The notes under the pieces: generated by a model | Databases searched by the model: none | The model's input: the letters and a program-made list of their open reading frames with translations, nothing else | What the model was told of the DNA's origin: nothing | Shown: positions 1-64,000 of the stretch, piece by piece | Numbering within the stretch: position 1 is the first letter of the stretch | Layout: the number at the start of each line of letters is the position of its first letter | Translations under genes and position numbers: made by a program | Assembly (NCBI GenBank): GCA_030706405.1 | Contig: JAUZOO010000003.1 | Coordinates: forward strand, 372,001 to 436,000 | Source of the DNA: Bacteroidota bacterium | Lineage (GTDB): Bacteria > Bacteroidota > Bacteroidia > Bacteroidales > JAAUTT01 | DNA length: 64,000 nucleotides | Direction of reading: 5' to 3'

Positions 1-823
1 CATCTGCTGCATAATTAATGTCTTCAAAGAAAATCCCCGTAAGCATATCGCTAATTTTCTTATTATTATCAACATTTGCAATTACAGTCGCTTCCAGTGG
101 CTTTAAAGAGGCAAACCGTTCGGCATCGTCTTTTGCACCTTCGTTGTTTACTTGTTTTTTATATGCATCCAATTGTTGCTTTTTCAGCAATCCGTCAAGC
201 AAATGCCAAGATACCTTCTGTATGGTTCCGGTTTCGATATTTCCTTCAACTTTTACATTTTCCCGTAAATCCGGACGACTATCGGCAGCTATCGGCTTTG
301 CCGGGGTATAAGTCTTAAAATCCTTAGTAGTAACGCTGTATGATTCTGAGCCATTTCCCGTCGAACTTATCCAGGAAATGACATACAAACCGCTTTTTTT
401 ATCAAAAAACGCTTCCGGCATCATACAGTTTTTACCAGCAACGGCTATTGGATATGACTGGGGATGCCAATTTACCAGATCGGACGATGCGGCATGAGCA
501 AATACGCCATCTTTTTCGTTGAGACTCCAGATGCAATGCCACAGCCCTCCTAAATCGCGAAACAGGAAAGGTGTCAGCATTCTTTTTTCAGCCCCCCACC
601 TGCCATAATCACAAAAAAGATAGCGCAATTCGGGACCAATCGCATTCCAATTTTTACGATCGATACTCCAGGCAAAATGCAATCCATTGTGCCCCATATT
701 CTTTTTTGTTGCATACGAAAAAAGATAAACCGAATCAGGTTCATTTTTCATCTTCGTTGCAGCAAAGGCCGTCTGCCCCAATATAAGGGCAACCAAGCTT
801 AATAGTATAATTATTTTTTTCAT
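1..823 (-). CDS. GH43-like/GH51 alpha-L-arabinofuranosidase, 5' part only
   Basis: The reading frame starts at the ATG at 823 and runs off the left edge of the window after about 274 codons. A signal peptide (MKKIIILLSLVALILGQTAF) is followed by a domain typical of GH43-like five-bladed propellers: FAWSIDRKNW, HCIWSLNEKD, GKNCMMPEAF and the VTTKDFKTY phrase. At the left edge the frame reads TGIFFEDINYAAD, the opening of the GH51 alpha-L-arabinofuranosidase catalytic domain. The protein is therefore probably a GH43-like N-terminal domain fused to GH51, releasing arabinofuranose from arabinan or arabinogalactan side chains in the periplasm. It is the last visible gene of the PUL, 104 bp after GH127. 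The catalytic glutamates of GH51 lie outside the window, so activity cannot be judged. Confidence 0.8.
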   Translation of the reverse strand, partial: MKKIIILLSLVALILGQTAFAATKMKNEPDSVYLFSYATKKNMGHNGLHFAWSIDRKNWNAIGPELRYLFCDYGRWGAEKRMLTPFLFRDLGGLWHCIWSLNEKDGVFAHAASSDLVNWHPQSYPIAVAGKNCMMPEAFFDKKSGLYVISWISSTGNGSESYSVTTKDFKTYTPAKPIAADSRPDLRENVKVEGNIETGTIQKVSWHLLDGLLKKQQLDAYKKQVNNEGAKDDAERFASLKPLEATVIANVDNNKKISDMLTGIFFEDINYAAD

Positions 824-927
824 AAAGATTTTATCGTAGTTATAAACCAGTTAAAAGCGAAACCTTCTCTTCCATCCAAATCATAGATTAAATCCTAGCT
901 AAACGAGCATAACCCTTTGGTTCAAGA

Positions 928-2922
928 TTACTCGTTACTAATGGCAATGTCTTTTACCTTTCGGGGAAGCCATACTCTCATTTCGTTAATTCCACGGTTA
1001 TCCCATACGTAATAAGGAATAGCCGTAATTTTCCGTTTCACGGTTTGTATGGAAAGCCCATCGGCGGCAGTTTCGAAAGCAACAGCTTCACCGGAAATTA
1101 CTTCGACACCGTTGAGTTTATTCGATTGAAAACTGGCTGATAGTTCTGCATTATCCGGAAGTATAAGATTAGACACTTTGCCGTTATTATCAAGTCCTTC
1201 GAGACAATAAACAATCGGGCCTCGTTCGATAGCAACCTTACCTTTGTCGTCCTGAACGTTGACATTGGCTTCCACGCGGTGAATATTCATCGGAAGCACA
1301 TATTCCACAACATCACCTTTCTTCCATTCGCGGAAAATGACAGCATAGCCGCTTTCGGTTTTATAATTTACTGGTTGTCCGTTTATTTTAACAGCAACGG
1401 TTTCATTAACAGGAGCTATATAGCTATACAAATTGCTTGGTAATGGTTGATTATGCACCCAGCCGGGGATACGAAGACAAAGCGCAAAAGTCGATTTCTT
1501 CGCAGGATTTACATTGATGGTCACATTTCCATCCCAGGGATAAGCGGATTTCTGACTGATTTCCACCGATGTTTTAGAATTAAGCTTTATTGTAGACTTA
1601 CTGCTGATAAACAGGTTTACCATCAGATTATTCTGTTTTTGGGCATAAATATACCCCGGAACAGAAGCTATAAAGCGACACAGGTTGGTGGGACAGCATG
1701 AACAATCAAACCAAGGCTCACGAGTAAGCGAACCTCCAGAGTTAAATTTATATTTAGCATCGCATTCGAGCGGATTTGGATAGAAAAAAGTCTTTCCATC
1801 AAGGCCTACACCTGAGATAACATTGTTATATAAACTACGTTCGAGTACGTCAATATACTTGGCATCGCCATGTAGCAGAAACATACGATAATTCCAATAA
1901 ACATTGGCGATAGCAGCACAAGTTTCGTTATAGGCCGTAAGATTCGGGAGCTCATAATTAGCTCCAAAGCGCTCGCCGTCATGAGCGGCACCAATCCCGC
2001 CAGTGAGGTAAAGCTTTTTTGAAGCCATGTTATCCCAAATTTTATCGATAGCCTGAATGTATTCCTGATTTCCGGTAAGGGCAGCAACATCGGCAACTCC
2101 GGAGTAAAAATAAGCCGCACGCACAGCATGGCCTACAGCTTCATTCTGCTGTACCAACGGCAAATGATCCTGAAAATAAGTACGCTTGGGATTGGCAACT
2201 TTCCCCCTGCAGTCGATAAAAAATTTAGCAAGATTCAGATACTTTTTTTCTCCGGTGATACGATACAGACGAACTAGTCCCATTTCGACAATTTCATGAC
2301 CGGGGGCATCGTTACGTTTTTCGGGGCCAAAAACCTGATCGAGTAAGTCTGCATTTTTGAGGGCAATGTTCAAAAAGTTGCGTTTCCCGGTAGCCATATA
2401 ATGTGCCGCAGCTGCTTCGAACAGATGACCGGAATTATAAAGCTCGTGGCTCATATCCGATTCCTTTACCCAACGATCCTTACCCGACCAACTGTGCGGA
2501 TTTTTAGGATCGATAGTACGAGCGGTATATAGATAACCATCCGGTTCCTGGGCAACGGCAACAATGGTTATCAGGCTATCTACGTATTTATCGAGAGCCT
2601 TATCGGGATGTACTGACATTGAAAATGAGGCGCCTTCGATCGTTTTGTAAATATCGGTATCGTCGAACGGAAAAGTAGTGAGAAATTTTCCAGTCTTCGT
2701 CGCGGCCAATACAAAATTTTGAACTCTGCCGGTTTCCTCACATTTTTTAAACGAAGCAGGAATTGTAACCGTGCGGTTGGTTTCAATTTTAGGGAGCCAG
2801 AACTGGTCGTTAATGCTTACCGTATTAAATGGCACTCCCTGAATGTTGTAATCGGTTGAGTTTTGGGCAATCAGGCATAATGGCATGCTAAGCCCCAGAA
2901 ATAGAGTTGTTAGTGTTTTCAT
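928..2922 (-). CDS. GH127 beta-L-arabinofuranosidase (DUF1680 family)
   Basis: 664 residues with a signal peptide, a full-length GH127 enzyme. Members remove terminal beta-L-arabinofuranose. The zinc/nucleophile site known from Bifidobacterium HypBA1 is visible: YNETC (Glu333, Cys335) and CSCCPTN (Cys409, Cys410, with Cys409 as expected nucleophile). Glu317 in DGERFG sits at the spacing of the acid/base. The alpha/alpha-barrel body (NSGHLFEAAAAHY, RLYRITGEKKY) and C-terminal beta domains are present. The gene lies in the enzyme block of the PUL between the tandem GH43 and the GH51 gene. Its leader and first ~60 codons have a degraded copy at 6761-7017, upstream of the GH27 gene. In the pathway it would trim arabinose caps from arabinogalactan; the substrate is inferred from family and context. 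Confidence 0.9.
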   Translation of the reverse strand: MKTLTTLFLGLSMPLCLIAQNSTDYNIQGVPFNTVSINDQFWLPKIETNRTVTIPASFKKCEETGRVQNFVLAATKTGKFLTTFPFDDTDIYKTIEGASFSMSVHPDKALDKYVDSLITIVAVAQEPDGYLYTARTIDPKNPHSWSGKDRWVKESDMSHELYNSGHLFEAAAAHYMATGKRNFLNIALKNADLLDQVFGPEKRNDAPGHEIVEMGLVRLYRITGEKKYLNLAKFFIDCRGKVANPKRTYFQDHLPLVQQNEAVGHAVRAAYFYSGVADVAALTGNQEYIQAIDKIWDNMASKKLYLTGGIGAAHDGERFGANYELPNLTAYNETCAAIANVYWNYRMFLLHGDAKYIDVLERSLYNNVISGVGLDGKTFFYPNPLECDAKYKFNSGGSLTREPWFDCSCCPTNLCRFIASVPGYIYAQKQNNLMVNLFISSKSTIKLNSKTSVEISQKSAYPWDGNVTINVNPAKKSTFALCLRIPGWVHNQPLPSNLYSYIAPVNETVAVKINGQPVNYKTESGYAVIFREWKKGDVVEYVLPMNIHRVEANVNVQDDKGKVAIERGPIVYCLEGLDNNGKVSNLILPDNAELSASFQSNKLNGVEVISGEAVAFETAADGLSIQTVKRKITAIPYYVWDNRGINEMRVWLPRKVKDIAISNE

Positions 2923-2955
2923 TAATTGAGGTGTCTATTATTAATTCGGTTATTA

Positions 2956-2990
2956 TAAGCGTTAAATTAACACTTTTTAAAACAAGAAAA
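2956..2990 (-). repeat. Leader copy 1, shared with 6983-7017
   Basis: The 35 bases upstream of the GH127 gene nearly match 6983-7017 upstream of the GH127 remnant. They share taagcgttaaatt, acacttttta and aaacaa with only a few substitutions and a 2-base indel. This shows the duplication included the upstream leader as well as the coding start. The block may also hold conserved regulatory sequence, but no clear TAnnTTTG element is seen in it. Confidence 0.7.
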
Positions 2991-3107
2991 ATATCTTATT
3001 TAAAATTTTCTTTAAGAAATCTATGAATTCTTTCTTATTCGCAAGGATTTATAATATACCTTCAGTTGAAGACCTGAAATTACCAAGTCTCCACGTGTAA
3101 ATAGTTT

Positions 3108-5054
3108 TTATTTAGTGCCGACAAGTTTAACTCCTTTATGAGTTGGGACTACCGGTCTAATGGTTCCATCGTCATTGAATTCCAGCTTATCAATGCATAC
3201 TTCGCGATGATAACCAGCGGCTTTACCCATTTTAATACCATCGGGATACGAAAAACGGTGATAAACGATGTACCATTCGTCCTTTCCCGGAACCTGAAGA
3301 ATAGAATTATGCCCGGTTCCGTAAATACCTTGAGCCGTGTCTTTTTGTAAGATCAGATTACTGGCAGGAACCGTAATCGGCCCAACCGGAGATTTCGAGG
3401 TCCCATAGCAGACGCGATAATTTACACTACGAGTGTCGTCTTCAGACCACAGAAAATAATAAATACCTTTTCGGAAGAAGACATAGGTACCCTCGCGAAA
3501 CGTTTTATCGGGCGTAATAATTTTAGTTGTGTTTTCACGGATAGAAACCATGTCTTTATTAAGCTCAGCCACGGCCATATATCCATTGCCCCAATACAAA
3601 TAGCTTTTCCCTGTTTTGGGATCGGCAAATACATCAGGGTCTATTTCCTGGCCACCTTTTACACCTTCGGGCTTCTCGTCTATCAGAGGTTTTCCCGAAT
3701 CAACAAATGGCCCGGTAGGATTATCGGATACAGCTGCGCCAATCTTTTGAGCAGCCGTGAAATAGTAGAAATATTTATAATTTCCCTTCTTCCCCTTTTC
3801 GATAATACAAGGAGCCCAGGCATTTCGTTTACCCCACAACACATCTTTGGACAGATCGAGTATCACACCTTCATTTTTCCAATCCTTCAGATTATCAGAA
3901 GAAAAAGTTTTAAAATACGTACCACTCCATCCGGTAAAGCCATCACTGGTAGGATAGATATAATACTTCTGAGTCTTGTTAGAATAAAGTATTTCGGGGT
4001 CAGCATAATAACCCTCAAGTACCGGATTGTTATTTATCTCCGGAAAATTAGCAGGCATTCCCCACTTGTTAACCAATGCATTCAGCTCGTTACGGGTTAT
4101 TGGCATAATGGTTCCGTGGCGTGGATGAAAATCCATGGTAACATCGTGGTCGATTATTCTAAAATTGCTTAAATCCTTACTTTGAGTAAATTGGTATTTA
4201 CCATTATTATACACATCGTATATAAGAATATATTCGTTTGAATTATTCAATTTAAACGTTCCTGCGCCTTCTACAGCTTCCGTAGTTTGTTGTAAGTAGT
4301 TGTCATTTTCGGTCCATTGACCTGAAGTTAGTGATGAAGTTGAGGCCTTCTTTATTCCGTTGCCATGTCCTTCTGTTTTGTAAAACAGATAATATGTCGA
4401 ATCCTTATAAACAATATCGCCATCAATGCAGGATTTTTTATCTGATGGTATAAATAATGCACGGGGTGTATCTTCCAAATCGGTAAAGTCTGAATTTGCA
4501 TAAGCATAGTAAATAATATCAGGGCCATCGCCATGCTTCATCGACCAGTATACCATGTACTTTTTAGCGTTGGCATCATAAATGGTCTGTGGGGCCCATA
4601 CCCGTTTTAGCTCTTCGTTACCGGGAAATCGCTTCTGTATATTGATAACCGTCGATTTCCAATGAATCAAATCAGACGATTTCATTAGTACCATGGCTCG
4701 GTTCGAATTCCAACCGAGCGCTGAAACCATATCGGTAGCCACCATGTAGAATGTTTTCCCATCCTGACCCCGAAGAATATGAGGATCGCGCACTCCTCCG
4801 GTAGAACTGATATTTTTTGAATCGATAACTGGCTGATTCTTGTTTAATGCATAATAGTTATATCCATTACTGCTAATAGCAAAATGGATAGACTCATCAG
4901 CTATTCTGTTTCCCGTAAAATAAACGAACAGATAAGCCGTTTTATCCTTTTCAGGCACAGACATAACATTTTGAGCTAACATTAAGGGCGTAACGAAAGC
5001 CCAAAGGATGACAGCCCAACAGGTGTATCTAATAGTATTAGAATTCAACATCAT
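3108..5054 (-). CDS. Tandem GH43 arabinosidase/xylosidase-type protein
   Basis: 648 residues with a signal peptide (cleavage near MLAQN) and two GH43 five-bladed propeller domains. Domain 1 (about 35-320) carries GGVRDPHILRG, RVWAPQTIYD and CIDGDIVY. Domain 2 (about 345-640) carries EGYYADPEILYS, RNAWAPCIIEKGK, EIDPDVFAD, REGTYVFFRKG and GTGHNSILQVPGKDEWYIVYHR. The Asp (base), Asp (pKa modulator) and Glu (acid) of GH43 can be recognised in domain 2. Domain 1 keeps the DP motif and the IDGD Asp. The linker (DFHPRHGTIMPITRNEL) resembles the small remnant at 5070-5216. Expected role is removal of alpha-L-arabinofuranose side chains. Which domain is active on what cannot be told here; domain 1 may be a binding or accessory unit. 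Confidence 0.87.
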   Translation of the reverse strand: MMLNSNTIRYTCWAVILWAFVTPLMLAQNVMSVPEKDKTAYLFVYFTGNRIADESIHFAISSNGYNYYALNKNQPVIDSKNISSTGGVRDPHILRGQDGKTFYMVATDMVSALGWNSNRAMVLMKSSDLIHWKSTVINIQKRFPGNEELKRVWAPQTIYDANAKKYMVYWSMKHGDGPDIIYYAYANSDFTDLEDTPRALFIPSDKKSCIDGDIVYKDSTYYLFYKTEGHGNGIKKASTSSLTSGQWTENDNYLQQTTEAVEGAGTFKLNNSNEYILIYDVYNNGKYQFTQSKDLSNFRIIDHDVTMDFHPRHGTIMPITRNELNALVNKWGMPANFPEINNNPVLEGYYADPEILYSNKTQKYYIYPTSDGFTGWSGTYFKTFSSDNLKDWKNEGVILDLSKDVLWGKRNAWAPCIIEKGKKGNYKYFYYFTAAQKIGAAVSDNPTGPFVDSGKPLIDEKPEGVKGGQEIDPDVFADPKTGKSYLYWGNGYMAVAELNKDMVSIRENTTKIITPDKTFREGTYVFFRKGIYYFLWSEDDTRSVNYRVCYGTSKSPVGPITVPASNLILQKDTAQGIYGTGHNSILQVPGKDEWYIVYHRFSYPDGIKMGKAAGYHREVCIDKLEFNDDGTIRPVVPTHKGVKLVGTK

Positions 5055-5069
5055 TAACTGTTTTTAGTA

Positions 5070-5216
5070 TTAAAATTTTGGAAATATTCCCCAATGTTTA
5101 GCCAGCTGAACAGCCTCTTTCTTCGTTAACTGAATTACAGCACCACGTTTGGGAGGAGAAAAATTTGTGACTTTCATCACATCTTCATTAAAATGACCAA
5201 GATCATTAAAATTCAT
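5070..5216 (-). pseudogene. C-terminal fragment of a GH43-type gene
   Basis: A 48-codon open frame between the GH27 and tandem GH43 genes encodes ...VTNFSPPKRGAVIQLTKK ... AKHWGIFPKF-stop. It aligns with the tail of a GH43 propeller domain as found in the neighbouring tandem GH43 protein (VTMDFHPRHGTIMPITRNEL ... NKWGMPANF). No signal peptide or propeller precedes it, and a stop codon in the same frame lies a few codons upstream of its ATG. It is read as the 3' remnant of a lost GH43 gene. A very short independent gene cannot be ruled out. Confidence 0.5.
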
Positions 5217-5321
5217 AAAATCAAAAGTTTAGCTAAAACCTAAATTATGAGGATTAATGTCATGCATGATATTCATTCAAAATTTAGACAACAGGCTTTA
5301 TTCAACATATACCATTTATAT

Positions 5322-6677
5322 TCAATTTTTTATCTTCAATAAAGCACAAGAATGAGGGGCCAGAATCCTGGAAATTTCGCTGTTTACTTTCGTTGTTTTT
5401 GTCAATCCCCACATATCCTTTACCTTACAAGAACCTTTGATTCCCAAATCAGACAAGTTTACTTTTACCTCAGTCGCATCCTTATCGTTCAGATTAAACA
5501 AAGCAAGATATACCTCGCCGGTTTTAGGGTTGTGCGAAGTCACGGCCACTTTCCCGTCCTGCTGAAAAAGCTGACGCACACCAGTAGCTTCTCCGTGCAT
5601 TTTTAAAACGTCCTGATTAGTTAGCAACGACAAGGTGAACGGATCGTTACTTGGCAAATCTCCTCCAAACATCAATGGCGAACGAAAGATGGTAAAAAAG
5701 GACATCAATAGGTATTGTTCGTTTTTGGTAAGGCGAGTCATCCTGTCTTTACCTCGTTCTCCACGAATAGCAATGCGTCCCAATGGAATCATATCACAAT
5801 CGGGCCAGGTTCCGGAAGCAATGTATGGATACCAATTCTGCGCAACTTTTATCAGATGAGTAATATGCCCCCAAACATCCCAAACGTCGTCGACCATGCG
5901 CCACATATTGGCATGGGTACTAACATGCGCGGCTTTTTCAAAAGGAGTTTCTCCCGGAGAGGTGCTTAATACGATGGGACGGCCAGTCTTGTCGATCGCT
6001 TTTCGGATAAGCTCAATCTCGTCCTGATGATATGGCCGGGAAAGGTCGTCAATTTTAATAAAATCCACGCCCCATGAGGCGTACAACTCCATAATTGAAT
6101 TATAATATTCCTGGGCTCCGGGCTTATCAGCAACAATGGTATAATTATCCTTAAGCCATTGGCATTGCATATCGGTAGTATAAATCTGATCGGCAGTGAT
6201 GCCGGATGTTCCTTTTACCGGCATTTTTTTATTGACAGCCTCTTTGGGAACCCCGCGCATAATGTGTATACCAAACTTCAACCCTTTAGCATGAATATAA
6301 TCTGCCAGCGCTTTAAAACCTTTGCCTCCGGCAGAAGAAGGAAAACGGTTCACAGTGGGCTGATAACGGCCATATTCATCGAGGACGTAGCGAGGGTCTT
6401 TCTCGTTATATCCACCGGCTTTGTCGTTTTCAACGAACCACCTGATATCGACAACAATATATTCCCAACCGTATTTTTTAAGATTCTTAGCCATGTAATC
6501 GGCATTGGCCTTTACTTCACTTTCTTCAACCGTTGAGCCATAGCAATCCCAACTGTTCCAACCCATTGGAGGTATTGGGGCCCATGTCTTATATTTCATT
6601 GTTTCCTGAGCATTTATCCCCGCCCCTAACGCAGTCAACAAAATGGCTATCAATATGGTTACTTTTTTAGTTTTCAT
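5322..6677 (-). CDS. GH27 glycosidase (alpha-galactosidase or beta-L-arabinopyranosidase)
   Basis: 451 residues from the ATG at 6677 (a TTG three codons earlier is less likely), with a signal peptide ending near INAQ. GH27 landmarks: PPMGWNSWDCYG, the nucleophile strand DFIKIDD (Asp210), the acid/base region MWRMVDDVWD (Asp263/264) and the C-terminal beta-sandwich (RILAPHSCALLKI). The galactose-recognition strand, IDDCW in classical alpha-galactosidases, reads VVDIRW here with Ile78 at the second Asp. As I recall, an Ile there was linked to beta-L-arabinopyranosidase specificity in a bacterial GH27 enzyme. L-arabinopyranose is a known cap of some arabinogalactans, which fits this locus. The specificity is inference; the family assignment is firm. 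Confidence 0.87.
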   Translation of the reverse strand: MKTKKVTILIAILLTALGAGINAQETMKYKTWAPIPPMGWNSWDCYGSTVEESEVKANADYMAKNLKKYGWEYIVVDIRWFVENDKAGGYNEKDPRYVLDEYGRYQPTVNRFPSSAGGKGFKALADYIHAKGLKFGIHIMRGVPKEAVNKKMPVKGTSGITADQIYTTDMQCQWLKDNYTIVADKPGAQEYYNSIMELYASWGVDFIKIDDLSRPYHQDEIELIRKAIDKTGRPIVLSTSPGETPFEKAAHVSTHANMWRMVDDVWDVWGHITHLIKVAQNWYPYIASGTWPDCDMIPLGRIAIRGERGKDRMTRLTKNEQYLLMSFFTIFRSPLMFGGDLPSNDPFTLSLLTNQDVLKMHGEATGVRQLFQQDGKVAVTSHNPKTGEVYLALFNLNDKDATEVKVNLSDLGIKGSCKVKDMWGLTKTTKVNSEISRILAPHSCALLKIKN

Positions 6678-6760
6678 CTGTCTCAATTTTATAATGATGA
6701 AGCTCCGCCATAGTACTATCCTGGAGCCTTACCTTTTGTTTTATTTTAAATTAGGATTGT

Positions 6761-6946
6761 TTACACTATTTCGAACAATGACAGTGTTGTCATCGGTCGA
6801 TTGATTTCAATCTTGTGGATCCAAAACTGCTTGTTAGTGTTTGCCTTACTAAAAGGCTTCTTCTGAATATGGTGATAGGATGTTTGAGGGACAATCTGGC
6901 ATAATGGCACGCCAAGCCCTAATAGTACTGTTGTTAGTGCTTTCAT
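6761..6946 (-). pseudogene. 5' remnant of a duplicated GH127 gene
   Basis: A 61-codon frame whose product matches the first 61 residues of the GH127 protein at 928-2922 without gaps. Shared stretches are MK-LTT, LGL, PLC, IQ..PF, QFW..KIE.NR and a final F, 27 of 61 identical by hand count. After this the frame stops, and nothing of the remaining ~600 residues is present before the GH27 gene. The leader is also duplicated (6983-7017). It is a truncated, diverged paralogue rather than a functional small gene, since it ends before any catalytic motif. It could still be transcribed as part of the operon. Confidence 0.8.
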
Positions 6947-6982
6947 TAATAATAGGTGTTTGTTAATAGTTAGAACGTCTTT

Positions 6983-7017
6983 TAAGCGTTAAATTTACAC
7001 TTTTTATAAAACAAAAA
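6983..7017 (-). repeat. Leader copy 2, shared with 2956-2990
   Basis: Upstream sequence of the GH127 remnant, nearly identical to the leader of the intact GH127 gene (taagcgttaaatt, acactttttat, aaacaaaaa). The rest of the gap to the GH88 gene (7018-7145) is AT-rich and shows nothing I recognise. Confidence 0.7.
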
Positions 7018-7145
7018 TAATGCCAGATAAACTTTGTCATATTTTTTTCGATCACGAGATCTTACTCGTCAAATCAAGTTTATAATAACTTATAATTAAA
7101 CACCTTACAAAACATAAATCAATCAATTAATTAAAATAGATTCAA

Positions 7146-8327
7146 CTACCTGCCAAACAATTTTTTGTATCTCATCAAAGCCTCCACAAAATAATAATCA
7201 GCATAGGTAAGCGGCACATCTACCTCCGAATTCTCAGGCTTGGAGCCAACACTGTGCATGAGTATGAAATTACCGTTTTCGCCCTGCTTTGCCCGATATA
7301 CGGGAGATGACAGGCTTCGAATCTGCTGTTCGGCAACTTTTAGATACTTTTTTCCTGCTTTCTTATCAACATATTGGCTTAGTTCAATTAAAGCCGAACA
7401 GATTAAGGCTCCCGCAGAAGCATCTCGCAACGTGTTAGGAATGGCCGGATCATCAAAATCCCAATAAGGTATTTTGTCCTTGGGCAAACGCGGGTGGTTA
7501 AGGATAAAGCAAGCAACTTTTTGGGCATGGGCCAAGTATTTAGAATCTTTGGTTTCGCGGTAACACATCGTATAACCATACAATGCCCATCCCTGCCCTC
7601 GGGCCCACGACGAGGCATCGGCATATCCCTGACGGGTTTGATGGGTAACCGCTTTTCCGGTAATTGTATCGTACGAAACCACATGAAAACAACTTCCATC
7701 GGGACGAAAATGGTTGGCCATAGTTGTGTTGGCGTGCGAAACGGCAATATCTAAAAAACGTTTATTGTCGCACAACTTCGAAGCCTCAAACATCATCTCA
7801 AGGTTCATCATATTATCGATAATGACCGGGTATTGCCACTTGCCCCAGTCCCAAGAACGGATACAGCCGGTTGTTGCCCGAAAACGGGTACTCAGCGACT
7901 TGGCTGCATTACAGATCACATCTTTATACTTAGGATTACCCGTGATACGAAAACCATTACCAAAACTGCAATAAATCATAAACCCAACATCGTGGTTATC
8001 GGTGGTGAACTGCTGGTCTTCGACACGTGCGGTAAAAGTTTCGGCCATACGCTTCAATTCTGTATCTTTTGAATTTTCAAAGAGATACCAAAGCGTTCCG
8101 GGGAAGAAGCCACTTACCCACCAACTCGATTTACAAGTTACCAGTTTCCCATTTTTATCGAGGGTCTTTGGTAAACGTCCAGGCTGGTCGATGAGCGACT
8201 CTGCCATCTGCTTGTACTGTTGTGCTGAAAAAGTCAGGCTTTCGTCAATAACTTTCGAAATCGGTTGTTGTCCACAAACGGGCAATATCCCTAAAATACT
8301 AAATACTAAAAGTATAAGTTTCCGCAT
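7146..8327 (-). CDS. GH88 unsaturated glucuronyl hydrolase
   Basis: 393 residues with a signal peptide (MRKLILLVFSILGILPVCGQ). GH88 signatures: CKSSWWVSGFFPGTLWYL, TTDNHDVGFMIYCSFGNG with Asp113, and YPVIIDNMMNLEMMFEAS with Asp171, the two Asp residues used in vinyl-ether hydration. ASSWARGQGWALYGY completes the alpha6/alpha6 barrel. The enzyme removes 4,5-unsaturated glucuronate from oligosaccharides made by polysaccharide lyases. In arabinogalactan loci it would act after a rhamnose-glucuronate lyase. No recognised PL family is in the window, though the beta-helix protein at 16780-18360 is an untested candidate. It is 37 bp downstream of the galactanase-like GH43. Confidence 0.9.
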   Translation of the reverse strand: MRKLILLVFSILGILPVCGQQPISKVIDESLTFSAQQYKQMAESLIDQPGRLPKTLDKNGKLVTCKSSWWVSGFFPGTLWYLFENSKDTELKRMAETFTARVEDQQFTTDNHDVGFMIYCSFGNGFRITGNPKYKDVICNAAKSLSTRFRATTGCIRSWDWGKWQYPVIIDNMMNLEMMFEASKLCDNKRFLDIAVSHANTTMANHFRPDGSCFHVVSYDTITGKAVTHQTRQGYADASSWARGQGWALYGYTMCYRETKDSKYLAHAQKVACFILNHPRLPKDKIPYWDFDDPAIPNTLRDASAGALICSALIELSQYVDKKAGKKYLKVAEQQIRSLSSPVYRAKQGENGNFILMHSVGSKPENSEVDVPLTYADYYFVEALMRYKKLFGR

Positions 8328-8364
8328 GCTATGAATTATTTAAACGAATATATTCACATAAAAT

Positions 8365-9777
8365 TTATTGATATTCCCAGGCTATTAAAAACTGTTGCTT
8401 CCCTTTTCGGTTTACATCTTCAATCTCTGCTGACTGAATAAGATATTCGGGTTGTTGCTGGGATCTTTCCATTTGAAGAGCTTTTCTTGTCAACTTGTTA
8501 ATAAAGCAGCTCCAGCCCTCTTGGTTTGTTTTCAGTTTCCACAGCTGACTATCCAGATTGAGCGAATCTGCCAAAACTACTTTAGCTTCTTCATTCTTAG
8601 CGTCGAGAAACTTGCCTGACTCCTGATTCTTTATCCGCACATAGCCTTCTTTGTCTTCAGATAATATCCACTTAAGAGTTTGCAACTTATAACTAAGCCC
8701 CTTATAACCAATGGTTCCATCTGGCTGTGGTGATAAATAATTATCGGATAGACGATATTTAATGCGACAATACTGAGGGGAATTTATCTTTGTTGTAAAA
8801 GTTCCTTTTATGCAATTTACACTCAGAGAGCTCACCCAGTTTACTTCGAGTGTGGTGTCGTTTTTAAATATTATGGGTAGGAATACATAGGAAGAATTGG
8901 GGTATTCTGCCGGATCCCAACGATCGGCAACATAAAGATATGATGTTGACTGCGCCCCCTCTATCGGCAAAATACAAGTTGGCTGGGTATCAAACGTTGT
9001 TGGCGAACCAAAATTATGGAACAAAGACCAAGGCCCTGCCATCGAACGGGAATAAGCATATTTTCCCTGATTGGGTTTCCATCCGGTACAATACGAAGTC
9101 ATCATCAGGTAATAATCGCCTTTCTTTACTACAGCCGGAGCTTCACGCATGGCTCCAGGCCACAAGGTGGCTATTTTCGATTTAACATGAAGATAGTCTG
9201 GAGTCAACTCATAAACATTCATATCAAGGTTATTCCGCGTTGTAGAAATAAAATAAGCTTTTCCGTCGCTGTCCTTAAACAGGTTACAATCCCTCGACAT
9301 ATTATCTTCGGGCCGAAAACTTCCCAGATAAGTATAAGGCCCCTCAATATTTACCGACGAGGCTACGGCACAACGTGCTACACTATAATCACGACGAAGC
9401 TCGTAATGCATCCACATCACAAACATTTTAGTTTCTTCATTATAAATAACCTTGGGACGTTCAATATTGGCACTCTCCAGTTCGGGAGCCGAGTTACGAG
9501 AGAGAAGGTTTCCTCTAAACTCCCAATTGATCAGATCTAACGAACGATAACAAGCTACCAGATTATTATTCTGGCGGTTCTCGCCAATCCAATAATAACA
9601 ACCTCCTGATTTTAAAAAGCCTCCACCATGAGCATGGACCTTATTCCCTTGTGTGTCGGTAAAAATTGTACCGTTTAAGAGCATATTCTTAACAGGCATA
9701 TTAATAGCCGATTGGCTATATCCATAAAACCCATAACAACTAAACAACAAAAACAAAACTCCCTTTATTATTTTCAT
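8365..9777 (-). CDS. GH43-family exo-beta-1,3-galactanase-like protein
   Basis: 470 residues with a signal peptide ending near YGYSQ. The N-terminal propeller starts NKVHAHGGGFLKSGGCYYWI, the pattern of GH43 subfamilies that include exo-beta-1,3-galactanases. These lack the usual catalytic-base Asp of the DP motif, and it is absent here too. SRDCNLFKDSDGKAYF and MREAPAVVKKGDYYLMMTS hold the remaining Asp and the acid Glu. The last ~130 residues (about 340-470: GYVRIKNQESGKFLD, QLWKL, TRKALQMER) look like a ricin-B-type beta-trefoil carbohydrate-binding region. The expected role is stepwise removal of galactose from the beta-1,3-galactan backbone, bypassing side chains. Subfamily assignment is by eye. 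Confidence 0.8.
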   Translation of the reverse strand: MKIIKGVLFLLFSCYGFYGYSQSAINMPVKNMLLNGTIFTDTQGNKVHAHGGGFLKSGGCYYWIGENRQNNNLVACYRSLDLINWEFRGNLLSRNSAPELESANIERPKVIYNEETKMFVMWMHYELRRDYSVARCAVASSVNIEGPYTYLGSFRPEDNMSRDCNLFKDSDGKAYFISTTRNNLDMNVYELTPDYLHVKSKIATLWPGAMREAPAVVKKGDYYLMMTSYCTGWKPNQGKYAYSRSMAGPWSLFHNFGSPTTFDTQPTCILPIEGAQSTSYLYVADRWDPAEYPNSSYVFLPIIFKNDTTLEVNWVSSLSVNCIKGTFTTKINSPQYCRIKYRLSDNYLSPQPDGTIGYKGLSYKLQTLKWILSEDKEGYVRIKNQESGKFLDAKNEEAKVVLADSLNLDSQLWKLKTNQEGWSCFINKLTRKALQMERSQQQPEYLIQSAEIEDVNRKGKQQFLIAWEYQ

Positions 9778-9818
9778 TTATAACAAATTATATATATCCA
9801 AAATTTAAAGTAGGGAAA

Positions 9819-9830
9819 CCCGGACAGGGG
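9819..9830. repeat. Inverted repeat arm A flanking the GH16 lipoprotein gene
   Basis: CCCGGACAGGGG just downstream of the stop of the GH16 lipoprotein gene. Its exact 12-base reverse complement is at 10672-10683, just upstream of the same gene. The arms are too far apart for a terminator. They could pair in the mRNA around the GH16 cistron or mark an inserted cassette. Confidence 0.6.
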
Positions 9831-9840
9831 GATTAGGGTA

Positions 9841-10635
9841 TTAATATGCTTTAGTTCTTCCTACATATATATTTTTTGCCTTTAAATAAGTAGTATATGT
9901 AGGCCCGGGCGTTCCGGAAGAACCTTCCATCTGGTAATCAATAATAATCCACATAGGTTTACCTACAAAATTGGCTTTATGTACCGCTTTCCAAACGCCA
10001 TCGATATAATAATGTATGTTGATGTTGACTGAATCCGTTTTGGAAATCCAAACCCGGTAGTTATGCCAGCTTCCTGGCGATGAAACGGCAGTTACCTGAG
10101 ATGAAACATCTGAAGAGGTGCGGAAGGTATTCTGCCAACAATTGGAATTTCCTTTAAATTCCATGATATCACTTTCCGGAGGCCAAGTCCAGGCTCCGGT
10201 AAGCCAAAATGCAGGCCATGTACCTTTTACCGAAGAACACTGAAAATCGCCTTTTACTTCCCAATTAGGATATTGGTCATTCACCAATACCTTGGTTTTG
10301 GCATATACTGTGCCCGAATAGTAATGAATAGTTCCCTGCCCACTCACTGGCTCAGATTTACAAACCAATACATTACCACTCTCAAGGTAAATGTATGAAT
10401 GATCGGTAGAACTGCCCACCATCCTGGCCGAGCCATTATGTGTTGAGCCCCAAGGATACAGGTAATTCCATGAGGAATCAAATGCAGTATAACTGCTAAA
10501 TGAATTCCCATCAATTACCGTTTCCCAGGATTTTAACCTCGAAACATTATCAGTCGGAGCAACTTTTTCGTTCTGGCTACAGGACATTGCCATTAACGTA
10601 ATAAGGATAAACAAAATAACATTTAAGTTTTTCAT
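9841..10635 (-). CDS. GH16 endo-beta-galactanase/glucanase-type lipoprotein
   Basis: 264 residues from the ATG at 10635. A longer frame to 10692 would place 19 unrelated residues before the signal and is rejected. The lipobox LMAMSC (Cys19) predicts an outer-membrane or surface lipoprotein. The GH16 active-site strand is WPPESDIMEFKG: Glu154 nucleophile, Asp156, Glu159 acid/base. It is the ExDxxE form with Ser at position two. The surrounding jelly-roll motifs (GTWPAFWLTGAW, SWHNYRVWI) are present. In this locus endo-beta-1,3-galactanase is the likely activity, but GH16 also holds laminarinases, agarases and others, so the substrate is inference. It lies 53 bp after a second GH16 gene. Confidence 0.82.
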   Translation of the reverse strand: MKNLNVILFILITLMAMSCSQNEKVAPTDNVSRLKSWETVIDGNSFSSYTAFDSSWNYLYPWGSTHNGSARMVGSSTDHSYIYLESGNVLVCKSEPVSGQGTIHYYSGTVYAKTKVLVNDQYPNWEVKGDFQCSSVKGTWPAFWLTGAWTWPPESDIMEFKGNSNCWQNTFRTSSDVSSQVTAVSSPGSWHNYRVWISKTDSVNINIHYYIDGVWKAVHKANFVGKPMWIIIDYQMEGSSGTPGPTYTTYLKAKNIYVGRTKAY

Positions 10636-10671
10636 AAATTGATATTTAAAAGTTGATAAATAAGGAATTAT

Positions 10672-10683
10672 CCCCTGTCCGGG
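10672..10683. repeat. Inverted repeat arm B flanking the GH16 lipoprotein gene
   Basis: CCCCTGTCCGGG, the exact reverse complement of 9819-9830, in the gap between the two GH16 genes. With arm A it brackets the 795-bp GH16 lipoprotein gene. Confidence 0.6.
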
Positions 10684-10688
10684 CAATA

Positions 10689-12155
10689 TCATTTAACGAA
10701 AATTTTTTTAGACTGTAACAACTTACGACTATCATACACAGTAAATAAATAAATGCCGGGAGCTAGTCCTTCGGGAACCATCAATGCATAAGGTTCATCT
10801 TTAATGGCATTCTTCAGATCGTATGAGCGAATCACTTTTCCTTCCATAGAAACAAGTTTAGCCGAAGGGGCTTTCAGATTATCCCGGATGTCGATATTCC
10901 ACTGATTGCCTTTGGGTGAAGGATAAAGCTTAAACCTATCCTTTTTAGAAAGTTCATCTACCGCATTGGGGCCAAGTTTTGTAAATGTAAAATCGTCAAT
11001 AAATGCAGTAGTATTTCCTTCGGTTTTCTTCACATAAACTTTGGCTGTTGTTTGATTTGCTCCGGTTGAAAATGTCAATGATTTCTGTTCAAAAGTCCCG
11101 GTAGTATAACTTGTAGAGATTTCCGTTCCGCCGAAATCCTTAACGCCCATCACCAACTTACCGGGTGCATAGGCCAGACGTCCAAAAGCGCTTATGGTAT
11201 AGGTTGTATTGGATTCAACTTCAACAGTTTGTTCGGCTGTGGCTGTATTATCATCAAAACGCAATGAATATTTTCCACTATTAACAATAGCATCAGTTAT
11301 CAGAGCGTTTGTCGTTTTCCAGGGAAGACTGCTCCCGCGTTCAAAACCAGGATTAAGGATTCCGTTTGCCTTCCAAACCTTAACCCAATCGCACTGGTAC
11401 GAACATGGGAAAACGGCATCAGCCGGAGGATCTCCAGCCCATCCACCAACAGCAAGGTTTATAATAATGTACATATTTTTAGCTTGGACAATTTCGGTAG
11501 GTTTGTAATAGGAATTCAGCACCTGCCCGTCAAAATAGTACACCATATAATCAGGAGTCCATTCCACTCCGTAAGTATGAAAATCGGCCGATTTATCTGG
11601 TCCCCAGCTATCTCCTCCAAACGATTTTTCCTGCGTCCAATCAGCTCCGTAGTGATAATAATAATGGTGCATGGTTCGTTCTTTATTAACTTCCAGAATA
11701 TCAATCTCCGGAGGCCATTCGCCGGTTTTGTTTAATGTCCAGAAAGCTGGCCACGTACCTAATGTCGATGGCATTTTAAACCGCCCTTCAATGTAACCGT
11801 AAGTAACTTCCATCTTTCCTTTACTATGAATTGCTCCAGAAGTGTAATCGTAGGAGAGATAGCCAAAAGTTCCATCGGTTTTGCCCCATGGATCCCAAAT
11901 AGTACGCTCGTGCTTGGCAACGAGCGACAATATTCCGTCTTTAACTTTAACCTGACTAGCTTGCATGTTAGCCCGATGATTGTGAAGCGTTCCCCATGGA
12001 TAATTATAACTCCATTTGGAAAAATCGAGGGTGTCGCCATTAAAATTATCTTCAAAGAATAATTTCCATTCGCCGGACACTCCCCCGGGCTGGGCAAAAG
12101 ACATCAAAGGCAATAGAATTACTGCCAATGATAAAAAAAAAATTTTCATCATCAT
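10689..12155 (-). CDS. GH16 glycosidase with binding module and T9SS sorting domain
   Basis: 488 residues. Signal peptide (to about residue 21), GH16 catalytic domain (about 28-264) with GEWPPEIDILEVN giving Glu150, Asp152 and Glu155, then a beta-sandwich of CBM4/9-like character (about 267-395: NPGFERG, TAFIDDFTF). The last ~75 residues form a Por-type sorting domain (FKLYPSPKGNQWNIDI, SMEGKVIRSYDL, GIYLFTVYD, KKIFVK). The protein should cross the outer membrane by the type IX system and be surface-attached or released. It differs from the neighbouring GH16, which is a lipoprotein, so the pair may act on the polymer at different sites. The likely reaction is endo-cleavage of a beta-linked backbone, proposed as beta-1,3-galactan from context. 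Confidence 0.87.
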   Translation of the reverse strand: MMMKIFFLSLAVILLPLMSFAQPGGVSGEWKLFFEDNFNGDTLDFSKWSYNYPWGTLHNHRANMQASQVKVKDGILSLVAKHERTIWDPWGKTDGTFGYLSYDYTSGAIHSKGKMEVTYGYIEGRFKMPSTLGTWPAFWTLNKTGEWPPEIDILEVNKERTMHHYYYHYGADWTQEKSFGGDSWGPDKSADFHTYGVEWTPDYMVYYFDGQVLNSYYKPTEIVQAKNMYIIINLAVGGWAGDPPADAVFPCSYQCDWVKVWKANGILNPGFERGSSLPWKTTNALITDAIVNSGKYSLRFDDNTATAEQTVEVESNTTYTISAFGRLAYAPGKLVMGVKDFGGTEISTSYTTGTFEQKSLTFSTGANQTTAKVYVKKTEGNTTAFIDDFTFTKLGPNAVDELSKKDRFKLYPSPKGNQWNIDIRDNLKAPSAKLVSMEGKVIRSYDLKNAIKDEPYALMVPEGLAPGIYLFTVYDSRKLLQSKKIFVK

Positions 12156-12181
12156 TATAGGTTGTTAGCAATAGAAGAAGA

Positions 12182-12205
12182 CCGGGAAGACAAAACGCTT
12201 CCCGG
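12182..12205 (-). other. Intercistronic hairpin between GH154 and GH16 genes
   Basis: Perfect 8-bp stem CCGGGAAG / CTTCCCGG with an 8-base loop, 23 bases after the GH154 stop. No T-run follows on the minus strand, so it is read as an mRNA processing or stability hairpin rather than a terminator. Confidence 0.55.
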
Positions 12206-12227
12206 CAAGGTTGTTTAGTTATTTAAA

Positions 12228-13454
12228 TTAATGAAGATCCAGAGCATGATCGGCTTTGGCATTTTGTCCCGACCATATTTTAACGGCCGACCAAGGCTCT
12301 GCCGGGGCTGTCCAAAATTCGTCCGTATCGGGCAATCCAAGAGGCAGGAAGATGGTCGTGCACATATACAGACTTCCGGTAGTGATATAGAAATCGGCAA
12401 GGTCGGATTGCTCACCACACAGGCCGATATTTAACCAGCCGTCGTTGGAAAAGGTGCCGGATAGAGAAAGCGTCTTTTTAATGACAGCAGCAAGCGCCTC
12501 CCTCACTTGTGCAGGCTTTAACGATTCGGGAAGACTTTTTCTCAACGCCATATCTGCCAAATGCTGAAATGCCCCTCCACGGTAAACGATCGACCTACCG
12601 GTTGCCGGGAATGAACCGTCGGCATTAATAAGTTTTTCCTGAATTTCCGCATAACGCTTATTGATTTTATCAAGCTTGGGGATAAATTGCTTATAGTTTT
12701 CATTTTTCTGAAAAACGATATTCATAATCGAGCTCAGGTAAGGCTGAATTACATAACTATTATAATAATCGAGATGAAAATTCATACCATCCGAAAACAT
12801 TCCATCGCCAGTGTACCAGTGCTGCATGAACTCCCTTACCCCAAATTCAATACGCATGGCATCGTAGTCCATATCATATTTGCAGAAGAAAGCTTCAACC
12901 ATTCCCGAAAAGAGGAGCCAGTTGGTATAAACAGGCATCGTTGAACGCGATAATTTCAAAGCTGTTATCACCTGCTCACGCACAGTCTTGTCGAGATGCT
13001 CCCACAACCAGGGACAACGCACTAAGCCCAGCGCAAAAAATGAAGCATCGACCAGAGGTTGCCCGCCAGTCCATTGAAGATAATCCTTAGCCGCCGGATT
13101 AACCGCGTTAGCAACAGCCTTTAATGTCCATTCGCGGTATTGGTTTCGCAGAGCTACTTCCTCTTTCGAGCCACCTTCGATATTCAACCACGGGCCAATT
13201 CCGCAAAGAGTACGGCCAAAAGCTTCGAGATAAGCTACTTTAGAACGATGCTCTTTGTTATCAATAGTCTTTGATAAGGCTACTGGCATTTTCGCCTTCA
13301 ACTGATCTGTTGACAGGTTATAAATGACCGGACGTGCAACTTTATCCATGTAAGCAAGCCACACCTTACGGTTCACAGACGAAGCACCTGTCCCATCCTG
13401 AGCATTTATAGTTACGGCGATGAACGAGAGCAGTAAAACAAATAATGATTTCAT
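12228..13454 (-). CDS. DUF2264 / GH154-type exo-beta-glucuronidase candidate
   Basis: 408 residues from the ATG at 13454 (MKSLFVLLLSFIAVTINAQ, a clean signal peptide); the extra 12 codons upstream are discarded. Features of DUF2264 proteins are seen: RSKVAYLEAFGRTLCGIGPWL, WTGGQPLVDASFFALGLVR, YTGDGMFSDG..FHLDYYNSYVIQP and FSNDGWLNIGLCGEQ. To my knowledge this family is now CAZy GH154, with an exo-beta-D-glucuronidase described from arabinogalactan loci of Bacteroides. It would remove terminal glucuronate from beta-1,6-galactan side chains in the periplasm. It lies between GH2 and GH16 in the enzyme block. The family call is strong, the activity moderate. Confidence 0.8.
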   Translation of the reverse strand: MKSLFVLLLSFIAVTINAQDGTGASSVNRKVWLAYMDKVARPVIYNLSTDQLKAKMPVALSKTIDNKEHRSKVAYLEAFGRTLCGIGPWLNIEGGSKEEVALRNQYREWTLKAVANAVNPAAKDYLQWTGGQPLVDASFFALGLVRCPWLWEHLDKTVREQVITALKLSRSTMPVYTNWLLFSGMVEAFFCKYDMDYDAMRIEFGVREFMQHWYTGDGMFSDGMNFHLDYYNSYVIQPYLSSIMNIVFQKNENYKQFIPKLDKINKRYAEIQEKLINADGSFPATGRSIVYRGGAFQHLADMALRKSLPESLKPAQVREALAAVIKKTLSLSGTFSNDGWLNIGLCGEQSDLADFYITTGSLYMCTTIFLPLGLPDTDEFWTAPAEPWSAVKIWSGQNAKADHALDLH

Positions 13455-13542
13455 AACTAAAAGATTAAAAACTAAGGTTTTAAAAAACAACCTCCCCTAC
13501 CCTTCCTTTATTTAAGAAAATTCTACGGGGAAGTGTAATCCG

Positions 13543-16680
<3,138 letters not shown>

Positions 16681-16779
16681 TTATATATTTGTTTAATTTA
16701 TTCTTCAAAAGCAGCCCCCGATTTATAAATAGCCCATAACAGGGGCCGACACTACCAACCAAACTACTACTAAACATTA

Positions 16780-18360
16780 TCAAAAACTGACGCCAATTGA
16801 CATCTTACCAGAGAACGACTCCTTCCCCCAAAAATCGTAACGACAATCTTTATCAACCAGAACACCTGCTCCGATACAGGGAGAACGTCTTTTTAACTTA
16901 AAAACTTTAGTTTTGCTCATGCCCGCTCTATCAACAGGAGGCTGTGACACAAACCCGGGATCGGAATATAGAGGTTTAAGATCTTCGGGCAGATTCTGCT
17001 GATATCCATAATACAGGTTATGATCGAAAACATTATTCAGGCTCTGTCCCCACACATGCTTCACTTGATTTTCTGAAAGAAAAATATTATTTGCAAATGA
17101 GGTACTGTCGGACCATCCGCCCCAGTTGGTAAAATTTAGAAAGGAATTATCGGTGGAATCCGTCTTCTCCTCCATCACATAAATCGTATTATTATAAAAC
17201 TTTGTATTCTTCACAGGACCAGCAATGTGGACAACAGGTGAAAAAATTCCGGCATGAGTGCGAGCCTTACGAACGCCATCGTTAACACTTATATTATAAC
17301 GAATTACAGAACCAATATTTCCAACACTCGACGATGGCTTTGCTCCGCCGTCATTACAAACCAGCAGAAACCCGCCTTCGTTGTCGTGACTGTAATTATA
17401 TTGAATGATCGTATTACGGCAATTCCAGTCCGCATCAAACCCTTGTCCATCCCAGGGAGCTTTGTGTCCGCTCACCTCATTGTACTGAATGAGGGTATTA
17501 TCACAGCTCCAGGGCCAAATGCCGGCAGCCGCCTCGCCTAAAGGTAATAATCGCGAAAAATTACGCAAAACGTTATGCTCTATAATGGCACCGTCGCACC
17601 CAATGGGAACAATGCCGTCCCCGGGAATTTCTTCGATGATATTCTTACGGATAACGACGTTACGATTCGGATGCCAATCGGCTCGTGACCAATATCCGCC
17701 AAAAGTTATCCCGTTACGTTCACACCTGCATATTGTACAACCTTCGATAAGCAGACCATCGAAAACCGAAACAACCGAATTTCCTTCGTTATGAATAAGG
17801 ATAGCCGCACCTCCACCCAGTTTCTTTATAAGAGATCCATTAACATCGTGAATATCCAGATTACGGAGTACAATGGAATGAGCCGTGCCAAAATTGGAAA
17901 TCCGAACCAAGACCCCAACCCTTTTGGCTTGTCGTTCCGGGCCTTTATTCGAAATATCCAGATTCTCGATTTGGCAATATTCGGTGTTTGCTAAAAGCAA
18001 TGCTGAGAGTTCGGTTCCATTCCCTATAATCTGAGGTTTAGCTCCTCTTCCATACGAGCTTACTATTATCGGATAATTTTTACTGCCTGTACCGCTGAGG
18101 CTAAATTGCCCCGTATATGATGTCCCGGTTTTAAACAAGATTTTGTTTCCAGGCTTAAAAGTTGAGCCATTTACTTTGGCTATGGTTTTCCAGGCTTTAT
18201 CAGGCGAATGCCCGTTGTTTAAATCATTCCCTCGCTGGCTATCAACATAATATACCAACGAATCCATCAAAGCAAAAGAAGTATTAATGTTCAGGGCACT
18301 AGCCCCAACAACACACATCATTATTTTTATATACCCTTTAATAAATACCAATTTTCTCAT
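16780..18360 (-). CDS. Right-handed beta-helix protein, possible lyase or glycosidase
   Basis: 526 residues from the ATG at 18360 (MRKLVFIKGYIKI); an upstream extension to 18399 lacks signal-peptide character. After the signal comes YYVDSQRGNDLNNGHSPDKA, the opening of many PbH1-repeat proteins. Repeated rungs follow (NTEYCQIENLDISN, FDGLLIEGCTICRCERNGI, NVVIRKNIIEEIPGDGI, NTIIQYNYSHDNEGG). This fold is used by pectate lyases, polygalacturonases and several uronate-acting enzymes. No family-specific catalytic motif was recognised. The locus encodes a GH88, which needs unsaturated uronate, and this is the only protein here with a fold seen in lyases, so a lyase role is possible but unproven. 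The C-terminus (RRSPCIGAGVLVDKD) is the usual end of such helices. Confidence 0.7.
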   Translation of the reverse strand: MRKLVFIKGYIKIMMCVVGASALNINTSFALMDSLVYYVDSQRGNDLNNGHSPDKAWKTIAKVNGSTFKPGNKILFKTGTSYTGQFSLSGTGSKNYPIIVSSYGRGAKPQIIGNGTELSALLLANTEYCQIENLDISNKGPERQAKRVGVLVRISNFGTAHSIVLRNLDIHDVNGSLIKKLGGGAAILIHNEGNSVVSVFDGLLIEGCTICRCERNGITFGGYWSRADWHPNRNVVIRKNIIEEIPGDGIVPIGCDGAIIEHNVLRNFSRLLPLGEAAAGIWPWSCDNTLIQYNEVSGHKAPWDGQGFDADWNCRNTIIQYNYSHDNEGGFLLVCNDGGAKPSSSVGNIGSVIRYNISVNDGVRKARTHAGIFSPVVHIAGPVKNTKFYNNTIYVMEEKTDSTDNSFLNFTNWGGWSDSTSFANNIFLSENQVKHVWGQSLNNVFDHNLYYGYQQNLPEDLKPLYSDPGFVSQPPVDRAGMSKTKVFKLKRRSPCIGAGVLVDKDCRYDFWGKESFSGKMSIGVSF

Positions 18361-18511
18361 AAAAAGGTTTATTCTTGTAAGGGGCAGCAATCCTATCAAT
18401 CTGCCACCTATATTAATTACGACTAAACATCATTTTACCCCATAATCCTTTCTTACTTTTATCTAAAAAGAAATTCTAATCGGGTAAATTTTATTCTAAA
18501 CGAAGCTCCTT

Positions 18512-20029
18512 TTACTCTTTAACAGGCGAATAGCCTGCTGGCTTCGGAGGTTCCAGAGCCTGCTTTTCAAAATCGCGGATATTAATATTTACAGGCGTCT
18601 TTATCAGCTCCGGCACATTGTATGATTTATAAAGAGATTGATAATACAACGGATCTTCCTGTGGCAATAAAAACGGCTTATAAGCTTTTCCATTCTTATC
18701 GAAATACGCGAAATACGGACGGGTATATGACCCATCGATTCTGCGACTGCTAAAAACAAACCAACGTCCGTTCGAGGACCAGGTATGATAGCTTTCAACA
18801 TCGTTGCTGTTTACAGCATCAAGTCGCGACAACTGACGGATTTGAAGGTTCATCAGGTATAAATCGCTGCTTTTATGCCAAATGGAAAAGTTGCCATAGT
18901 CGGACAGACAAAAAAGCAAAAATTTACCATCGGGCGAGATCCGCGGAAACGAAGCGCTTTTATTTAGTTTCAAAGCATTTACAACCGTATCTACCGCGCC
19001 AAACTTACGCGATTTCGGATCGAATGCAATACGGAGTATATTGTATTTCAAATCGGTGTATTGTTCGCTAATATCAAAACCTCTAAGTTTATCGGTTTTA
19101 GGGCGATCGGTAGGACAACGAGCGCTACAGAAATACAAGTACCGTCCATCGGGCGACCATGCCGGAAATGTTTCGAAATATTTATTGGACTGGATAATTG
19201 GTGTTATCTGATTTTTATCCACATCATAGAGAACAAGATCGGACTGAACGTCGAGAACTTCAATTTTTTCGGTGCTTCGGGCATGGAACAACTGCCCTAT
19301 CTCGTTTACCGAAAAAGCTATAAGGTTTTGAGTTGGATGCCATGCGGGGTAAACACCGGGCGACATTGCTCCGGACGTTTTGGTATTAATTTTAGTAACC
19401 TTGTTTCCGCTAACCACTAAGGTTCCGCCATTTCTTTTTCCCCGAAGGTGTATCAACATATTTTGAGGGCTGTTCATCTGAAATGAGTGGCAGTTCATAC
19501 ACTCACCCTGAGTAAGGTTGTTGTTTAAAACCGACTTTTCTTCAAAATTTTCCAAGCAACGCTGATAAATGCCCATTTTTTGCCAGTTTACATACAATGG
19601 CTCAATGAGCCGGTAAACCAGGTAACCGTCAATAGGCTCGTCTGCTATCGAATTTTCGATGGTTTTATATTTTTTCCAGTTACCACCTTTTTTTACAAAA
19701 ATGTCAATAAATAATGGTTTCCCCCTATTCTCCGAAAGTAATGTTTTCCAGTCCTTTTCCGGAATTTGAATCGTCTTATCTCCTGAAATTACAATAGGCT
19801 TGCCTTTTGCTGAAGAAATCTTTACCTGGTAATCATCGGCATCTTCTTCAATCAAAAAGTTAAGCGGAGCAATATTGTAAGGAACAGTTACCGAAGTATA
19901 ATCAGGACGTATGGAAGGAAGACCGTCAACCGAAATAAAGTGATCGATTGTTTTGGGTTTACAGCTGGTTACCAAAGCTATAAAACAAAATAATGCCGCC
20001 TTATAATATTGAAAATGAGCAATACGCAT
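18512..20029 (-). CDS. Beta-propeller (PD40/TolB-like) lipoprotein with a haem-c motif
   Basis: 505 residues. Lipobox VTSC (Cys23). Residues about 30-170 form an N-terminal beta-rich region. Then ECMNCHSF gives a single CxxCH haem-c attachment motif (Cys177, Cys180, His181). The remainder carries TolB/PD40-type propeller repeats: VYPAWHPTQNLIAFSV, TFPAWSPDGRYLYFCSAR, SFPRISPDGKFLLFCLS, SYHTWSSNGRWFVFSSRR. It ends 3 bp before the polytopic membrane protein gene begins to be read in the opposite order (that gene is upstream), so the two are almost certainly co-translated. I know of no defined function. The combination suggests a surface or periplasmic lipoprotein that binds haem covalently and works with the membrane partner within the PUL. 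Confidence 0.75.
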   Translation of the reverse strand: MRIAHFQYYKAALFCFIALVTSCKPKTIDHFISVDGLPSIRPDYTSVTVPYNIAPLNFLIEEDADDYQVKISSAKGKPIVISGDKTIQIPEKDWKTLLSENRGKPLFIDIFVKKGGNWKKYKTIENSIADEPIDGYLVYRLIEPLYVNWQKMGIYQRCLENFEEKSVLNNNLTQGECMNCHSFQMNSPQNMLIHLRGKRNGGTLVVSGNKVTKINTKTSGAMSPGVYPAWHPTQNLIAFSVNEIGQLFHARSTEKIEVLDVQSDLVLYDVDKNQITPIIQSNKYFETFPAWSPDGRYLYFCSARCPTDRPKTDKLRGFDISEQYTDLKYNILRIAFDPKSRKFGAVDTVVNALKLNKSASFPRISPDGKFLLFCLSDYGNFSIWHKSSDLYLMNLQIRQLSRLDAVNSNDVESYHTWSSNGRWFVFSSRRIDGSYTRPYFAYFDKNGKAYKPFLLPQEDPLYYQSLYKSYNVPELIKTPVNINIRDFEKQALEPPKPAGYSPVKE

Positions 20030-20032
20030 ATC

Positions 20033-21811
20033 TTAATTTGCTTTGGGGTTATTGACATAAAGAAAATAGTACCAGTATGTATTTTTAAACTGACCTACTA
20101 ACTGCTTACGCGCCTGTTCAGGATTGGGAGAACCATAAAAAATCTGGTTAAAAGCATCAAACTTCGATTGAACCTCGGGCGAAATACCGGAAAGGAGGCT
20201 CTTATCTCCGCTTTGCATGGCATAAATAAGCAACGCTTCCTGATAATGACGAGGCAATTGACGCTGCCCAAAACCGGGCATCAGAGGAAGGTGCCGTACA
20301 AAACCTGCAAGATTCTTGCTTAAAAGATTGTATCCCATAAAGTAATCGAATGCAAATCGGTTCTTAGGGTTATCTTTTAAAAAGTACGTCAGAAAAGCCT
20401 CAAATTCAAAATCTTCACCAATAAGATAATCATTAGTAGGAAGTAATGCCCTTTTAATTTTAATATCGGAGTTTGACAGATCGGAAGAATTGATATACCG
20501 TTCTTGATTAAGCGCCCATCGCTTATAAAAAAGTGTCTTTTTAAGCGTGTTAAGGTACTTCTGAGCAAGTGCATAATCTTTATTTATAATGGCTATGTGC
20601 GCCATCTTTATCAGGAAACGAGATGATAACCCGTTTATTACCGTACCTTCCATTAGCCAACGATAAGCGTAATTAACCAATCCCAACTGGTAATACAGAT
20701 CGCTCCCGAACAACAATACTATCGGATTTTTTTGAAAAGGAGCATACATCCCTTTTTCGTGTAAAGGCTGCTCGTAAAAAAACATTTTGTCGCCCAATAC
20801 TCCCTTTTTACACAGAGCGATATTTGTGTATAAGGACAGAAGTTGCCCGGGTTGCCTTACTTCGCCAGAAATTTGCAATACCTCGTCCCAATCGTTTTTC
20901 TGAGCGGCATCGCCCATAAGAAATAATTTTTCGAGGTTACGATCGGTAGCTGAAAAACGAACGGTAAAAAAAGCCATTAACGCTAAGCTCAGAACATTTA
21001 CATAAAAATATAGTCCAAACACCTTATTTCCATTACGTTTAACCATACATGGCATTGCAGGAGCAAGTATAAAGAATAGCCATGTAATGAGGTATGGCCC
21101 CCATTCGCTAAAACCCGACATCCCCAAAAATTTAGGGAAAGGCTCTAAGGCTACTCCAACTGCATTTACAGACACAAAAACAAATTTATATGCAATAAAC
21201 CAGACAAATACGCTGGAGACTATCAAAACCAGGATAAACCCTAATCGCTTATACTCTTTCTGCTTAAAAAGCTCGCATGTTACCGCAGCAATGGCAAAAA
21301 AGAATGCGTACCCACCCGCAATCACATAGAGCAATAGTATGGATGCCAAGGTTGACGCATACCGCAATGTAGTTTGCTGAATTTGATAATTAAAAAATAA
21401 CGCCCCCGCAACCAAAAAAATACCGGCCGTATTGGAAAAGGCATATTCCTCGCTGGTTTGAAGTAGAAGTAACAAAAATGATGGAATAAACGAAATAAAA
21501 TAAAAATTATCACTAATGCGGTACATCCGCGAAACAAGCTCTTGAATAGCAAGGAGCAACATCGTTACAATGAAAGCTCCGGCTCCGGAGTAATAAAAAA
21601 ACTGGATAAGAAATTCGGATAAATAGGTCAACAGTCCGCCAGGCATTGCGAAATGTTTATAGAAAAAGAATTTATCGTATAAAAAGATTTGCATCTGCTC
21701 CATCACTGACAAGGTTGCCCCACAGTAAAAGAAAAGATAGAGAAAGCTAAAAGCAACAAACAAAAGCTGCCAAATTCTCCTCACCATAAATTGCTGTTTA
21801 TCAAAATTCAT
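20033..21811 (-). CDS. Polytopic membrane protein, DUF6057-like
   Basis: 592 residues from the ATG at 21811 (MNFDKQQFMVRRIWQLL); a TTG five codons earlier is less likely. The first ~300 residues hold about eight or nine hydrophobic spans (LLFVAFSFLYLFFYC, FIPSFLLLLLQT, FILVLIVSSVFVWFIAY, YLITWLFFILAPA, LSLALMAFFTV). The remaining ~290 residues are soluble and helical, with TPR-like pairs (NYAYRWLMEGTVINGL, MAHIAIINKDYALAQKYL). I associate this layout with Bacteroidota proteins called DUF6057, though the family name is from memory. No catalytic motif was seen. It pairs with the haem-motif lipoprotein downstream. Possible jobs are anchoring, secretion or modification of a PUL component. Confidence 0.65.
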   Translation of the reverse strand: MNFDKQQFMVRRIWQLLFVAFSFLYLFFYCGATLSVMEQMQIFLYDKFFFYKHFAMPGGLLTYLSEFLIQFFYYSGAGAFIVTMLLLAIQELVSRMYRISDNFYFISFIPSFLLLLLQTSEEYAFSNTAGIFLVAGALFFNYQIQQTTLRYASTLASILLLYVIAGGYAFFFAIAAVTCELFKQKEYKRLGFILVLIVSSVFVWFIAYKFVFVSVNAVGVALEPFPKFLGMSGFSEWGPYLITWLFFILAPAMPCMVKRNGNKVFGLYFYVNVLSLALMAFFTVRFSATDRNLEKLFLMGDAAQKNDWDEVLQISGEVRQPGQLLSLYTNIALCKKGVLGDKMFFYEQPLHEKGMYAPFQKNPIVLLFGSDLYYQLGLVNYAYRWLMEGTVINGLSSRFLIKMAHIAIINKDYALAQKYLNTLKKTLFYKRWALNQERYINSSDLSNSDIKIKRALLPTNDYLIGEDFEFEAFLTYFLKDNPKNRFAFDYFMGYNLLSKNLAGFVRHLPLMPGFGQRQLPRHYQEALLIYAMQSGDKSLLSGISPEVQSKFDAFNQIFYGSPNPEQARKQLVGQFKNTYWYYFLYVNNPKAN

Positions 21812-21868
21812 CAGTGGCAAATGCAAAAAAGTGATTAGTATTTCAGGTAAAAAAACGATCCAATTAAG

Positions 21869-21901
21869 AAACCTGTCAGGTTTGGGAGACCTGACAGGTT
21901 T
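21869..21901. terminator. Perfect 13-bp palindromic hairpin
   Basis: AAACCTGTCAGGT, a 7-base loop (ttgggag), then the exact reverse complement ACCTGACAGGTTT. It lies between the DUF1735 gene and the membrane-protein gene. The run of A before the left arm gives only a short U-stretch on the minus transcript, so it may be a partial terminator or attenuating hairpin. The unit CCTGTCAGG/CCTGACAGG resembles dispersed palindromes seen in other Bacteroidota genomes. Confidence 0.65.
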
Positions 21902-21905
21902 TATT

Positions 21906-22472
21906 TCACTTTCGGGTAAAATTACGGGAGATAATTATCATTGCAAAGCTCAACTGCGGATTAAGTGTATACTTGGTAGGATTAGAAATCTTTACCCCAA
22001 TAGCGTAAACATAATCCGAAGTATGCGTATCTGCCACAATCAGTTTATCCTTGAGTACCAATCGTACGCTTGCAAAACTCTGCCCCTCGGGAATTGTAAG
22101 TTTATCAGGCAATACCGTATAGTATGAAGGATCCAGAATGACGCACTTTTTATATATCGCAAACTGCGACAATGTTGAGGTAGCTGCATAATTGATAGCC
22201 TTGGTAACCGAATCGGTGGTCAATGCCAGATTTACGCTTGCTGATTCGTATGGAATGGAACCGCTACGGTTAACACCAATTACAATAGCGGTATCGGCAT
22301 CGTCGTAGTTTGACACCTTGACGGTATAATTATTAGATCCGTCAGAGGAATTATATGCTTTGGGTATATATATCAATGCATCTCCGAAGTCCCCGTCCTT
22401 AGCCGCTTTCTCACACGAAGAAAAGCTAATGAGGAACAAGGCTCCCACTATCATAAACACAATTTTTCTCAT
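21906..22472 (-). CDS. DUF1735-type surface lipoprotein
   Basis: 188 residues with a lipobox (LISFSSC, Cys20). The body reads DALIYIPKAYNSSDGSNNYTV, DDADTAIVIGVNRSGSIPYES and YYTVLPDKLTIPEGQSFASV. This is the immunoglobulin-like DUF1735 (BT_3987-type N-terminal) domain common next to SusD genes. It ends soon after this domain with AMIIISRNFTRK, so no C-terminal glycan-binding or enzyme module follows; many relatives are longer. It is likely a SusE/F-like surface protein assisting glycan capture by the second SusC/SusD pair, 100 bp upstream. Binding function is inferred from position. Confidence 0.78.
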   Translation of the reverse strand: MRKIVFMIVGALFLISFSSCEKAAKDGDFGDALIYIPKAYNSSDGSNNYTVKVSNYDDADTAIVIGVNRSGSIPYESASVNLALTTDSVTKAINYAATSTLSQFAIYKKCVILDPSYYTVLPDKLTIPEGQSFASVRLVLKDKLIVADTHTSDYVYAIGVKISNPTKYTLNPQLSFAMIIISRNFTRK

Positions 22473-22511
22473 AATAACCTGTTTTGAAGTAATAAATGAT
22501 TCAAATTATAG

Positions 22512-22568
22512 TGTCTGTAAGAGCCCGGCAGCACAAACCAAACCCTGCCAGGCTCTTTAATACAGACA
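22512..22568 (-). other. Long hairpin directly after the second susD
   Basis: Arms TGTCTGTA/TACAGACA, AGAGCC/GGCTCT and GGCAG/CTGCC pair in register, with one C-A mismatch and a 4-base bulge. The right end is 5 bases from the SusD stop. It is not followed by a T-run. It probably protects the 3' end of the susCD part of the transcript or tunes expression of downstream genes. Confidence 0.6.
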
Positions 22569-22572
22569 TTTC

Positions 22573-24237
22573 CTATTTCCACCCTGTATTCTGTACAAGG
22601 ATATTTCCGTTCTTATTTATTTCGTCCTGCGGAATTGGATAATAATACATTTTGGAGTCGAACACACGATCTTCAACTTTTACATAGTTGTAATTGAACG
22701 TACCATCGGCATTCTTGGTAATTTCTGCCCCCGTTAAAGGAACGCCCAACGTCGATTCGGCAATTTTCCAACGACGGACATCCCAAAAACGATGTTCCTC
22801 GAATGCAAGTTCAACACGACGTTCCCGACGGATTGCCTCGCGCAAGTCGGTCTGAGAAATTGTAGTTGCAATGGCTGGCAAAGCCACGCCTGTACGCTGA
22901 CGAATCTGATTCACAGCCTGAACAGCTGTTAATGTATAACCCGAAGGTAAAGTTGTTGGTCCATAAGCTTCATTCATGGCTTCGGCGTAGTTTAGCAGGA
23001 TTTCTCCGTAGCGAAACATTATCCAGGCATGAACAACAGTGTTTCCGGTTATCAGGTTTAACCCATCCTTAATGTATTTTTTCAGATAATACCCTGTGCG
23101 GGAAGCTTGGGTGACACCTTTTCCATCCGTTCCTCCCACGTAACACTGAAGGGTTCGGCTATTCCAGGTGGAATTATTCACGGCAATGGTCATCTGCATA
23201 CGCGGATCGACCTTGTCATAAGGTGCAGCAGCACTCCATCCGGCCAAATGCTCGTAAGCATCAACCAGGTTTTGCGAAGGGCAAGTGCCGCTTTGTCCAC
23301 CTGACGTACCAATTGGATAGCAAGCCGTTTCTACGCTGTTGTTATTTCCATAATAGCGGAACATAATAACTTCGTTGGCCGAATAGGACTGCGATGCCAA
23401 AAACAGGTTCTGGTAATTTGAATATACCCCATACTTATTCATGGCAATCACTTCGCGGGCAGCAGCAGCGGCTTTTGCCCATTTGGTCAGATCGTTCGAG
23501 GTATTATTTAACGGGCTGGCAGCATATAAAAGCACCCTGCTTTTAAGTGCCAGTACGGCACCTTTGGTTGCCCGGCCGGTCTGGGTTCCGTCGAACGAAC
23601 TCCAGTCAACAATTACCGAATCTTTTACCGCATCCAGTTCGGATACTATAAAATTAGTACAGGAATCATACGTATTTCTGGGCAGTTTAAGGTTATCGTT
23701 TAAGGACAACACTTTGGAAACGATTGGAACGCCACCATAACGTTTAATAAGCTCAAAATAAAAGAACGCCCGCAAGAAACGCGCTTCGGCACGCATATAC
23801 TTAATCTGCGAAAGATTCTTTTTATAAACCGCATTACTTCCGATGGTATCCATCGAATTGGTAATGATGTTTTTGTAATCAGTCGAATTTCTCAAAAAGA
23901 ACGTCGCTTTTCTGATACCAGTGTAATATGATGACCAGCAATCGTCAGGGTTATAGCTGGGACTCCATCCGCCGGTATTAAACCGCTGAATCGCCGACCC
24001 CGTATTGGTATGCTCTGCTTCGTCCGAAGCTCCGGCAAAAAAAGCTCCATCGAGGCGATTGAACCCTCCCGGCAGATAACTATAAATGCCAATCCCGGAT
24101 GAGTAGATATTTGCATAGCAGTTATATGCCTGCTCTTCGCTGTAGGAAGTCTCCATTGTCCTGTCCAAAAAGTCCTTTTCGCAGGAGCTCAGCAAACAGG
24201 TTGTTATCCCTAATAATACTATATATTTCTTAATCAT
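22573..24237 (-). CDS. susD: SusD/RagB family outer membrane lipoprotein (second pair)
   Basis: 554 residues from the ATG at 24237 (MIKKYIVLLGITTCLLSSC); a TTG three codons earlier is not preferred. Lipobox LLSSC (Cys19). SusD features: EKDFLDR at the mature start, YMRAEARFLRAFFYFELIKRYGGVPIV, YGEILLNYAEAMNEA and EAIRRERRVELAFEEHRFWDVRRWK, ending YYPIPQDEINKNGNILVQNTGW. It would cap its SusC partner and help load oligosaccharide. The gene starts 16 bp after the SusC stop, the usual pair arrangement. Confidence 0.93.
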   Translation of the reverse strand: MIKKYIVLLGITTCLLSSCEKDFLDRTMETSYSEEQAYNCYANIYSSGIGIYSYLPGGFNRLDGAFFAGASDEAEHTNTGSAIQRFNTGGWSPSYNPDDCWSSYYTGIRKATFFLRNSTDYKNIITNSMDTIGSNAVYKKNLSQIKYMRAEARFLRAFFYFELIKRYGGVPIVSKVLSLNDNLKLPRNTYDSCTNFIVSELDAVKDSVIVDWSSFDGTQTGRATKGAVLALKSRVLLYAASPLNNTSNDLTKWAKAAAAAREVIAMNKYGVYSNYQNLFLASQSYSANEVIMFRYYGNNNSVETACYPIGTSGGQSGTCPSQNLVDAYEHLAGWSAAAPYDKVDPRMQMTIAVNNSTWNSRTLQCYVGGTDGKGVTQASRTGYYLKKYIKDGLNLITGNTVVHAWIMFRYGEILLNYAEAMNEAYGPTTLPSGYTLTAVQAVNQIRQRTGVALPAIATTISQTDLREAIRRERRVELAFEEHRFWDVRRWKIAESTLGVPLTGAEITKNADGTFNYNYVKVEDRVFDSKMYYYPIPQDEINKNGNILVQNTGWK

Positions 24238-24253
24238 AGCAATCAATTAATAA

Positions 24254-27200
24254 TTAAAAGTTTAACGAAACACCTATGTTATAAGATTTTAGTGCAGGAT
24301 ATCCCGACATTGTTTCAGGATCGAGATTGAAATCCCCTAGCTTATCCCAGGTTAACAAATTGATTCCGTTGATATAGATACGTGCCGAAGCTATTCTCAA
24401 CCGGTTAGTCAGCGATTCGGGCAAGGTGTAACCCAATTCGACATTCCGCAAACGGAGGAAACTACCATCTTTTGTCCAGAAGGTTGAGCGACGGTAGTTA
24501 TTATCGTTGGTCATGGTGGTTAAACGCGGGTAAGAGGCCGTGGTCTTGGTTGCATCAGTCCAGCGGCCCAGAGCTACAGGTACGGCTTTTGAATTGTTCA
24601 CCAGAGCCCATACGTAGGTTCCGTTCAAATAAACGCTCCGATTAGTTTCTCCTTGAAAAAACATTTCAAAATCGAAGCCTTTGTATTTGGCGCCAACATT
24701 AAATGTATAGGTAATTTCCGGATCGGAGTTATAACCAATAGCTACCTCGTCATTTTCGTTAATTACACCGTCGTTGTTTTGATCTTTGTATTTAATATCG
24801 CCGGGCTGCACGGGTGCAAAAATCTGTTTGGGCGAATTATTGATCTCGTCCTGCGAATTAAAAAAGCCAATAGCCTGAAGGCCAAATGGCTGACCGATTG
24901 AATGACCGGTACGATACAAATATGATTCGGAACGGGGCACTTCATTCTGATAATCTATCTTATTATGAGCATAGAAAAACGAACCGCCAGCAAAATATTC
25001 GAACTTACCAACCCGGTCGGTAAACATTGCACTTACTTCAACACCCCGGTTAGTAACCTTGCCGATATTTTCCATAGGCACGCCTACACCGATAATTGAA
25101 GGTATATCTCCAGAGCGACTGGTAAGAATATTACTGCGTTTTTCGAGGAAATAATCGAAAGTCACTTCCAATTTTTTCAAAAACTTAGTTTCGAAGCCGA
25201 CGTTATATTTGGTGCTTTTTTCCCAGGTAACATTGGAATTGGCCAAAGTTCCTTCGTTAATTGCGGTAACACCACTACCACCACCGGTTCCCAAAGTATA
25301 AGCACTTCCGGCGCTGTTAAAATACTGGTCGTAAATAAAACGTCCTCCGCCAATGTTATCATTCCCAAGTAAACCAGCCGAAGCTCTCAATTTAAAAAAG
25401 TCGATGAAACTAACCGGCTTCATAAAAGATTCGTTACTGAGAACCCATGCAGCCGATAAGGTAGGAAAAAAACCAAACCGCTTGCCTTTGGGAAAATTTT
25501 CCGAACCGTTATAGGCATACCCAAACTCGGCAAAATAGCGGCTGTCGAAACCATAGTTAATCCGTCCGAAAATTCCTTGTTTGGCATAGGGCACATTATT
25601 TCCGTCAACATTATAGGTATCCTGATGATACATCACCAAGCCAGAAACCTCGTGTTTCCCGAAAGTTCGCTGGTATTTAAGGGCTGCCTCCAGGTTTGTC
25701 CGGTTCCATTGATTACGGGTACCTTCATCAATGCTGAAGCTGGTATTATCTTTATATTTGGTATAAAGGACTGTATCCCGGCCGTTAATATTTGTACCAT
25801 ACGGCTGATAACGGGCATAATCCCTAGTTTTATTATAATTTCCCCTAAACCAGTTACTAAAAGAAACCGTTTGTGAAAAAGACAATCCCTGTGTAATGAA
25901 ATCGAGTTTTTCGTTAAGCGAAAAAGTTGACATCAATGTACGGTCGTGAGTACTGGCATATCCCTTGGCTAAAACTGAAGCTACAGGGTTATCGGGAAAT
26001 ACGGCATTTCCACCCCAAGTCCCGTCTGGATTTTTTACCGGATAAATATTGGGTGGATATTTGGCCATATTATCCCACAAGGTTGGCCCGCTAAAATTGG
26101 GGAAGATCCGATCTTCGAGAATCCCGTTCAGAATAACCGAGGCACTTACAGCCTTCGTTATATCAACATCTACGTTAGATCGAAAGTTATAGCGCTGGAA
26201 ATCAGCATTCGAATTAACCTTTTCGTCCTTATCGGTATTTTTGTACAATCCTGAGTTATGGTTATATCCCAACAATACAAAATAACGGGCATTATTGCCA
26301 CCTCCTGAAAATGTTAAGGCAACATCCTGTGTCGGGGTCACTTTTTTTACCACTTCGTCATACCAGTTTACATCGGGATAAAGCGTAGGGTTGGTATGAT
26401 TTTTATAAGCGTCCAAAGCGGTTTGGGAATAGTAATTGCTTACTCCATAATCATTCTTCATGGCTTCGTTATACAGCGTAGCATAATCGTAAGAACCTAA
26501 GAATTTGGGAAGTTTAATTGGAGCCTGAAGCCCGGTGCGGGCCTGAAATCCAATGCGCGTTTTACCGGCTGTACCATGTTTGGTAGTCACCCAAATAGCA
26601 CCATTGGCACCTCTAATGCCAAACTGGGCCAGCGCTGCAGCATCTTTTAACAACGTTACACTTTCAATTTCGGCAGCCGACAGTTGGTTAAAATAAGAAG
26701 CTTGAAACCCATCGACAAACACTGGAAAACTCTGATCGTTATACGTTGCTTTTCCGCGAATAAGCATAGACGGTGAATCGTATCCCGGCTCCCCCGACCC
26801 TTGCATAATGCTAAGCCCTGATAACCGGCCATAAAGTGCATTGCTCAGCGTTGGCACCGGAGTCTTTTGCAAGACTTCTCCGGAGATACTTGAAACCGAA
26901 GCGGTAAGCCCCAATTTACGTTCCTTACCATAAGCTACATCAACCATTTGTTGGTTGGGATCTTTTTCGAGCTTGATAATAACAGAATGTTGGCTGTCAA
27001 TAAGTACTTTTTTAACGAAATAGCCATCGAGACTAACAGTTAAGTAAGTACCCTTTGCCTCAATACTAAAAGCCCCTTTCTCATCGGTCACCATTAAATT
27101 ATTGGCTTCATCTTTAACAATAACGCCTTTTATCGGGTAACCATCTTTATCCTTTACCGTTCCTTGCATATTTTGTTGAGCATTGGCTGTAAGGCCGGCA

Positions 27201-27262
27201 AAACTCAATATACAAAACAGTAAAAGTCCATTTATGCTGTTTTTATATTTAGATTTAATCAT
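24254..27262 (-). CDS. susC: SusC/RagA TonB-dependent transporter without STN domain (second pair)
   Basis: 1002 residues from the ATG at 27262 (MIKSKYKNSINGLLLFCIL); 12 upstream codons from the longer frame are discarded. After the signal peptide comes a carboxypeptidase-regulatory-like domain (MQGTVKDKDGYPIKGVIVKD), a plug (TLSNALYGRLSGLSIMQGSG, PVFVDGFQ, LLKDAAALAQFGIRGANGAI) and the 22-strand barrel ending YPALKSYNIGVSLNF. Unlike the first SusC it has no STN domain, so it should not itself signal to the FecR/sigma pair. It imports oligosaccharides across the outer membrane with its SusD partner. The usual TonB-box phrase EEVVVVG is replaced by MVDVAYGKERK. Confidence 0.93.
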   Translation of the reverse strand: MIKSKYKNSINGLLLFCILSFAGLTANAQQNMQGTVKDKDGYPIKGVIVKDEANNLMVTDEKGAFSIEAKGTYLTVSLDGYFVKKVLIDSQHSVIIKLEKDPNQQMVDVAYGKERKLGLTASVSSISGEVLQKTPVPTLSNALYGRLSGLSIMQGSGEPGYDSPSMLIRGKATYNDQSFPVFVDGFQASYFNQLSAAEIESVTLLKDAAALAQFGIRGANGAIWVTTKHGTAGKTRIGFQARTGLQAPIKLPKFLGSYDYATLYNEAMKNDYGVSNYYSQTALDAYKNHTNPTLYPDVNWYDEVVKKVTPTQDVALTFSGGGNNARYFVLLGYNHNSGLYKNTDKDEKVNSNADFQRYNFRSNVDVDITKAVSASVILNGILEDRIFPNFSGPTLWDNMAKYPPNIYPVKNPDGTWGGNAVFPDNPVASVLAKGYASTHDRTLMSTFSLNEKLDFITQGLSFSQTVSFSNWFRGNYNKTRDYARYQPYGTNINGRDTVLYTKYKDNTSFSIDEGTRNQWNRTNLEAALKYQRTFGKHEVSGLVMYHQDTYNVDGNNVPYAKQGIFGRINYGFDSRYFAEFGYAYNGSENFPKGKRFGFFPTLSAAWVLSNESFMKPVSFIDFFKLRASAGLLGNDNIGGGRFIYDQYFNSAGSAYTLGTGGGSGVTAINEGTLANSNVTWEKSTKYNVGFETKFLKKLEVTFDYFLEKRSNILTSRSGDIPSIIGVGVPMENIGKVTNRGVEVSAMFTDRVGKFEYFAGGSFFYAHNKIDYQNEVPRSESYLYRTGHSIGQPFGLQAIGFFNSQDEINNSPKQIFAPVQPGDIKYKDQNNDGVINENDEVAIGYNSDPEITYTFNVGAKYKGFDFEMFFQGETNRSVYLNGTYVWALVNNSKAVPVALGRWTDATKTTASYPRLTTMTNDNNYRRSTFWTKDGSFLRLRNVELGYTLPESLTNRLRIASARIYINGINLLTWDKLGDFNLDPETMSGYPALKSYNIGVSLNF

Positions 27263-27332
27263 CAGTCTGTTTTTTTGATTATTAATCTTCAACACCAATT
27301 TTATCGATGTCTTTTAACATTCCTTCTCACTC

Positions 27333-29051
27333 CTAATACCCTGGATTTTGAATCAGATACCCCTTATTTACCTCACTCTGAGGGAAGGGATACAAATACA
27401 GTTTTTTGTACCAGGCCCGTTTTGGACTTTCCATGGTGTAATAATCCACTAATGTCTTCTTATCAGCGGTTTTAGAGAACTGGAACGTGTAAAAAGGAGA
27501 CCCGATAACCCCTGGAGTTTCGGCAATCAGCCAACGTCTTACATCAAATGCACGGTGTTCTTCGCCATACAGTTCAATGGCCCTTTCCCTGCGGATAGCC
27601 TGTCGGAGTTTATCCTGTGTGTTATAATTCGGATCGGTAATTAAAATTTGCGGAAGCCCCGCTCTTGACCTAATTACATTTAAAGCATCGTAGGCTCCTT
27701 GTGCATTAGGCTGAGCTTCATTCAAGGCCTCTGCATAATTGAGATAAAATTCGCCTAAGCGGAAGATTGGCCAGTCTTTATAATGCTCGCCCTGATAATT
27801 ATACAAAAACTTGGTAACCCTGCATACACCTCCATCATTTCCATCCCAACCGGTAATAGACCATGGGTATTTGGTAGGATTATTATATGGGTTCTTTCCT
27901 ACAGGATAAACAATTTGCCGGCACCGTGCCTCCATTGCATCCATACGCGTGGAATAATCGCTGTATAAGCGATGTTCATCAACTGCAGGCCAGCTTTGTT
28001 CGGTACCATCTTGTTTATAGAAAAATTTAAGGGCCTGAAGTGTCATCTTGCACCCGCCCTGCCAGTCAAAAGGCTCATACCACCACTGGAAACCATCTTT
28101 ATCCCAAGTAGTTATTTTTCCTTTATATGCCAAAATCATTTCAGCATTATCATAATCGGAAGTGGCCCGGCCATAATCGTCGAAAGGATTGCCTGTATTG
28201 ATGATCTTGCACCAACCACTTTGTGCAGCCCAGTCGATAACAGCTTTATTGGCATCAGCAGCTGTTTGCCAGCGCGTAGCGTCGTATGAAGGGTAAGAAT
28301 ACAGGTCGCGGTTGGCCGAATTGATATAAGGAGCATCGGTATTAAACAATGGACTTGCGGCAAAAAGTAAAGTACGACCTTTGGTAGCTAAGGCTGCGCC
28401 TTTAGTCATACGGCCCCTCCATTTCGAATCGTAGTTATCGGGAAGCACGGCAGCCGCTTCGTCACATAATTTAACAATAAAATCTACCGTTTCCTTTAAT
28501 GTGGAACGGGGAATCTGCGTATTATCCGTAGCGTACAGACGTGCTTTAACAAGCGGAACCCCACCCCAGCGTTTTAACATTTCACTGTATGTAAGAGCCA
28601 ACATAGCCTTTACCTCGCCTTTCATCTGATCCTTTTCAGCTTGGGGAATATCGCTTACTTTATCGATATCGCTGAGAAAAATATAGGCTTTGCGAATACC
28701 ATCCCATTTGCTGGTAAATAAATCGCCGGTACCATCTGTCGGAGTGTTTCCGTTTACCGCAATCCCATAAGCCCAACTCCATCCTACGGTACTGGTGGCT
28801 TCGTCGCAAGTTTGCGAAACCGACGAAATATAGGGTTCTTTGCCGCCCCAACCCCATGAGTGATAGGGAAATCCGGAAGGTAATATCCTACGGTAGGTAT
28901 CCCATAGGAATGTCTCTGCATTAACCCTGCGCGAAAAAATGGTATCTTCATTAACATCCGCACCAATAGGTTTTTCAAGAAAATCCTTATTGCAGGAAGC
29001 TGCCGCAAAGGCTATAATCAATAAGGGTAAATATCTTAATATATGTTTCAT
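27333..29051 (-). CDS. susD: SusD/RagB family outer membrane lipoprotein (first pair)
   Basis: 572 residues with lipobox FAAASC (Cys20) and NKDFLEKPIGADVNEDTIF. The SusD helices are clear: EVKAMLALTYSEMLKRWGGV, TKGAALATKGRTLLFAASPL, RLGEFYLNYAEALNEAQPNA and AIRRERAIELYGEEHRAFDV, with the C-terminal LYPFPQSEVNKGYLIQNPGY. It is the surface lid and glycan-binding partner of the STN-type SusC, 17 bp downstream of that gene. It has only weak similarity by eye to the second SusD, which suggests the two pairs take different oligosaccharides. Confidence 0.93.
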   Translation of the reverse strand: MKHILRYLPLLIIAFAAASCNKDFLEKPIGADVNEDTIFSRRVNAETFLWDTYRRILPSGFPYHSWGWGGKEPYISSVSQTCDEATSTVGWSWAYGIAVNGNTPTDGTGDLFTSKWDGIRKAYIFLSDIDKVSDIPQAEKDQMKGEVKAMLALTYSEMLKRWGGVPLVKARLYATDNTQIPRSTLKETVDFIVKLCDEAAAVLPDNYDSKWRGRMTKGAALATKGRTLLFAASPLFNTDAPYINSANRDLYSYPSYDATRWQTAADANKAVIDWAAQSGWCKIINTGNPFDDYGRATSDYDNAEMILAYKGKITTWDKDGFQWWYEPFDWQGGCKMTLQALKFFYKQDGTEQSWPAVDEHRLYSDYSTRMDAMEARCRQIVYPVGKNPYNNPTKYPWSITGWDGNDGGVCRVTKFLYNYQGEHYKDWPIFRLGEFYLNYAEALNEAQPNAQGAYDALNVIRSRAGLPQILITDPNYNTQDKLRQAIRRERAIELYGEEHRAFDVRRWLIAETPGVIGSPFYTFQFSKTADKKTLVDYYTMESPKRAWYKKLYLYPFPQSEVNKGYLIQNPGY

Positions 29052-29068
29052 ATCACGAAATTTTAGTA

Positions 29069-32000
29069 TTAAAATGTTAAATTAAGACCGGCGTTAAAAG
29101 TCCTTATCTGTGGGTAGAACTGGCCTCTTCCAGACGGAGCTTCCGGGTCGTAAGTCTTCATTTTAGTCCATGTAATCAGGTTGTTTCCGTTCATATAAAT
29201 TCGCAGGCTTTCAATCCCTACCTTTTTAAGAACAGACCCTTTAAAACGGTATCCAACTTCGGCATTTTTAAGACGGAGATAACTGGCATCCTGCAACCAG
29301 AATGTAGAAAGCTGTTTGTCGTTGGCGATAACTCCACCTTCGGACACCCGGGGAAAGGATATCTTTTCTCCGGCTGCATATCTCTCGGGAGTCCAGCGTT
29401 CCAAGTGCCAGGTTTGAGCCTGACGGGTGTTTTGATCGAAAGGCCATGCTGCGGTTTCGGAAAGGTTACAGGAAACATGTGCTACACCCTGAAAAAGGAT
29501 CGAAAAGTCAAAGCCTTTGTAATCACCTCCAAACGAAACCCCGTAGGTAATTTCAGGGAAATTGGCATAACCAATGGGTACCGCATCTTTACTGTCAATT
29601 ATTCCATCGCCATTAATATCCTTATAACGCATATCGCCCAATTTGATCTGGGCATCGCTCCATGCCGATGTAGGACGGTTCGACAATTCATCGACCGTAT
29701 TAAAATATCCATCGAAAATCAATCCTTTAAACTGGCTAACAGAATACCCAGTTTCCATCATCCAGGGATACTGTTTCTGAGGTTCATCTTTTTCGATAAC
29801 CTTGTTGCGTGCAAAAGAATAATTAGCTTTAAACCAATAATTTATTTTACCAATTTTATCACGCCAGGATCCATCAAACTCAAATCCATGATTTTCAACT
29901 TTTCCTTTATTGGCTGCAGGCAGTGTGGCTCCTACAAGTGCGGTTGGAGACTGCAGGGTAATGAGGATATTATTACGTTTTTCTCCAAAGAAATCTGAAG
30001 TAAACGACAACCTATCGTGCAGGAATTTAATCTCATACCCGATATTCCATTTTTTGGCACGTTCCCACGTTACATCAGGGTTACCTATCTTACCTTCGGC
30101 AGAACCATTATAAGCCTGCCTGTCAACACCGTAAGTTCCAAAATAATAACCACCTCCGGCTGTACCGGTATAGCTAAATGAATTAGGTAAATATAAAAAC
30201 CGGGTTCCACCAAGCTTATCATTACCAACCTCTCCATAAGACCCCCTGACTTTCAGGAATGAAACCCAATCGTTCTTTGGAAAGAAGGGTTCTTCGGTAG
30301 CTACCCAGCCCAATGAAAAGGCAGGGAAAAATCCAAAGCGTTTTCCCTCGGCAAATTGTTCGGAACCGTTATACCCCATATCAAACTCTGCCAGGTAACG
30401 GTTACTGTAATTATAGGTTACGCGACCAACTGCTCCCAACATTGCTTCGGGAACATTATATGCTAAACCTGGGTTGTAATGTTTCCGCTGATTATAAAGC
30501 AACAAACCTGTTACGGTATGCTTAGAAAATGTCCGGTTATACTCCAGAGCTGCTTCAGAATAAATTACCCTATCCTTATCAGAGCTTTCAGAAAAACCTA
30601 AAGGCTGATCTGTTGTAGTCCTGATATATATTGGTTTGGTAGCATCGTTTGGGTCTTGATATATTCCGTATTGATCAACATTTTTTCCACGCGATACGTT
30701 ATGGGCATAATAGCTGTCGTACGTTGTCATTCCCCTAAAAAGCAAGCCTCTTGTAATAAAATCCAAATCGTACTTAAACCCAACATTCAAATTAACACGG
30801 CTGTTATAGTTCTGGGCGTAGCCATTAGTCAATATCGATGTAAGCGGATTTGAGCCCCGGGCTATAGAAACCTTAATAGGGTCGATAACATATCCACTGA
30901 TTATTTTATCGCCAATAAGCCCCGGGCTCGAAATTGGGTTGGCACATAATACCGAATAAAAAATGTCGCTCGCCGATTTACCCGGATAATTCATATCTGC
31001 AATCTGTGCACTTAGTTTAATGTAAGTTACCAGTCGCTTGGTGATATTGAAATCGAAGTTTGAACGCAGGTTATACCGTTTATAGCTCGGATTAGTATTA
31101 TAATCGCTGTTATAGTCGCCATAACGGTACATCCCATCCTGTTTGAAATAACCCAGCGACACAAAATATTTGGTGGTTTTTGTACCTCCGCTGATATTTA
31201 AATTGTATTGTTGCTGACCGGTATATGGTTTAAGAATTTTGTCGAACCAGTTAATATCCGGATAAAATATTGGGTTGGAATGATCTTTAAATTTTTGAAG
31301 ATCATCGTCGGAAAACATAATAGGCTTTCCATCGTTGAGCAGTGCTTCATTTTTAAGCTTAGCCCAATCATAAGCGCCTACCAGATCTGGCGTTTTGGTA
31401 ACATTTTGAAGAGCATAATTGGCCGAAAACGAAAATTTGGGTTTCCCTTCGGTACCGGTTTTAGTGGTTACAATAATTACACCGTTAGCTCCACGAATAC
31501 CATAAACAGCCGTAGCCGATGCATCCTTAAGAATACTGATAGTTTCAATTTCATTAGGGTCTAATAAATTGATATTATCGCGTTCAACCCCGTCAACTAC
31601 AATAATTGGGCTCGAAGGGTCTCCGTCGCTGAGGGTACCAATACCCCTGATTTTGATGGTCGATCCTTCCTGACCGGGCTCTCCGCTTCGTTGTACCGCG
31701 GTTAAACCTGGTAACCGGCCTACCAGCGAGTTGGTAATATTTGCTACGGGCGATTGCACCAGATCCTTTGTCGCGATATTAGAGATTGCACCGGTAACGC
31801 TGACTTTCTTCTGGCTACCGAAGCCTACCACAACTACTTCTTCCAGCTTTTGAACGTCTTCGGACAATTTTACGTCTATTACATTTTGGGTTTTAACCGG
31901 AGCCATCTCGGTTACAAACCCGATAAATGAAAATACCAGAATATCATTACGACTATCCACATTGATGGTATATTTACCGTTAAGGTCCGAAACTACGCCC

Positions 32001-32482
32001 CTTGTCGTATTTTTGACCATAACACTGACTCCAGGTAACGGATTATCGTTAATATCAGTAATTGTACCGGAAACTTTAATTTGTTGTTGGGCTTCCACCG
32101 GAATAGGCTCTTTCACAGGATTTTTAGACGTAATGACAATATATTTATCAATTACCTGATACTTCACCCCGGTATTGCTAAGTATTTCATCCAGTATTTG
32201 TTCCAGTTGTTTATTCTTAGCAACAATATTTACATATTTTTTTAATTCGTCTCTTGAGTTATCGTAAACCAATTTAAATTCACTCTGTTTGCTGATGGTT
32301 TCCAATACACTCTCAATGGTGACACCTTTCATACACAAGTTAAAGCGTACAGACTGGGAATACGTCCCTGCTGAAATACTCATTATTGCTACAAAAGATA
32401 ACAAAAAGGATAATTTCATAATCGTTAGTAGTTTTCGGATATAGTAATTCCTCTCCTTTTTACATTTTCGTAAAAAAATCAT
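29069..32482 (-). CDS. susC: SusC TonB-dependent transporter with STN signalling domain (first pair)
   Basis: 1137 residues. The long N-terminus before MKLSFLLSFVAIMSISAGTY is typical of STN-type SusC proteins, so the ATG at 32482 is kept (32419 is the alternative). An STN domain (about 50-115: FKLVYDNSRDELKKYVNIVA, QVIDKYIVI) comes before the regulatory-like domain (GTITDINDNPLPGVSVMVK), the TonB box EEVVVVGFGSQKK, the plug (LVGRLPGLTAVQRSGEPGQE, ILKDASATAVYGIRGANGV) and the barrel. The STN domain contacts the FecR anti-sigma encoded just upstream, so binding of a ligand should release the ECF sigma factor and raise PUL expression. It is the first structural gene of the locus. Confidence 0.94.
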   Translation of the reverse strand: MIFLRKCKKERNYYIRKLLTIMKLSFLLSFVAIMSISAGTYSQSVRFNLCMKGVTIESVLETISKQSEFKLVYDNSRDELKKYVNIVAKNKQLEQILDEILSNTGVKYQVIDKYIVITSKNPVKEPIPVEAQQQIKVSGTITDINDNPLPGVSVMVKNTTRGVVSDLNGKYTINVDSRNDILVFSFIGFVTEMAPVKTQNVIDVKLSEDVQKLEEVVVVGFGSQKKVSVTGAISNIATKDLVQSPVANITNSLVGRLPGLTAVQRSGEPGQEGSTIKIRGIGTLSDGDPSSPIIVVDGVERDNINLLDPNEIETISILKDASATAVYGIRGANGVIIVTTKTGTEGKPKFSFSANYALQNVTKTPDLVGAYDWAKLKNEALLNDGKPIMFSDDDLQKFKDHSNPIFYPDINWFDKILKPYTGQQQYNLNISGGTKTTKYFVSLGYFKQDGMYRYGDYNSDYNTNPSYKRYNLRSNFDFNITKRLVTYIKLSAQIADMNYPGKSASDIFYSVLCANPISSPGLIGDKIISGYVIDPIKVSIARGSNPLTSILTNGYAQNYNSRVNLNVGFKYDLDFITRGLLFRGMTTYDSYYAHNVSRGKNVDQYGIYQDPNDATKPIYIRTTTDQPLGFSESSDKDRVIYSEAALEYNRTFSKHTVTGLLLYNQRKHYNPGLAYNVPEAMLGAVGRVTYNYSNRYLAEFDMGYNGSEQFAEGKRFGFFPAFSLGWVATEEPFFPKNDWVSFLKVRGSYGEVGNDKLGGTRFLYLPNSFSYTGTAGGGYYFGTYGVDRQAYNGSAEGKIGNPDVTWERAKKWNIGYEIKFLHDRLSFTSDFFGEKRNNILITLQSPTALVGATLPAANKGKVENHGFEFDGSWRDKIGKINYWFKANYSFARNKVIEKDEPQKQYPWMMETGYSVSQFKGLIFDGYFNTVDELSNRPTSAWSDAQIKLGDMRYKDINGDGIIDSKDAVPIGYANFPEITYGVSFGGDYKGFDFSILFQGVAHVSCNLSETAAWPFDQNTRQAQTWHLERWTPERYAAGEKISFPRVSEGGVIANDKQLSTFWLQDASYLRLKNAEVGYRFKGSVLKKVGIESLRIYMNGNNLITWTKMKTYDPEAPSGRGQFYPQIRTFNAGLNLTF

Positions 32483-32494
32483 AGTTTTGTTGTT

Positions 32495-32502
32495 TAAAGT
32501 TA
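32495..32502 (-). promoter_or_regulatory. Possible -7 element for the susC-led operon
   Basis: On the minus strand TAACTTTA, one mismatch from the Bacteroidota TAnnTTTG consensus, lies about 12-20 bases before the SusC ATG. A separate promoter is expected here because of the terminator-like hairpin upstream. ECF-sigma promoters need not follow the consensus, so this is weak. Confidence 0.25.
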
Positions 32503-32557
32503 GACTGATAGGATGGCCTTAGCTTGAAAGGTGTGGACCATCTGGTTTAATTTATTG

Positions 32558-32586
32558 CCCGGGAAATGTTGGTAGCGTTTTCCGGG
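32558..32586 (-). terminator. Hairpin between fecR and susC
   Basis: CCCGGGAAA pairs with TTTTCCGGG over 9 bp with one G-T wobble and an 11-base loop. It lies in the 177-bp gap after the FecR stop. The T-run is poor. It may end or attenuate the sigma/anti-sigma transcript before the susC operon. Confidence 0.5.
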
Positions 32587-32659
32587 TATTTTTCACAAGA
32601 TGTTCTAAAATGATTTTATCATAGGCGATTAGAGTTAGTTAGTTATAGATATAAGGTTA

Positions 32660-33724
32660 TTATTTCTCTTCAGACGGTATATCCGGCAATTGGGGAGGGC
32701 GTTTAAATTCAGTTACCCGTATCTTCTTATCGTTCACTTTAAATTTCAGATCTAAAGCTTCTCCTGTGACTTGAAGTATTTTGCCTAACGATTCATGCTT
32801 CCTAAAATGAGCAGTAAGTCTCTTGTTTTTAATAAGATTACTGTTATAAACAAATTCTTTATCGAAGTAGCGTTCAAGCTTCTTAAACACAATTTCGGGC
32901 TGCTCGTTAAAAAATATAAACTCGCCCTCTTTCCATAATGAATAAGTATCAGCCCGGAATTTACTTTTAACGATATTTCTCGATTTTCTATTAAAGGAGG
33001 CTACTTCAAATGGAGCCAGCAAGGTCTTTCCTCCCGATTTCATTTCTGTTAACGAAACACTTCCCGACAATAATGCAGTTTCAATGTTCTGATCATCGGG
33101 GTAGGCGCTGATATTAAATACGGTACCCAGCACTTCCACTTTTATCCCTTTGGTAATCACATGAAACGGTTTGGATTTATCGTGGGCAACCTCAAAGTAT
33201 CCTTCACCTTCGAGCTTTACATTTCGCTCGTTGGCTTCAAATTTTTGAGGCCAGGAGAGTTTCGACTCAGCGTTAAGCCACACTTTGGTTCCATCGGGCA
33301 AAGTAACTTGCTGTTTTTGCCCTCTGGGTACAATTACATGAGCATAATTTATTTTTGCATCACTACTGTGTGTTTTGTTTGTGGCATTAGTCAAAAAATG
33401 GATTATTATACCAATGCTTAGCACGATAAACAGCGAAGCCGCAACTAGCAACCGCGGGTTTAAAAGATAGCTGCGCTTTTTCATGCTCACTGTTTGATGC
33501 CTCAAACCTTTGGTCAGTAATTTAAATTTTTGCCATTCATTCGTAACATCAATATTTTGTACATCATAAATCATTCCCGATTTTTCCCATGCTTTCCGCA
33601 TCGAGGCAAACTCAGCATTAAGTTCAGAATCTGAAGCCAACACCTTTTCAACTGCCAAAGCTTCCTCCGGGCTTAATTCGCCTAATAAATAACTTATCAG
33701 ATATTCGGTTTCCTTTTCGGACAT
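32660..33724 (-). CDS. FecR-family anti-sigma factor
   Basis: 354 residues. The cytoplasmic N-terminus (YLISYLLGELSPEEALAVEK ... WEKSGM) is the sigma-binding part. A single transmembrane span is at about 93-112 (LLVAASLFIVLSIGIIIHFL). The periplasmic FecR domain follows (VIVPRGQKQQVTLPDGTKVW, LNAESKLSWP, LEGEGYFEVAHDKSKPFHVI, VEVLGTVFNISAYPDD). A C-terminal domain resembling STN (AHFRKHESLGKILQVTGEAL) is the expected contact with the SusC signalling domain. It lies 112 bp downstream of the ECF sigma gene. It holds the sigma factor inactive until the first SusC binds its glycan. Confidence 0.93.
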   Translation of the reverse strand: MSEKETEYLISYLLGELSPEEALAVEKVLASDSELNAEFASMRKAWEKSGMIYDVQNIDVTNEWQKFKLLTKGLRHQTVSMKKRSYLLNPRLLVAASLFIVLSIGIIIHFLTNATNKTHSSDAKINYAHVIVPRGQKQQVTLPDGTKVWLNAESKLSWPQKFEANERNVKLEGEGYFEVAHDKSKPFHVITKGIKVEVLGTVFNISAYPDDQNIETALLSGSVSLTEMKSGGKTLLAPFEVASFNRKSRNIVKSKFRADTYSLWKEGEFIFFNEQPEIVFKKLERYFDKEFVYNSNLIKNKRLTAHFRKHESLGKILQVTGEALDLKFKVNDKKIRVTEFKRPPQLPDIPSEEK

Positions 33725-33836
33725 AAAATATACTTCGTTTGTAATAGTAACGACAATACTTCGTTTTACCCCTACACACTTTTTTACTTTTTATTAAAAA
33801 AAGTATAATAGCCTGTTTTACGAGGCCATGATGGCT

Positions 33837-34403
33837 TTATTTAATTTTGATAAAAAGGAAAAGCAGAAAAGGTAAATAATCTTTTAATTCGGTACGAAAG
33901 CGGGAAAGAGCCCTTGAAACCTGAGTTTCAACGGTTTTAACAGACAATCCGAGCCGCTCGGCTATCTCTTTGTATTTTAGCCCTTCAATCCGGCTCAACA
34001 CAAAGATTTCTTTCATTTGAGGAGGTAAATTTTCGAGAGTTCTTCGAAATTTATTTTCAAGTTCTTCGTAAACGACCCAATCTCCGTCATTACTTGTTGG
34101 CAATTCGTTGGCAATTAATGAGGCGTCAATTTTATCCTGAAGTTTTTTCTGAGAACGGGCAAAATCTATGCAGTTATTTCTTAGAGACTTATACAAATAA
34201 TTTTCTACCGGCCCCTGAGCCTGAAGCCGACTTTTTATTTCCCAAAATTTAAGAAACGTATGCTGAACCACCTCCTTGGACTCATCATGCGACAAGCCAA
34301 AAAGCCTGGCATTGAAACACATACTCTTGAAATATTTTAAAAAAACGATTTCAAATGCTTTCTCGTCTCCAGAAATTATTTTTTGAAATAATTCATTTGA
34401 CAT
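33837..34403 (-). CDS. ECF RNA polymerase sigma factor of the PUL
   Basis: 188 residues, full length for the Bacteroidota SusC/FecR-linked ECF group. Region 2 reads AFEIVFLKYFKSMCFNA ... VVQHTFLKFWEIKSR ... YLYKSLRNNCIDFARSQKK. Region 4 reads LPPQMKEIFVLSRIEGLKYK and EIAERLGLSVKTVETQVSRA. The C-terminus ends in a hydrophobic tail (LLFLFIKIK), common in this group. It should direct transcription of the susC-led operon when freed by FecR. It is the first gene of the locus. No consensus TAnnTTTG box was found in the AT-rich sequence upstream (34404-34640), where I see no other feature. Confidence 0.93.
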   Translation of the reverse strand: MSNELFQKIISGDEKAFEIVFLKYFKSMCFNARLFGLSHDESKEVVQHTFLKFWEIKSRLQAQGPVENYLYKSLRNNCIDFARSQKKLQDKIDASLIANELPTSNDGDWVVYEELENKFRRTLENLPPQMKEIFVLSRIEGLKYKEIAERLGLSVKTVETQVSRALSRFRTELKDYLPFLLFLFIKIK

Positions 34404-34646
34404 TATCTCATGGGCTAAAATCTCGACAGGTACGCCAAAAATCAGTTAATATCTTAATTTTAACTAATTTACAAATTGTATCATCCCAATAGCGGAATTA
34501 CAAAATATGCCGTATCGAACAGATTGGTTATTGGGAGACGAATGTATCTAAAGGTTTTTAAAAACAAAAGCTGTACAGCTTAAAATTTTCCAAACGTCAT
34601 TCATGCTATTTGAAAAAACTGTTTTAGAATGAATTATATTAAAAAC

Positions 34647-34693
34647 AAAAGTTCCGGGTTACAGAAATAAATTTACTGTAACCCGGAACTTTT
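34647..34693 (-). terminator. Strong terminator of the metal-efflux operon
   Basis: A perfect 18-bp inverted repeat (AAAAGTTCCGGGTTACAG and its complement) around an 11-base loop, 9 bases after the stop of the adaptor gene. On the minus strand it is followed by TTTTGTTTTT, the pattern of an intrinsic terminator. It separates the efflux operon from the PUL. Confidence 0.88.
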
Positions 34694-34702
34694 ATCTCCT
34701 GA

Positions 34703-35938
34703 TTATTTCGGTTCCATCATACTCGGTTTTCCGGCAAGCTGAGCCGCAGCATCCACGGCGAAGGTTCCGTTGGTAACCACCTCATCGCCCTCGGAAAGGC
34801 CTTGTTTTACAACATACCAATCGCCCGATTCGGAACCAAGAGTCACTTCGCGCCTTACGAATGCAGGAGTTGTAGCCGCCTGATCTTTAACGTAGACCAC
34901 GGAGCGTTTGCCGGTCCATAACACTGCCGATTTAGGCACTGCCAATTCATTTTTAGTATCCAATACCGAACGGATCGTACCGGTTGCAAACATCTCAGGC
35001 TTTAGATGACCAGCGCTGTTGGGAACATCAAGCCTTACCCTCGCAGTACGAGTCTGTGCATTGATAGCCGGATCGACAAACGAAATTGTTCCCGAAAATT
35101 GTTTTCCGGGCAACGACTGAACGTTAAAAGTAACCTGCGCACCTTTATGAATCCAAGCCAAGTCGCTCTCATAGGCATCGAACATCACCCAAACACGCGA
35201 TAAATCGACAATTTCGTAAAGCGGCTGTCCCAGCCCTACGTAATCGCCCACATTTACCTTGCGGTTGAGCACGGTTCCTCCCGCAACAGCCCTGACCTCA
35301 AATTCGCCGTTTACCTTTCCTCCTTTTTCGATAGACACAATCTGTGAATCCGAAAGTTTCCAAAGACGTAACTTTCCACGGGCAGCCTCAACAATGGCAG
35401 GGTTTGAATCTTTAAATTTTAAGGATTCGATTAATTCCTGCTGGGCGGTAAGTAATTCGGGCGAATAAACCTGGGCTATAACTTGTCCCTTCGCCACCGT
35501 TTCGCCGGTGAAATTTACCAACAGCCGTTCAATTCGGCCGGGAATATGGGCCGGAAGAGTCTGTATGAGCCGTTCATCGGACTGTACCTTACCGTAAAGA
35601 CGGATTTCCTTTGCTGTCTTTTGTCGCGACACTACGGTTGTCTGTATGTTGGCAATTTTTACGGCAGCTTCGTCCATTTGAATGGCATCGGGATTTGCTT
35701 TCGACACCTGCTGGTCGAGTGGAATCAAATCCATCGCACAAATAGGGCACTTTCCGGGAGCATCGCGCCTGATTTGAGGGTGCATGGAGCACGTCCAAAC
35801 GGTATGTTTCTCGTGCGTTTCGGTAACGCTTTTCGAAGGTTCAGAATGTGTTTTATGGAACAGGAGCCAGCCAAGAAACAGTCCGGCCAGTATTAAAAGT
35901 GTTCCTTTGATATAAGGGTTGGAAAATATTGATTTCAT
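34703..35938 (-). CDS. CusB-type RND efflux adaptor with heavy-metal-binding N-terminus
   Basis: 411 residues. An N-terminal anchor or signal (GTLLILAGLFLGWLLF) is followed by the heavy-metal-binding motif WTCSMHPQIRRDAPGKCPIC plus AMDLIPL, seen in CusB/CzcB-like adaptors of Bacteroidota. Then come the barrel-sandwich and hairpin regions (PAHIPGRIERLLVNFTGETV, GQVIAQVYSPELLTAQQEL, VRAVAGGTVLNRKVNVGDYV) and the membrane-proximal domain. It links the RND pump to the TolC-type channel and may hand over Cu(I)/Ag(I) or a similar cation. It is the last gene of the operon, 117 bp after TolC. The metal is not determined by sequence alone. Confidence 0.9.
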   Translation of the reverse strand: MKSIFSNPYIKGTLLILAGLFLGWLLFHKTHSEPSKSVTETHEKHTVWTCSMHPQIRRDAPGKCPICAMDLIPLDQQVSKANPDAIQMDEAAVKIANIQTTVVSRQKTAKEIRLYGKVQSDERLIQTLPAHIPGRIERLLVNFTGETVAKGQVIAQVYSPELLTAQQELIESLKFKDSNPAIVEAARGKLRLWKLSDSQIVSIEKGGKVNGEFEVRAVAGGTVLNRKVNVGDYVGLGQPLYEIVDLSRVWVMFDAYESDLAWIHKGAQVTFNVQSLPGKQFSGTISFVDPAINAQTRTARVRLDVPNSAGHLKPEMFATGTIRSVLDTKNELAVPKSAVLWTGKRSVVYVKDQAATTPAFVRREVTLGSESGDWYVVKQGLSEGDEVVTNGTFAVDAAAQLAGKPSMMEPK

Positions 35939-36055
35939 AAGATACTGTTTAAAATTTACTTAATTTATTTACGAATGCCGATTTATGATTGATGATTCGT
36001 CGTCGATAATTTAGGATCCATGTTTTTTATAAGTCATTATATCAGCAATCGTAAA

Positions 36056-37528
36056 TCAATAATTACTTTTTGCCATTAAATACTCGACATTTGCTACTGC
36101 CGTCAACTGATCGACCATCGATTCGACAAGTTTAAACTCCAGTTCAAGGCGTTTTTGTTGCATTTGCAATACTTCCTCAAGATCGGCACCTCCCGATTGA
36201 TAGGTAGCCGCGAGAATGTCGAGTGACTGGTTGGTCAGTTTTATCTGCCATTGATATTGCTCGGTTTTGCGACGGGCATTTTTCACGTCGAGCAACAGAT
36301 TCTGCAAATTGACCTGCAAATCGTTGAGCATCGCTGTTTGTTTTTCGCGCGACGCACTTTGCTGTAAATCAGCTTCGCGGCGCATGGCATTGTACTTTTT
36401 TCGATAAATAGGCAGCGTAATGGTTACCATGGGCATAACCATATCTTTACCATTATCCATGATGTCGGCTCCTTCTTTTGGCTTCAACACCATATAATCG
36501 AAACCCACGCCAACCATCGGATAACCCATACGCCGGGCCTTATCGGCCTTGGCTTCGTACGACGCCTGTTCTGATTTATACATCTTAATCATTGGATTAT
36601 GAGCCGAAATACTATCAGACAACAATTTGAAATCGGCAATAAAATCTGAAGCAATGAGGGAATCAGGCACCAATACGGGAAAATTCTGAGGCCGGTTTAA
36701 TAAACTGTTAAAAGCTGCCTCTAGCGGAATTTTTTTATCGTTAAGACTTTCGATGGAGGTTTCCAGTTCACGAATATCCATCTGAACCCGTAAAACATCA
36801 ACCATCCCTTTACCCTGTTGTGTCATTGATCCGCCCGAAACCGGCATTGATGCACCTCCTGCATTCACTGCACTCCCCGATCCCATAGAGGTTCCGCCCA
36901 TCCCACTTTTCGAGGGACTACTTTGATCGGGCTGCGAAATACCGGAAGAAAAACGTTGCGAACCGGAAGATGCATTACCTCCGGTCTTAAATCTCACCAA
37001 TGCCAGCTGCTCAAACGTCTTTAAAAACTTAAGATTCTTCTCTGCCAGCGCTTTTTCCTTATTGAGTTTGTATAACTGGTACCAGGCAGATTTCACCTCA
37101 AAATACAGACGGTTACGAGCCTCGGCAAACGCCTCAAAGCGGGCCTGAGCCATACTGGTTGCTTCGGTTTTGGAGGCTTTCAACGTTCCAAACCACGGGA
37201 ACATCTGCATAAACCGAATATCGGCCACCTGCTTGCCCATGAGTTCTTCCTTAGGCTTGATGAAATACCCGAACGTAACATCCGGATCGGGCAACGCGCC
37301 TACCTGGGGAACCATTTCGAGCGAAGCAAGATATTCATTATAAGAAGCCTTCAGCGATGGGTTGTTTTTGGCCGCAATCATCAAATAGTTGTTGATGCTA
37401 TCCTGGGAATAACCAGGTTTCAGCACACAAACTAAGATAGCTACGAGCACTATTTTTTCAACACGGAGACACAAAGGCACAGAGTTTCTATCTCGCCAAT
37501 ACTTAATATATAGATATAATTGTTTCAT
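36056..37528 (-). CDS. TolC-family outer membrane efflux channel
   Basis: 490 residues. Two outer-membrane-factor repeats are visible (NNPSLKASYNEYLASLEMVP, GALPDPDVTFGYF; YEAKADKARRMGYPMVGVGF), plus long coiled-coil helices. Residues about 181-238 are a Ser/Gly/Met-rich low-complexity insert (SGSQRFSSGISQPDQSSPSK, MGGTSMGSGSAVNAGGASM); a Met-rich segment could bind metal but may be a mere linker. The ATG at 37528 overlaps the pump stop by 4 bases (ATGA), so translation is coupled. The first ~25 residues (KYWRDRNSVPLCLRVEK) come partly from a degenerate repeat at 37453-37484. The mature protein begins after LKPGYSQ. Confidence 0.9.
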   Translation of the reverse strand: MKQLYLYIKYWRDRNSVPLCLRVEKIVLVAILVCVLKPGYSQDSINNYLMIAAKNNPSLKASYNEYLASLEMVPQVGALPDPDVTFGYFIKPKEELMGKQVADIRFMQMFPWFGTLKASKTEATSMAQARFEAFAEARNRLYFEVKSAWYQLYKLNKEKALAEKNLKFLKTFEQLALVRFKTGGNASSGSQRFSSGISQPDQSSPSKSGMGGTSMGSGSAVNAGGASMPVSGGSMTQQGKGMVDVLRVQMDIRELETSIESLNDKKIPLEAAFNSLLNRPQNFPVLVPDSLIASDFIADFKLLSDSISAHNPMIKMYKSEQASYEAKADKARRMGYPMVGVGFDYMVLKPKEGADIMDNGKDMVMPMVTITLPIYRKKYNAMRREADLQQSASREKQTAMLNDLQVNLQNLLLDVKNARRKTEQYQWQIKLTNQSLDILAATYQSGGADLEEVLQMQQKRLELEFKLVESMVDQLTAVANVEYLMAKSNY

Positions 37529-37590
37529 AAGCCATTACTTAAATTTGAAGATTGTGCTTTTTCCGTGTCACCGTGGCTCTGTGTTGAAAT
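37453..37590. repeat. Degenerate inverted repeat across the pump/TolC junction
   Basis: The segment at 37453-37484 (reverse complement CTCTGTGCC TTTGTGTCTCC GTGTTGAAAA) matches 37561-37590 at about 21 of 30 positions in opposite orientation, with GTGTTGAAA exact. It resembles the dispersed CTCTGTG/TTTGTGTC repeats found in many Bacteroidota genomes. It has been taken into the coding ends of both genes and encodes the pump's STQSHGDTEKAQ tail. Confidence 0.55.
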
Positions 37591-40500
37591 CCGTTCCCTC
37601 CAAATACACTGCAACACCGGAACCACAAACATGGTCATAATCTGGATAATCATACCGCCAAACGTTGGGATGGCCATTGGTACCATAATATCCGAGCCTT
37701 TACCAGTCGACGTGAGCACCGGCAACAATGCGATGATTGCCACGGCAGCAGTCATCATAGCCGGACGAACACGTTTTTTCCCGGCATGGACAACGGCTTC
37801 GCGCACGGCTTCGACCGTATTCGGTTTTTCGCGCTCAAACACCTGATGAATGTACGTTCCCATGATAACACCGTCGTTGGTGGCTATTCCAAACAAGGCT
37901 ATAAATCCTACCCAAACCGCCACACTCAGGTTAATGGGATGCATCTGGAACATATCGCGAAGATTGACCCCGCCAACCGAAAAGTTCATAAACCAGCCCT
38001 GACCATAAAGCCAAAGCATGATGAAACCTCCGGCAAACGCCACAAACACTCCCGAAAAATGGATAAACGAGGCGGTAACTGTTTTGAATTGGAAAAACAA
38101 AATCAGGAAAATAGCAAGAAGACTAATCGGAATTACCACCGCAAGCCGCTTGGTTGCACGGATTTGTTGCTCATAGTTCCCAGCAAATTTGTAAGTCACA
38201 CCCGGAGGCAGCTTAAACTGTCCGGAAGCAATCTTCGAATCGATATATTTCTGGGCTTTTTCAACCACATCAACCTCGGCGAATTCAGGCTTCTTATCGA
38301 AAATTACATAGTTGTTAAGAAACGTATTTTCGCTGCGAATCATCTGCGGGCCACGGCGATATTCGATGCTGGCAAGCTGTTCGAGTGGAATCTGAGCACC
38401 GCTCATCGAAGGGATGAGTATTTTACCAATATCTTCAGGAGAATTTCGCAATTCACGGGCGTAGCGAACCCTGACAGGGAAACGCTCGAGGCCTTCAACG
38501 GTGGTGGTCAAAGCCATCCCGCCAATGGCCGACTGCATCACTTCCTGTACTTCGGCAATGGAGATGCCATAACGCGCCAACGCCTCACGGTCGAGATTAA
38601 TTTCGAGGTACGGAGCTCCAACACCTCGTTCGGCAAATACCGACGAAGCTTCAACTGACGGCACTTCACGAAGAATCTTTTCAAGTTCAACCGACACCCG
38701 TTCTATGGTTTCGAGATCTGGCCCGGAGACTTTTAAGCCCATGGGTGCCCGCATCCCTGTCGAAAGCATGATAAGACGGGTTTGAATAGGCTGTAAGCGT
38801 GGTGCCGACGTCATTCCCGGATAATTGGAGGCTTTAACAATTTCCTGCCAGATGTCTTCCGGTTTATGAATCTCCGGCCTCCATTGCCGGAAATATTCGC
38901 CATTTTTATCGGCAACCAGCATATCCTTTTCAATCTTCCTAAGGCCGTCGCGTTTAACGTTATAGTTTTTCCCGTTTGCAAGAAGATAATTCCCGTCTTT
39001 GTCCACTTTAAAACGCATCCTGCGGCCATTTTCATCCAAAAAATATTCAGGTTTATAGTTGATTACGTTTTCGTACATCGTTGTCGGTGCCGGGTCGAGC
39101 GCAGAATTAGCACGTCCCCACTTGCCAACTACAATTTCAACTTCAGGAATAGCTGCCAAACGCATGTCGATGGTCGAAATAATCCAAATATTTTCTTCAA
39201 CGCCGGCATGAGGCATGGTGGTAGGCATCAACAGGAAAGAACCTTCATTGAGCGTTGGCATAAACTCTTTACCCATTCCGGGAAACGTTTTAACGGCCGA
39301 TTGCCAAACACCTGATTCCCGCATTTTATTAGGAGCCGAAAAACCGAAAACCTTATCGAAACCAAGCCAAATCAGTATTCCGAAGAAAAGTGTAAAGATC
39401 GGGATCAATAAAAATTTCCGTTTATGAGCCAGGCACCAACGCAAGACCGGTTCGTAGTGATGTACCATGAGGTTCAGAAGCGTAAGTATTACGCCGACAA
39501 TTGCGACAACGAAAAGGAAGTTAACCAAGGTACTATTCTTTGCTCCAAGCGGAAGCCATTCAATGGTAAGATAATAAACAGCCAGTAACACAGCAATGCC
39601 AATGCTGATGTATTCGGGATAACGTTTTTTGTTATCAGGCCACAAATGAGCGGTAAGGTTATTAACGCCAAACAATGCGATAACCAGCGCCATCCACGAA
39701 TGAAAAACGATGGCAAGAACAATTCCAGCAACGATCAGAAGCCCGTTCCAAACTTGTTTAATCCGTTGGCGATCGAAACGAATAGAAAACAGAATATTGG
39801 CCAGCACCGGAACCAGCACAATGCCGATAAATATAGACGAGAGCAGCGCAAACGTCTTGGTAAAGGCTAATGGTTTAAAAAGTTTCCCTTCGGCAGCCTG
39901 CATGGCAAACACGGGCAGAAAGCTGACAATGGTAGTGGCCAGCGCCGTGACAATAGCTCCCGAAACCTCGCTCGCTCCTTCGTAAATCACCTGCCGGAGT
40001 TTTTCGCCATGGGCATCTTTATTTTCGGGCATCTCAAGGTGCCGGAGGATATTTTCGATGAAGATGACGCCCACATCCACCATTACCCCAATGGCAATGG
40101 CAATACCCGACAATGCCACAATATTGGCATCGACCCCGAAATACCGCATAATAATAAAGGTCATCAAAACTGCGAGCGGCAATAGTCCTGAAACTAATAA
40201 TGAAGCCCGAAGGTTCATCACCAAAACGATGATGACGATGATGCTGATGAGAATTTCGTGTGTGAGGGCATCTTCGAGCGTTCCGATGGTTTCCTGGATC
40301 AGTCCGGCACGGTCGTAAAACGGAACAATGGTAACTTTCGACACAGTTCCATCGGGTAAGATTTTGGAAGGCAATCCAGAAGCGATCTCTTCAATCTTCT
40401 TTTTAACATTACCAATAACCGCCATCGGGTTTGAACCGTAGCGCGCCACAACCACACCGCCAACCGCATCGGCCCCGGCTTTGTCCAAACCACCTCGTCG

Positions 40501-41367
40501 GTCGCCGGGGCCAAAGCTAACCCGTGCAACGTCTTTTATCCGAACCGGCGTATTCTGATTTTCGGTAATCACGGCATTTTCGAGATCTGCGACATTCTTG
40601 ATATAACCCAATCCCCGAATCATATATTCCACCTTATTTAGTTCGATGGTTTGCGCGCCAATGTCGAGATTGCTGTTCTGGACGGCTTTCATAATCTGCA
40701 TGGTTGAAACGCCGTACGATTTCATGGCATCGGGATTAATATCCACCTGGTATTCCTTCACGAAACCGCCCACCGACGCCACTTCCGAAACACCTTCGGA
40801 GGCTGTAAGTGCATAGCGAACATAAAAATCCTGAATGGTGCGTAGTTCGTGCGGATCCCAGCCGCCAACGGGTTTGCCGGTCTTTGGGTCACGACCTTCG
40901 AGGGTGTACCAGTAAATCTGTCCCAAAGCAGTAGCATCGGGGCCTAGCGTTGGCTGAACGCCAGGAGGCAAAGTACCAGTCGGAAGCGACGAAAGTTTTT
41001 CGAGAATTCGCGACCGCGACCAGTAATACTCGATATTATCGTTAAAAATGATGTAGATGAACGACATCCCGAACATGGACGAACTGCGTATCGATTTCAC
41101 TCCGGGAATACCCAGCAGCGCCGTAGTAAGCGGGTATGTAACCTGGTCCTGGATGTTCTGCGGCGAACGGCCCATCCATTCGGTAGCAACAATCTGTTGA
41201 TTATCGCCAATATCGGGAATAGCATCGACCGGCACCGGATCTCGCGGAATAAAACCTGTATTCCAATGAAACGGCGCCGTGGATATTCCCCAAAACAAGA
41301 TAACAGCCAGAAATATAAAGGCCATCAGCTTATTTTCCAGAAAATATTTTATAATTCTGTTAAGCAT
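37525..41367 (-). CDS. CusA/CzcA-type heavy-metal RND efflux pump
   Basis: 1280 residues, longer than the ~1040 usual for CusA. RND features: EWMGRSPQNIQDQVTYPLTT, the TM4 segment with ALSGIAIAIGVMVDVGVIFI, GAIVTALATTIVSFLPVF, and the C-terminal half with FGIATNDGVIMGTYIHQVFE and RVRPAMMTAAVAIIALLPV. Extra length comes from an additional hydrophobic block after TM6 (about 530-660) and a charged periplasmic insert (YKPEYFLDENGRRMRFKVD, RQWRPEIHKPEDIW). The Met-containing segment MLSTGMRAPMGLKVSG lies in the porter region where CusA uses methionines for Cu(I)/Ag(I). It is proton-driven export of a soft metal. It overlaps TolC by 4 bases. The C-terminal ~20 residues derive from a repeat and are probably not functional. 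Confidence 0.92.
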   Translation of the reverse strand: MLNRIIKYFLENKLMAFIFLAVILFWGISTAPFHWNTGFIPRDPVPVDAIPDIGDNQQIVATEWMGRSPQNIQDQVTYPLTTALLGIPGVKSIRSSSMFGMSFIYIIFNDNIEYYWSRSRILEKLSSLPTGTLPPGVQPTLGPDATALGQIYWYTLEGRDPKTGKPVGGWDPHELRTIQDFYVRYALTASEGVSEVASVGGFVKEYQVDINPDAMKSYGVSTMQIMKAVQNSNLDIGAQTIELNKVEYMIRGLGYIKNVADLENAVITENQNTPVRIKDVARVSFGPGDRRGGLDKAGADAVGGVVVARYGSNPMAVIGNVKKKIEEIASGLPSKILPDGTVSKVTIVPFYDRAGLIQETIGTLEDALTHEILISIIVIIVLVMNLRASLLVSGLLPLAVLMTFIIMRYFGVDANIVALSGIAIAIGVMVDVGVIFIENILRHLEMPENKDAHGEKLRQVIYEGASEVSGAIVTALATTIVSFLPVFAMQAAEGKLFKPLAFTKTFALLSSIFIGIVLVPVLANILFSIRFDRQRIKQVWNGLLIVAGIVLAIVFHSWMALVIALFGVNNLTAHLWPDNKKRYPEYISIGIAVLLAVYYLTIEWLPLGAKNSTLVNFLFVVAIVGVILTLLNLMVHHYEPVLRWCLAHKRKFLLIPIFTLFFGILIWLGFDKVFGFSAPNKMRESGVWQSAVKTFPGMGKEFMPTLNEGSFLLMPTTMPHAGVEENIWIISTIDMRLAAIPEVEIVVGKWGRANSALDPAPTTMYENVINYKPEYFLDENGRRMRFKVDKDGNYLLANGKNYNVKRDGLRKIEKDMLVADKNGEYFRQWRPEIHKPEDIWQEIVKASNYPGMTSAPRLQPIQTRLIMLSTGMRAPMGLKVSGPDLETIERVSVELEKILREVPSVEASSVFAERGVGAPYLEINLDREALARYGISIAEVQEVMQSAIGGMALTTTVEGLERFPVRVRYARELRNSPEDIGKILIPSMSGAQIPLEQLASIEYRRGPQMIRSENTFLNNYVIFDKKPEFAEVDVVEKAQKYIDSKIASGQFKLPPGVTYKFAGNYEQQIRATKRLAVVIPISLLAIFLILFFQFKTVTASFIHFSGVFVAFAGGFIMLWLYGQGWFMNFSVGGVNLRDMFQMHPINLSVAVWVGFIALFGIATNDGVIMGTYIHQVFEREKPNTVEAVREAVVHAGKKRVRPAMMTAAVAIIALLPVLTSTGKGSDIMVPMAIPTFGGMIIQIMTMFVVPVLQCIWRERISTQSHGDTEKAQSSNLSNGL

Positions 41368-41390
41368 GGTTTTTCAATTAAACAATGTGA

Positions 41391-41434
41391 CAATATGCCA
41401 ATGGGGCAATTAAAAATAACACCAATATGCCAAT
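41391..41434. repeat. Direct repeat CAATATGCCAAT in the gap before the efflux pump
   Basis: CAATATGCCAAT occurs exactly at 41391-41402 and 41423-41434, with related CAATGTGAC and GGGGCAATT units around it. An inverted pair ATTAAACAAT (41377-41386) and ATTGTTTAAT (41468-41477) brackets it. Such CAATNTGCCAAT arrays recur between genes in Bacteroidota. No regulatory meaning can be assigned here. Confidence 0.5.
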
Positions 41435-41476
41435 AAATCAAATAATTGACACACGGGCTAATGACCTATTGTTTAA

Positions 41477-41857
41477 TCAACAACGGAAAGTTTGAAGAAG
41501 AGCAGCGGCATTCTCTGTTATAAGAGGCGGAGAAGCGCAGCTAAACGGATAAATAAAAGAAGATGTACTGATTTCGGAAAGAAACTCCGGCGTTTCAACA
41601 GAATATAGCACTATGGAAATTGACTTTCCGTCAAAATCAGTCTTAAAAAAAGAAACGTTATAATTATCAATAACTTTAAACTGCTTAGCTTCGTTGTGGC
41701 AGCTCTTACAATGTGCCGCACCACAACAGGATTTTTCGTGATCTACCAACGAAGTCGAAACCAGCGTACCACTGCAATAGTGCCGATATACTGTTACTCC
41801 CGACGTGGCAAGTATCAGTAAACAGACTATAAAAATATGGTAGACTTTTTTCAACAT
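41477..41857 (-). CDS. HYC_CC_PP-type small cysteine-rich protein
   Basis: 126 residues with an N-terminal hydrophobic signal (VYHIFIVCLLILATSGVTV). It shows the diagnostic order of motifs of the small Bacteroidota family named after them: YRHYCSG, then SCCGAAHCKSCHNE, then CASPPLITE near the end. The two Cys-rich motifs (CCxxxHCxxCH) look able to bind a metal or haem-like cofactor, though CKSCH also resembles a CxxCH site. It sits directly upstream of the RND metal pump on the same strand and has its own -7 box. A periplasmic metal-sensing, sequestering or shuttling role is inferred. The function is not established to my knowledge. Confidence 0.75.
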   Translation of the reverse strand: MLKKVYHIFIVCLLILATSGVTVYRHYCSGTLVSTSLVDHEKSCCGAAHCKSCHNEAKQFKVIDNYNVSFFKTDFDGKSISIVLYSVETPEFLSEISTSSFIYPFSCASPPLITENAAALLQTFRC

Positions 41858-41877
41858 TTAATTTCCAGATATGAACA

Positions 41878-41885
41878 CAAAGGTA
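41878..41885 (-). promoter_or_regulatory. -7 promoter element of the HYC_CC_PP gene and efflux region
   Basis: On the minus strand TACCTTTG, a perfect TAnnTTTG, ends 21 bases before the ATG at 41857, giving a leader of roughly 14 bases. No clean -33 TTG was found. Confidence 0.6.
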
Positions 41886-41969
41886 TGAAATAAAATTTCA
41901 GACGGTTATGTCTCTTAAAACTTTAACATTTTTTTAAACTCTTTGTTCACAATTCTTTCAGTTAAACTA

Positions 41970-42000
41970 TTGTAGTTTTTGAGTTTAAATCCTAACTTGG
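41970..42000 (+). promoter_or_regulatory. Probable promoter of the protease/glycan-binding pair
   Basis: TTG at 41970-41972, a 20-base spacer, then TAACTTGG at 41993-42000, one mismatch from TAnnTTTG. The ATG of the protease is 18 bases downstream. Confidence 0.4.
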
Positions 42001-42018
42001 TGGAAATTTACGGCTACG

Positions 42019-43026
42019 ATGTTTAAACAACCAAACCTCCTTTTTCGTCTTACTGCTATCATAGCCGCAGTTTTACTATGTTTTTCATCATTTACACGAA
42101 GCAATAAGGCTTCGGGGATTTCCGACGATCTAAAGAAGACAGATCGCATGTCGGCTCGTAAAAACCTTACTAACCCGGCCATTGACTCTATAACGATTCC
42201 CCTGAAACGGGCCGGACGACTGTTCCTGATCGAAGCAATAATTGACGACGAGGCCGGTAACCTTATTTTTGACACCGGGGCAACAGGCCTGGTTCTGAAT
42301 AAATCTTACTTCCGCAACCATACAGTCGTGGATCAGCAGAGCTCAAACGGCATTACCGGGTCGGTAGAAAAAGTTGAAAATATAAACATCGAACAAATCA
42401 AAGTTTCCGATTTACTTTTCAAAAATATTTCGGCCAACCTCGCCAATCTGGGGCATATCGAAAACCGCAGGGGCATTAAGGTCCTCGGTTTATTTGGGTT
42501 TGACCTTATTAGAGATTATGAAATCATCATCAATTCAAAAAACAATCAACTTACGCTTCACTGCATCGATAAAAAAGGAAACAGGACAGGCCTGATTTCC
42601 AAAAACTTTAACGCCAGCTATTCGCAAAAAATTGAGACTCTTAACAATATTGTTTTTATAAAAGGTAATATTGGCGGAAAAACGCTTAGGTTTTGTTTCG
42701 ATACCGGGGCAGAAACCAATGCGGTCAGCAATCTGGCGAACAAACATGTCCTCAACACAATCGCCATCAACCGAAAAACTGACCTGCACGGGGCTGGATC
42801 TGCCAAAAGCGAAGTTCTATTCGGGGTTATGAACGATTTTACGTTGGGCAACACACGGCTTAACAACATGGAAACCATTGTAACCAATCTCGAGCACCTC
42901 AACGAAGCCTATGGAATGCACATCGACGGGATGTTGGGATACAACTTCGTGACCAAAGGTATTTTATGCATCAATTTTAAAAAGAAATTACTGGGTGTTA
43001 GTTTTCCAAAAACAAGTGAATTATGA
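42019..43026 (+). CDS. Retropepsin-like aspartic protease, exported
   Basis: 335 residues with a signal peptide (LLFRLTAIIAAVLLCFSSF). Two copies of the aspartic protease active-site motif: LIFDTGATGLVL (Asp85) in the N-lobe and FCFDTGAETNAVS (Asp228) in the C-lobe. Each is followed by a hydrophobic-Gly strand (KVLGLFGFDLI; GMLGYNFVTKG). This is the two-lobed bacterial form of clan AA, close to the gag-polyprotein/PDZ-linked aspartyl proteases of Bacteroidota but without a PDZ domain. It would act in the periplasm or outside. Its stop overlaps the next start by 4 bases (ATGA), so the lipoprotein with four glycan-binding repeats is translated with it. The substrate is unknown. Confidence 0.82.
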   Translation: MFKQPNLLFRLTAIIAAVLLCFSSFTRSNKASGISDDLKKTDRMSARKNLTNPAIDSITIPLKRAGRLFLIEAIIDDEAGNLIFDTGATGLVLNKSYFRNHTVVDQQSSNGITGSVEKVENINIEQIKVSDLLFKNISANLANLGHIENRRGIKVLGLFGFDLIRDYEIIINSKNNQLTLHCIDKKGNRTGLISKNFNASYSQKIETLNNIVFIKGNIGGKTLRFCFDTGAETNAVSNLANKHVLNTIAINRKTDLHGAGSAKSEVLFGVMNDFTLGNTRLNNMETIVTNLEHLNEAYGMHIDGMLGYNFVTKGILCINFKKKLLGVSFPKTSEL

Positions 43027-44468
43027 AAGTCCTGATTAAATATATATTATTCCTATCCATTGTATTCCTGATGGCAGGTTGCAGGACTCAGTACAACCCC
43101 AATGATACCTGCCGGGTCGAAAATGGCCGGATTATTTTTCAATTGAACCTCCACTGGAACGATTCGCAGAAAATGGAAATTGCCCATCGCTTCGATCTCG
43201 ACAGTGCCTTGATTGCCCGTGTTTACAAAGAATTAAAAAACATCACCTTCAACAGTATCGAATGGAAAGTAGAGAAAATCAACCCAGATCTTGTTGAATT
43301 ATCCAAACCCGTAGATAACAATGCAATTCCGTACCTGAACCCAAACGACATTTTTATGCTCGACGAAAGCTGGCTCAAAGCTGAAGGCGAACAAGAACGC
43401 GAATCGGCGAGTTACGGGGTTAATCAATTCAATTCATCCCATATCGTTAGTTTTAAGGACGATATTGCTACATTCTTCCTACCCGGACAACAAAACGTGC
43501 AAAAAATCTATCTGGCCGGAACCTTCAACAACTGGAACACAATGCAAACGGCCATGCAAAAGACCGATTCGGGATGGGTGGTTAGTGTAAAACTACTTCC
43601 CGGAAAATACCTCTACAAATACATTATTGACGGAAAATGGAGCCTCGACCCCAATAACATCCTAAAGCAAAAAGATAGCCAGAGCAATGTCAACTCGGTG
43701 CTCTTCCGCTATAATTATCATTTCGATATTAAAGGATACCAGAATGCCCGAAAGGCCATTGTTGCCGGAAGCTTTAACAACTGGAACTCCAACGAACTAA
43801 AAATGGTCCGTACTGCCGATGGTTGGACGTTACCAATCTATCTCCGGGAAGGAACCCATGCCTACAAATTCATTATTGATGACCAATGGATGACCGACCC
43901 GGCCAACTCGGTAAAACGGCCCGATGGTAAAGGAAATAGCAATTCGTTCCTGGGAATCGGCGATAGCCATCTGTTCCAGTTAAAAGGATTTACTTCTGCT
44001 AAAGAGGTTGTGCTTACCGGAAATTTCAATGCCTGGAATACGGGTGAATTATTTATGGAGAAAACAACAGACGGATGGCAACTACCTTACATTCTTGCCG
44101 CCGGAAATTACGAATATAAATTCATTGTTGACGGGAAATGGATAACCGACCCCGACAATCCTTTCACTTCCGGATCGGGCGATCTTACCAATTCGGTATT
44201 GATCTTTAAACCGAGCTATACCTTTACCCTGAACAAATATTCCAATGCCAGAAAAATAATCATTACCGGCAGCTTTAGTAACTGGAATCCAGACGGCTAT
44301 CGTATGCTCAAAAAAGACGGGACATGGACCTTCCCATTATACCTGAAACCAGGCAAATACACCTACAAATTTATTGTCGACGACCAATGGATACTTGATC
44401 CCAACAACAAGCTGTGGGAAACCAACGAATACGGCACCAACAATTCAGTACTCTGGATTGCTCCCTGA
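43023..44468 (+). CDS. Lipoprotein with four AMPK-type glycogen-binding (CBM48-like) repeats
   Basis: 481 residues with lipobox LMAGC (Cys20). Residues 21-145 are an unrecognised N-terminal region. Four tandem repeats follow at about 150-228, 232-312, 316-395 and 398-478. Each carries a GSFNNWN-type turn (GTFNNWN, GSFNNWN, GNFNAWN, GSFSNWN), a GW or TW strand, a YKFIVD-type strand and a W..DP..N end. These are hallmarks of the AMPK beta-subunit glycogen-binding domain. The conserved aromatics suggest real alpha-glucan binding. No catalytic domain is present. It is anchored in a membrane and coupled to the aspartic protease; a scaffold or sensor for glycogen or starch is possible. I know of no described system with this pair. 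Confidence 0.82.
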   Translation: MKVLIKYILFLSIVFLMAGCRTQYNPNDTCRVENGRIIFQLNLHWNDSQKMEIAHRFDLDSALIARVYKELKNITFNSIEWKVEKINPDLVELSKPVDNNAIPYLNPNDIFMLDESWLKAEGEQERESASYGVNQFNSSHIVSFKDDIATFFLPGQQNVQKIYLAGTFNNWNTMQTAMQKTDSGWVVSVKLLPGKYLYKYIIDGKWSLDPNNILKQKDSQSNVNSVLFRYNYHFDIKGYQNARKAIVAGSFNNWNSNELKMVRTADGWTLPIYLREGTHAYKFIIDDQWMTDPANSVKRPDGKGNSNSFLGIGDSHLFQLKGFTSAKEVVLTGNFNAWNTGELFMEKTTDGWQLPYILAAGNYEYKFIVDGKWITDPDNPFTSGSGDLTNSVLIFKPSYTFTLNKYSNARKIIITGSFSNWNPDGYRMLKKDGTWTFPLYLKPGKYTYKFIVDDQWILDPNNKLWETNEYGTNNSVLWIAP

Positions 44469-44479
44469 GCAGCCTGCGA

Positions 44480-45415
44480 TTAGCCTTTCAGCACCGCGTT
44501 GCAAGCCATCACATAAGCCTCGGGAGTGGTTGACTTTTTAATCTTTTTAAGTCCTTTTTCTTTACCGGCAAGCCACATGGCAAAATACTCCCAGTACGGT
44601 TTCATTTTGTTCAACACATGCGAGTTTCCATTCAGTCGTTGGCTATTCTGATACAACAACTGGTCGTGCAATTGATCCAATGCCTTGCGAATTTCTTCAT
44701 CAGAAGCTTTTTGCCCGGTTCGAATTTCCTGCATCAGCAGCGGATTGGCAATAAGTCCGCGGCCAATCATCCATCGCGACACAAAAGGCAATTGGTCGGC
44801 TAAAGATTCAAAATCTGCGAGCGAAAAGATATTTCCGTTGAAGCATACCGGATGCGCCAGTTGCCCGGCCATCGCTGCAAATGAAGCTACATCCACATCG
44901 CCTTTATACATTTGTGATGCCGTTCGCCCGTGAACAATCACTTCGCTGAGTGGATAACGGTTTAAAACAGGAAGTAATGCCTTCCATTCATCGTTACCGG
45001 CAAAACCTAACCTCATCTTAACCGAAATACGGCAGGTCGCATTATTCAACAATCCGTCGAGAATACGGTCAATCCGATCGGGATGGGGCAACAATCCCGC
45101 TCCCATCGTTTTGCGGGTGACCATGGGATACGGGCAGCCCAGGTTCAGGTTTATTTCGTCATAACCCATCTGCTGAAGTTCGGCCACTACCGGTAACATC
45201 TCGTCGGCTTCATTACCCAACAGTTGCGGAATAAGCCGATAGCCCTGATTTTTCTCCGGAAGCACATCGCGGTACATACGCGAATCGGGTTTATGCGTTT
45301 CGATAAACGGCGAAAAGGCAGCATCAGGCGTACCAAAAAGACCGCGAAAAGCAGCACGAAAAGCGTAATCGGTAAAACCCTGAAGGGGGGCAATGTATAT
45401 CTTGTTTTCTTGCAT
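44480..45415 (-). CDS. dus: tRNA-dihydrouridine synthase
   Basis: 311 residues, a complete FMN-dependent Dus TIM barrel. It opens IYIAPLQGFTDYAFRAAF. The catalytic cysteine is in INLNLGCPYPMV, followed by KTMGAGLL. SVKMRLGF, VIVHGRTASQMYKG and WMIGRGLIANP form the flavin and tRNA site. It reduces uridines in the tRNA D-loop. Which bacterial Dus subgroup it belongs to was not determined. It is convergent with the glycan-binding lipoprotein gene (11-bp gap) and divergent from topB; each divergent gene has its own TAnnTTTG box. Confidence 0.93.
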   Translation of the reverse strand: MQENKIYIAPLQGFTDYAFRAAFRGLFGTPDAAFSPFIETHKPDSRMYRDVLPEKNQGYRLIPQLLGNEADEMLPVVAELQQMGYDEINLNLGCPYPMVTRKTMGAGLLPHPDRIDRILDGLLNNATCRISVKMRLGFAGNDEWKALLPVLNRYPLSEVIVHGRTASQMYKGDVDVASFAAMAGQLAHPVCFNGNIFSLADFESLADQLPFVSRWMIGRGLIANPLLMQEIRTGQKASDEEIRKALDQLHDQLLYQNSQRLNGNSHVLNKMKPYWEYFAMWLAGKEKGLKKIKKSTTPEAYVMACNAVLKG

Positions 45416-45438
45416 TCAAATTCTTTTAAATCGAATGG

Positions 45439-45446
45439 CAAAGTTA
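45439..45446 (-). promoter_or_regulatory. -7 promoter element of dus
   Basis: TAACTTTG on the minus strand, a perfect TAnnTTTG, 24 bases before the dus ATG at 45415. Confidence 0.6.
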
Positions 45447-45522
45447 GTGTTTTATCAATGGTTCTGTCGGGTCACAGTTTTAAAGGGTAAAATGCCAAAA
45501 TCGCATGTTGTCCAATTAACCA

Positions 45523-45553
45523 TTGGCATATTTGCTCAAATCCTGTACTTTTG
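45523..45553 (+). promoter_or_regulatory. Promoter of topB
   Basis: TTG (45523-45525), a 20-base spacer, then TACTTTTG (45546-45553), a perfect match to the Bacteroidota TTG/TAnnTTTG pattern. Transcription should start near 45560, leaving about a dozen bases before the TTG start codon. Confidence 0.7.
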
Positions 45554-45571
45554 CAACAAAATTTTAGCAAG

Positions 45572-47899
45572 TTGAAACTCTGTATCGCCGAAAAACCAAG
45601 TGTAGGAAAGGAAATAGCCCGAATATTGGGCGCCAACAACCGCCGCGACGGTTTTTTTGAAGGAAACGGATATTACATCAGCTGGACCTTCGGGCATTTG
45701 TGTACACTTAAAGCCCCGGACGATTACACTCCCAACTGGAAAAAATGGGATATGTTCCACTTGCCCATGATCCCGCCCCGATTTCAAATCAAAGTCATTG
45801 ATAATTCAGGTGTCCAGAAACAATTCGACACATTAAAATCGCTCATCGACAAATGCGACGAGGTTATAAACTGCGGTGATGCCGGAATTGAAGGAGAACT
45901 CATTCAGCGCTGGGTGCTTTCCAAAGCACAATGCACCAAACCGGTAAAACGGCTCTGGATTTCATCGCTCACCGATGAGGCCATCAAAGCCGGTTTCGAA
46001 AATCTGAAAGACAGCCACGATTACGACCTGCTTTATGCAGCCGGCAACGCCCGGGCTATCGGCGACTGGCTCCTCGGAATGAATGCCAGCCGGCTCTACA
46101 CCGTCAAATACGCCAACGGCAAAGGCGTTTTGTCCATCGGAAGGGTGCAAACGCCCACGCTCGCCCTCATTGTTAACCGCCACAACGAAATTCAAAACTT
46201 CGTTCCCGAAACCTATTGGGAATTAAAAACCGCTTATCGCGAAGTCATCTTCAACTCAACCAAACGGCGGTTTACCGTTAAAGAAGATGCGTTAAAGATT
46301 CTCGAAGAAATTAAAAACAAAGAATTCGAGATTGTTTCGTCAACCAAGAAGAAAGGGAACGAGCACCCACCAGCCCTCTTCGACCTTACCTCGCTGCAGG
46401 TGGAATGCAACAAAAAATTCAACTTCACGGCCGACGATACGTTGCGATACATCCAAAAACTCTACGAACAGAAATTCGTAACCTATCCCCGCGTCGACAC
46501 CACGTACCTGCCGGAAAACATGCATCCGAAGGTAAAACCAATCCTTGAGGGGATGAAGCCTTATGCCAAGTTTACCGAGCCACTGCTCGGCAAGCCCATC
46601 CGCAAAAGCAAAAAAGTATTCGACGACAGCAAGATCACCGATCACCATGCCATTATCCCCACGGGCGTAGTGCCTTCGTCGGGATTGATGCTTTACGAAA
46701 AACAGGTTTACGACCTCATTGCCCGCCGTTTCATTGCCGTGTTTTATCCCGATTGCGTGGTATCGAACACCACCGTCATTGGCGATGTGGATGGCAACGA
46801 ATTTTCGGCCACCGGAAAAGTGATTCTCGAAGAAGGCTGGCGGACCCTGTACCCTAAAAAGGACGACGACACCAAAGATGACGACGACCAGTCGATGCCC
46901 GTATTTACCAAAGGCGAGCGCGGCCAACACCTGCCCGACCTCCAGGAAAAACAAACCCAGCCGCCCAAGCTCCATACCGAAGCAACGTTACTACGCGCCA
47001 TGGAAACCGCCGGCAAACAGGTGGACGACCCCGAACTACGCGAACTGATGAAAGAAAACGGCATCGGACGACCCTCAACCCGTGCCAACATCATCGAAAC
47101 ATTATTCAAACGCTCGTACATCGTGCGGCAACGCAAAAACCTGGTGCCTACCATCACCGGAATTGAACTGATAAAAACCATCAACAACGAACTGTTAAAA
47201 TCAGTTGAACTGACCGGGATGTGGGAGAAAAAACTTCGCCAGATCGAGAAAAACGAATACGACCCCAAGGTATTTCTCACCGAGATGAAACAGATGGTTA
47301 TCGACCTGGTACAAGAAGTTAAACGGGAAACGAAAGCTTCGATTACTATCGAGGAAGAACCTAAAAAGCCGGAAAAACCAAAGTCCGAAGAAAAACCGGC
47401 TAAAAAAGAAGCTAAAGCTGCCAAAGAAGACGAAACCGCAGTTTGCCCCAAATGCAAAAAAGGCAACATCCTGAAAGGTAAAACGGCCTACGGATGCAGC
47501 GCTTTCCGCGAAGGTTGCGACTTTAAAGTAGAGTTTGAACAACAAGGCAAGAAACTTACCGATAAACAACTGTTCGCCCTCATCAAAAAAGGCAAGACAC
47601 CCAAAATTAAAGGTTTCAGCATTGATGGAAAAAAAATCAACGGAGCCATCGTCCTGAACGACGAATTTAAACCCATTTTTGAAGCAGAAGAACCAGAGCC
47701 CAAAGCCGAATCTAAGATAACACAAGAGTTACGATGCCCTAAATGCCAGAAAGGACTTATGATGAAAGGCAAATCGGCCTGGGGGTGCAGCCGCTTCCGC
47801 GAAGACTGCAAATTCATCATTCCCTTTGACGTACTTCAGAAAGATTACAACACCACCGAACTAACCCCGGAACTACTGAAAAGCATTAGTATCGGCTAA
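45572..47899 (+). CDS. topB: DNA topoisomerase III (type IA), TTG start
   Basis: 776 residues. The start is taken as TTG at 45572 because the family begins MKLCIAEKPSVGKEIARIL and no ATG is near; the promoter also lies too close for the frame's earlier TTG at 45551. Toprim domain (CIAEKPSV, NCGDAGIEGELI), catalytic FVTYPRVDTTYLP (Tyr305), and EATLLRAMETAGKQ with IGRPSTRANIIETLFKR. After an acidic/Lys-rich linker (EEEPKKPEKPKSEEKP) come two C-terminal zinc-ribbon-like repeats with CPKC ... GCSAFREGC and CPKC ... GCSRFREDC. The enzyme decatenates DNA and resolves recombination intermediates. It is longer than E. coli Top3 (653 residues) because of the C-terminal repeats. Confidence 0.93.
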   Translation: MKLCIAEKPSVGKEIARILGANNRRDGFFEGNGYYISWTFGHLCTLKAPDDYTPNWKKWDMFHLPMIPPRFQIKVIDNSGVQKQFDTLKSLIDKCDEVINCGDAGIEGELIQRWVLSKAQCTKPVKRLWISSLTDEAIKAGFENLKDSHDYDLLYAAGNARAIGDWLLGMNASRLYTVKYANGKGVLSIGRVQTPTLALIVNRHNEIQNFVPETYWELKTAYREVIFNSTKRRFTVKEDALKILEEIKNKEFEIVSSTKKKGNEHPPALFDLTSLQVECNKKFNFTADDTLRYIQKLYEQKFVTYPRVDTTYLPENMHPKVKPILEGMKPYAKFTEPLLGKPIRKSKKVFDDSKITDHHAIIPTGVVPSSGLMLYEKQVYDLIARRFIAVFYPDCVVSNTTVIGDVDGNEFSATGKVILEEGWRTLYPKKDDDTKDDDDQSMPVFTKGERGQHLPDLQEKQTQPPKLHTEATLLRAMETAGKQVDDPELRELMKENGIGRPSTRANIIETLFKRSYIVRQRKNLVPTITGIELIKTINNELLKSVELTGMWEKKLRQIEKNEYDPKVFLTEMKQMVIDLVQEVKRETKASITIEEEPKKPEKPKSEEKPAKKEAKAAKEDETAVCPKCKKGNILKGKTAYGCSAFREGCDFKVEFEQQGKKLTDKQLFALIKKGKTPKIKGFSIDGKKINGAIVLNDEFKPIFEAEEPEPKAESKITQELRCPKCQKGLMMKGKSAWGCSRFREDCKFIIPFDVLQKDYNTTELTPELLKSISIG

Positions 47900-48206
47900 T
47901 ACCATCGGCACAATAAACTTTGGGATATTCTTACAATATCCCCTACAAACTATGCAGTTAAATTTACGATCCATTTTTACGACTCTCCGTTATTAGTAAA
48001 ATTCCGGCACACTAATTGCCTTATATCCTGTAAAATATCTAATTACAGATAAACAACTTACAAAAATGTATCATTTAATCCCTAATCAAGATATTATTCA
48101 GCATTTTCAAATTAAATACCATTAAAACAACGTTTTAAAAACAAGCACCAAAATGTAGGAACCCAAAACGGAAATTACATTAACGTAACCTTTTAAAACC
48201 CAAAAT
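47900..48206. other. Gene-free spacer with a weak hairpin
   Basis: 307 bases between topB and the NifX-like gene. It is AT-rich and has no open frame with coding character. GGGATATT/AATATCCC (47922-47942) forms a perfect 8-bp stem with a 5-base loop 22 bases after the topB stop. It lacks a T-run, so terminator activity is uncertain. No promoter box with a clear TAnnTTTG was found before 48207. Confidence 0.5.
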
Positions 48207-48605
48207 ATGAAAATTGGAATCCCGGTTAACAGCAGCACTTCCGATTTAAAGAAAATCCGCACGTGCAGTTTACACAACAGCGATTATTTAGGAATTTATG
48301 ATCTAAAGGAGGAAAAACTCAAAATCCTTCCCGTAAATAACTACAATTCATCAATTAACCAGGAATTCGTTGAAATCTTAAAATTGTATAATATCTCGGC
48401 AGTAATCAGTTCCGATTTTCGATTAACGGCCATAAAACAATTCCGGAAACATTGCATCACCCCTTACAAAGCCGATGGAGACTCTCTTCACGAAAACATA
48501 GAACGCTTCAGGCAGCAAAAACTAAACCGTTTTTCGGTTTACGACCTTGGCAACGATTCCGCTTGTGCCGCCGATTGTACCAGCTGCCTCGAATCGTGCA
48601 GGTGA
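48207..48605 (+). CDS. NifX/MTH1175-like Fe-Mo cofactor-family protein with Cys tail
   Basis: 132 residues. MKIGIPVNSSTSDLKKIRTC, DYLGIYDLKEEKLKILPVNN, ILKLYNISAVISSDF and CITPYKADGDSLHENIERF follow the ribonuclease-H-like fold of the dinitrogenase Fe-Mo cofactor biosynthesis family (NifX, NafY, MTH1175). The protein ends in SACAADCTSCLESCR, a four-Cys cluster able to bind metal or an Fe-S unit. No nif genes are present, so nitrogen fixation is not implied; many anaerobes have such stand-alone members. It is followed 41 bp later by a 102-residue unknown protein, probably in the same transcript. The biochemical role is unknown. Confidence 0.65.
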   Translation: MKIGIPVNSSTSDLKKIRTCSLHNSDYLGIYDLKEEKLKILPVNNYNSSINQEFVEILKLYNISAVISSDFRLTAIKQFRKHCITPYKADGDSLHENIERFRQQKLNRFSVYDLGNDSACAADCTSCLESCR

Positions 48606-48646
48606 AATCAACAACGCTCATTGTTAAACATTCAAATATAAAAGCT

Positions 48647-48955
48647 ATGAATATACCTTTTCGTCCTCTTGGAAAAGCCAAAGAAATCATCGATTCAATA
48701 GGCATAAACATCTCGTATGCGTTTGACGACTTGTTATTTATTGAAGATTACCCGATTATAATCCGTTTTGACGACGAGAATCCGGGGAACTTATTTTTTC
48801 ATACCGATATAGACTGCAACCCTGCCGAATTTGAACAAATAAGAAAACGCCTGACAGTTGCCGCAAAACTCAGGGAGTGGACTATTACCGATGCCGGAAG
48901 GTACCAGATTGCACCTAAAGATGGCGTAGAAGAACTGGAAATATCTTTTTTGTAG
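48647..48955 (+). CDS. Unrecognised 102-residue protein
   Basis: The start is the ATG at 48647; the frame extends upstream to 48452 but that part overlaps the NifX-like gene and has no protein-like character. The product is acidic and soluble with a mixed alpha/beta pattern (LGKAKEIIDSIGINISYAF, LLFIEDYPIIIRFDDENP, FFHTDIDCNPAEFEQIRKRL, LEISFL). No signal peptide, membrane span or cysteine cluster is seen. It follows the NifX-like gene by 41 bases and runs up to a strong bidirectional terminator. I do not recognise the family. Confidence 0.7.
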   Translation: MNIPFRPLGKAKEIIDSIGINISYAFDDLLFIEDYPIIIRFDDENPGNLFFHTDIDCNPAEFEQIRKRLTVAAKLREWTITDAGRYQIAPKDGVEELEISFL

Positions 48956-48961
48956 GGAGTG

Positions 48962-48999
48962 CGAATTGAACGGATAAGACGAGTTATCCGTTCAATTCG
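48962..48999. terminator. Bidirectional terminator between convergent genes
   Basis: A perfect 16-bp stem, CGAATTGAACGGATAA and its complement, with a 6-base loop, followed on the plus strand by a T-rich run (tgttttatctttttttctttt). It ends the plus-strand pair and the minus-strand operon that stops at 49004. Confidence 0.88.
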
Positions 49000-49003
49000 T
49001 GTT

Positions 49004-50134
49004 TTATCTTTTTTTCTTTTTGCCTTTAGGCTTTTCGAGGAGCAGCTGTAATTTATGGTCGAGCTCTTCGCCTTTAAGGTTTTTAGCGATGATAATGCCT
49101 TTGGGGTCAATTAACACATTGGATGGAATGCTGCGTACTCCATAGGTTTTGGCAGCTTCGTTGCTCCAAAATTTAAGATCCGATACATGATGCCACGTCA
49201 ACTTATCGGCTTTAATAGCTTCGAGCCATGCGTCTTTTTTCTTATCGAGCGATACGCCAAGAATGTCAAATCCTTTATGACTGTACTTCTTATAAACTGC
49301 CACAACATTCGGATTTTCCTGTCGGCAGGGCTGACACCACGAAGCCCAAAAATCAATAAGCAGATACTTTCCATACAACGACGAGAGTTTCAGAGGTTTT
49401 CCCTCTGGCGTATTCATGGTAAAATCGACAGCCGGCTGGCCCACTTCTACCTTTTTGAGCACATCAATATACTCCTTCAACATCTTCACATAAACCGTTT
49501 TCTTTACCGTGGCATCAAAAGTATTGGTAATTGAATCGAGCTCTTTTAATTCAATTTCGTGAACTAGTTTCGACCAGGTTAGATACGCCGAAACAACCGA
49601 CGATTTATTGGAAAGAACATACTTTTTAACAGCCTTGCTCAACGCTATGCTAAGCGCTTCGTACAACGAGTCGTTACGCTGCATCAACGCGGTATTATTA
49701 TTCTTCTGAGCATTTTTATAGACATTATATACCGAATCGAGCTTGGACGTGGTAGACTTCTGAGTTCCCCAGAAAGCCTCATATTCTTCCTGAACCTTCG
49801 AGCCTGAAATTCGGGCCGAAGTCAGTCCTGTTTTTGACGACTCGATATTAATTTCATGATTATCCACAAATACCGAAATATACGGCAAGGTATCCGAAAT
49901 TACCACGCGGTACATTTCCGGCATATCCACATGACCGGTAAATGTGAAATTTCCGCCCTGCGAAACCGTTGAATCAACAGCTTTCCACTCCCCATCGATA
50001 TAACGCTTCAGAAAAACGTTACCATCGGGCAGATCGGTTATGTTTCCGAAAATTTTGTAGCCAATCCGCGGTGCCGGATTGTTGCACGCTATGACCCAAA
50101 CGAATAAAAACAATGGTAGTAACCGTTTTATCAT
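49004..50134 (-). CDS. TlpA-like thioredoxin lipoprotein with DUF4369-type N-terminus
   Basis: 376 residues with lipobox WVIAC (Cys17). The N-terminal half (YKIFGNITDLPDGNVFLKRY, GGNFTFTGHVDMPEMYRVVI) is the DUF4369-type domain often attached to Bacteroidota thioredoxins. A helical linker follows, then the redoxin domain (GQPAVDFTMNTPEGKPLKLS, LLIDFWASWCQPCRQEN with the WCQPC active site, YGVRSIPSNVLIDPKGII with the cis-Pro). The tail is very basic (KPKGKKKKR). It is probably a periplasmic thiol reductase for envelope proteins. The gene starts inside the meaB stop (ATGA overlap), so it is the last gene of this operon. Confidence 0.9.
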   Translation of the reverse strand: MIKRLLPLFLFVWVIACNNPAPRIGYKIFGNITDLPDGNVFLKRYIDGEWKAVDSTVSQGGNFTFTGHVDMPEMYRVVISDTLPYISVFVDNHEINIESSKTGLTSARISGSKVQEEYEAFWGTQKSTTSKLDSVYNVYKNAQKNNNTALMQRNDSLYEALSIALSKAVKKYVLSNKSSVVSAYLTWSKLVHEIELKELDSITNTFDATVKKTVYVKMLKEYIDVLKKVEVGQPAVDFTMNTPEGKPLKLSSLYGKYLLIDFWASWCQPCRQENPNVVAVYKKYSHKGFDILGVSLDKKKDAWLEAIKADKLTWHHVSDLKFWSNEAAKTYGVRSIPSNVLIDPKGIIIAKNLKGEELDHKLQLLLEKPKGKKKKR

Positions 50135-51231
50135 GGTTCAATTTTTTCGTGGTTAAAATATTTTGAAAGAAGCTTCTTGGCTGCCATAAACGACGAGAGC
50201 TGATCGTCAAGCACCCGTTGCTCGTAATCCGAGAGTTTTGGTTCGATATTCGGATGATGATAGAAGTGCTCACGCAAAGCTTCGTTGATAGTTTCGTACA
50301 TCCAATACTTGGCTTGTTCGCGGCGGCGATGTTCGAAATATCTGTTTTCGCGGGTCATCTTTTCATAGTCAAGAACAGTTCCCCAAATGGCATCGATTCC
50401 AAAACCGGTTACTGAAGAACTCAACAAAACCTCAGGAGTCCAGTTGGATGGAGATTTTGGGAAAAGATGCAAAGCATTACGATACTGTACCGCAGCTATT
50501 TCAGCCTTATGCAGGTTTCCACTGTCGGACTTAGTAATAGCTATAGCATCGGCCATTTCCATGATTCCGCGTTTAATGCCTTGCAATTCATCTCCGGCTC
50601 CCGCCAACATTAGCAGAAGGAAGAAATCGACCATCGAATGTACTGCAGTTTCCGATTGTCCAACCCCAACCGTTTCAATAAAAATAGTGTCAAAACCAGC
50701 AGCTTCGCAAAGAATAATGGTTTCGCGGGTTTTACGGGCTACCCCGCCTAACGAACCAGCCGATGGTGAAGGCCTGATAAACGCATTTGGCTCTACCGAA
50801 AGCTGTTCCATGCGTGTTTTGTCGCCCAAAATACTTCCTTTGGAACGTTCACTCGACGGGTCGATGGCGAGAACGGCCAGTTTCTTTCCCTGACGGGTCA
50901 GGTACATCCCCATTGCCTCGATAAACGTGCTTTTTCCAACACCGGGAACTCCGGTTATACCAATGCGCAGAGATTTTCCCGAATACGGGAGACATTTCTC
51001 GATAATTTCCTGTGCTGTTTTAAAATGAGCAGGCAACGAACTTTCAACCAGCGTAATCGCCTGACTTAAAATGGTACGGTTACCGGCAAGAATCCCATCT
51101 ACATACTCATCAACAGTAAGTTTCTTTCGACCTTTACGAATAAACCGAAGAACCGACTCCTCGCTTACCGACGGTGGTTGCTCCACCCCTTCGTTTACCG
51201 AAAGGGCGCTTTTAAAATCTTCGTGCTCCAT
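50131..51231 (-). CDS. meaB: Methylmalonyl-CoA mutase-associated GTPase MeaB
   Basis: 366 residues. The G-domain carries the P-loop GITGVPGVGKSTFIEAM, followed by LAVLAIDPSSERSKGSILGD, TRMEQL, IFIETVGVGQSE and ITKSDSGN. N- and C-terminal helices (LTVDEYVDGILAGNRTILSQ; AKYWMYETINEALREHFYHH) are typical of MeaB/ArgK. It protects and reloads adenosylcobalamin in methylmalonyl-CoA mutase, implying propionate/succinate interconversion in this organism. The mutase genes are not in the window. It is translationally coupled to the thioredoxin gene and 17 bp after ddl. Confidence 0.94.
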   Translation of the reverse strand: MEHEDFKSALSVNEGVEQPPSVSEESVLRFIRKGRKKLTVDEYVDGILAGNRTILSQAITLVESSLPAHFKTAQEIIEKCLPYSGKSLRIGITGVPGVGKSTFIEAMGMYLTRQGKKLAVLAIDPSSERSKGSILGDKTRMEQLSVEPNAFIRPSPSAGSLGGVARKTRETIILCEAAGFDTIFIETVGVGQSETAVHSMVDFFLLLMLAGAGDELQGIKRGIMEMADAIAITKSDSGNLHKAEIAAVQYRNALHLFPKSPSNWTPEVLLSSSVTGFGIDAIWGTVLDYEKMTRENRYFEHRRREQAKYWMYETINEALREHFYHHPNIEPKLSDYEQRVLDDQLSSFMAAKKLLSKYFNHEKIEP

Positions 51232-51248
51232 AGCAACAAATGGGTTGA

Positions 51249-52226
51249 TTATTGATTTAAGGCGTCTTCGATAAGATCGGTAAGAATATCGCTCATGGTG
51301 AGGCCAACAGCCTTAATCATGCGCGGAACGATGCTCGCTTCCGACATCCCGGGAACGGTATTCACTTCGAGGAAATACAATTTTTCGTCGCGGATGATAT
51401 AGTCCATACGCACTACGCCACGGCAGAAAAGCTTATCGTAAATAAACGACGAGAGTTTTTCGCAGTCGAGTTTAATTTTTTCGGGGATGCGTGCCGGAAT
51501 GATTTCCTGGGCTTTACCATCGGTGTATTTGGCTTCATAATCAAAAAAATCGTTGGTGCTTACAATTTCGGCGATAGGGAATACCATTGATCGATTTTTG
51601 GTTTTGATAACCCCGCAGGTAATCTCTGTTCCTTTAATAAACTCTTCGACAATAACTTCAGCATCGTGTTCGAGGGCTTTTTCAATGGCAGGAACAATAT
51701 CTTCAACGTTCGATATTTTTGAAGTTCCACAGCTCGAACCGCCGTTATTGGGTTTTACAAAACAGGGAAGCCCAAGATAATTCACCACGTCCGAAGCGTC
51801 GATGGTATCATTTTTACGGAAAAGCATCGCCTTGGCCGTGTTTACACTATATGGCATCAGGTAATGCTTACAGGCATATTTATTGAAAGTCAACGCTGAC
51901 GACAGTACGCCACAGGTTGTAAACGGCAGGTGCAACATCTCAAAGTACGATTGCAGAAGCCCATTTTCTCCGGGAGTTCCGTGAATCCCGACAAGAACAC
52001 AATCGAACGTTGTTTTTGAGCTATTATGGCTTACGGAAAAGTCGTTTTTGTCAACCTGAATTTCGGCACCTTCAACCTGGGCTTTCCAGTCGGTACCTTT
52101 AATGTGAATCAGCGTTGGGTTATATTTAGTCCGGTCAATCTGGTTAAGCAATTGCTTTGCACTTTTGATCGAAATTTCATATTCGCCGGAATCGCCACCG
52201 GCAACAATAGCAATGTTTTTTTTCAT
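51249..52226 (-). CDS. ddl: D-alanine--D-alanine ligase
   Basis: 325 residues from the ATG at 52226 (MKKNIAIVAGGDSGEYEISI); 29 extra codons of the open frame upstream are hydrophobic and foreign to the family. The ATP-grasp features are present: HGTPGENGLLQSYFEML, GLPCFVKPNNGGSSCGTSKI, IVEEFIKGTEITCGVI, VVRMDYIIRDEKLYFLEVNT and PGMSEASIVPRM. It makes the D-Ala-D-Ala dipeptide for peptidoglycan. It lies in an operon with the PASTA protein and a pseudouridine synthase, an order I associate with Bacteroidota. Confidence 0.93.
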   Translation of the reverse strand: MKKNIAIVAGGDSGEYEISIKSAKQLLNQIDRTKYNPTLIHIKGTDWKAQVEGAEIQVDKNDFSVSHNSSKTTFDCVLVGIHGTPGENGLLQSYFEMLHLPFTTCGVLSSALTFNKYACKHYLMPYSVNTAKAMLFRKNDTIDASDVVNYLGLPCFVKPNNGGSSCGTSKISNVEDIVPAIEKALEHDAEVIVEEFIKGTEITCGVIKTKNRSMVFPIAEIVSTNDFFDYEAKYTDGKAQEIIPARIPEKIKLDCEKLSSFIYDKLFCRGVVRMDYIIRDEKLYFLEVNTVPGMSEASIVPRMIKAVGLTMSDILTDLIEDALNQ

Positions 52227-52351
52227 AACAGACGTCGTGAAGGTATTATAAATCAATATAAAGATGATGGATAGCCAGAATACGCAAGTTTTTAAAACAA
52301 AGCTATCCGACAATCCAACATTCCAAAGAAACAGAAAGCAAATTTAATAAA

Positions 52352-53425
52352 TCATTCCTCGATTGACCTGTTGGCGATGTAATTTCTCCAACGTTCGATA
52401 ACTTGTTGCATATCGTCCGGTAAATCAGAATCAAACGACATCCATTTTCCGGAGGCAGGATGCTCAAAAGCAAGAGATTTGGCATGTAATGCCTGGCGGG
52501 GCAATATTTTAAAGCAATTCTGAACGAATTGTTTGTATTTCGAAAAAGTGGTTCCTTTCAGGATTTCACTTCCCCCGTAAAGTTCATCATTAAACAGCGG
52601 ATGCCCAATATATTTAAAATGCACGCGAATCTGATGAGTACGGCCCGTTTCGAGCTTACATTCAACAAGATTCACATATCCAAGGCGTTCCAACACTTTA
52701 TAATGAGTTACGGCATGTTTCCCGTCCGAACCGTCTTCAAAAACATACATTTGCTTACGGTCGCGGGGGTTACGGCCTATATTTCCGGTAATGGTCCCTT
52801 CATCTTCTTTCAAATCGCCCCAAACAAGGGCTATGTATTTACGGTCGGTGGTGCGGTGAAAAAATTGGCTTGCCAGCTTATTCATCGCCAGTTCATTTTT
52901 AGCAACAACCAAAATGCCCGATGTATCCTTATCGATGCGGTGAACCAGTCCGGGGCGCATATCTCCGGCTGCAAATAAAGGGTTATCCTTTAAGTGAAAA
53001 GCCAGGGCATTAACCAATGTTCCGGTATAATTTCCATAGCCGGGATGCACCACCATGCCGGGATTTTTGTTAACCATCAGCAGGTCGTCGTCCTCGTAAA
53101 TAATATTGATGGGAATATCCTGCGGGATAAGCTCTATCTCACGACGGGGATGTGGCATAACCACCGTCACCACATCAAGGGGTTTTACTTTGTAGTTCGA
53201 TTTAACAGGTTTTCCGTTTACAAAGATATTTCCGGAATCGGCGGCATTCTGAACTTTTGTGCGCGTCGAATTTTCGATGCGTGCCGAAAGAAACTTATCT
53301 ACACGTAACAACGACTGACCTCTGTCGGCCGTAAAGCGAAAATGTTCATATAGCTCCGCGAGTTCTTCCTGTCCGTCTTCTTCATTATTCTCTTCTTCAA
53401 GAATTTCTTCCTCTTCGTTTAACAT
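52352..53425 (-). CDS. rluD: RluA-family rRNA pseudouridine synthase (RluD-like)
   Basis: 357 residues. An acidic N-terminus (about 25 residues, rich in Glu) comes before an S4 RNA-binding domain (LLRVDKFLSARIENSTRTKV, GNIFVNGKPVKSNYKV). The catalytic domain has INIIYEDDDLLMVNKNPGMV, the catalytic Asp in VHRIDKDTSGILVV, and ETGRTHQIRVHFKYIGHPLF. It converts uridines of 23S rRNA to pseudouridine. The RluD subgroup is likely from the S4 domain and conserved motifs but not proven. The stop lies 125 bp before ddl, and the gene begins 1 bp after the T9SS-protein stop. Confidence 0.9.
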   Translation of the reverse strand: MLNEEEEILEEENNEEDGQEELAELYEHFRFTADRGQSLLRVDKFLSARIENSTRTKVQNAADSGNIFVNGKPVKSNYKVKPLDVVTVVMPHPRREIELIPQDIPINIIYEDDDLLMVNKNPGMVVHPGYGNYTGTLVNALAFHLKDNPLFAAGDMRPGLVHRIDKDTSGILVVAKNELAMNKLASQFFHRTTDRKYIALVWGDLKEDEGTITGNIGRNPRDRKQMYVFEDGSDGKHAVTHYKVLERLGYVNLVECKLETGRTHQIRVHFKYIGHPLFNDELYGGSEILKGTTFSKYKQFVQNCFKILPRQALHAKSLAFEHPASGKWMSFDSDLPDDMQQVIERWRNYIANRSIEE

Positions 53426-53426
53426 A

Positions 53427-55316
53427 CTAACGTAGCTTCAAAAATTTAACTGGTTGGTAATTATAATTTTTACCCGAAACTTTCAAAATATAAACTCCCC
53501 GGGACAAATTGCTTACATCAAGTGAATTGCTTTGTACAAAAGCCGTCTTAACCAACCTGCCGGAAAGATCATAGACCGATGCTGTACCTAACGTTTCTGT
53601 TTTATCAGCAGTTTCAAGGGTTATCTCTCCGGTGATGTCATTAAGCCGAACCTTTAACGAATTCTGAGCAATAGTTTGAGGGGTAGAGGAAGTTGTCGAT
53701 TTCGTTGTCCGGAATACGGGACGTATCATCAACGAGCCTTTAATAGCCGATTTTTCCCAATTCCCGAATATATTTATAAAATGATGCGACTGGTTATTGT
53801 TATTAAAATCATAGCCAATATTAAGGTAATTCAGATCCGTCTGAATCCATCCCACATAAAAAGTACCGGAAACCGGAATTTTCGTATTCAGATAAAAGGT
53901 ATAGAACTGATTTAAACTGGTTGCCTTGGGCTGAAAATCATCGTCGGCCTTTGCATAAAGCAAGGTTCCCGGCTTTCCGTTATTATCGCCCCAAACAGCA
54001 AGTTTAAAATAATATTGCTTGGTTACATTGTCTTCTGTAGGATTAAAATATATCTGAATGGCCGTAAGCGTATCTTCCTTGTATGCATAAAAGCCATAAG
54101 CAGCCTGTGCATTCTGCGTACCCTGCCCCTGAAAACCATAGCCGGCTTCGCTGGTGCCATCGTCATAAGCCAGATAATTATTAAAAACCTGGTAAAAACG
54201 GGTAGTATCGTTCGATTTACGATCCTTAGGATCGGTAACCAAATAACCTTTTACTTCAAAAAGTGCAGAATCGGTACGGTTGGTAATAAACGGGTTAACC
54301 AAGTCGGTTTGAAGATTAAATTTCTGACCGATCGCTACGTTTTCGGCTCCTGCAGTAAACGATTGCACCCTATTGTCATTCATCTCTTTTATCACAAAGT
54401 TACGGGTAACCAAGTGGGCCGCATTATCATTATTCTGATAAGTAAGTCCGATTTGCGATTTCAGCTCGGTACGAAATCCCCGGATAAAATGATCGAGGGG
54501 CATTGCCTGATAATTCTTTAATAACGACGCCATAGGTGCAACAACGGCAACATCATGCAGAATTGTATCGTTGGCATTGCGGGCGGTATCAAGTCGAACG
54601 TAATCGATATTCCAATGATCAACATCGCCATGTTTTCCGGCATAATCGGAGCTTGACGACAAAGAGGCAATGTTACGGAAACGAAAACGAAAACCTTTTT
54701 GCAGATAGCTGTTATCAACCTTAAGCATTGCCTGTTTAAAGGGATGCACCGTATCGCCGGGTACAGCCCATACTTTTTGCCAACTTGCCAGTGACGGATT
54801 ATAAAAATCGACCATCAGCGAATCGCCGGGTTCCGGGCTATCACCAATGCCCTGAGGCTGATAAAAAAAGCTCAGATATACATCGTTACGACCCGGATAT
54901 GCAAGATTTATTGGTTTGGAAGTAAGTGAATCGGCATAAAACGGAGACGATGATGCGTTAGAATAGATACGTCCATTCTCGTCGATAGCATCGAGCGTAG
55001 CCACCCCTATTGACACCGGATTAACCGGAAACTGCGAATTAATGAAGGCCTGCTTATCGGTCCAAAACCGACTGTCGGGATACCCCGTAGTTGATGAAAA
55101 ATCGTCGATAAAAGGAAGCTTTAACGTATCGAGTACCGTTGTGGACTTCAACTTAAATCGGACTTTTGAGGTATTATCATTTTTTAAAAGCTGCGGATTT
55201 ACCCTCAGCCCTTGTACTACTTCCTGACTTTTAATCGCACTAAACATCCCCGGGGTTAACAATAACCAAGCAATCAGCTTAAATTGTATGCGCATAACAG
55301 GGATTATAAATTTCAT
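53427..55316 (-). CDS. Secreted protein with T9SS type A sorting domain
   Basis: 629 residues. A signal peptide (FKLIAWLLLTPGMFSAIKSQ) lies after a possible second start, MRIQFK at 55295. The middle holds beta-sandwich regions with phrases such as LPFIDDFSSTTGYPDSRFWT, YLSFFYQPQGIGDSPEPGDS, WNIDYVRLD and TFYVGWIQTD. The end is a Por-type sorting domain (ASVYDLSGRLVKTAFV, LDVSNLSRGVYILKV, QPVKFLKLR). No catalytic motif was recognised. It should be exported through the type IX system to the surface. It sits between the PASTA gene (1-bp gap) and rluD, so it is co-expressed with cell-wall synthesis genes. A surface-architecture role is possible; its specific function is unknown. Confidence 0.85.
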   Translation of the reverse strand: MKFIIPVMRIQFKLIAWLLLTPGMFSAIKSQEVVQGLRVNPQLLKNDNTSKVRFKLKSTTVLDTLKLPFIDDFSSTTGYPDSRFWTDKQAFINSQFPVNPVSIGVATLDAIDENGRIYSNASSSPFYADSLTSKPINLAYPGRNDVYLSFFYQPQGIGDSPEPGDSLMVDFYNPSLASWQKVWAVPGDTVHPFKQAMLKVDNSYLQKGFRFRFRNIASLSSSSDYAGKHGDVDHWNIDYVRLDTARNANDTILHDVAVVAPMASLLKNYQAMPLDHFIRGFRTELKSQIGLTYQNNDNAAHLVTRNFVIKEMNDNRVQSFTAGAENVAIGQKFNLQTDLVNPFITNRTDSALFEVKGYLVTDPKDRKSNDTTRFYQVFNNYLAYDDGTSEAGYGFQGQGTQNAQAAYGFYAYKEDTLTAIQIYFNPTEDNVTKQYYFKLAVWGDNNGKPGTLLYAKADDDFQPKATSLNQFYTFYLNTKIPVSGTFYVGWIQTDLNYLNIGYDFNNNNQSHHFINIFGNWEKSAIKGSLMIRPVFRTTKSTTSSTPQTIAQNSLKVRLNDITGEITLETADKTETLGTASVYDLSGRLVKTAFVQSNSLDVSNLSRGVYILKVSGKNYNYQPVKFLKLR

Positions 55317-55317
55317 T

Positions 55318-56118
55318 TTATTTTGATATTGAGTCGGTCTTCACTTTGGTTTCATCCACGGTTAGCCATACATCCACGGGCTCGCCGCTATTGATTGTTC
55401 CTCCGCGGGAAGGGCTTTGCTTCCAGATGACAGCCCGCAGTGAGTCTTGTCGCGTTTCTACGGAATTATCATAAGCTACAACACCAAAATTCAGATAGTT
55501 TGCCGACAATTCCTCCTGGGCAGCACCTCTGGTAAGCCCAATCAGGCTGGGAACGGGTCGAGTTCCACCACCAGCCCCCATTCCTAAAACCAGGTCGATT
55601 ACCGCACCTTTAACCACCGTAGTTCCCCCCGCAATTTCACGGTTATTGCAGAGCTGTTTCAACACATAGTCTTTGGCAATATCGGGAATGTATTTTTTAA
55701 ACCCTATCCGCAAGCCTTTCGAGGTAAGGATAGCCTCAGCTTGACGCAACGAGACTCCAACAACGTTAGGCATTTCAATTTTCTCAGGATTTAAGGCATT
55801 TATCGTTAGAAATATAGTCCGGTAAGCCTTAACCTTGGTATCGGGCAACGGACTTTGGGAAATTACAGCCCCCGGAGCCTGGCCTTGTATAAAAACCGAG
55901 TCGTTAATTTCGTAATTAAGATGCTTTTCATCTGCCAACTTTTCGACCTCATCTATCTTCATCCCAATAAAATCGGGAACCGTTAAAGCCTGTCCGTGAC
56001 GGGTATAAAGGCGTATGGAAAGAAATATCAATTGAAAGAAAACAAACAACCCAACAATAGCGAACAATATGTGCTTTTGCACGGTACGGTTTTTAAAGAA
56101 ATCGATCAGATCCTTCAT
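55318..56118 (-). CDS. Membrane-anchored protein with three PASTA domains
   Basis: 266 residues. A short cytoplasmic start (MKDLIDFFKNRTVQKH), one transmembrane span (about 17-36), then three extracytoplasmic PASTA domains: LTVPDFIGMKIDEVEKLADE, IEMPNVVGVSLRQAEAILTS and RPVPSLIGLTRGAAQEELSA, each ending in a V-[IVW] strand with QSP-type loops. PASTA domains bind peptidoglycan stem peptides in kinases and penicillin-binding proteins; here no kinase or transpeptidase domain is attached. It heads the operon that includes ddl, consistent with a cell-wall role. It has its own -7 box at 56152-56159. Confidence 0.92.
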   Translation of the reverse strand: MKDLIDFFKNRTVQKHILFAIVGLFVFFQLIFLSIRLYTRHGQALTVPDFIGMKIDEVEKLADEKHLNYEINDSVFIQGQAPGAVISQSPLPDTKVKAYRTIFLTINALNPEKIEMPNVVGVSLRQAEAILTSKGLRIGFKKYIPDIAKDYVLKQLCNNREIAGGTTVVKGAVIDLVLGMGAGGGTRPVPSLIGLTRGAAQEELSANYLNFGVVAYDNSVETRQDSLRAVIWKQSPSRGGTINSGEPVDVWLTVDETKVKTDSISK

Positions 56119-56151
56119 ATAAATTTAAAGTATGAGAAATAAACGCAGCAG

Positions 56152-56159
56152 CAAAGATA
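56152..56159 (-). promoter_or_regulatory. -7 promoter element of the PASTA-ddl-meaB operon
   Basis: TATCTTTG on the minus strand, a perfect TAnnTTTG, 34 bases before the ATG at 56118. No clear -33 TTG was seen. Confidence 0.55.
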
Positions 56160-56217
56160 AAATTATATCGGGAATCCTGATAATTTATCAGTTGTGCAAT
56201 CTCAATCTTATTATGGA

Positions 56218-57027
56218 TTACTTCTTCCAGTCTTTAACCGAATACTTATCGAGAATCTTTTTCAGTTCGCCCGATTTCCGCAATTTTTGAATACCTTCTG
56301 ATAAAACTCGTGCATACAGAACTGATTTTGGATTATGAGAAGAAAATGCAATCCCGACTCTATTTGAAGGAGAAACCATGCCTGCCTCTTTTATTTTATC
56401 ACCAATCTGAAGCTTTGCAACGTACCTTTTCATTACCAGATCATCTTCAACGGTTACAGTTATCCTCCCGGAGATCAGCTTTTTAATATTTTTTTCAGAT
56501 GCCTGGTTTCCTGAAACAACTTCCAGTTTTGGCGAGTTCTTTTGCTGAAGCTGCTCAATATAAGTGTTTAGGCTTCCGTAATCATACCCTGCAATAACCC
56601 CTATTATTTGTGTTTCAAGCGATTTCGAGCCTATATATTTCCAAACGCTCTCTTTTCGCACATAAAACTTATTCACGCTAAGGCCAAGCTCTTCCGAAGG
56701 GATTACCAATTGCAACGAACGGGCCTGAGTAAAATAAATACCAACAGCTCCATCGGTTGTACCGTTTCTCACATCTTCCAGAGCTCTCTGCCACGGCACA
56801 ACCTTAAAATTTATTTTATACCCTGCCCGTTTAAAAACGGTATAAGCTATATCAACCATAAATCCATTTTTACCAGTACCTGAATTCATAACGTAAGGCT
56901 CCCATACATCACCTTCAAGGTTAATAGTTTGCGAGTGCAAGCACCCTTTACCTTCTGTCAAAAACAGAAACAAGACACATCCAAGAATTTGCCAGTATCT
57001 AAACTTACATTTTATATAAACCAGCAT
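56218..57027 (-). CDS. Periplasmic solute-binding protein (SBP_bac_3 type)
   Basis: 269 residues with a signal peptide (ILGCVLFLFLTEGKGCLHSQ). The family pattern for amino-acid-type binding proteins is visible: WEPYVMNSGTGKNGFMVDIA, FKRAGYKINFKVVPWQRALE, NGTTDGAVGIYFTQ, ISGRITVTVEDDLV and LRKSGELKKILDKY. No ABC permease or ATPase gene is nearby. It starts 30 bp after the hybrid kinase gene, so the two are co-transcribed. It probably reports a ligand to that kinase rather than feeding a transporter. The ligand is unknown; an amino acid or another small polar molecule is plausible from the family. Confidence 0.87.
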   Translation of the reverse strand: MLVYIKCKFRYWQILGCVLFLFLTEGKGCLHSQTINLEGDVWEPYVMNSGTGKNGFMVDIAYTVFKRAGYKINFKVVPWQRALEDVRNGTTDGAVGIYFTQARSLQLVIPSEELGLSVNKFYVRKESVWKYIGSKSLETQIIGVIAGYDYGSLNTYIEQLQQKNSPKLEVVSGNQASEKNIKKLISGRITVTVEDDLVMKRYVAKLQIGDKIKEAGMVSPSNRVGIAFSSHNPKSVLYARVLSEGIQKLRKSGELKKILDKYSVKDWKK

Positions 57028-57057
57028 ACTTATTGTATTTTATGGGTTACTGAAAAT

Positions 57058-59502
57058 TTAATCTGTATGTCTGGTTTCGGCTATAGCCGGATAAAGCAAT
57101 TGGTATATTTTATCCAGAAGCTCTTCTTTTTTAATGGGTTTAGCTATATAATCGTCAAACCCTTTTTCGAGTAATTGTTGCTTTTCGTGAATTAAAGCAT
57201 AAGCAGTCTGTGCGATAACCGGCACCTTTGGCTGTAATTTTCTGATCAGCTCAAAGGCGGTAACACCATCCATTTCTGGCATTTTTATATCCATTAAAAT
57301 AATATCTACCGTATTTTTCTCACATATTTCAACTGCTTGCTTACCGTTTTTTGCCCTGATAAGGTTAAACTTATCTGCAGAAAGATATTCTTTTATTAAC
57401 CGATAATTATACTCTTCGTCTTCGGCTACCAAAACCAATATTTGACTCTGAGGAAGCTGGGTATCTGACGAATATTGTGCAGAGACTGTATTTGGGGGTC
57501 CATTTAGAATCAACGGAAGGGATAAAGTAAATGTTGAACCTTTATTCTCCTGCGATTGCACCCCAATAGACCCTCCAAGCATTTCGGCAAATGCCTTTGA
57601 AATAGAAAGACCCAATCCTGTTCCTCCATAATTTGCACTTACCGACATATCGGCTTGCCTAAAGCGTTCAAAAATTGCACTTTGTACCGATTCTGAAATT
57701 CCTATGCCAGTATCTTTAACATAAAACTCAATGATTGATGCTTGTAATCTATATCCAAATTCGATAGACCCTGCAGGAGTAAATTTGATAGCATTATTCA
57801 GAAGGTTGGTTAGAATCTGAATAATCTTTGTCTCGTCAGTTAATATTCTAAAACCGGGCACATCGATTTCCTTTCGAAGAAGAAGGGTGAGTTTCTTTTC
57901 TGCAGTTTTCTGAGAATACAACGCATAAAGCTCATCTAAAACCTTATTAAGCTCCATTGGTCGGATATTTACAGCTTCGAGACCCGTTTGAATACTAGAA
58001 ATTGTAAGTATATCTGTTACAATAGATAGCAATTGATTACTACTGCTAATAATAATAGAAATAAATTCACTTGATTTACCCGAAATATAAGCCTCCTCTC
58101 TCAGCAAATCAGTAAAACCAATAATTGCATTGAGTGGTGTTCGTATTTCGTGTGATAAATTACACAAAAATGCAGTTTTCAACTGATCCGATTCCTCTGC
58201 TTTTTCTTTCGCTAAAGTGAGTTCCTGATTAATTTTTGAAATCCGCTCGTAACTTTCGGACAACTCCTCATTTAAGGAATAAAATTCTTCATTTTTTGCT
58301 TGCAGGTTTGCCTCATTTTCCGCAAGGATCATTTCATATTCCTTCTGGTTGGTAATGTCATTAAGGGTTATAAGCAAAAGCGTTGAAGATACGGAGGGGG
58401 TAAGCAAACTCCATTTTAAAATTACATAACGAAATTCGTCCGATAATGTTTTGAGCTCAGACTCTGTCTCTATCCCTTTTTCGTTATTCCAAATAGAAAT
58501 CAACCCGCTTTTTAAAACACTAATTGGGCTATTTTTGTACAATAGATGTTTGTTGGCAATTAATTCCTCTTCGTTTTTAACTTTAAAAAGTTCACATAAA
58601 GCACTATTTACTTCAACAATCTGAAAACTTGCCCAACAGCGATAAACCTCATCGTGATTGTTTTCAAAATATTCATCGATGTCTGTTATGCCTTTTGCCT
58701 CAAGTTTCTTTAAATGTTCAACTACGCCAGATATATCGGCCAGCCAAACGGCAATGGGAGTTTTCTCAAATAAGAACCTGAATTTTCGCTCGGTTTCCTG
58801 CAATTCCTCAAAACGTTGATTCAAAATATCAACCATTTGCTTGATTGATGAATACAACGTAAATAACTCACCAAAATAAGGAGTTCCCTTTTCATTATAC
58901 GATTTTAACGGATTGGAAATCACATTAACTGCGTATGTCTCTATCGTTTTTATAGGCCTAATCACGGTTTTCCATAAAGTAAAGAACAAGCCCAACACAA
59001 GAAGTATTTCTACAGTTATAATCAAAATAACCAACGATATAGATTTTTGAAAAAGCTCGTTCTTTAAAAATTTGTCAGTAATGGAAATATAGACATATCC
59101 CAGGAGGGTATTATCATAATAAACAGGGCGACTTTTTGAAATATAGTTGCCACTCAATGGTATCTTTGCGGTATTGACAACATTCCACCTCGAATCCCTG
59201 GCTTTGCCAATTTTTATAACGGAACTGCCTTTTTCGACAATATAAACAGAATATATTTCCGGGTCGCTCATTTGGCTCTCCAGCACATCCGACAACTGGT
59301 CGGAATCGTAATTCCACAAGGGCAAAGCTATGGCCTTCGACAGTTGATTTACATATAGGTCCGACTTGGCAGACAGTTTTTCAAAACTGATTTTTCTTTC
59401 GTAGCTACTAAATATAACGGCATAAACACACAACACCACTGAAGTTACGAGTGTTAGTGCCAATACAGTAATGGATGCTATAGACCAGCTCTTTGTCTGC
59501 AT
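57058..59502 (-). CDS. Hybrid histidine kinase with PAS and receiver domains
   Basis: 814 residues. Two transmembrane spans (about 7-31 and 150-173) flank a periplasmic sensor region. The linker and PAS-like domain (about 240-400: LFEKTPIAVWLADISGVVEH ... LLLITLNDITNQKEYE) lead to a coiled coil, then HisKA (FLCNLSHEIRTPLNAIIGFT, phospho-accepting His), the ATPase domain (NLLNNAIKFTP, DTGIGI, GGTGLGLSIS) and a C-terminal receiver (LVAEDEEYN, IILMDIKMPEMDG with the phospho-Asp, IAKPIKKEEL). No output regulator gene is adjacent. It is paired with a solute-binding protein gene. The signal may be captured by that protein and passed to the periplasmic region. Confidence 0.92.
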   Translation of the reverse strand: MQTKSWSIASITVLALTLVTSVVLCVYAVIFSSYERKISFEKLSAKSDLYVNQLSKAIALPLWNYDSDQLSDVLESQMSDPEIYSVYIVEKGSSVIKIGKARDSRWNVVNTAKIPLSGNYISKSRPVYYDNTLLGYVYISITDKFLKNELFQKSISLVILIITVEILLVLGLFFTLWKTVIRPIKTIETYAVNVISNPLKSYNEKGTPYFGELFTLYSSIKQMVDILNQRFEELQETERKFRFLFEKTPIAVWLADISGVVEHLKKLEAKGITDIDEYFENNHDEVYRCWASFQIVEVNSALCELFKVKNEEELIANKHLLYKNSPISVLKSGLISIWNNEKGIETESELKTLSDEFRYVILKWSLLTPSVSSTLLLITLNDITNQKEYEMILAENEANLQAKNEEFYSLNEELSESYERISKINQELTLAKEKAEESDQLKTAFLCNLSHEIRTPLNAIIGFTDLLREEAYISGKSSEFISIIISSSNQLLSIVTDILTISSIQTGLEAVNIRPMELNKVLDELYALYSQKTAEKKLTLLLRKEIDVPGFRILTDETKIIQILTNLLNNAIKFTPAGSIEFGYRLQASIIEFYVKDTGIGISESVQSAIFERFRQADMSVSANYGGTGLGLSISKAFAEMLGGSIGVQSQENKGSTFTLSLPLILNGPPNTVSAQYSSDTQLPQSQILVLVAEDEEYNYRLIKEYLSADKFNLIRAKNGKQAVEICEKNTVDIILMDIKMPEMDGVTAFELIRKLQPKVPVIAQTAYALIHEKQQLLEKGFDDYIAKPIKKEELLDKIYQLLYPAIAETRHTD

Positions 59503-59634
59503 CCCTAAATTTAGACAATATCTTGTATTTGTTTATATGTCGACTACAAAATTTTAGGTATTATTTTACCCATAATCTTTTAATAATTTCCTCAAACGTT
59601 TTAAGCTGGTTTAGCTTAATTAACAAGACATTCC

Positions 59635-60762
59635 CTAATACAGTCTTACTTTCCGATACCAACTATCCCGTTCAACCGGAGTACGTTTGGCCTGACGGAT
59701 AAGATTTGAAAGCTCGGCGGTGGTAAGCGAAGGTTTTTGTTCTTCGGCTCCTGCCATGGTGTATATTTTTGTAGTATCGTCAATTGTCCCGTCAAGGTCG
59801 TCAACACCGAAGCTCAGTGCAAGCTGGGCAATTTCCTTGCCACTCATAGGCCAGTAAGCTTTCAGGTGTGGGAAATTATCGAGGAAAATACGCGAAACAG
59901 CATAATTTCGAAGATCTTCAATAACCGACACCTCGCCAATATCGGACATTGGGTTGTTGGCTTTACGATATTTTAATGGAATGAAGCAGTTAAATCCTTT
60001 TGTTTTATCCTGCAACTTACGCAACCGGTTCATGTGGTCAATGCGGTGGGCATACGTTTCGATATGTCCGTAAAGCATGGTAGCATTCGATAAAATACCA
60101 CTTTGATGGGCGGCTTCGTGAATAGCAAGCCAACCTTCCGATCCAACTTTATCGGGACAGATTTCAGCCCTGAGAGTTTCGTCAAAAATTTCGGCGCCCC
60201 CTCCGGGAATGGAATTAAGCCCGGCCTCTTTAAGAATCTCAAAGCCCTTATTTGCCGTTACACCTGTTTTCTTAAACATATATTCAATTTCCACAGCACT
60301 GAACGCCTTAATGTGAATATCTGGCAATTCGGTGCGTACCCGGCGAACCATGTCGGCATAATAGTACAGATCGCGTTGCGGATGAACCCCGCCAACAATA
60401 TGCACCTCGGTAACATCCTTTCCCTTATAACTCTGTGCCGTAGCCGCAATTTCATCGAGACAGGATTCCCACGAACCGTCTTCGTTTACTTTTCGTGAAT
60501 AAGAACAGAACTTACACCTGTAAATGCAGATATTAGTTGGTTCAATATGAAAATTTTTATTGAAATAAGCGTCGTTTCCGTTTAACCGTTCACGCACAAC
60601 TGAGGCCAACGTCCCAAGTAAGCTCAAATCGGCCTTTTCATAAAGGGCAAGCCCTTCTTCTGTCGAAATACGCTCTCCGGCAACTACCTTTTGGGCAATA
60701 GCAGCTATAGGCTCAGGAATATTAAACAGGTTGATTGTTTGTTGTACGTCCGGGTTAATCAT
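59635..60762 (-). CDS. mqnE: Aminofutalosine synthase MqnE (radical SAM)
   Basis: 375 residues from the ATG at 60762 (MINPDVQQTINLF); 28 upstream codons are hydrophobic and not part of the family. The radical-SAM cluster motif is CIYRCKFC (Cys79, Cys83, Cys86), preceded by FHIEPTNI. Further motifs: VHIVGGVHPQRDLYYY, LNSIPGGGAEIFDETLR, SNATMLYGHIETYAHRIDH and FGVDDLDGTIDDTTKIYTMA. It joins SAM with the chorismate-derived enolpyruvyl benzoate in the futalosine route to menaquinone, so the organism likely lacks or does not rely on the classical MenFDHC route. MqnC is a close relative, but the NICIYRCKFCSYS context fits MqnE better. Other mqn genes are not in the window. Confidence 0.9.
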   Translation of the reverse strand: MINPDVQQTINLFNIPEPIAAIAQKVVAGERISTEEGLALYEKADLSLLGTLASVVRERLNGNDAYFNKNFHIEPTNICIYRCKFCSYSRKVNEDGSWESCLDEIAATAQSYKGKDVTEVHIVGGVHPQRDLYYYADMVRRVRTELPDIHIKAFSAVEIEYMFKKTGVTANKGFEILKEAGLNSIPGGGAEIFDETLRAEICPDKVGSEGWLAIHEAAHQSGILSNATMLYGHIETYAHRIDHMNRLRKLQDKTKGFNCFIPLKYRKANNPMSDIGEVSVIEDLRNYAVSRIFLDNFPHLKAYWPMSGKEIAQLALSFGVDDLDGTIDDTTKIYTMAGAEEQKPSLTTAELSNLIRQAKRTPVERDSWYRKVRLY

Positions 60763-60849
60763 GACTATAAGATTTATAATTAAACAATTAGTCACCCACA
60801 AGGAAACTGATATGTAATGAATAAATATCCATCGGTATAAAAACAAAAA

Positions 60850-60878
60850 AGTAAAGAATTGATTAACAACTCTTTACT
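60850..60878 (-). terminator. Terminator of rpmH
   Basis: AGTAAAGAaTTG pairs with CAAcTCTTTACT (one internal mismatch) around a 5-base loop. On the minus strand it is followed by TTTTTTGTTTTTATA. It lies 28 bases after the rpmH stop. Confidence 0.82.
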
Positions 60879-60905
60879 TCTGTATGTATAATTCAGGAAA
60901 CTAAA

Positions 60906-61061
60906 TTATTTTCTTCTGATCTCGGAAGAAACAGTTAATCTTTTTCTTCCTTTTGCCCTGCGGGAAGCAATTACTTTGCGGCCGTTAGCAGTTTCCATTC
61001 TTTCACGGAATCCGTGTTTGTTGCGTTTTTTTCTAACCGATGGTTGAAATGTCCGTTTCAT
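60906..61061 (-). CDS. rpmH: 50S ribosomal protein L34
   Basis: 51 residues, very basic: [47 protein letters not shown]. This is the conserved L34 sequence, including the KRxFQPS start and RxRMxTxxGRxVIxxRRxKGR core. It is a small protein of the large ribosomal subunit. It is transcribed alone, between its own promoter (61111-61139) and terminator (60850-60878). The usual partner rnpA does not follow here; mqnE does. Confidence 0.96.
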
Positions 61062-61110
61062 CTCGCGTATATTTTAATAGGGTAAAAAATTATTCATAAA
61101 ATTGAGAGTG

Positions 61111-61139
61111 CAAAAGTAGTGTTTTTTTCTTTCAAACAA
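61111..61139 (-). promoter_or_regulatory. Promoter of rpmH
   Basis: On the minus strand TTG (61139-61137), an 18-base spacer and TACTTTTG (61118-61111) match the Bacteroidota promoter pattern. The leader to the ATG at 61061 is about 45 bases and AT-rich. Confidence 0.7.
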
Positions 61140-61163
61140 AACAGAACACCACTTTTTATTGAG

Positions 61164-61787
61164 CTAAATAAGCGGCATATATACTATTTTTTTTGTCTCA
61201 AAGAATTCCTCACTAAAGAAGTCGCTGATTTCAAAAACAGTAGCTATATTCCTATATAAAAATATTTCTTCGGTCAAATCGCCCCCCTTCAGGTAAAAAA
61301 TACCGTTTTTTACACCATGTCGTTTTTGTTTGCTTATTTTTCCTTGTACCCAAGGCACAAATTCAGGAAGTAAAGTAACTGCTCGGCTTATCACAAAATC
61401 GTACTTATCTTTTATCTGCTCGGCGCGGGTTTGCTCGTAAGTAACATTGGAGAGGCCCAAATGAGTAGCAACAGCTTCTACCACCTTTATTTTTTTCCCA
61501 ATGGAATCAACCAGATGAAAATGAACTTCCGGGAACATTATAGCCAGCGGTATTCCGGGAAATCCGCCTCCGGTGCCCACATCAAGAATTTTTGATTCTT
61601 CTTTAAAACTAATCACCTTGGCTATTGCAAGCGAATGCAAAACATGGTGAGTGTATAAATTACCGATATCCTTACGGGAAATGACATTAATACGGTCGTT
61701 CCAGTACGAATACAAGTCCTGCAATTGAGCAAAACGATTACGCTGAACTTCGGCTAATTCAGGAAAGTACTTCAATATAATGTCCAT
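61164..61787 (-). CDS. rsmG: 16S rRNA (guanine-527-N7)-methyltransferase RsmG
   Basis: 207 residues, the usual length. N-terminal helix YFPELAEVQRNRFAQLQDLY, WNDRINVISRKDIGNLYTHH (family signature), the SAM-binding ILDVGTGGGFPGIPLAIMFP, HLVDSIGKKIKVVEAVATHL and DFVISRAVTLLPEFVPW. It methylates G527 of 16S rRNA; loss of this gene is a known cause of low-level streptomycin resistance. It is the last gene of an operon with an ECF sigma factor (9-bp gap) and a glycosyltransferase. Confidence 0.95.
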   Translation of the reverse strand: MDIILKYFPELAEVQRNRFAQLQDLYSYWNDRINVISRKDIGNLYTHHVLHSLAIAKVISFKEESKILDVGTGGGFPGIPLAIMFPEVHFHLVDSIGKKIKVVEAVATHLGLSNVTYEQTRAEQIKDKYDFVISRAVTLLPEFVPWVQGKISKQKRHGVKNGIFYLKGGDLTEEIFLYRNIATVFEISDFFSEEFFETKKIVYMPLI

Positions 61788-61796
61788 TCCGGGGAG

Positions 61797-62396
61797 TTAA
61801 ATCTTGTGATTAAAATTCTTTAGAATATTGTATAACAAATCTCTGGCTCTAAATAATTGGGCTTTAACGGTTCCTATGGGAAGTTCCATTTCTTCACTGA
61901 TTTCTTCGTAAGAATATTCGTGAAAATACCTTAATTCGATGAGTTTACGGTACCGGGGTTTAAGTTTCGACACCACTGCCCGCAACAGTACAACCTTTTG
62001 CTGACTAATAAGCGACTCTTCCGGGTCCGGACCATCCGACGGAATTGTCATTGGCAGGGAATCTTCCTGATTCATCGTTTGATCCAACGACACATTGTTC
62101 AACTTTTTCTTACGGATAAAATCAATACAGTTATTGGTAGCTATTTTAAACAGCCAGGTACTAAACGCAAAATTGGGGGTGTATTGATTTATATTCTTAA
62201 AAGCCTTCCCAAATGCTTCAATGGTAAGATCTTCGGCATCACTTGGATTAGCAACCATTTTAACAAGCATAAAGTAAATTGCATCCCTATATCTTCCCAA
62301 AAGCTCGGCATAGGCCTTTTGATCCCCATCTATGGCCTGCAATACCAGGTCATAATCATGCTGAGCTTTATCAGATAAGTTGGATGCTAATTCCAT
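61797..62396 (-). CDS. ECF-type RNA polymerase sigma factor
   Basis: 199 residues. Region 2: AYAELLGRYRDAIYFMLVKM, PSDAEDLTIEAFGKAFKNIN, FAFSTWLFKIATNNCIDFIR. Region 4: LKPRYRKLIELRYFHEYSYE, EISEEMELPIGTVKAQLFRA. The acidic N-terminus and the linker with SLDQTMNQEDSLPMTIPSDG match the stand-alone RpoE-like sigma factors broadly kept in Bacteroidota. No anti-sigma gene is adjacent. Its start overlaps the end of the upstream glycosyltransferase gene by 10 bases and rsmG follows 9 bases later, so it is expressed with housekeeping genes. It is distinct from the PUL sigma factor at 33837-34403. Confidence 0.92.
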   Translation of the reverse strand: MELASNLSDKAQHDYDLVLQAIDGDQKAYAELLGRYRDAIYFMLVKMVANPSDAEDLTIEAFGKAFKNINQYTPNFAFSTWLFKIATNNCIDFIRKKKLNNVSLDQTMNQEDSLPMTIPSDGPDPEESLISQQKVVLLRAVVSKLKPRYRKLIELRYFHEYSYEEISEEMELPIGTVKAQLFRARDLLYNILKNFNHKI

Positions 62397-63526
62397 TTAT
62401 GTTGATTTGTATTAATTGGAGATCTTAAATATAAAGGAATATTCACAAATGGTGAAATTATATCAAAAAAAACTGACTGAAAAAGCAAACTTTTTTCGTT
62501 CAGTTTTCCCATCGCCGAATTAAAAACCAGTAACTGAATAATCAACCGAAAGGCGAACACTGCCGTTCCAATTATCCATGTTTTAGGATTTACAACCACC
62601 AATACTGTTCCTAATAAAAAGAATACACGGCTAAAGGATTCCAATCTCAATAAAAATTTAACTCCAAACTTATAGTTCTTAACCGTCGAAAAATAGAGCT
62701 TCTTATATATTTTCCATTGATGATAGTTCAATGGAACCGCACGGGTGTGCGATTTATGCGAAAACTCTACCCTTGTGTTCCGTTTGATAGCAACCTCGCT
62801 CACAAAAAGATTATCATCGCCCGGAAGAATTTGGGCATGACTGGCAAACCCTTTATTGCGTAAAAAAAGTGACTTCCGATAACTCAGGTTGCGACCAACC
62901 CCCATGAATGGCAATCCGATCAAAGCAAAGCTAAAATATTGTATAGCTGTAAAAAACGCATCAAACCGGATAAATTTATTTACGAGTCCCTTCTTTTTCT
63001 CGAAACCGCCATACCCCAAAATCACTTCGTTAGGATTAACAAAGTTGCGCTGCATTGTTGCCAACCAGTGTTTATCGGCTGGTTTACAATTAGGATCGGT
63101 AAGTAGCAACCATTCATTCTTAGCTGCTTTAATTCCAATGGTCAGGGCAAGTTTCTTTCCATGGGTAAACTTTTCATCTTGTTTTATCTGGGTACTCCGT
63201 AAATTTGAATATTGGTCGCGAAACTTTTCGAGAACATCTTCGGTATCATCGTCTGAACAGTCATTTACTACAATTACCTCATAATTTGGATAATCCTGTT
63301 CAAGAAACAACGGTAAGTTAGCTGTCAAATATTCGGCATCATTCCGGGCGCACAAAATTATCGACACCGGCTGATGAGTATCTGAATAATGATAGTTCCG
63401 TTCCTTAAACAAAGGTACCCGAATAAATATAAACAAATAATAACCTATCTGAATAAGAAAAACAAACGCTAAAAAGCTCAATGTAATTAACTCGTATGGT
63501 CCAAAACCGGTAAAAAAATATTCCAC
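62387..63526 (-). CDS. Membrane-anchored family 2 glycosyltransferase
   Basis: 379 residues from a GTG at 63526 (reading MEYFFTGFGPYELITLSFLA); a TTG at 63592 is the alternative, with 22 extra residues. One N-terminal span (ELITLSFLAFVFLIQIGYYL) precedes a GT-A fold: PVSIILCARNDAEYLTANLP, VIVVNDCSDDDTEDV, the Asp-containing LLLTDPNCKPAD (in place of DxD) and LPGDDNLFVSEVA, which supplies the later acidic motif. Two or three more spans lie at the C-terminus (FFLLGTVLVVVNP, IIGTAVFAFRLIIQLL). It transfers a sugar at the cytoplasmic membrane; the acceptor is unknown. It overlaps the ECF sigma gene by 10 bases. Confidence 0.85.
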   Translation of the reverse strand: MEYFFTGFGPYELITLSFLAFVFLIQIGYYLFIFIRVPLFKERNYHYSDTHQPVSIILCARNDAEYLTANLPLFLEQDYPNYEVIVVNDCSDDDTEDVLEKFRDQYSNLRSTQIKQDEKFTHGKKLALTIGIKAAKNEWLLLTDPNCKPADKHWLATMQRNFVNPNEVILGYGGFEKKKGLVNKFIRFDAFFTAIQYFSFALIGLPFMGVGRNLSYRKSLFLRNKGFASHAQILPGDDNLFVSEVAIKRNTRVEFSHKSHTRAVPLNYHQWKIYKKLYFSTVKNYKFGVKFLLRLESFSRVFFLLGTVLVVVNPKTWIIGTAVFAFRLIIQLLVFNSAMGKLNEKSLLFQSVFFDIISPFVNIPLYLRSPINTNQHKWN

Positions 63527-63625
63527 GTTTATAATCGTTAAATGACACAGCAAGTTTATTAAAAAAAATCCTTTTCGAAAAAAGTTAGCCAATCAGGTTT
63601 GCCTGCAAATGTCGTTATTTAATTA

Positions 63626-63633
63626 TATCTTTG
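63626..63633 (+). promoter_or_regulatory. -7 promoter element of tgt
   Basis: TATCTTTG, a perfect TAnnTTTG, 21 bases before the GTG start at 63654. TTTG at 63598-63601 is a possible -33 element, though its 24-base spacing is long. Confidence 0.6.
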
Positions 63634-63653
63634 AGGCCAAATTTTTTAAATTA

Positions 63654-64000
63654 GTGAAATTCAATATTCTTTACAACGATAAAGAATCGAAGGCTCGCGT
63701 TGGCAAGATTCAAACCGATCACGGTATTATCGAAACTCCCATCTTTATGCCGGTGGGCACACTTGGCAGTGTTAAAGGCGTACATCAGCGCGAATTGGCT
63801 GACGATATCAACGCCCAGATTATACTTGGAAACACGTATCACCTATACTTGCGCCCCGGACTCGATATCCTGAAAAAAGCCGGAGGTTTGCACCGCTTTA
63901 TAAACTGGGATCGCCCCTTGCTTACCGATAGCGGCGGTTATCAGGTATTTTCTTTATCCGACAACCGGAAGCTTACCCGAGAAGGTGCTATTTTCAAATC
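63654..64000 (+). CDS. tgt: Queuine tRNA-ribosyltransferase, 5' part only
   Basis: The first ~115 codons from a GTG start, cut by the right edge. The sequence [77 protein letters not shown] and [14 protein letters not shown] is the N-terminal half of Tgt, with the substrate-binding Asp in DSGGYQVF. The enzyme swaps guanine-34 for a queuine precursor in four tRNAs. GTG is chosen because the family begins with MKF. It is divergent from the glycosyltransferase operon. Confidence 0.95.

Follow-up and report, generated by a model that had tools for sequence, protein, structure and literature searches.

A predicted pepsin-like aspartic protease and a protein with four glycogen-binding-type modules are encoded as an overlapping gene pair in the window, the 64,000-nucleotide stretch analysed here (positions 372001-436000 of the source contig), and adjacency of the two is near-universal elsewhere. 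Two known families are thus joined as strictly as dedicated partners across much of a Bacteroidota class. We tentatively propose, at slightly less than even confidence, that they form an obligate two-gene unit acting outside the inner membrane, in which a glucan-binding targeting or regulatory subunit would serve a dedicated catalytic protease. The features of the pair are as follows; E-values of the individual modules are from a whole-genome search.

42019..43026, + strand: predicted exported pepsin-like bilobal aspartic protease, 335 aa (Pfam Asp_protease_2, 9.1e-19, two stretches; AlphaFold2 model)
42271..42282, + strand: first catalytic motif DTGA with D85 (D85 in 110/111 aligned proteases, the remaining row gapped)
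42700..42711, + strand: second catalytic motif DTGA with D228, followed by E232 (D228 and E232 in 111/111)
43023..43026, + strand: ATGA start/stop overlap of both genes, 4 nt (sequence; a 4-nt overlap occurs in 50/110 distinct pairs by longest-ORF starts)
43023..44468, + strand: predicted exported four-module glycogen-binding-type protein (CBM protein), 481 aa (Pfam AMPK1_CBM, 7.5e-60, four stretches)
43023..43091, + strand: signal peptide with lipobox-like MAG-C20 and conserved Q23 (Q23 invariant in a 24-sequence alignment)
43107..43316, + strand: variable N-terminal alpha/beta domain (N-domain), residues 29-98 (AlphaFold2 block means 87-94 pLDDT)
43413..43430, + strand: linker motif YGVNQF before module 1 (G132 in 105/110, N134 in 103/110; kept in L186 and L189)
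43491..43700, + strand: CBM module 1 (E 4.0e-14; W171 in 110, K199 in 106, W206 in 108 and N224 in 107 of 110)
43737..43964, + strand: CBM module 2 (E 5.1e-15; W254 in 102, K282 in 85, W289 in 102 and N307 in 101 of 110; 4 gaps)
43995..44204, + strand: CBM module 3 (E 1.1e-13; W338 in 100, K366 in 91, W373 in 97 and N390 in 100 of 110; 9 gaps)
44241..44462, + strand: CBM module 4 (E 5.8e-15; W421 in 96, K449 in 96, W456 in 98 and N474 in 99 of 110; 10 gaps)

The preliminary description of this DNA had proposed both reading frames and their ATGA overlap, two DTGA motifs within one protease chain and four tandem AMPK-beta-type modules. All of these are confirmed: the DTGA motifs are at residues 85-88 and 228-231, and each module carries FNNW/FNAW/FSNW, YK[FY]I[IV]D and W..DP elements. 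The window neighbours are unrelated to the pair: the upstream gene encodes an HYC_CC_PP-family protein and the downstream gene a Dus-family enzyme. A large ORF beyond the Dus-family gene is topoisomerase-like by eye. No alpha-glucan enzyme was noticed by eye among the ORFs of window positions 36000-50000.

Conservation of the pair across genomes

Relatives of the CBM protein were sought in 295 genomes of the order and in draws of 395 genomes from the class and 395 from the phylum, which overlap in some genomes; the thresholds of 1e-30 (class draw) and 1e-25 (phylum draw) could pass over short forms. Within the order, 21 genomes including that of the window match most of the protein with more than 400 bits, and the next match has 75 bits. 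The G157 match is in two pieces of 425 and 191 bits on two contigs. Full-length relatives are well separated from single-module proteins. Every match in the phylum draw falls within the same class, the out-of-class share of that draw not being stated.

In 41/41 loci from the order and class searches, window included, the gene immediately upstream of the CBM gene encodes the protease and shares its strand. Three further loci from the phylum draw also have it, with overlapping frames, bringing the total to 44/44. Searches starting from the protease agree. This set comprises the best 80 of at least 298 confirmed relatives (protease-only alignment, named genomes), with more distant relatives outside it, and the CBM protein adjoins on the same strand in 79 of the 80. 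At the sole remaining locus, L161, the contig stops 82 bases past the protease. Within the order, the 22 genomes scoring above 200 bits are the 21 CBM carriers plus G139, whose protease is near a contig end, apparently on L161's contig, and for which the order-wide search gave no CBM match; G139 is either incomplete or a true exception. Below this gap are eight weaker protease relatives (57-108 bits; seven of 409-427 aa and one of 307 aa), and the CBM protein is beside none of them (0/8 loci of 2.6-5.5 kb, some ending at contig ends). The two-protein system suggested in the preliminary description is therefore supported by near-universal adjacency in both directions. Rare adjacency elsewhere had been named beforehand as the finding that would speak against it, and neither direction of search returned that result.

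For alignments, we kept 111 distinct proteases from 121 and 110 CBM proteins from 120, dropping those with identical last 120 residues; we also excluded L161's only match to the CBM profile, which scores 31.8 bits and is upstream of the L161 protease by more than 2 kb. Frames overlap in 93/110 distinct pairs, a count that, like those for signal peptides, is approximate because starts are those of the longest ORF. The L126 protease ORF ends 197 bases before its partner, probably through a frameshift in that assembly. Besides the pair, no family recurs in more than 7/41 loci, counted as clusters without one-by-one annotation over loci of 4-19 kb and 22 kb of the window. By the same count, these loci do not show the conserved SusC/SusD or glycoside hydrolase neighbours that would mark a Sus-type glucan utilisation locus. 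As pairing is strict both ways and other neighbours are not conserved, the unit appears to consist of exactly two genes.

Trees of the two proteins agree broadly. Over the 105 pairs long enough for comparison, patristic distances correlate with r = 0.88, shared ancestry included, and the best of 500 shuffles reaches 0.11. The trees have 52/102 splits in common, and of the 61 well-supported splits in the CBM tree 9 are contradicted by that of the protease. Such agreement is as expected if both genes travel together and is no proof of contact, since shared ancestry is still in the correlation and there is no third gene with which to remove it.

Among the matches listed, carriers are labelled Prolixibacteraceae, Lentimicrobiaceae, Cyclobacteriaceae, Chitinophagales, Flavobacteriales, Phaeodactylibacter, Ferruginibacter and, many of them, Mucilaginibacter; most look environmental. 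One locus (L150) is labelled alphaproteobacterial; as all 10.8 kb of it match L151, labelled Bacteroidales, at 97% identity, we take the label to be a binning or labelling error. Co-occurrence with glucan enzymes was considered as a discriminator and is uninformative: among the matches listed, GH13 (PF00128) is present in 21/21 carriers and 26/27 non-carriers, and a GlgA-type synthase in 21/21 and 27/27, the 27 non-carriers having been hand-picked for size and completeness.

Predicted structure and export of the two proteins

The protease model (AlphaFold2, pLDDT 88.6, pTM 0.86) predicts a pepsin-like, bilobal fold. Against the PDB, 844/997 aligned chains reach a VIA-align Z of 8 or more. The best structure match is 9iy9, a putative endopeptidase of Bacteroides fragilis (VIA Z 21.7, rmsd 3.2 over 256 aligned; Foldseek 9e-15; phmmer 2e-4), followed by fungal pepsins and renin at Z of about 17-18. 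E148 and G157 are invariant in 111/111 proteases and G307 is found in 110/111, the other row being gapped; the Gly of the second D-T/S-G motif is replaced by Ala in 13/111. G157 and G307 each follow a catalytic motif and, in the consensus, come after hydrophobic residues, which corresponds to the hydrophobic-hydrophobic-Gly psi-loop motif as defined in the available part of PMC4814920. The chain thus combines two D-T/S-G motifs, psi-loop motifs and, in the predicted model, two lobes, as in bilobal members of clan AA. The model has a weak hairpin at about residues 55-67 that may be a flap. The score for the clan AA subfamily TIGR02281 is 32.1 bits, below the curated 57.95. No conserved pro-segment is visible in the alignment, which has almost no conserved column ahead of the protease domain.

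The CBM protein scores 199.6 bits against AMPK1_CBM (cut-off 26.8), and 24/24 aligned orthologs match this profile. The CBM_48, CBM53 and X25 profiles also exceed their cut-offs; X25 (PF22058; 46.2 bits, cut-off 27) overlaps the far higher-scoring AMPK1_CBM stretches and reaches E 0.01 or better in 24/24 orthologs. For the type IX secretion plug, NF052315, the score stays below the curated one (40.8 vs 100 bits). Among relatives of solved structure, AMPK-beta glycogen-binding domains score best. Equivalents of rat AMPK-beta1 W100, K126, W133 and N150, mapped by eye from the sequence motif, are present in all four modules in 80-100% of non-gap rows. These four residues are described as critical for carbohydrate binding by AMPK-beta1 in the portion of PMC4032982 available, and the accessible text of PMC2642990 reports that changes in contact residues reduced or abolished glycogen binding. 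Over the 110 CBM proteins, the sixteen predicted ligand columns have a mean identity of 96% against a module median of 58%. The weakest is K282 of module 2, with 85 Lys, 15 Arg, 6 His and 4 gaps (Arg or His in 21/110). Given that the contact residues are retained, glucan binding by the four modules is strongly predicted.

All four modules are found in 100/110 CBM proteins. The other ten are contig-end cuts (L085, L128, L162, L167 and L188) or have the two C-terminal modules only (L105-L108 and L198), the latter being the weaker-scoring group of the class search (128-154 bits). Modules at the same position in different proteins are 46-53% identical, against 37-41% for other positions, and a tree of 400 modules has 5 position changes (shuffled mean 221). 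This grouping by position indicates that the module positions are ancestral, and that the array is an old one in which positions are not interchangeable.

The approximately 125 residues between the leader and the modules have no Pfam name. In the PDB, no Foldseek match to the fold of the N-domain reaches E 0.001, and the highest VIA Z is 4.1. AlphaFold2 block means fall to 56-63 over residues ~101-130 and recover to 76 in the block with the linker motif, suggesting that this linker is probably flexible. Residues 21-120 are the least conserved part of the protein (median column identity 30% vs 58% in the modules). The N-domain is absent in L186 and L189, where the pair and the linker motif persist; in L106, L107 and L198 the module profile hits the N-terminal part as well, so that the N-domain is of another type, and there too the pair persists. 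Of the 110 proteins, 14 lack the pattern [YFWH]GxN, including the two-module forms L105, L107, L108 and L198. The preliminary description had singled out residues 21-145 as a region that the protease might cleave; being poorly conserved, and replaced or lost while the pair persists, this region is a poor candidate for an essential substrate.

The same description called the CBM protein a lipoprotein, which does not hold across the family. When the 110 leaders are sorted by pattern, 97 fit the Q-rule only, 5 both patterns, 4 the lipobox-like pattern only and 4 neither; the window copy is one of just 9/110 with a lipobox-like pattern, and about 100/110 have the Q-rule signal-peptidase-I pattern (three versions of the rule gave 92, 102 and 100). 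A type-I signal site followed by Gln is the 'Q-rule' of exported Bacteroidetes proteins in the part of PMC10653852 at hand. Q23 sits at the signal-peptidase-I site of most orthologs. With lipobox-like MAG-C20 alongside this invariant Q23, lipidation of the window copy is uncertain and would be a local variant at most. The window protease has a hydrophobic leader. Among the 111 proteases, 106 have a hydrophobic leader and 106 a loose AxA-type pattern, while the Q-rule only applies to 12. Given this difference in Q-rule frequency, the two proteins may be processed or placed differently, or the protease may keep an anchor.

Possible roles of the pair and known systems

In the reading that we favour, both products would cooperate outside the inner membrane, in the periplasm or at the cell surface. 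The four modules would bind alpha-1,4/1,6-glucan (starch, glycogen or maltodextrin) with avidity, and the pepsin-like enzyme would be the catalytic subunit, which the CBM protein would bring to glucan-rich material or whose activity it would set according to glucan. The glycogen-binding beta subunit does likewise for AMPK, by analogy, and the mechanism has a precedent in that the AMPK glycogen-binding domain allosterically inhibits its kinase when glycogen-bound, according to the available portion of PMC2642990. A targeting or regulatory role is favoured because the constant companion of the protease is a multivalent predicted glucan binder, and because the sister family carries N-terminal sequence in cis instead; control of the protease by a partner is also plausible since no conserved pro-segment is seen. 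We infer the physical interaction, the ligand identity and the control of proteolysis by glucan. Several observations count against this reading: the differing leader patterns, the failure of GH13 and GlgA to discriminate, the Lys to Arg or His changes in module 2, the conflicting splits and G139. In addition, polymeric alpha-glucan is not an obvious find in the periplasm.

The strict pairing is also what one would see if the CBM protein were a dedicated substrate that the protease matures, sheds or turns over, perhaps by cutting the linker before module 1. As the YGxNxF motif that ends this linker is conserved, even in L186 and L189 where the N-domain has been lost, and the linker itself is probably flexible, we regard a substrate role as the foremost rival, though an unlikely one. 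The domain to be released would, however, be variable, replaceable and dispensable, and the [YFWH]GxN pattern is not universal. The lack of a visible pro-segment, together with the invariant gene order and adjoining partner, would also suit a CBM protein acting as inhibitor, chaperone or in-trans pro-segment, released by glucan binding. This we consider improbable. Few parts of the protein are as conserved as the predicted set of glucan contacts, and no inhibitor fold was found, although the lack of a convincing PDB match for the N-domain by Foldseek or VIA is by its nature not decisive.

Export-type leaders on both proteins are compatible with separate action in one pathway, for example in degrading glucan-associated protein of granules or particles, with co-expression as the sole link. 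We give this little credence, as non-contacting pathway partners rarely shrink to one invariant pair, a generalisation of our own, and no third neighbour is conserved across the 41 loci. It is very unlikely that the glycogen connection is wrong altogether and the modules, though CBM48-like, bind some other ligand, either an envelope glycan or a protein. In favour of it, the fold family is a broad one, with CBM_48, CBM53 and X25 above cut-off and the secretion plug below, but none of the four modules has lost the AMPK-beta contact residues, and single-module relatives of ~800 aa in the same genomes coincide with GH13 alpha-amylase-family matches where coordinates were compared (e.g. G202, G030 and G106).

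Our favoured reading, of a targeting or regulatory subunit with its protease, has a more specific form: a glucan-gated extracytoplasmic protease with AMPK-like logic, in which the multivalent glycogen-binding subunit senses polymeric alpha-glucan and switches or aims the enzyme. We put this forward as a speculative possibility, one more likely to be wrong than right. If the CBM protein does control the protease, glucan sensing would be tied to proteolysis outside the cytoplasm, and we know of no other bacterial system that links the two. The idea is easy to test, as both proteins are small and, by prediction, probably soluble without their leaders.

While the component families are known, none of the literature matches listed describes the obligate pair. 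In these full-text matches, with most subscription journals outside their coverage, no glycogen-binding protein is presented as the partner of an aspartic protease, and there is no experiment on these two proteins. The retropepsin-like RloA and RimB are likewise bacterial aspartic proteases encoded beside a functional partner, but RloA forms a dimer and its partners are of the ATP-grasp and transglutaminase types (available part of PMC12239564). Shewasins are also bacterial aspartic proteases, and shewasin D, unlike the exported enzyme predicted here, accumulates in the cytoplasm (available part of PMC4814920). The portions of these two papers at hand mention no glucan-binding partner for RloA/RimB or shewasins.

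SusE/SusF and Sas20 resemble the CBM protein as non-catalytic extracytoplasmic proteins with tandem starch-binding modules (PMC9112005, in the part available). Their modules are of the X25 type, whereas AMPK1_CBM fits the window protein far better, and they belong to a Sus or amylosome context, whereas the pair has no conserved gene neighbourhood. The B. fragilis endopeptidase 9iy9 and its relatives of ~410-430 aa in the order share the bilobal fold and include the nearest solved protease. They differ from the pair in that the seven long members carry ~120-150 extra N-terminal residues in cis and that the CBM protein is absent from the loci of the weaker relatives. These N-terminal parts have no Pfam name in the 4 proteins scanned, and profile comparison gave no match between them and the N-domain.

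Another close likeness is to AMPK, whose glycogen-binding domain regulates a catalytic partner, as stated in the part of PMC2642990 available. The kinship lies in the sequence family (CBM48; PDB 2lu3, 2f15 and 1z0n) and in the four glucan-contact residues. AMPK beta is eukaryotic and cytosolic, with one module and a kinase as partner, whereas the system described here is bacterial and predicted to be exported, with four modules and a protease as partner.

Architecture of the CBM protein

The N-terminal part of the carbohydrate-binding module (CBM) protein is not constant among the loci that carry the protease-CBM pair. In three two-module forms (L106, L107, and L198), the CBM module profile also has a match within this N-terminal part, indicating that the N-terminal domain is exchanged there, with the protease pairing retained. 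The CBM proteins of two Mucilaginibacter loci, L186 and L189, have four modules and no N-terminal domain, and their linker motif follows shortly after the leader.

Single AMPK1_CBM matches are found in two further short stretches of the window's genome (G000:C15:339979-340209 and G000:C21:125838-126059), each in an open frame of ~115 aa. Many genomes of the same order, for example those at L040-L048, encode a ~800-aa protein that has a single related CBM; in the cases for which coordinates were compared, this protein and a GH13-family match coincide.

Distribution and gene neighborhoods

The pair is also present in L150, a record titled Alphaproteobacteria. This title is probably an error, because across 10.8 kb L150 shares 97% identity with L151, whose title is Bacteroidales. 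Five loci of one family (L095, L096, L098, L101, and L102) have six more gene clusters in common downstream on the opposite strand, which is plain within-clade synteny. Upstream of the pair, window positions 36056-41857 on the other strand hold a HYC_CC_PP-family protein and heavy-metal-efflux-like genes, namely two recognized by eye:

Within 36056-41857, strand opposite to the pair: large RND-type pump, heavy-metal-efflux-like
Within 36056-41857, strand opposite to the pair: outer-membrane-type protein, heavy-metal-efflux-like

A sister protease family

Loci L200-L206 encode a sister family of exported aspartic proteases of 409-427 aa with additional N-terminal residues, a part that carries no Pfam name in the four proteins scanned. 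These enzymes are probably of the same type as 9iy9, the putative endopeptidase of Bacteroides fragilis.
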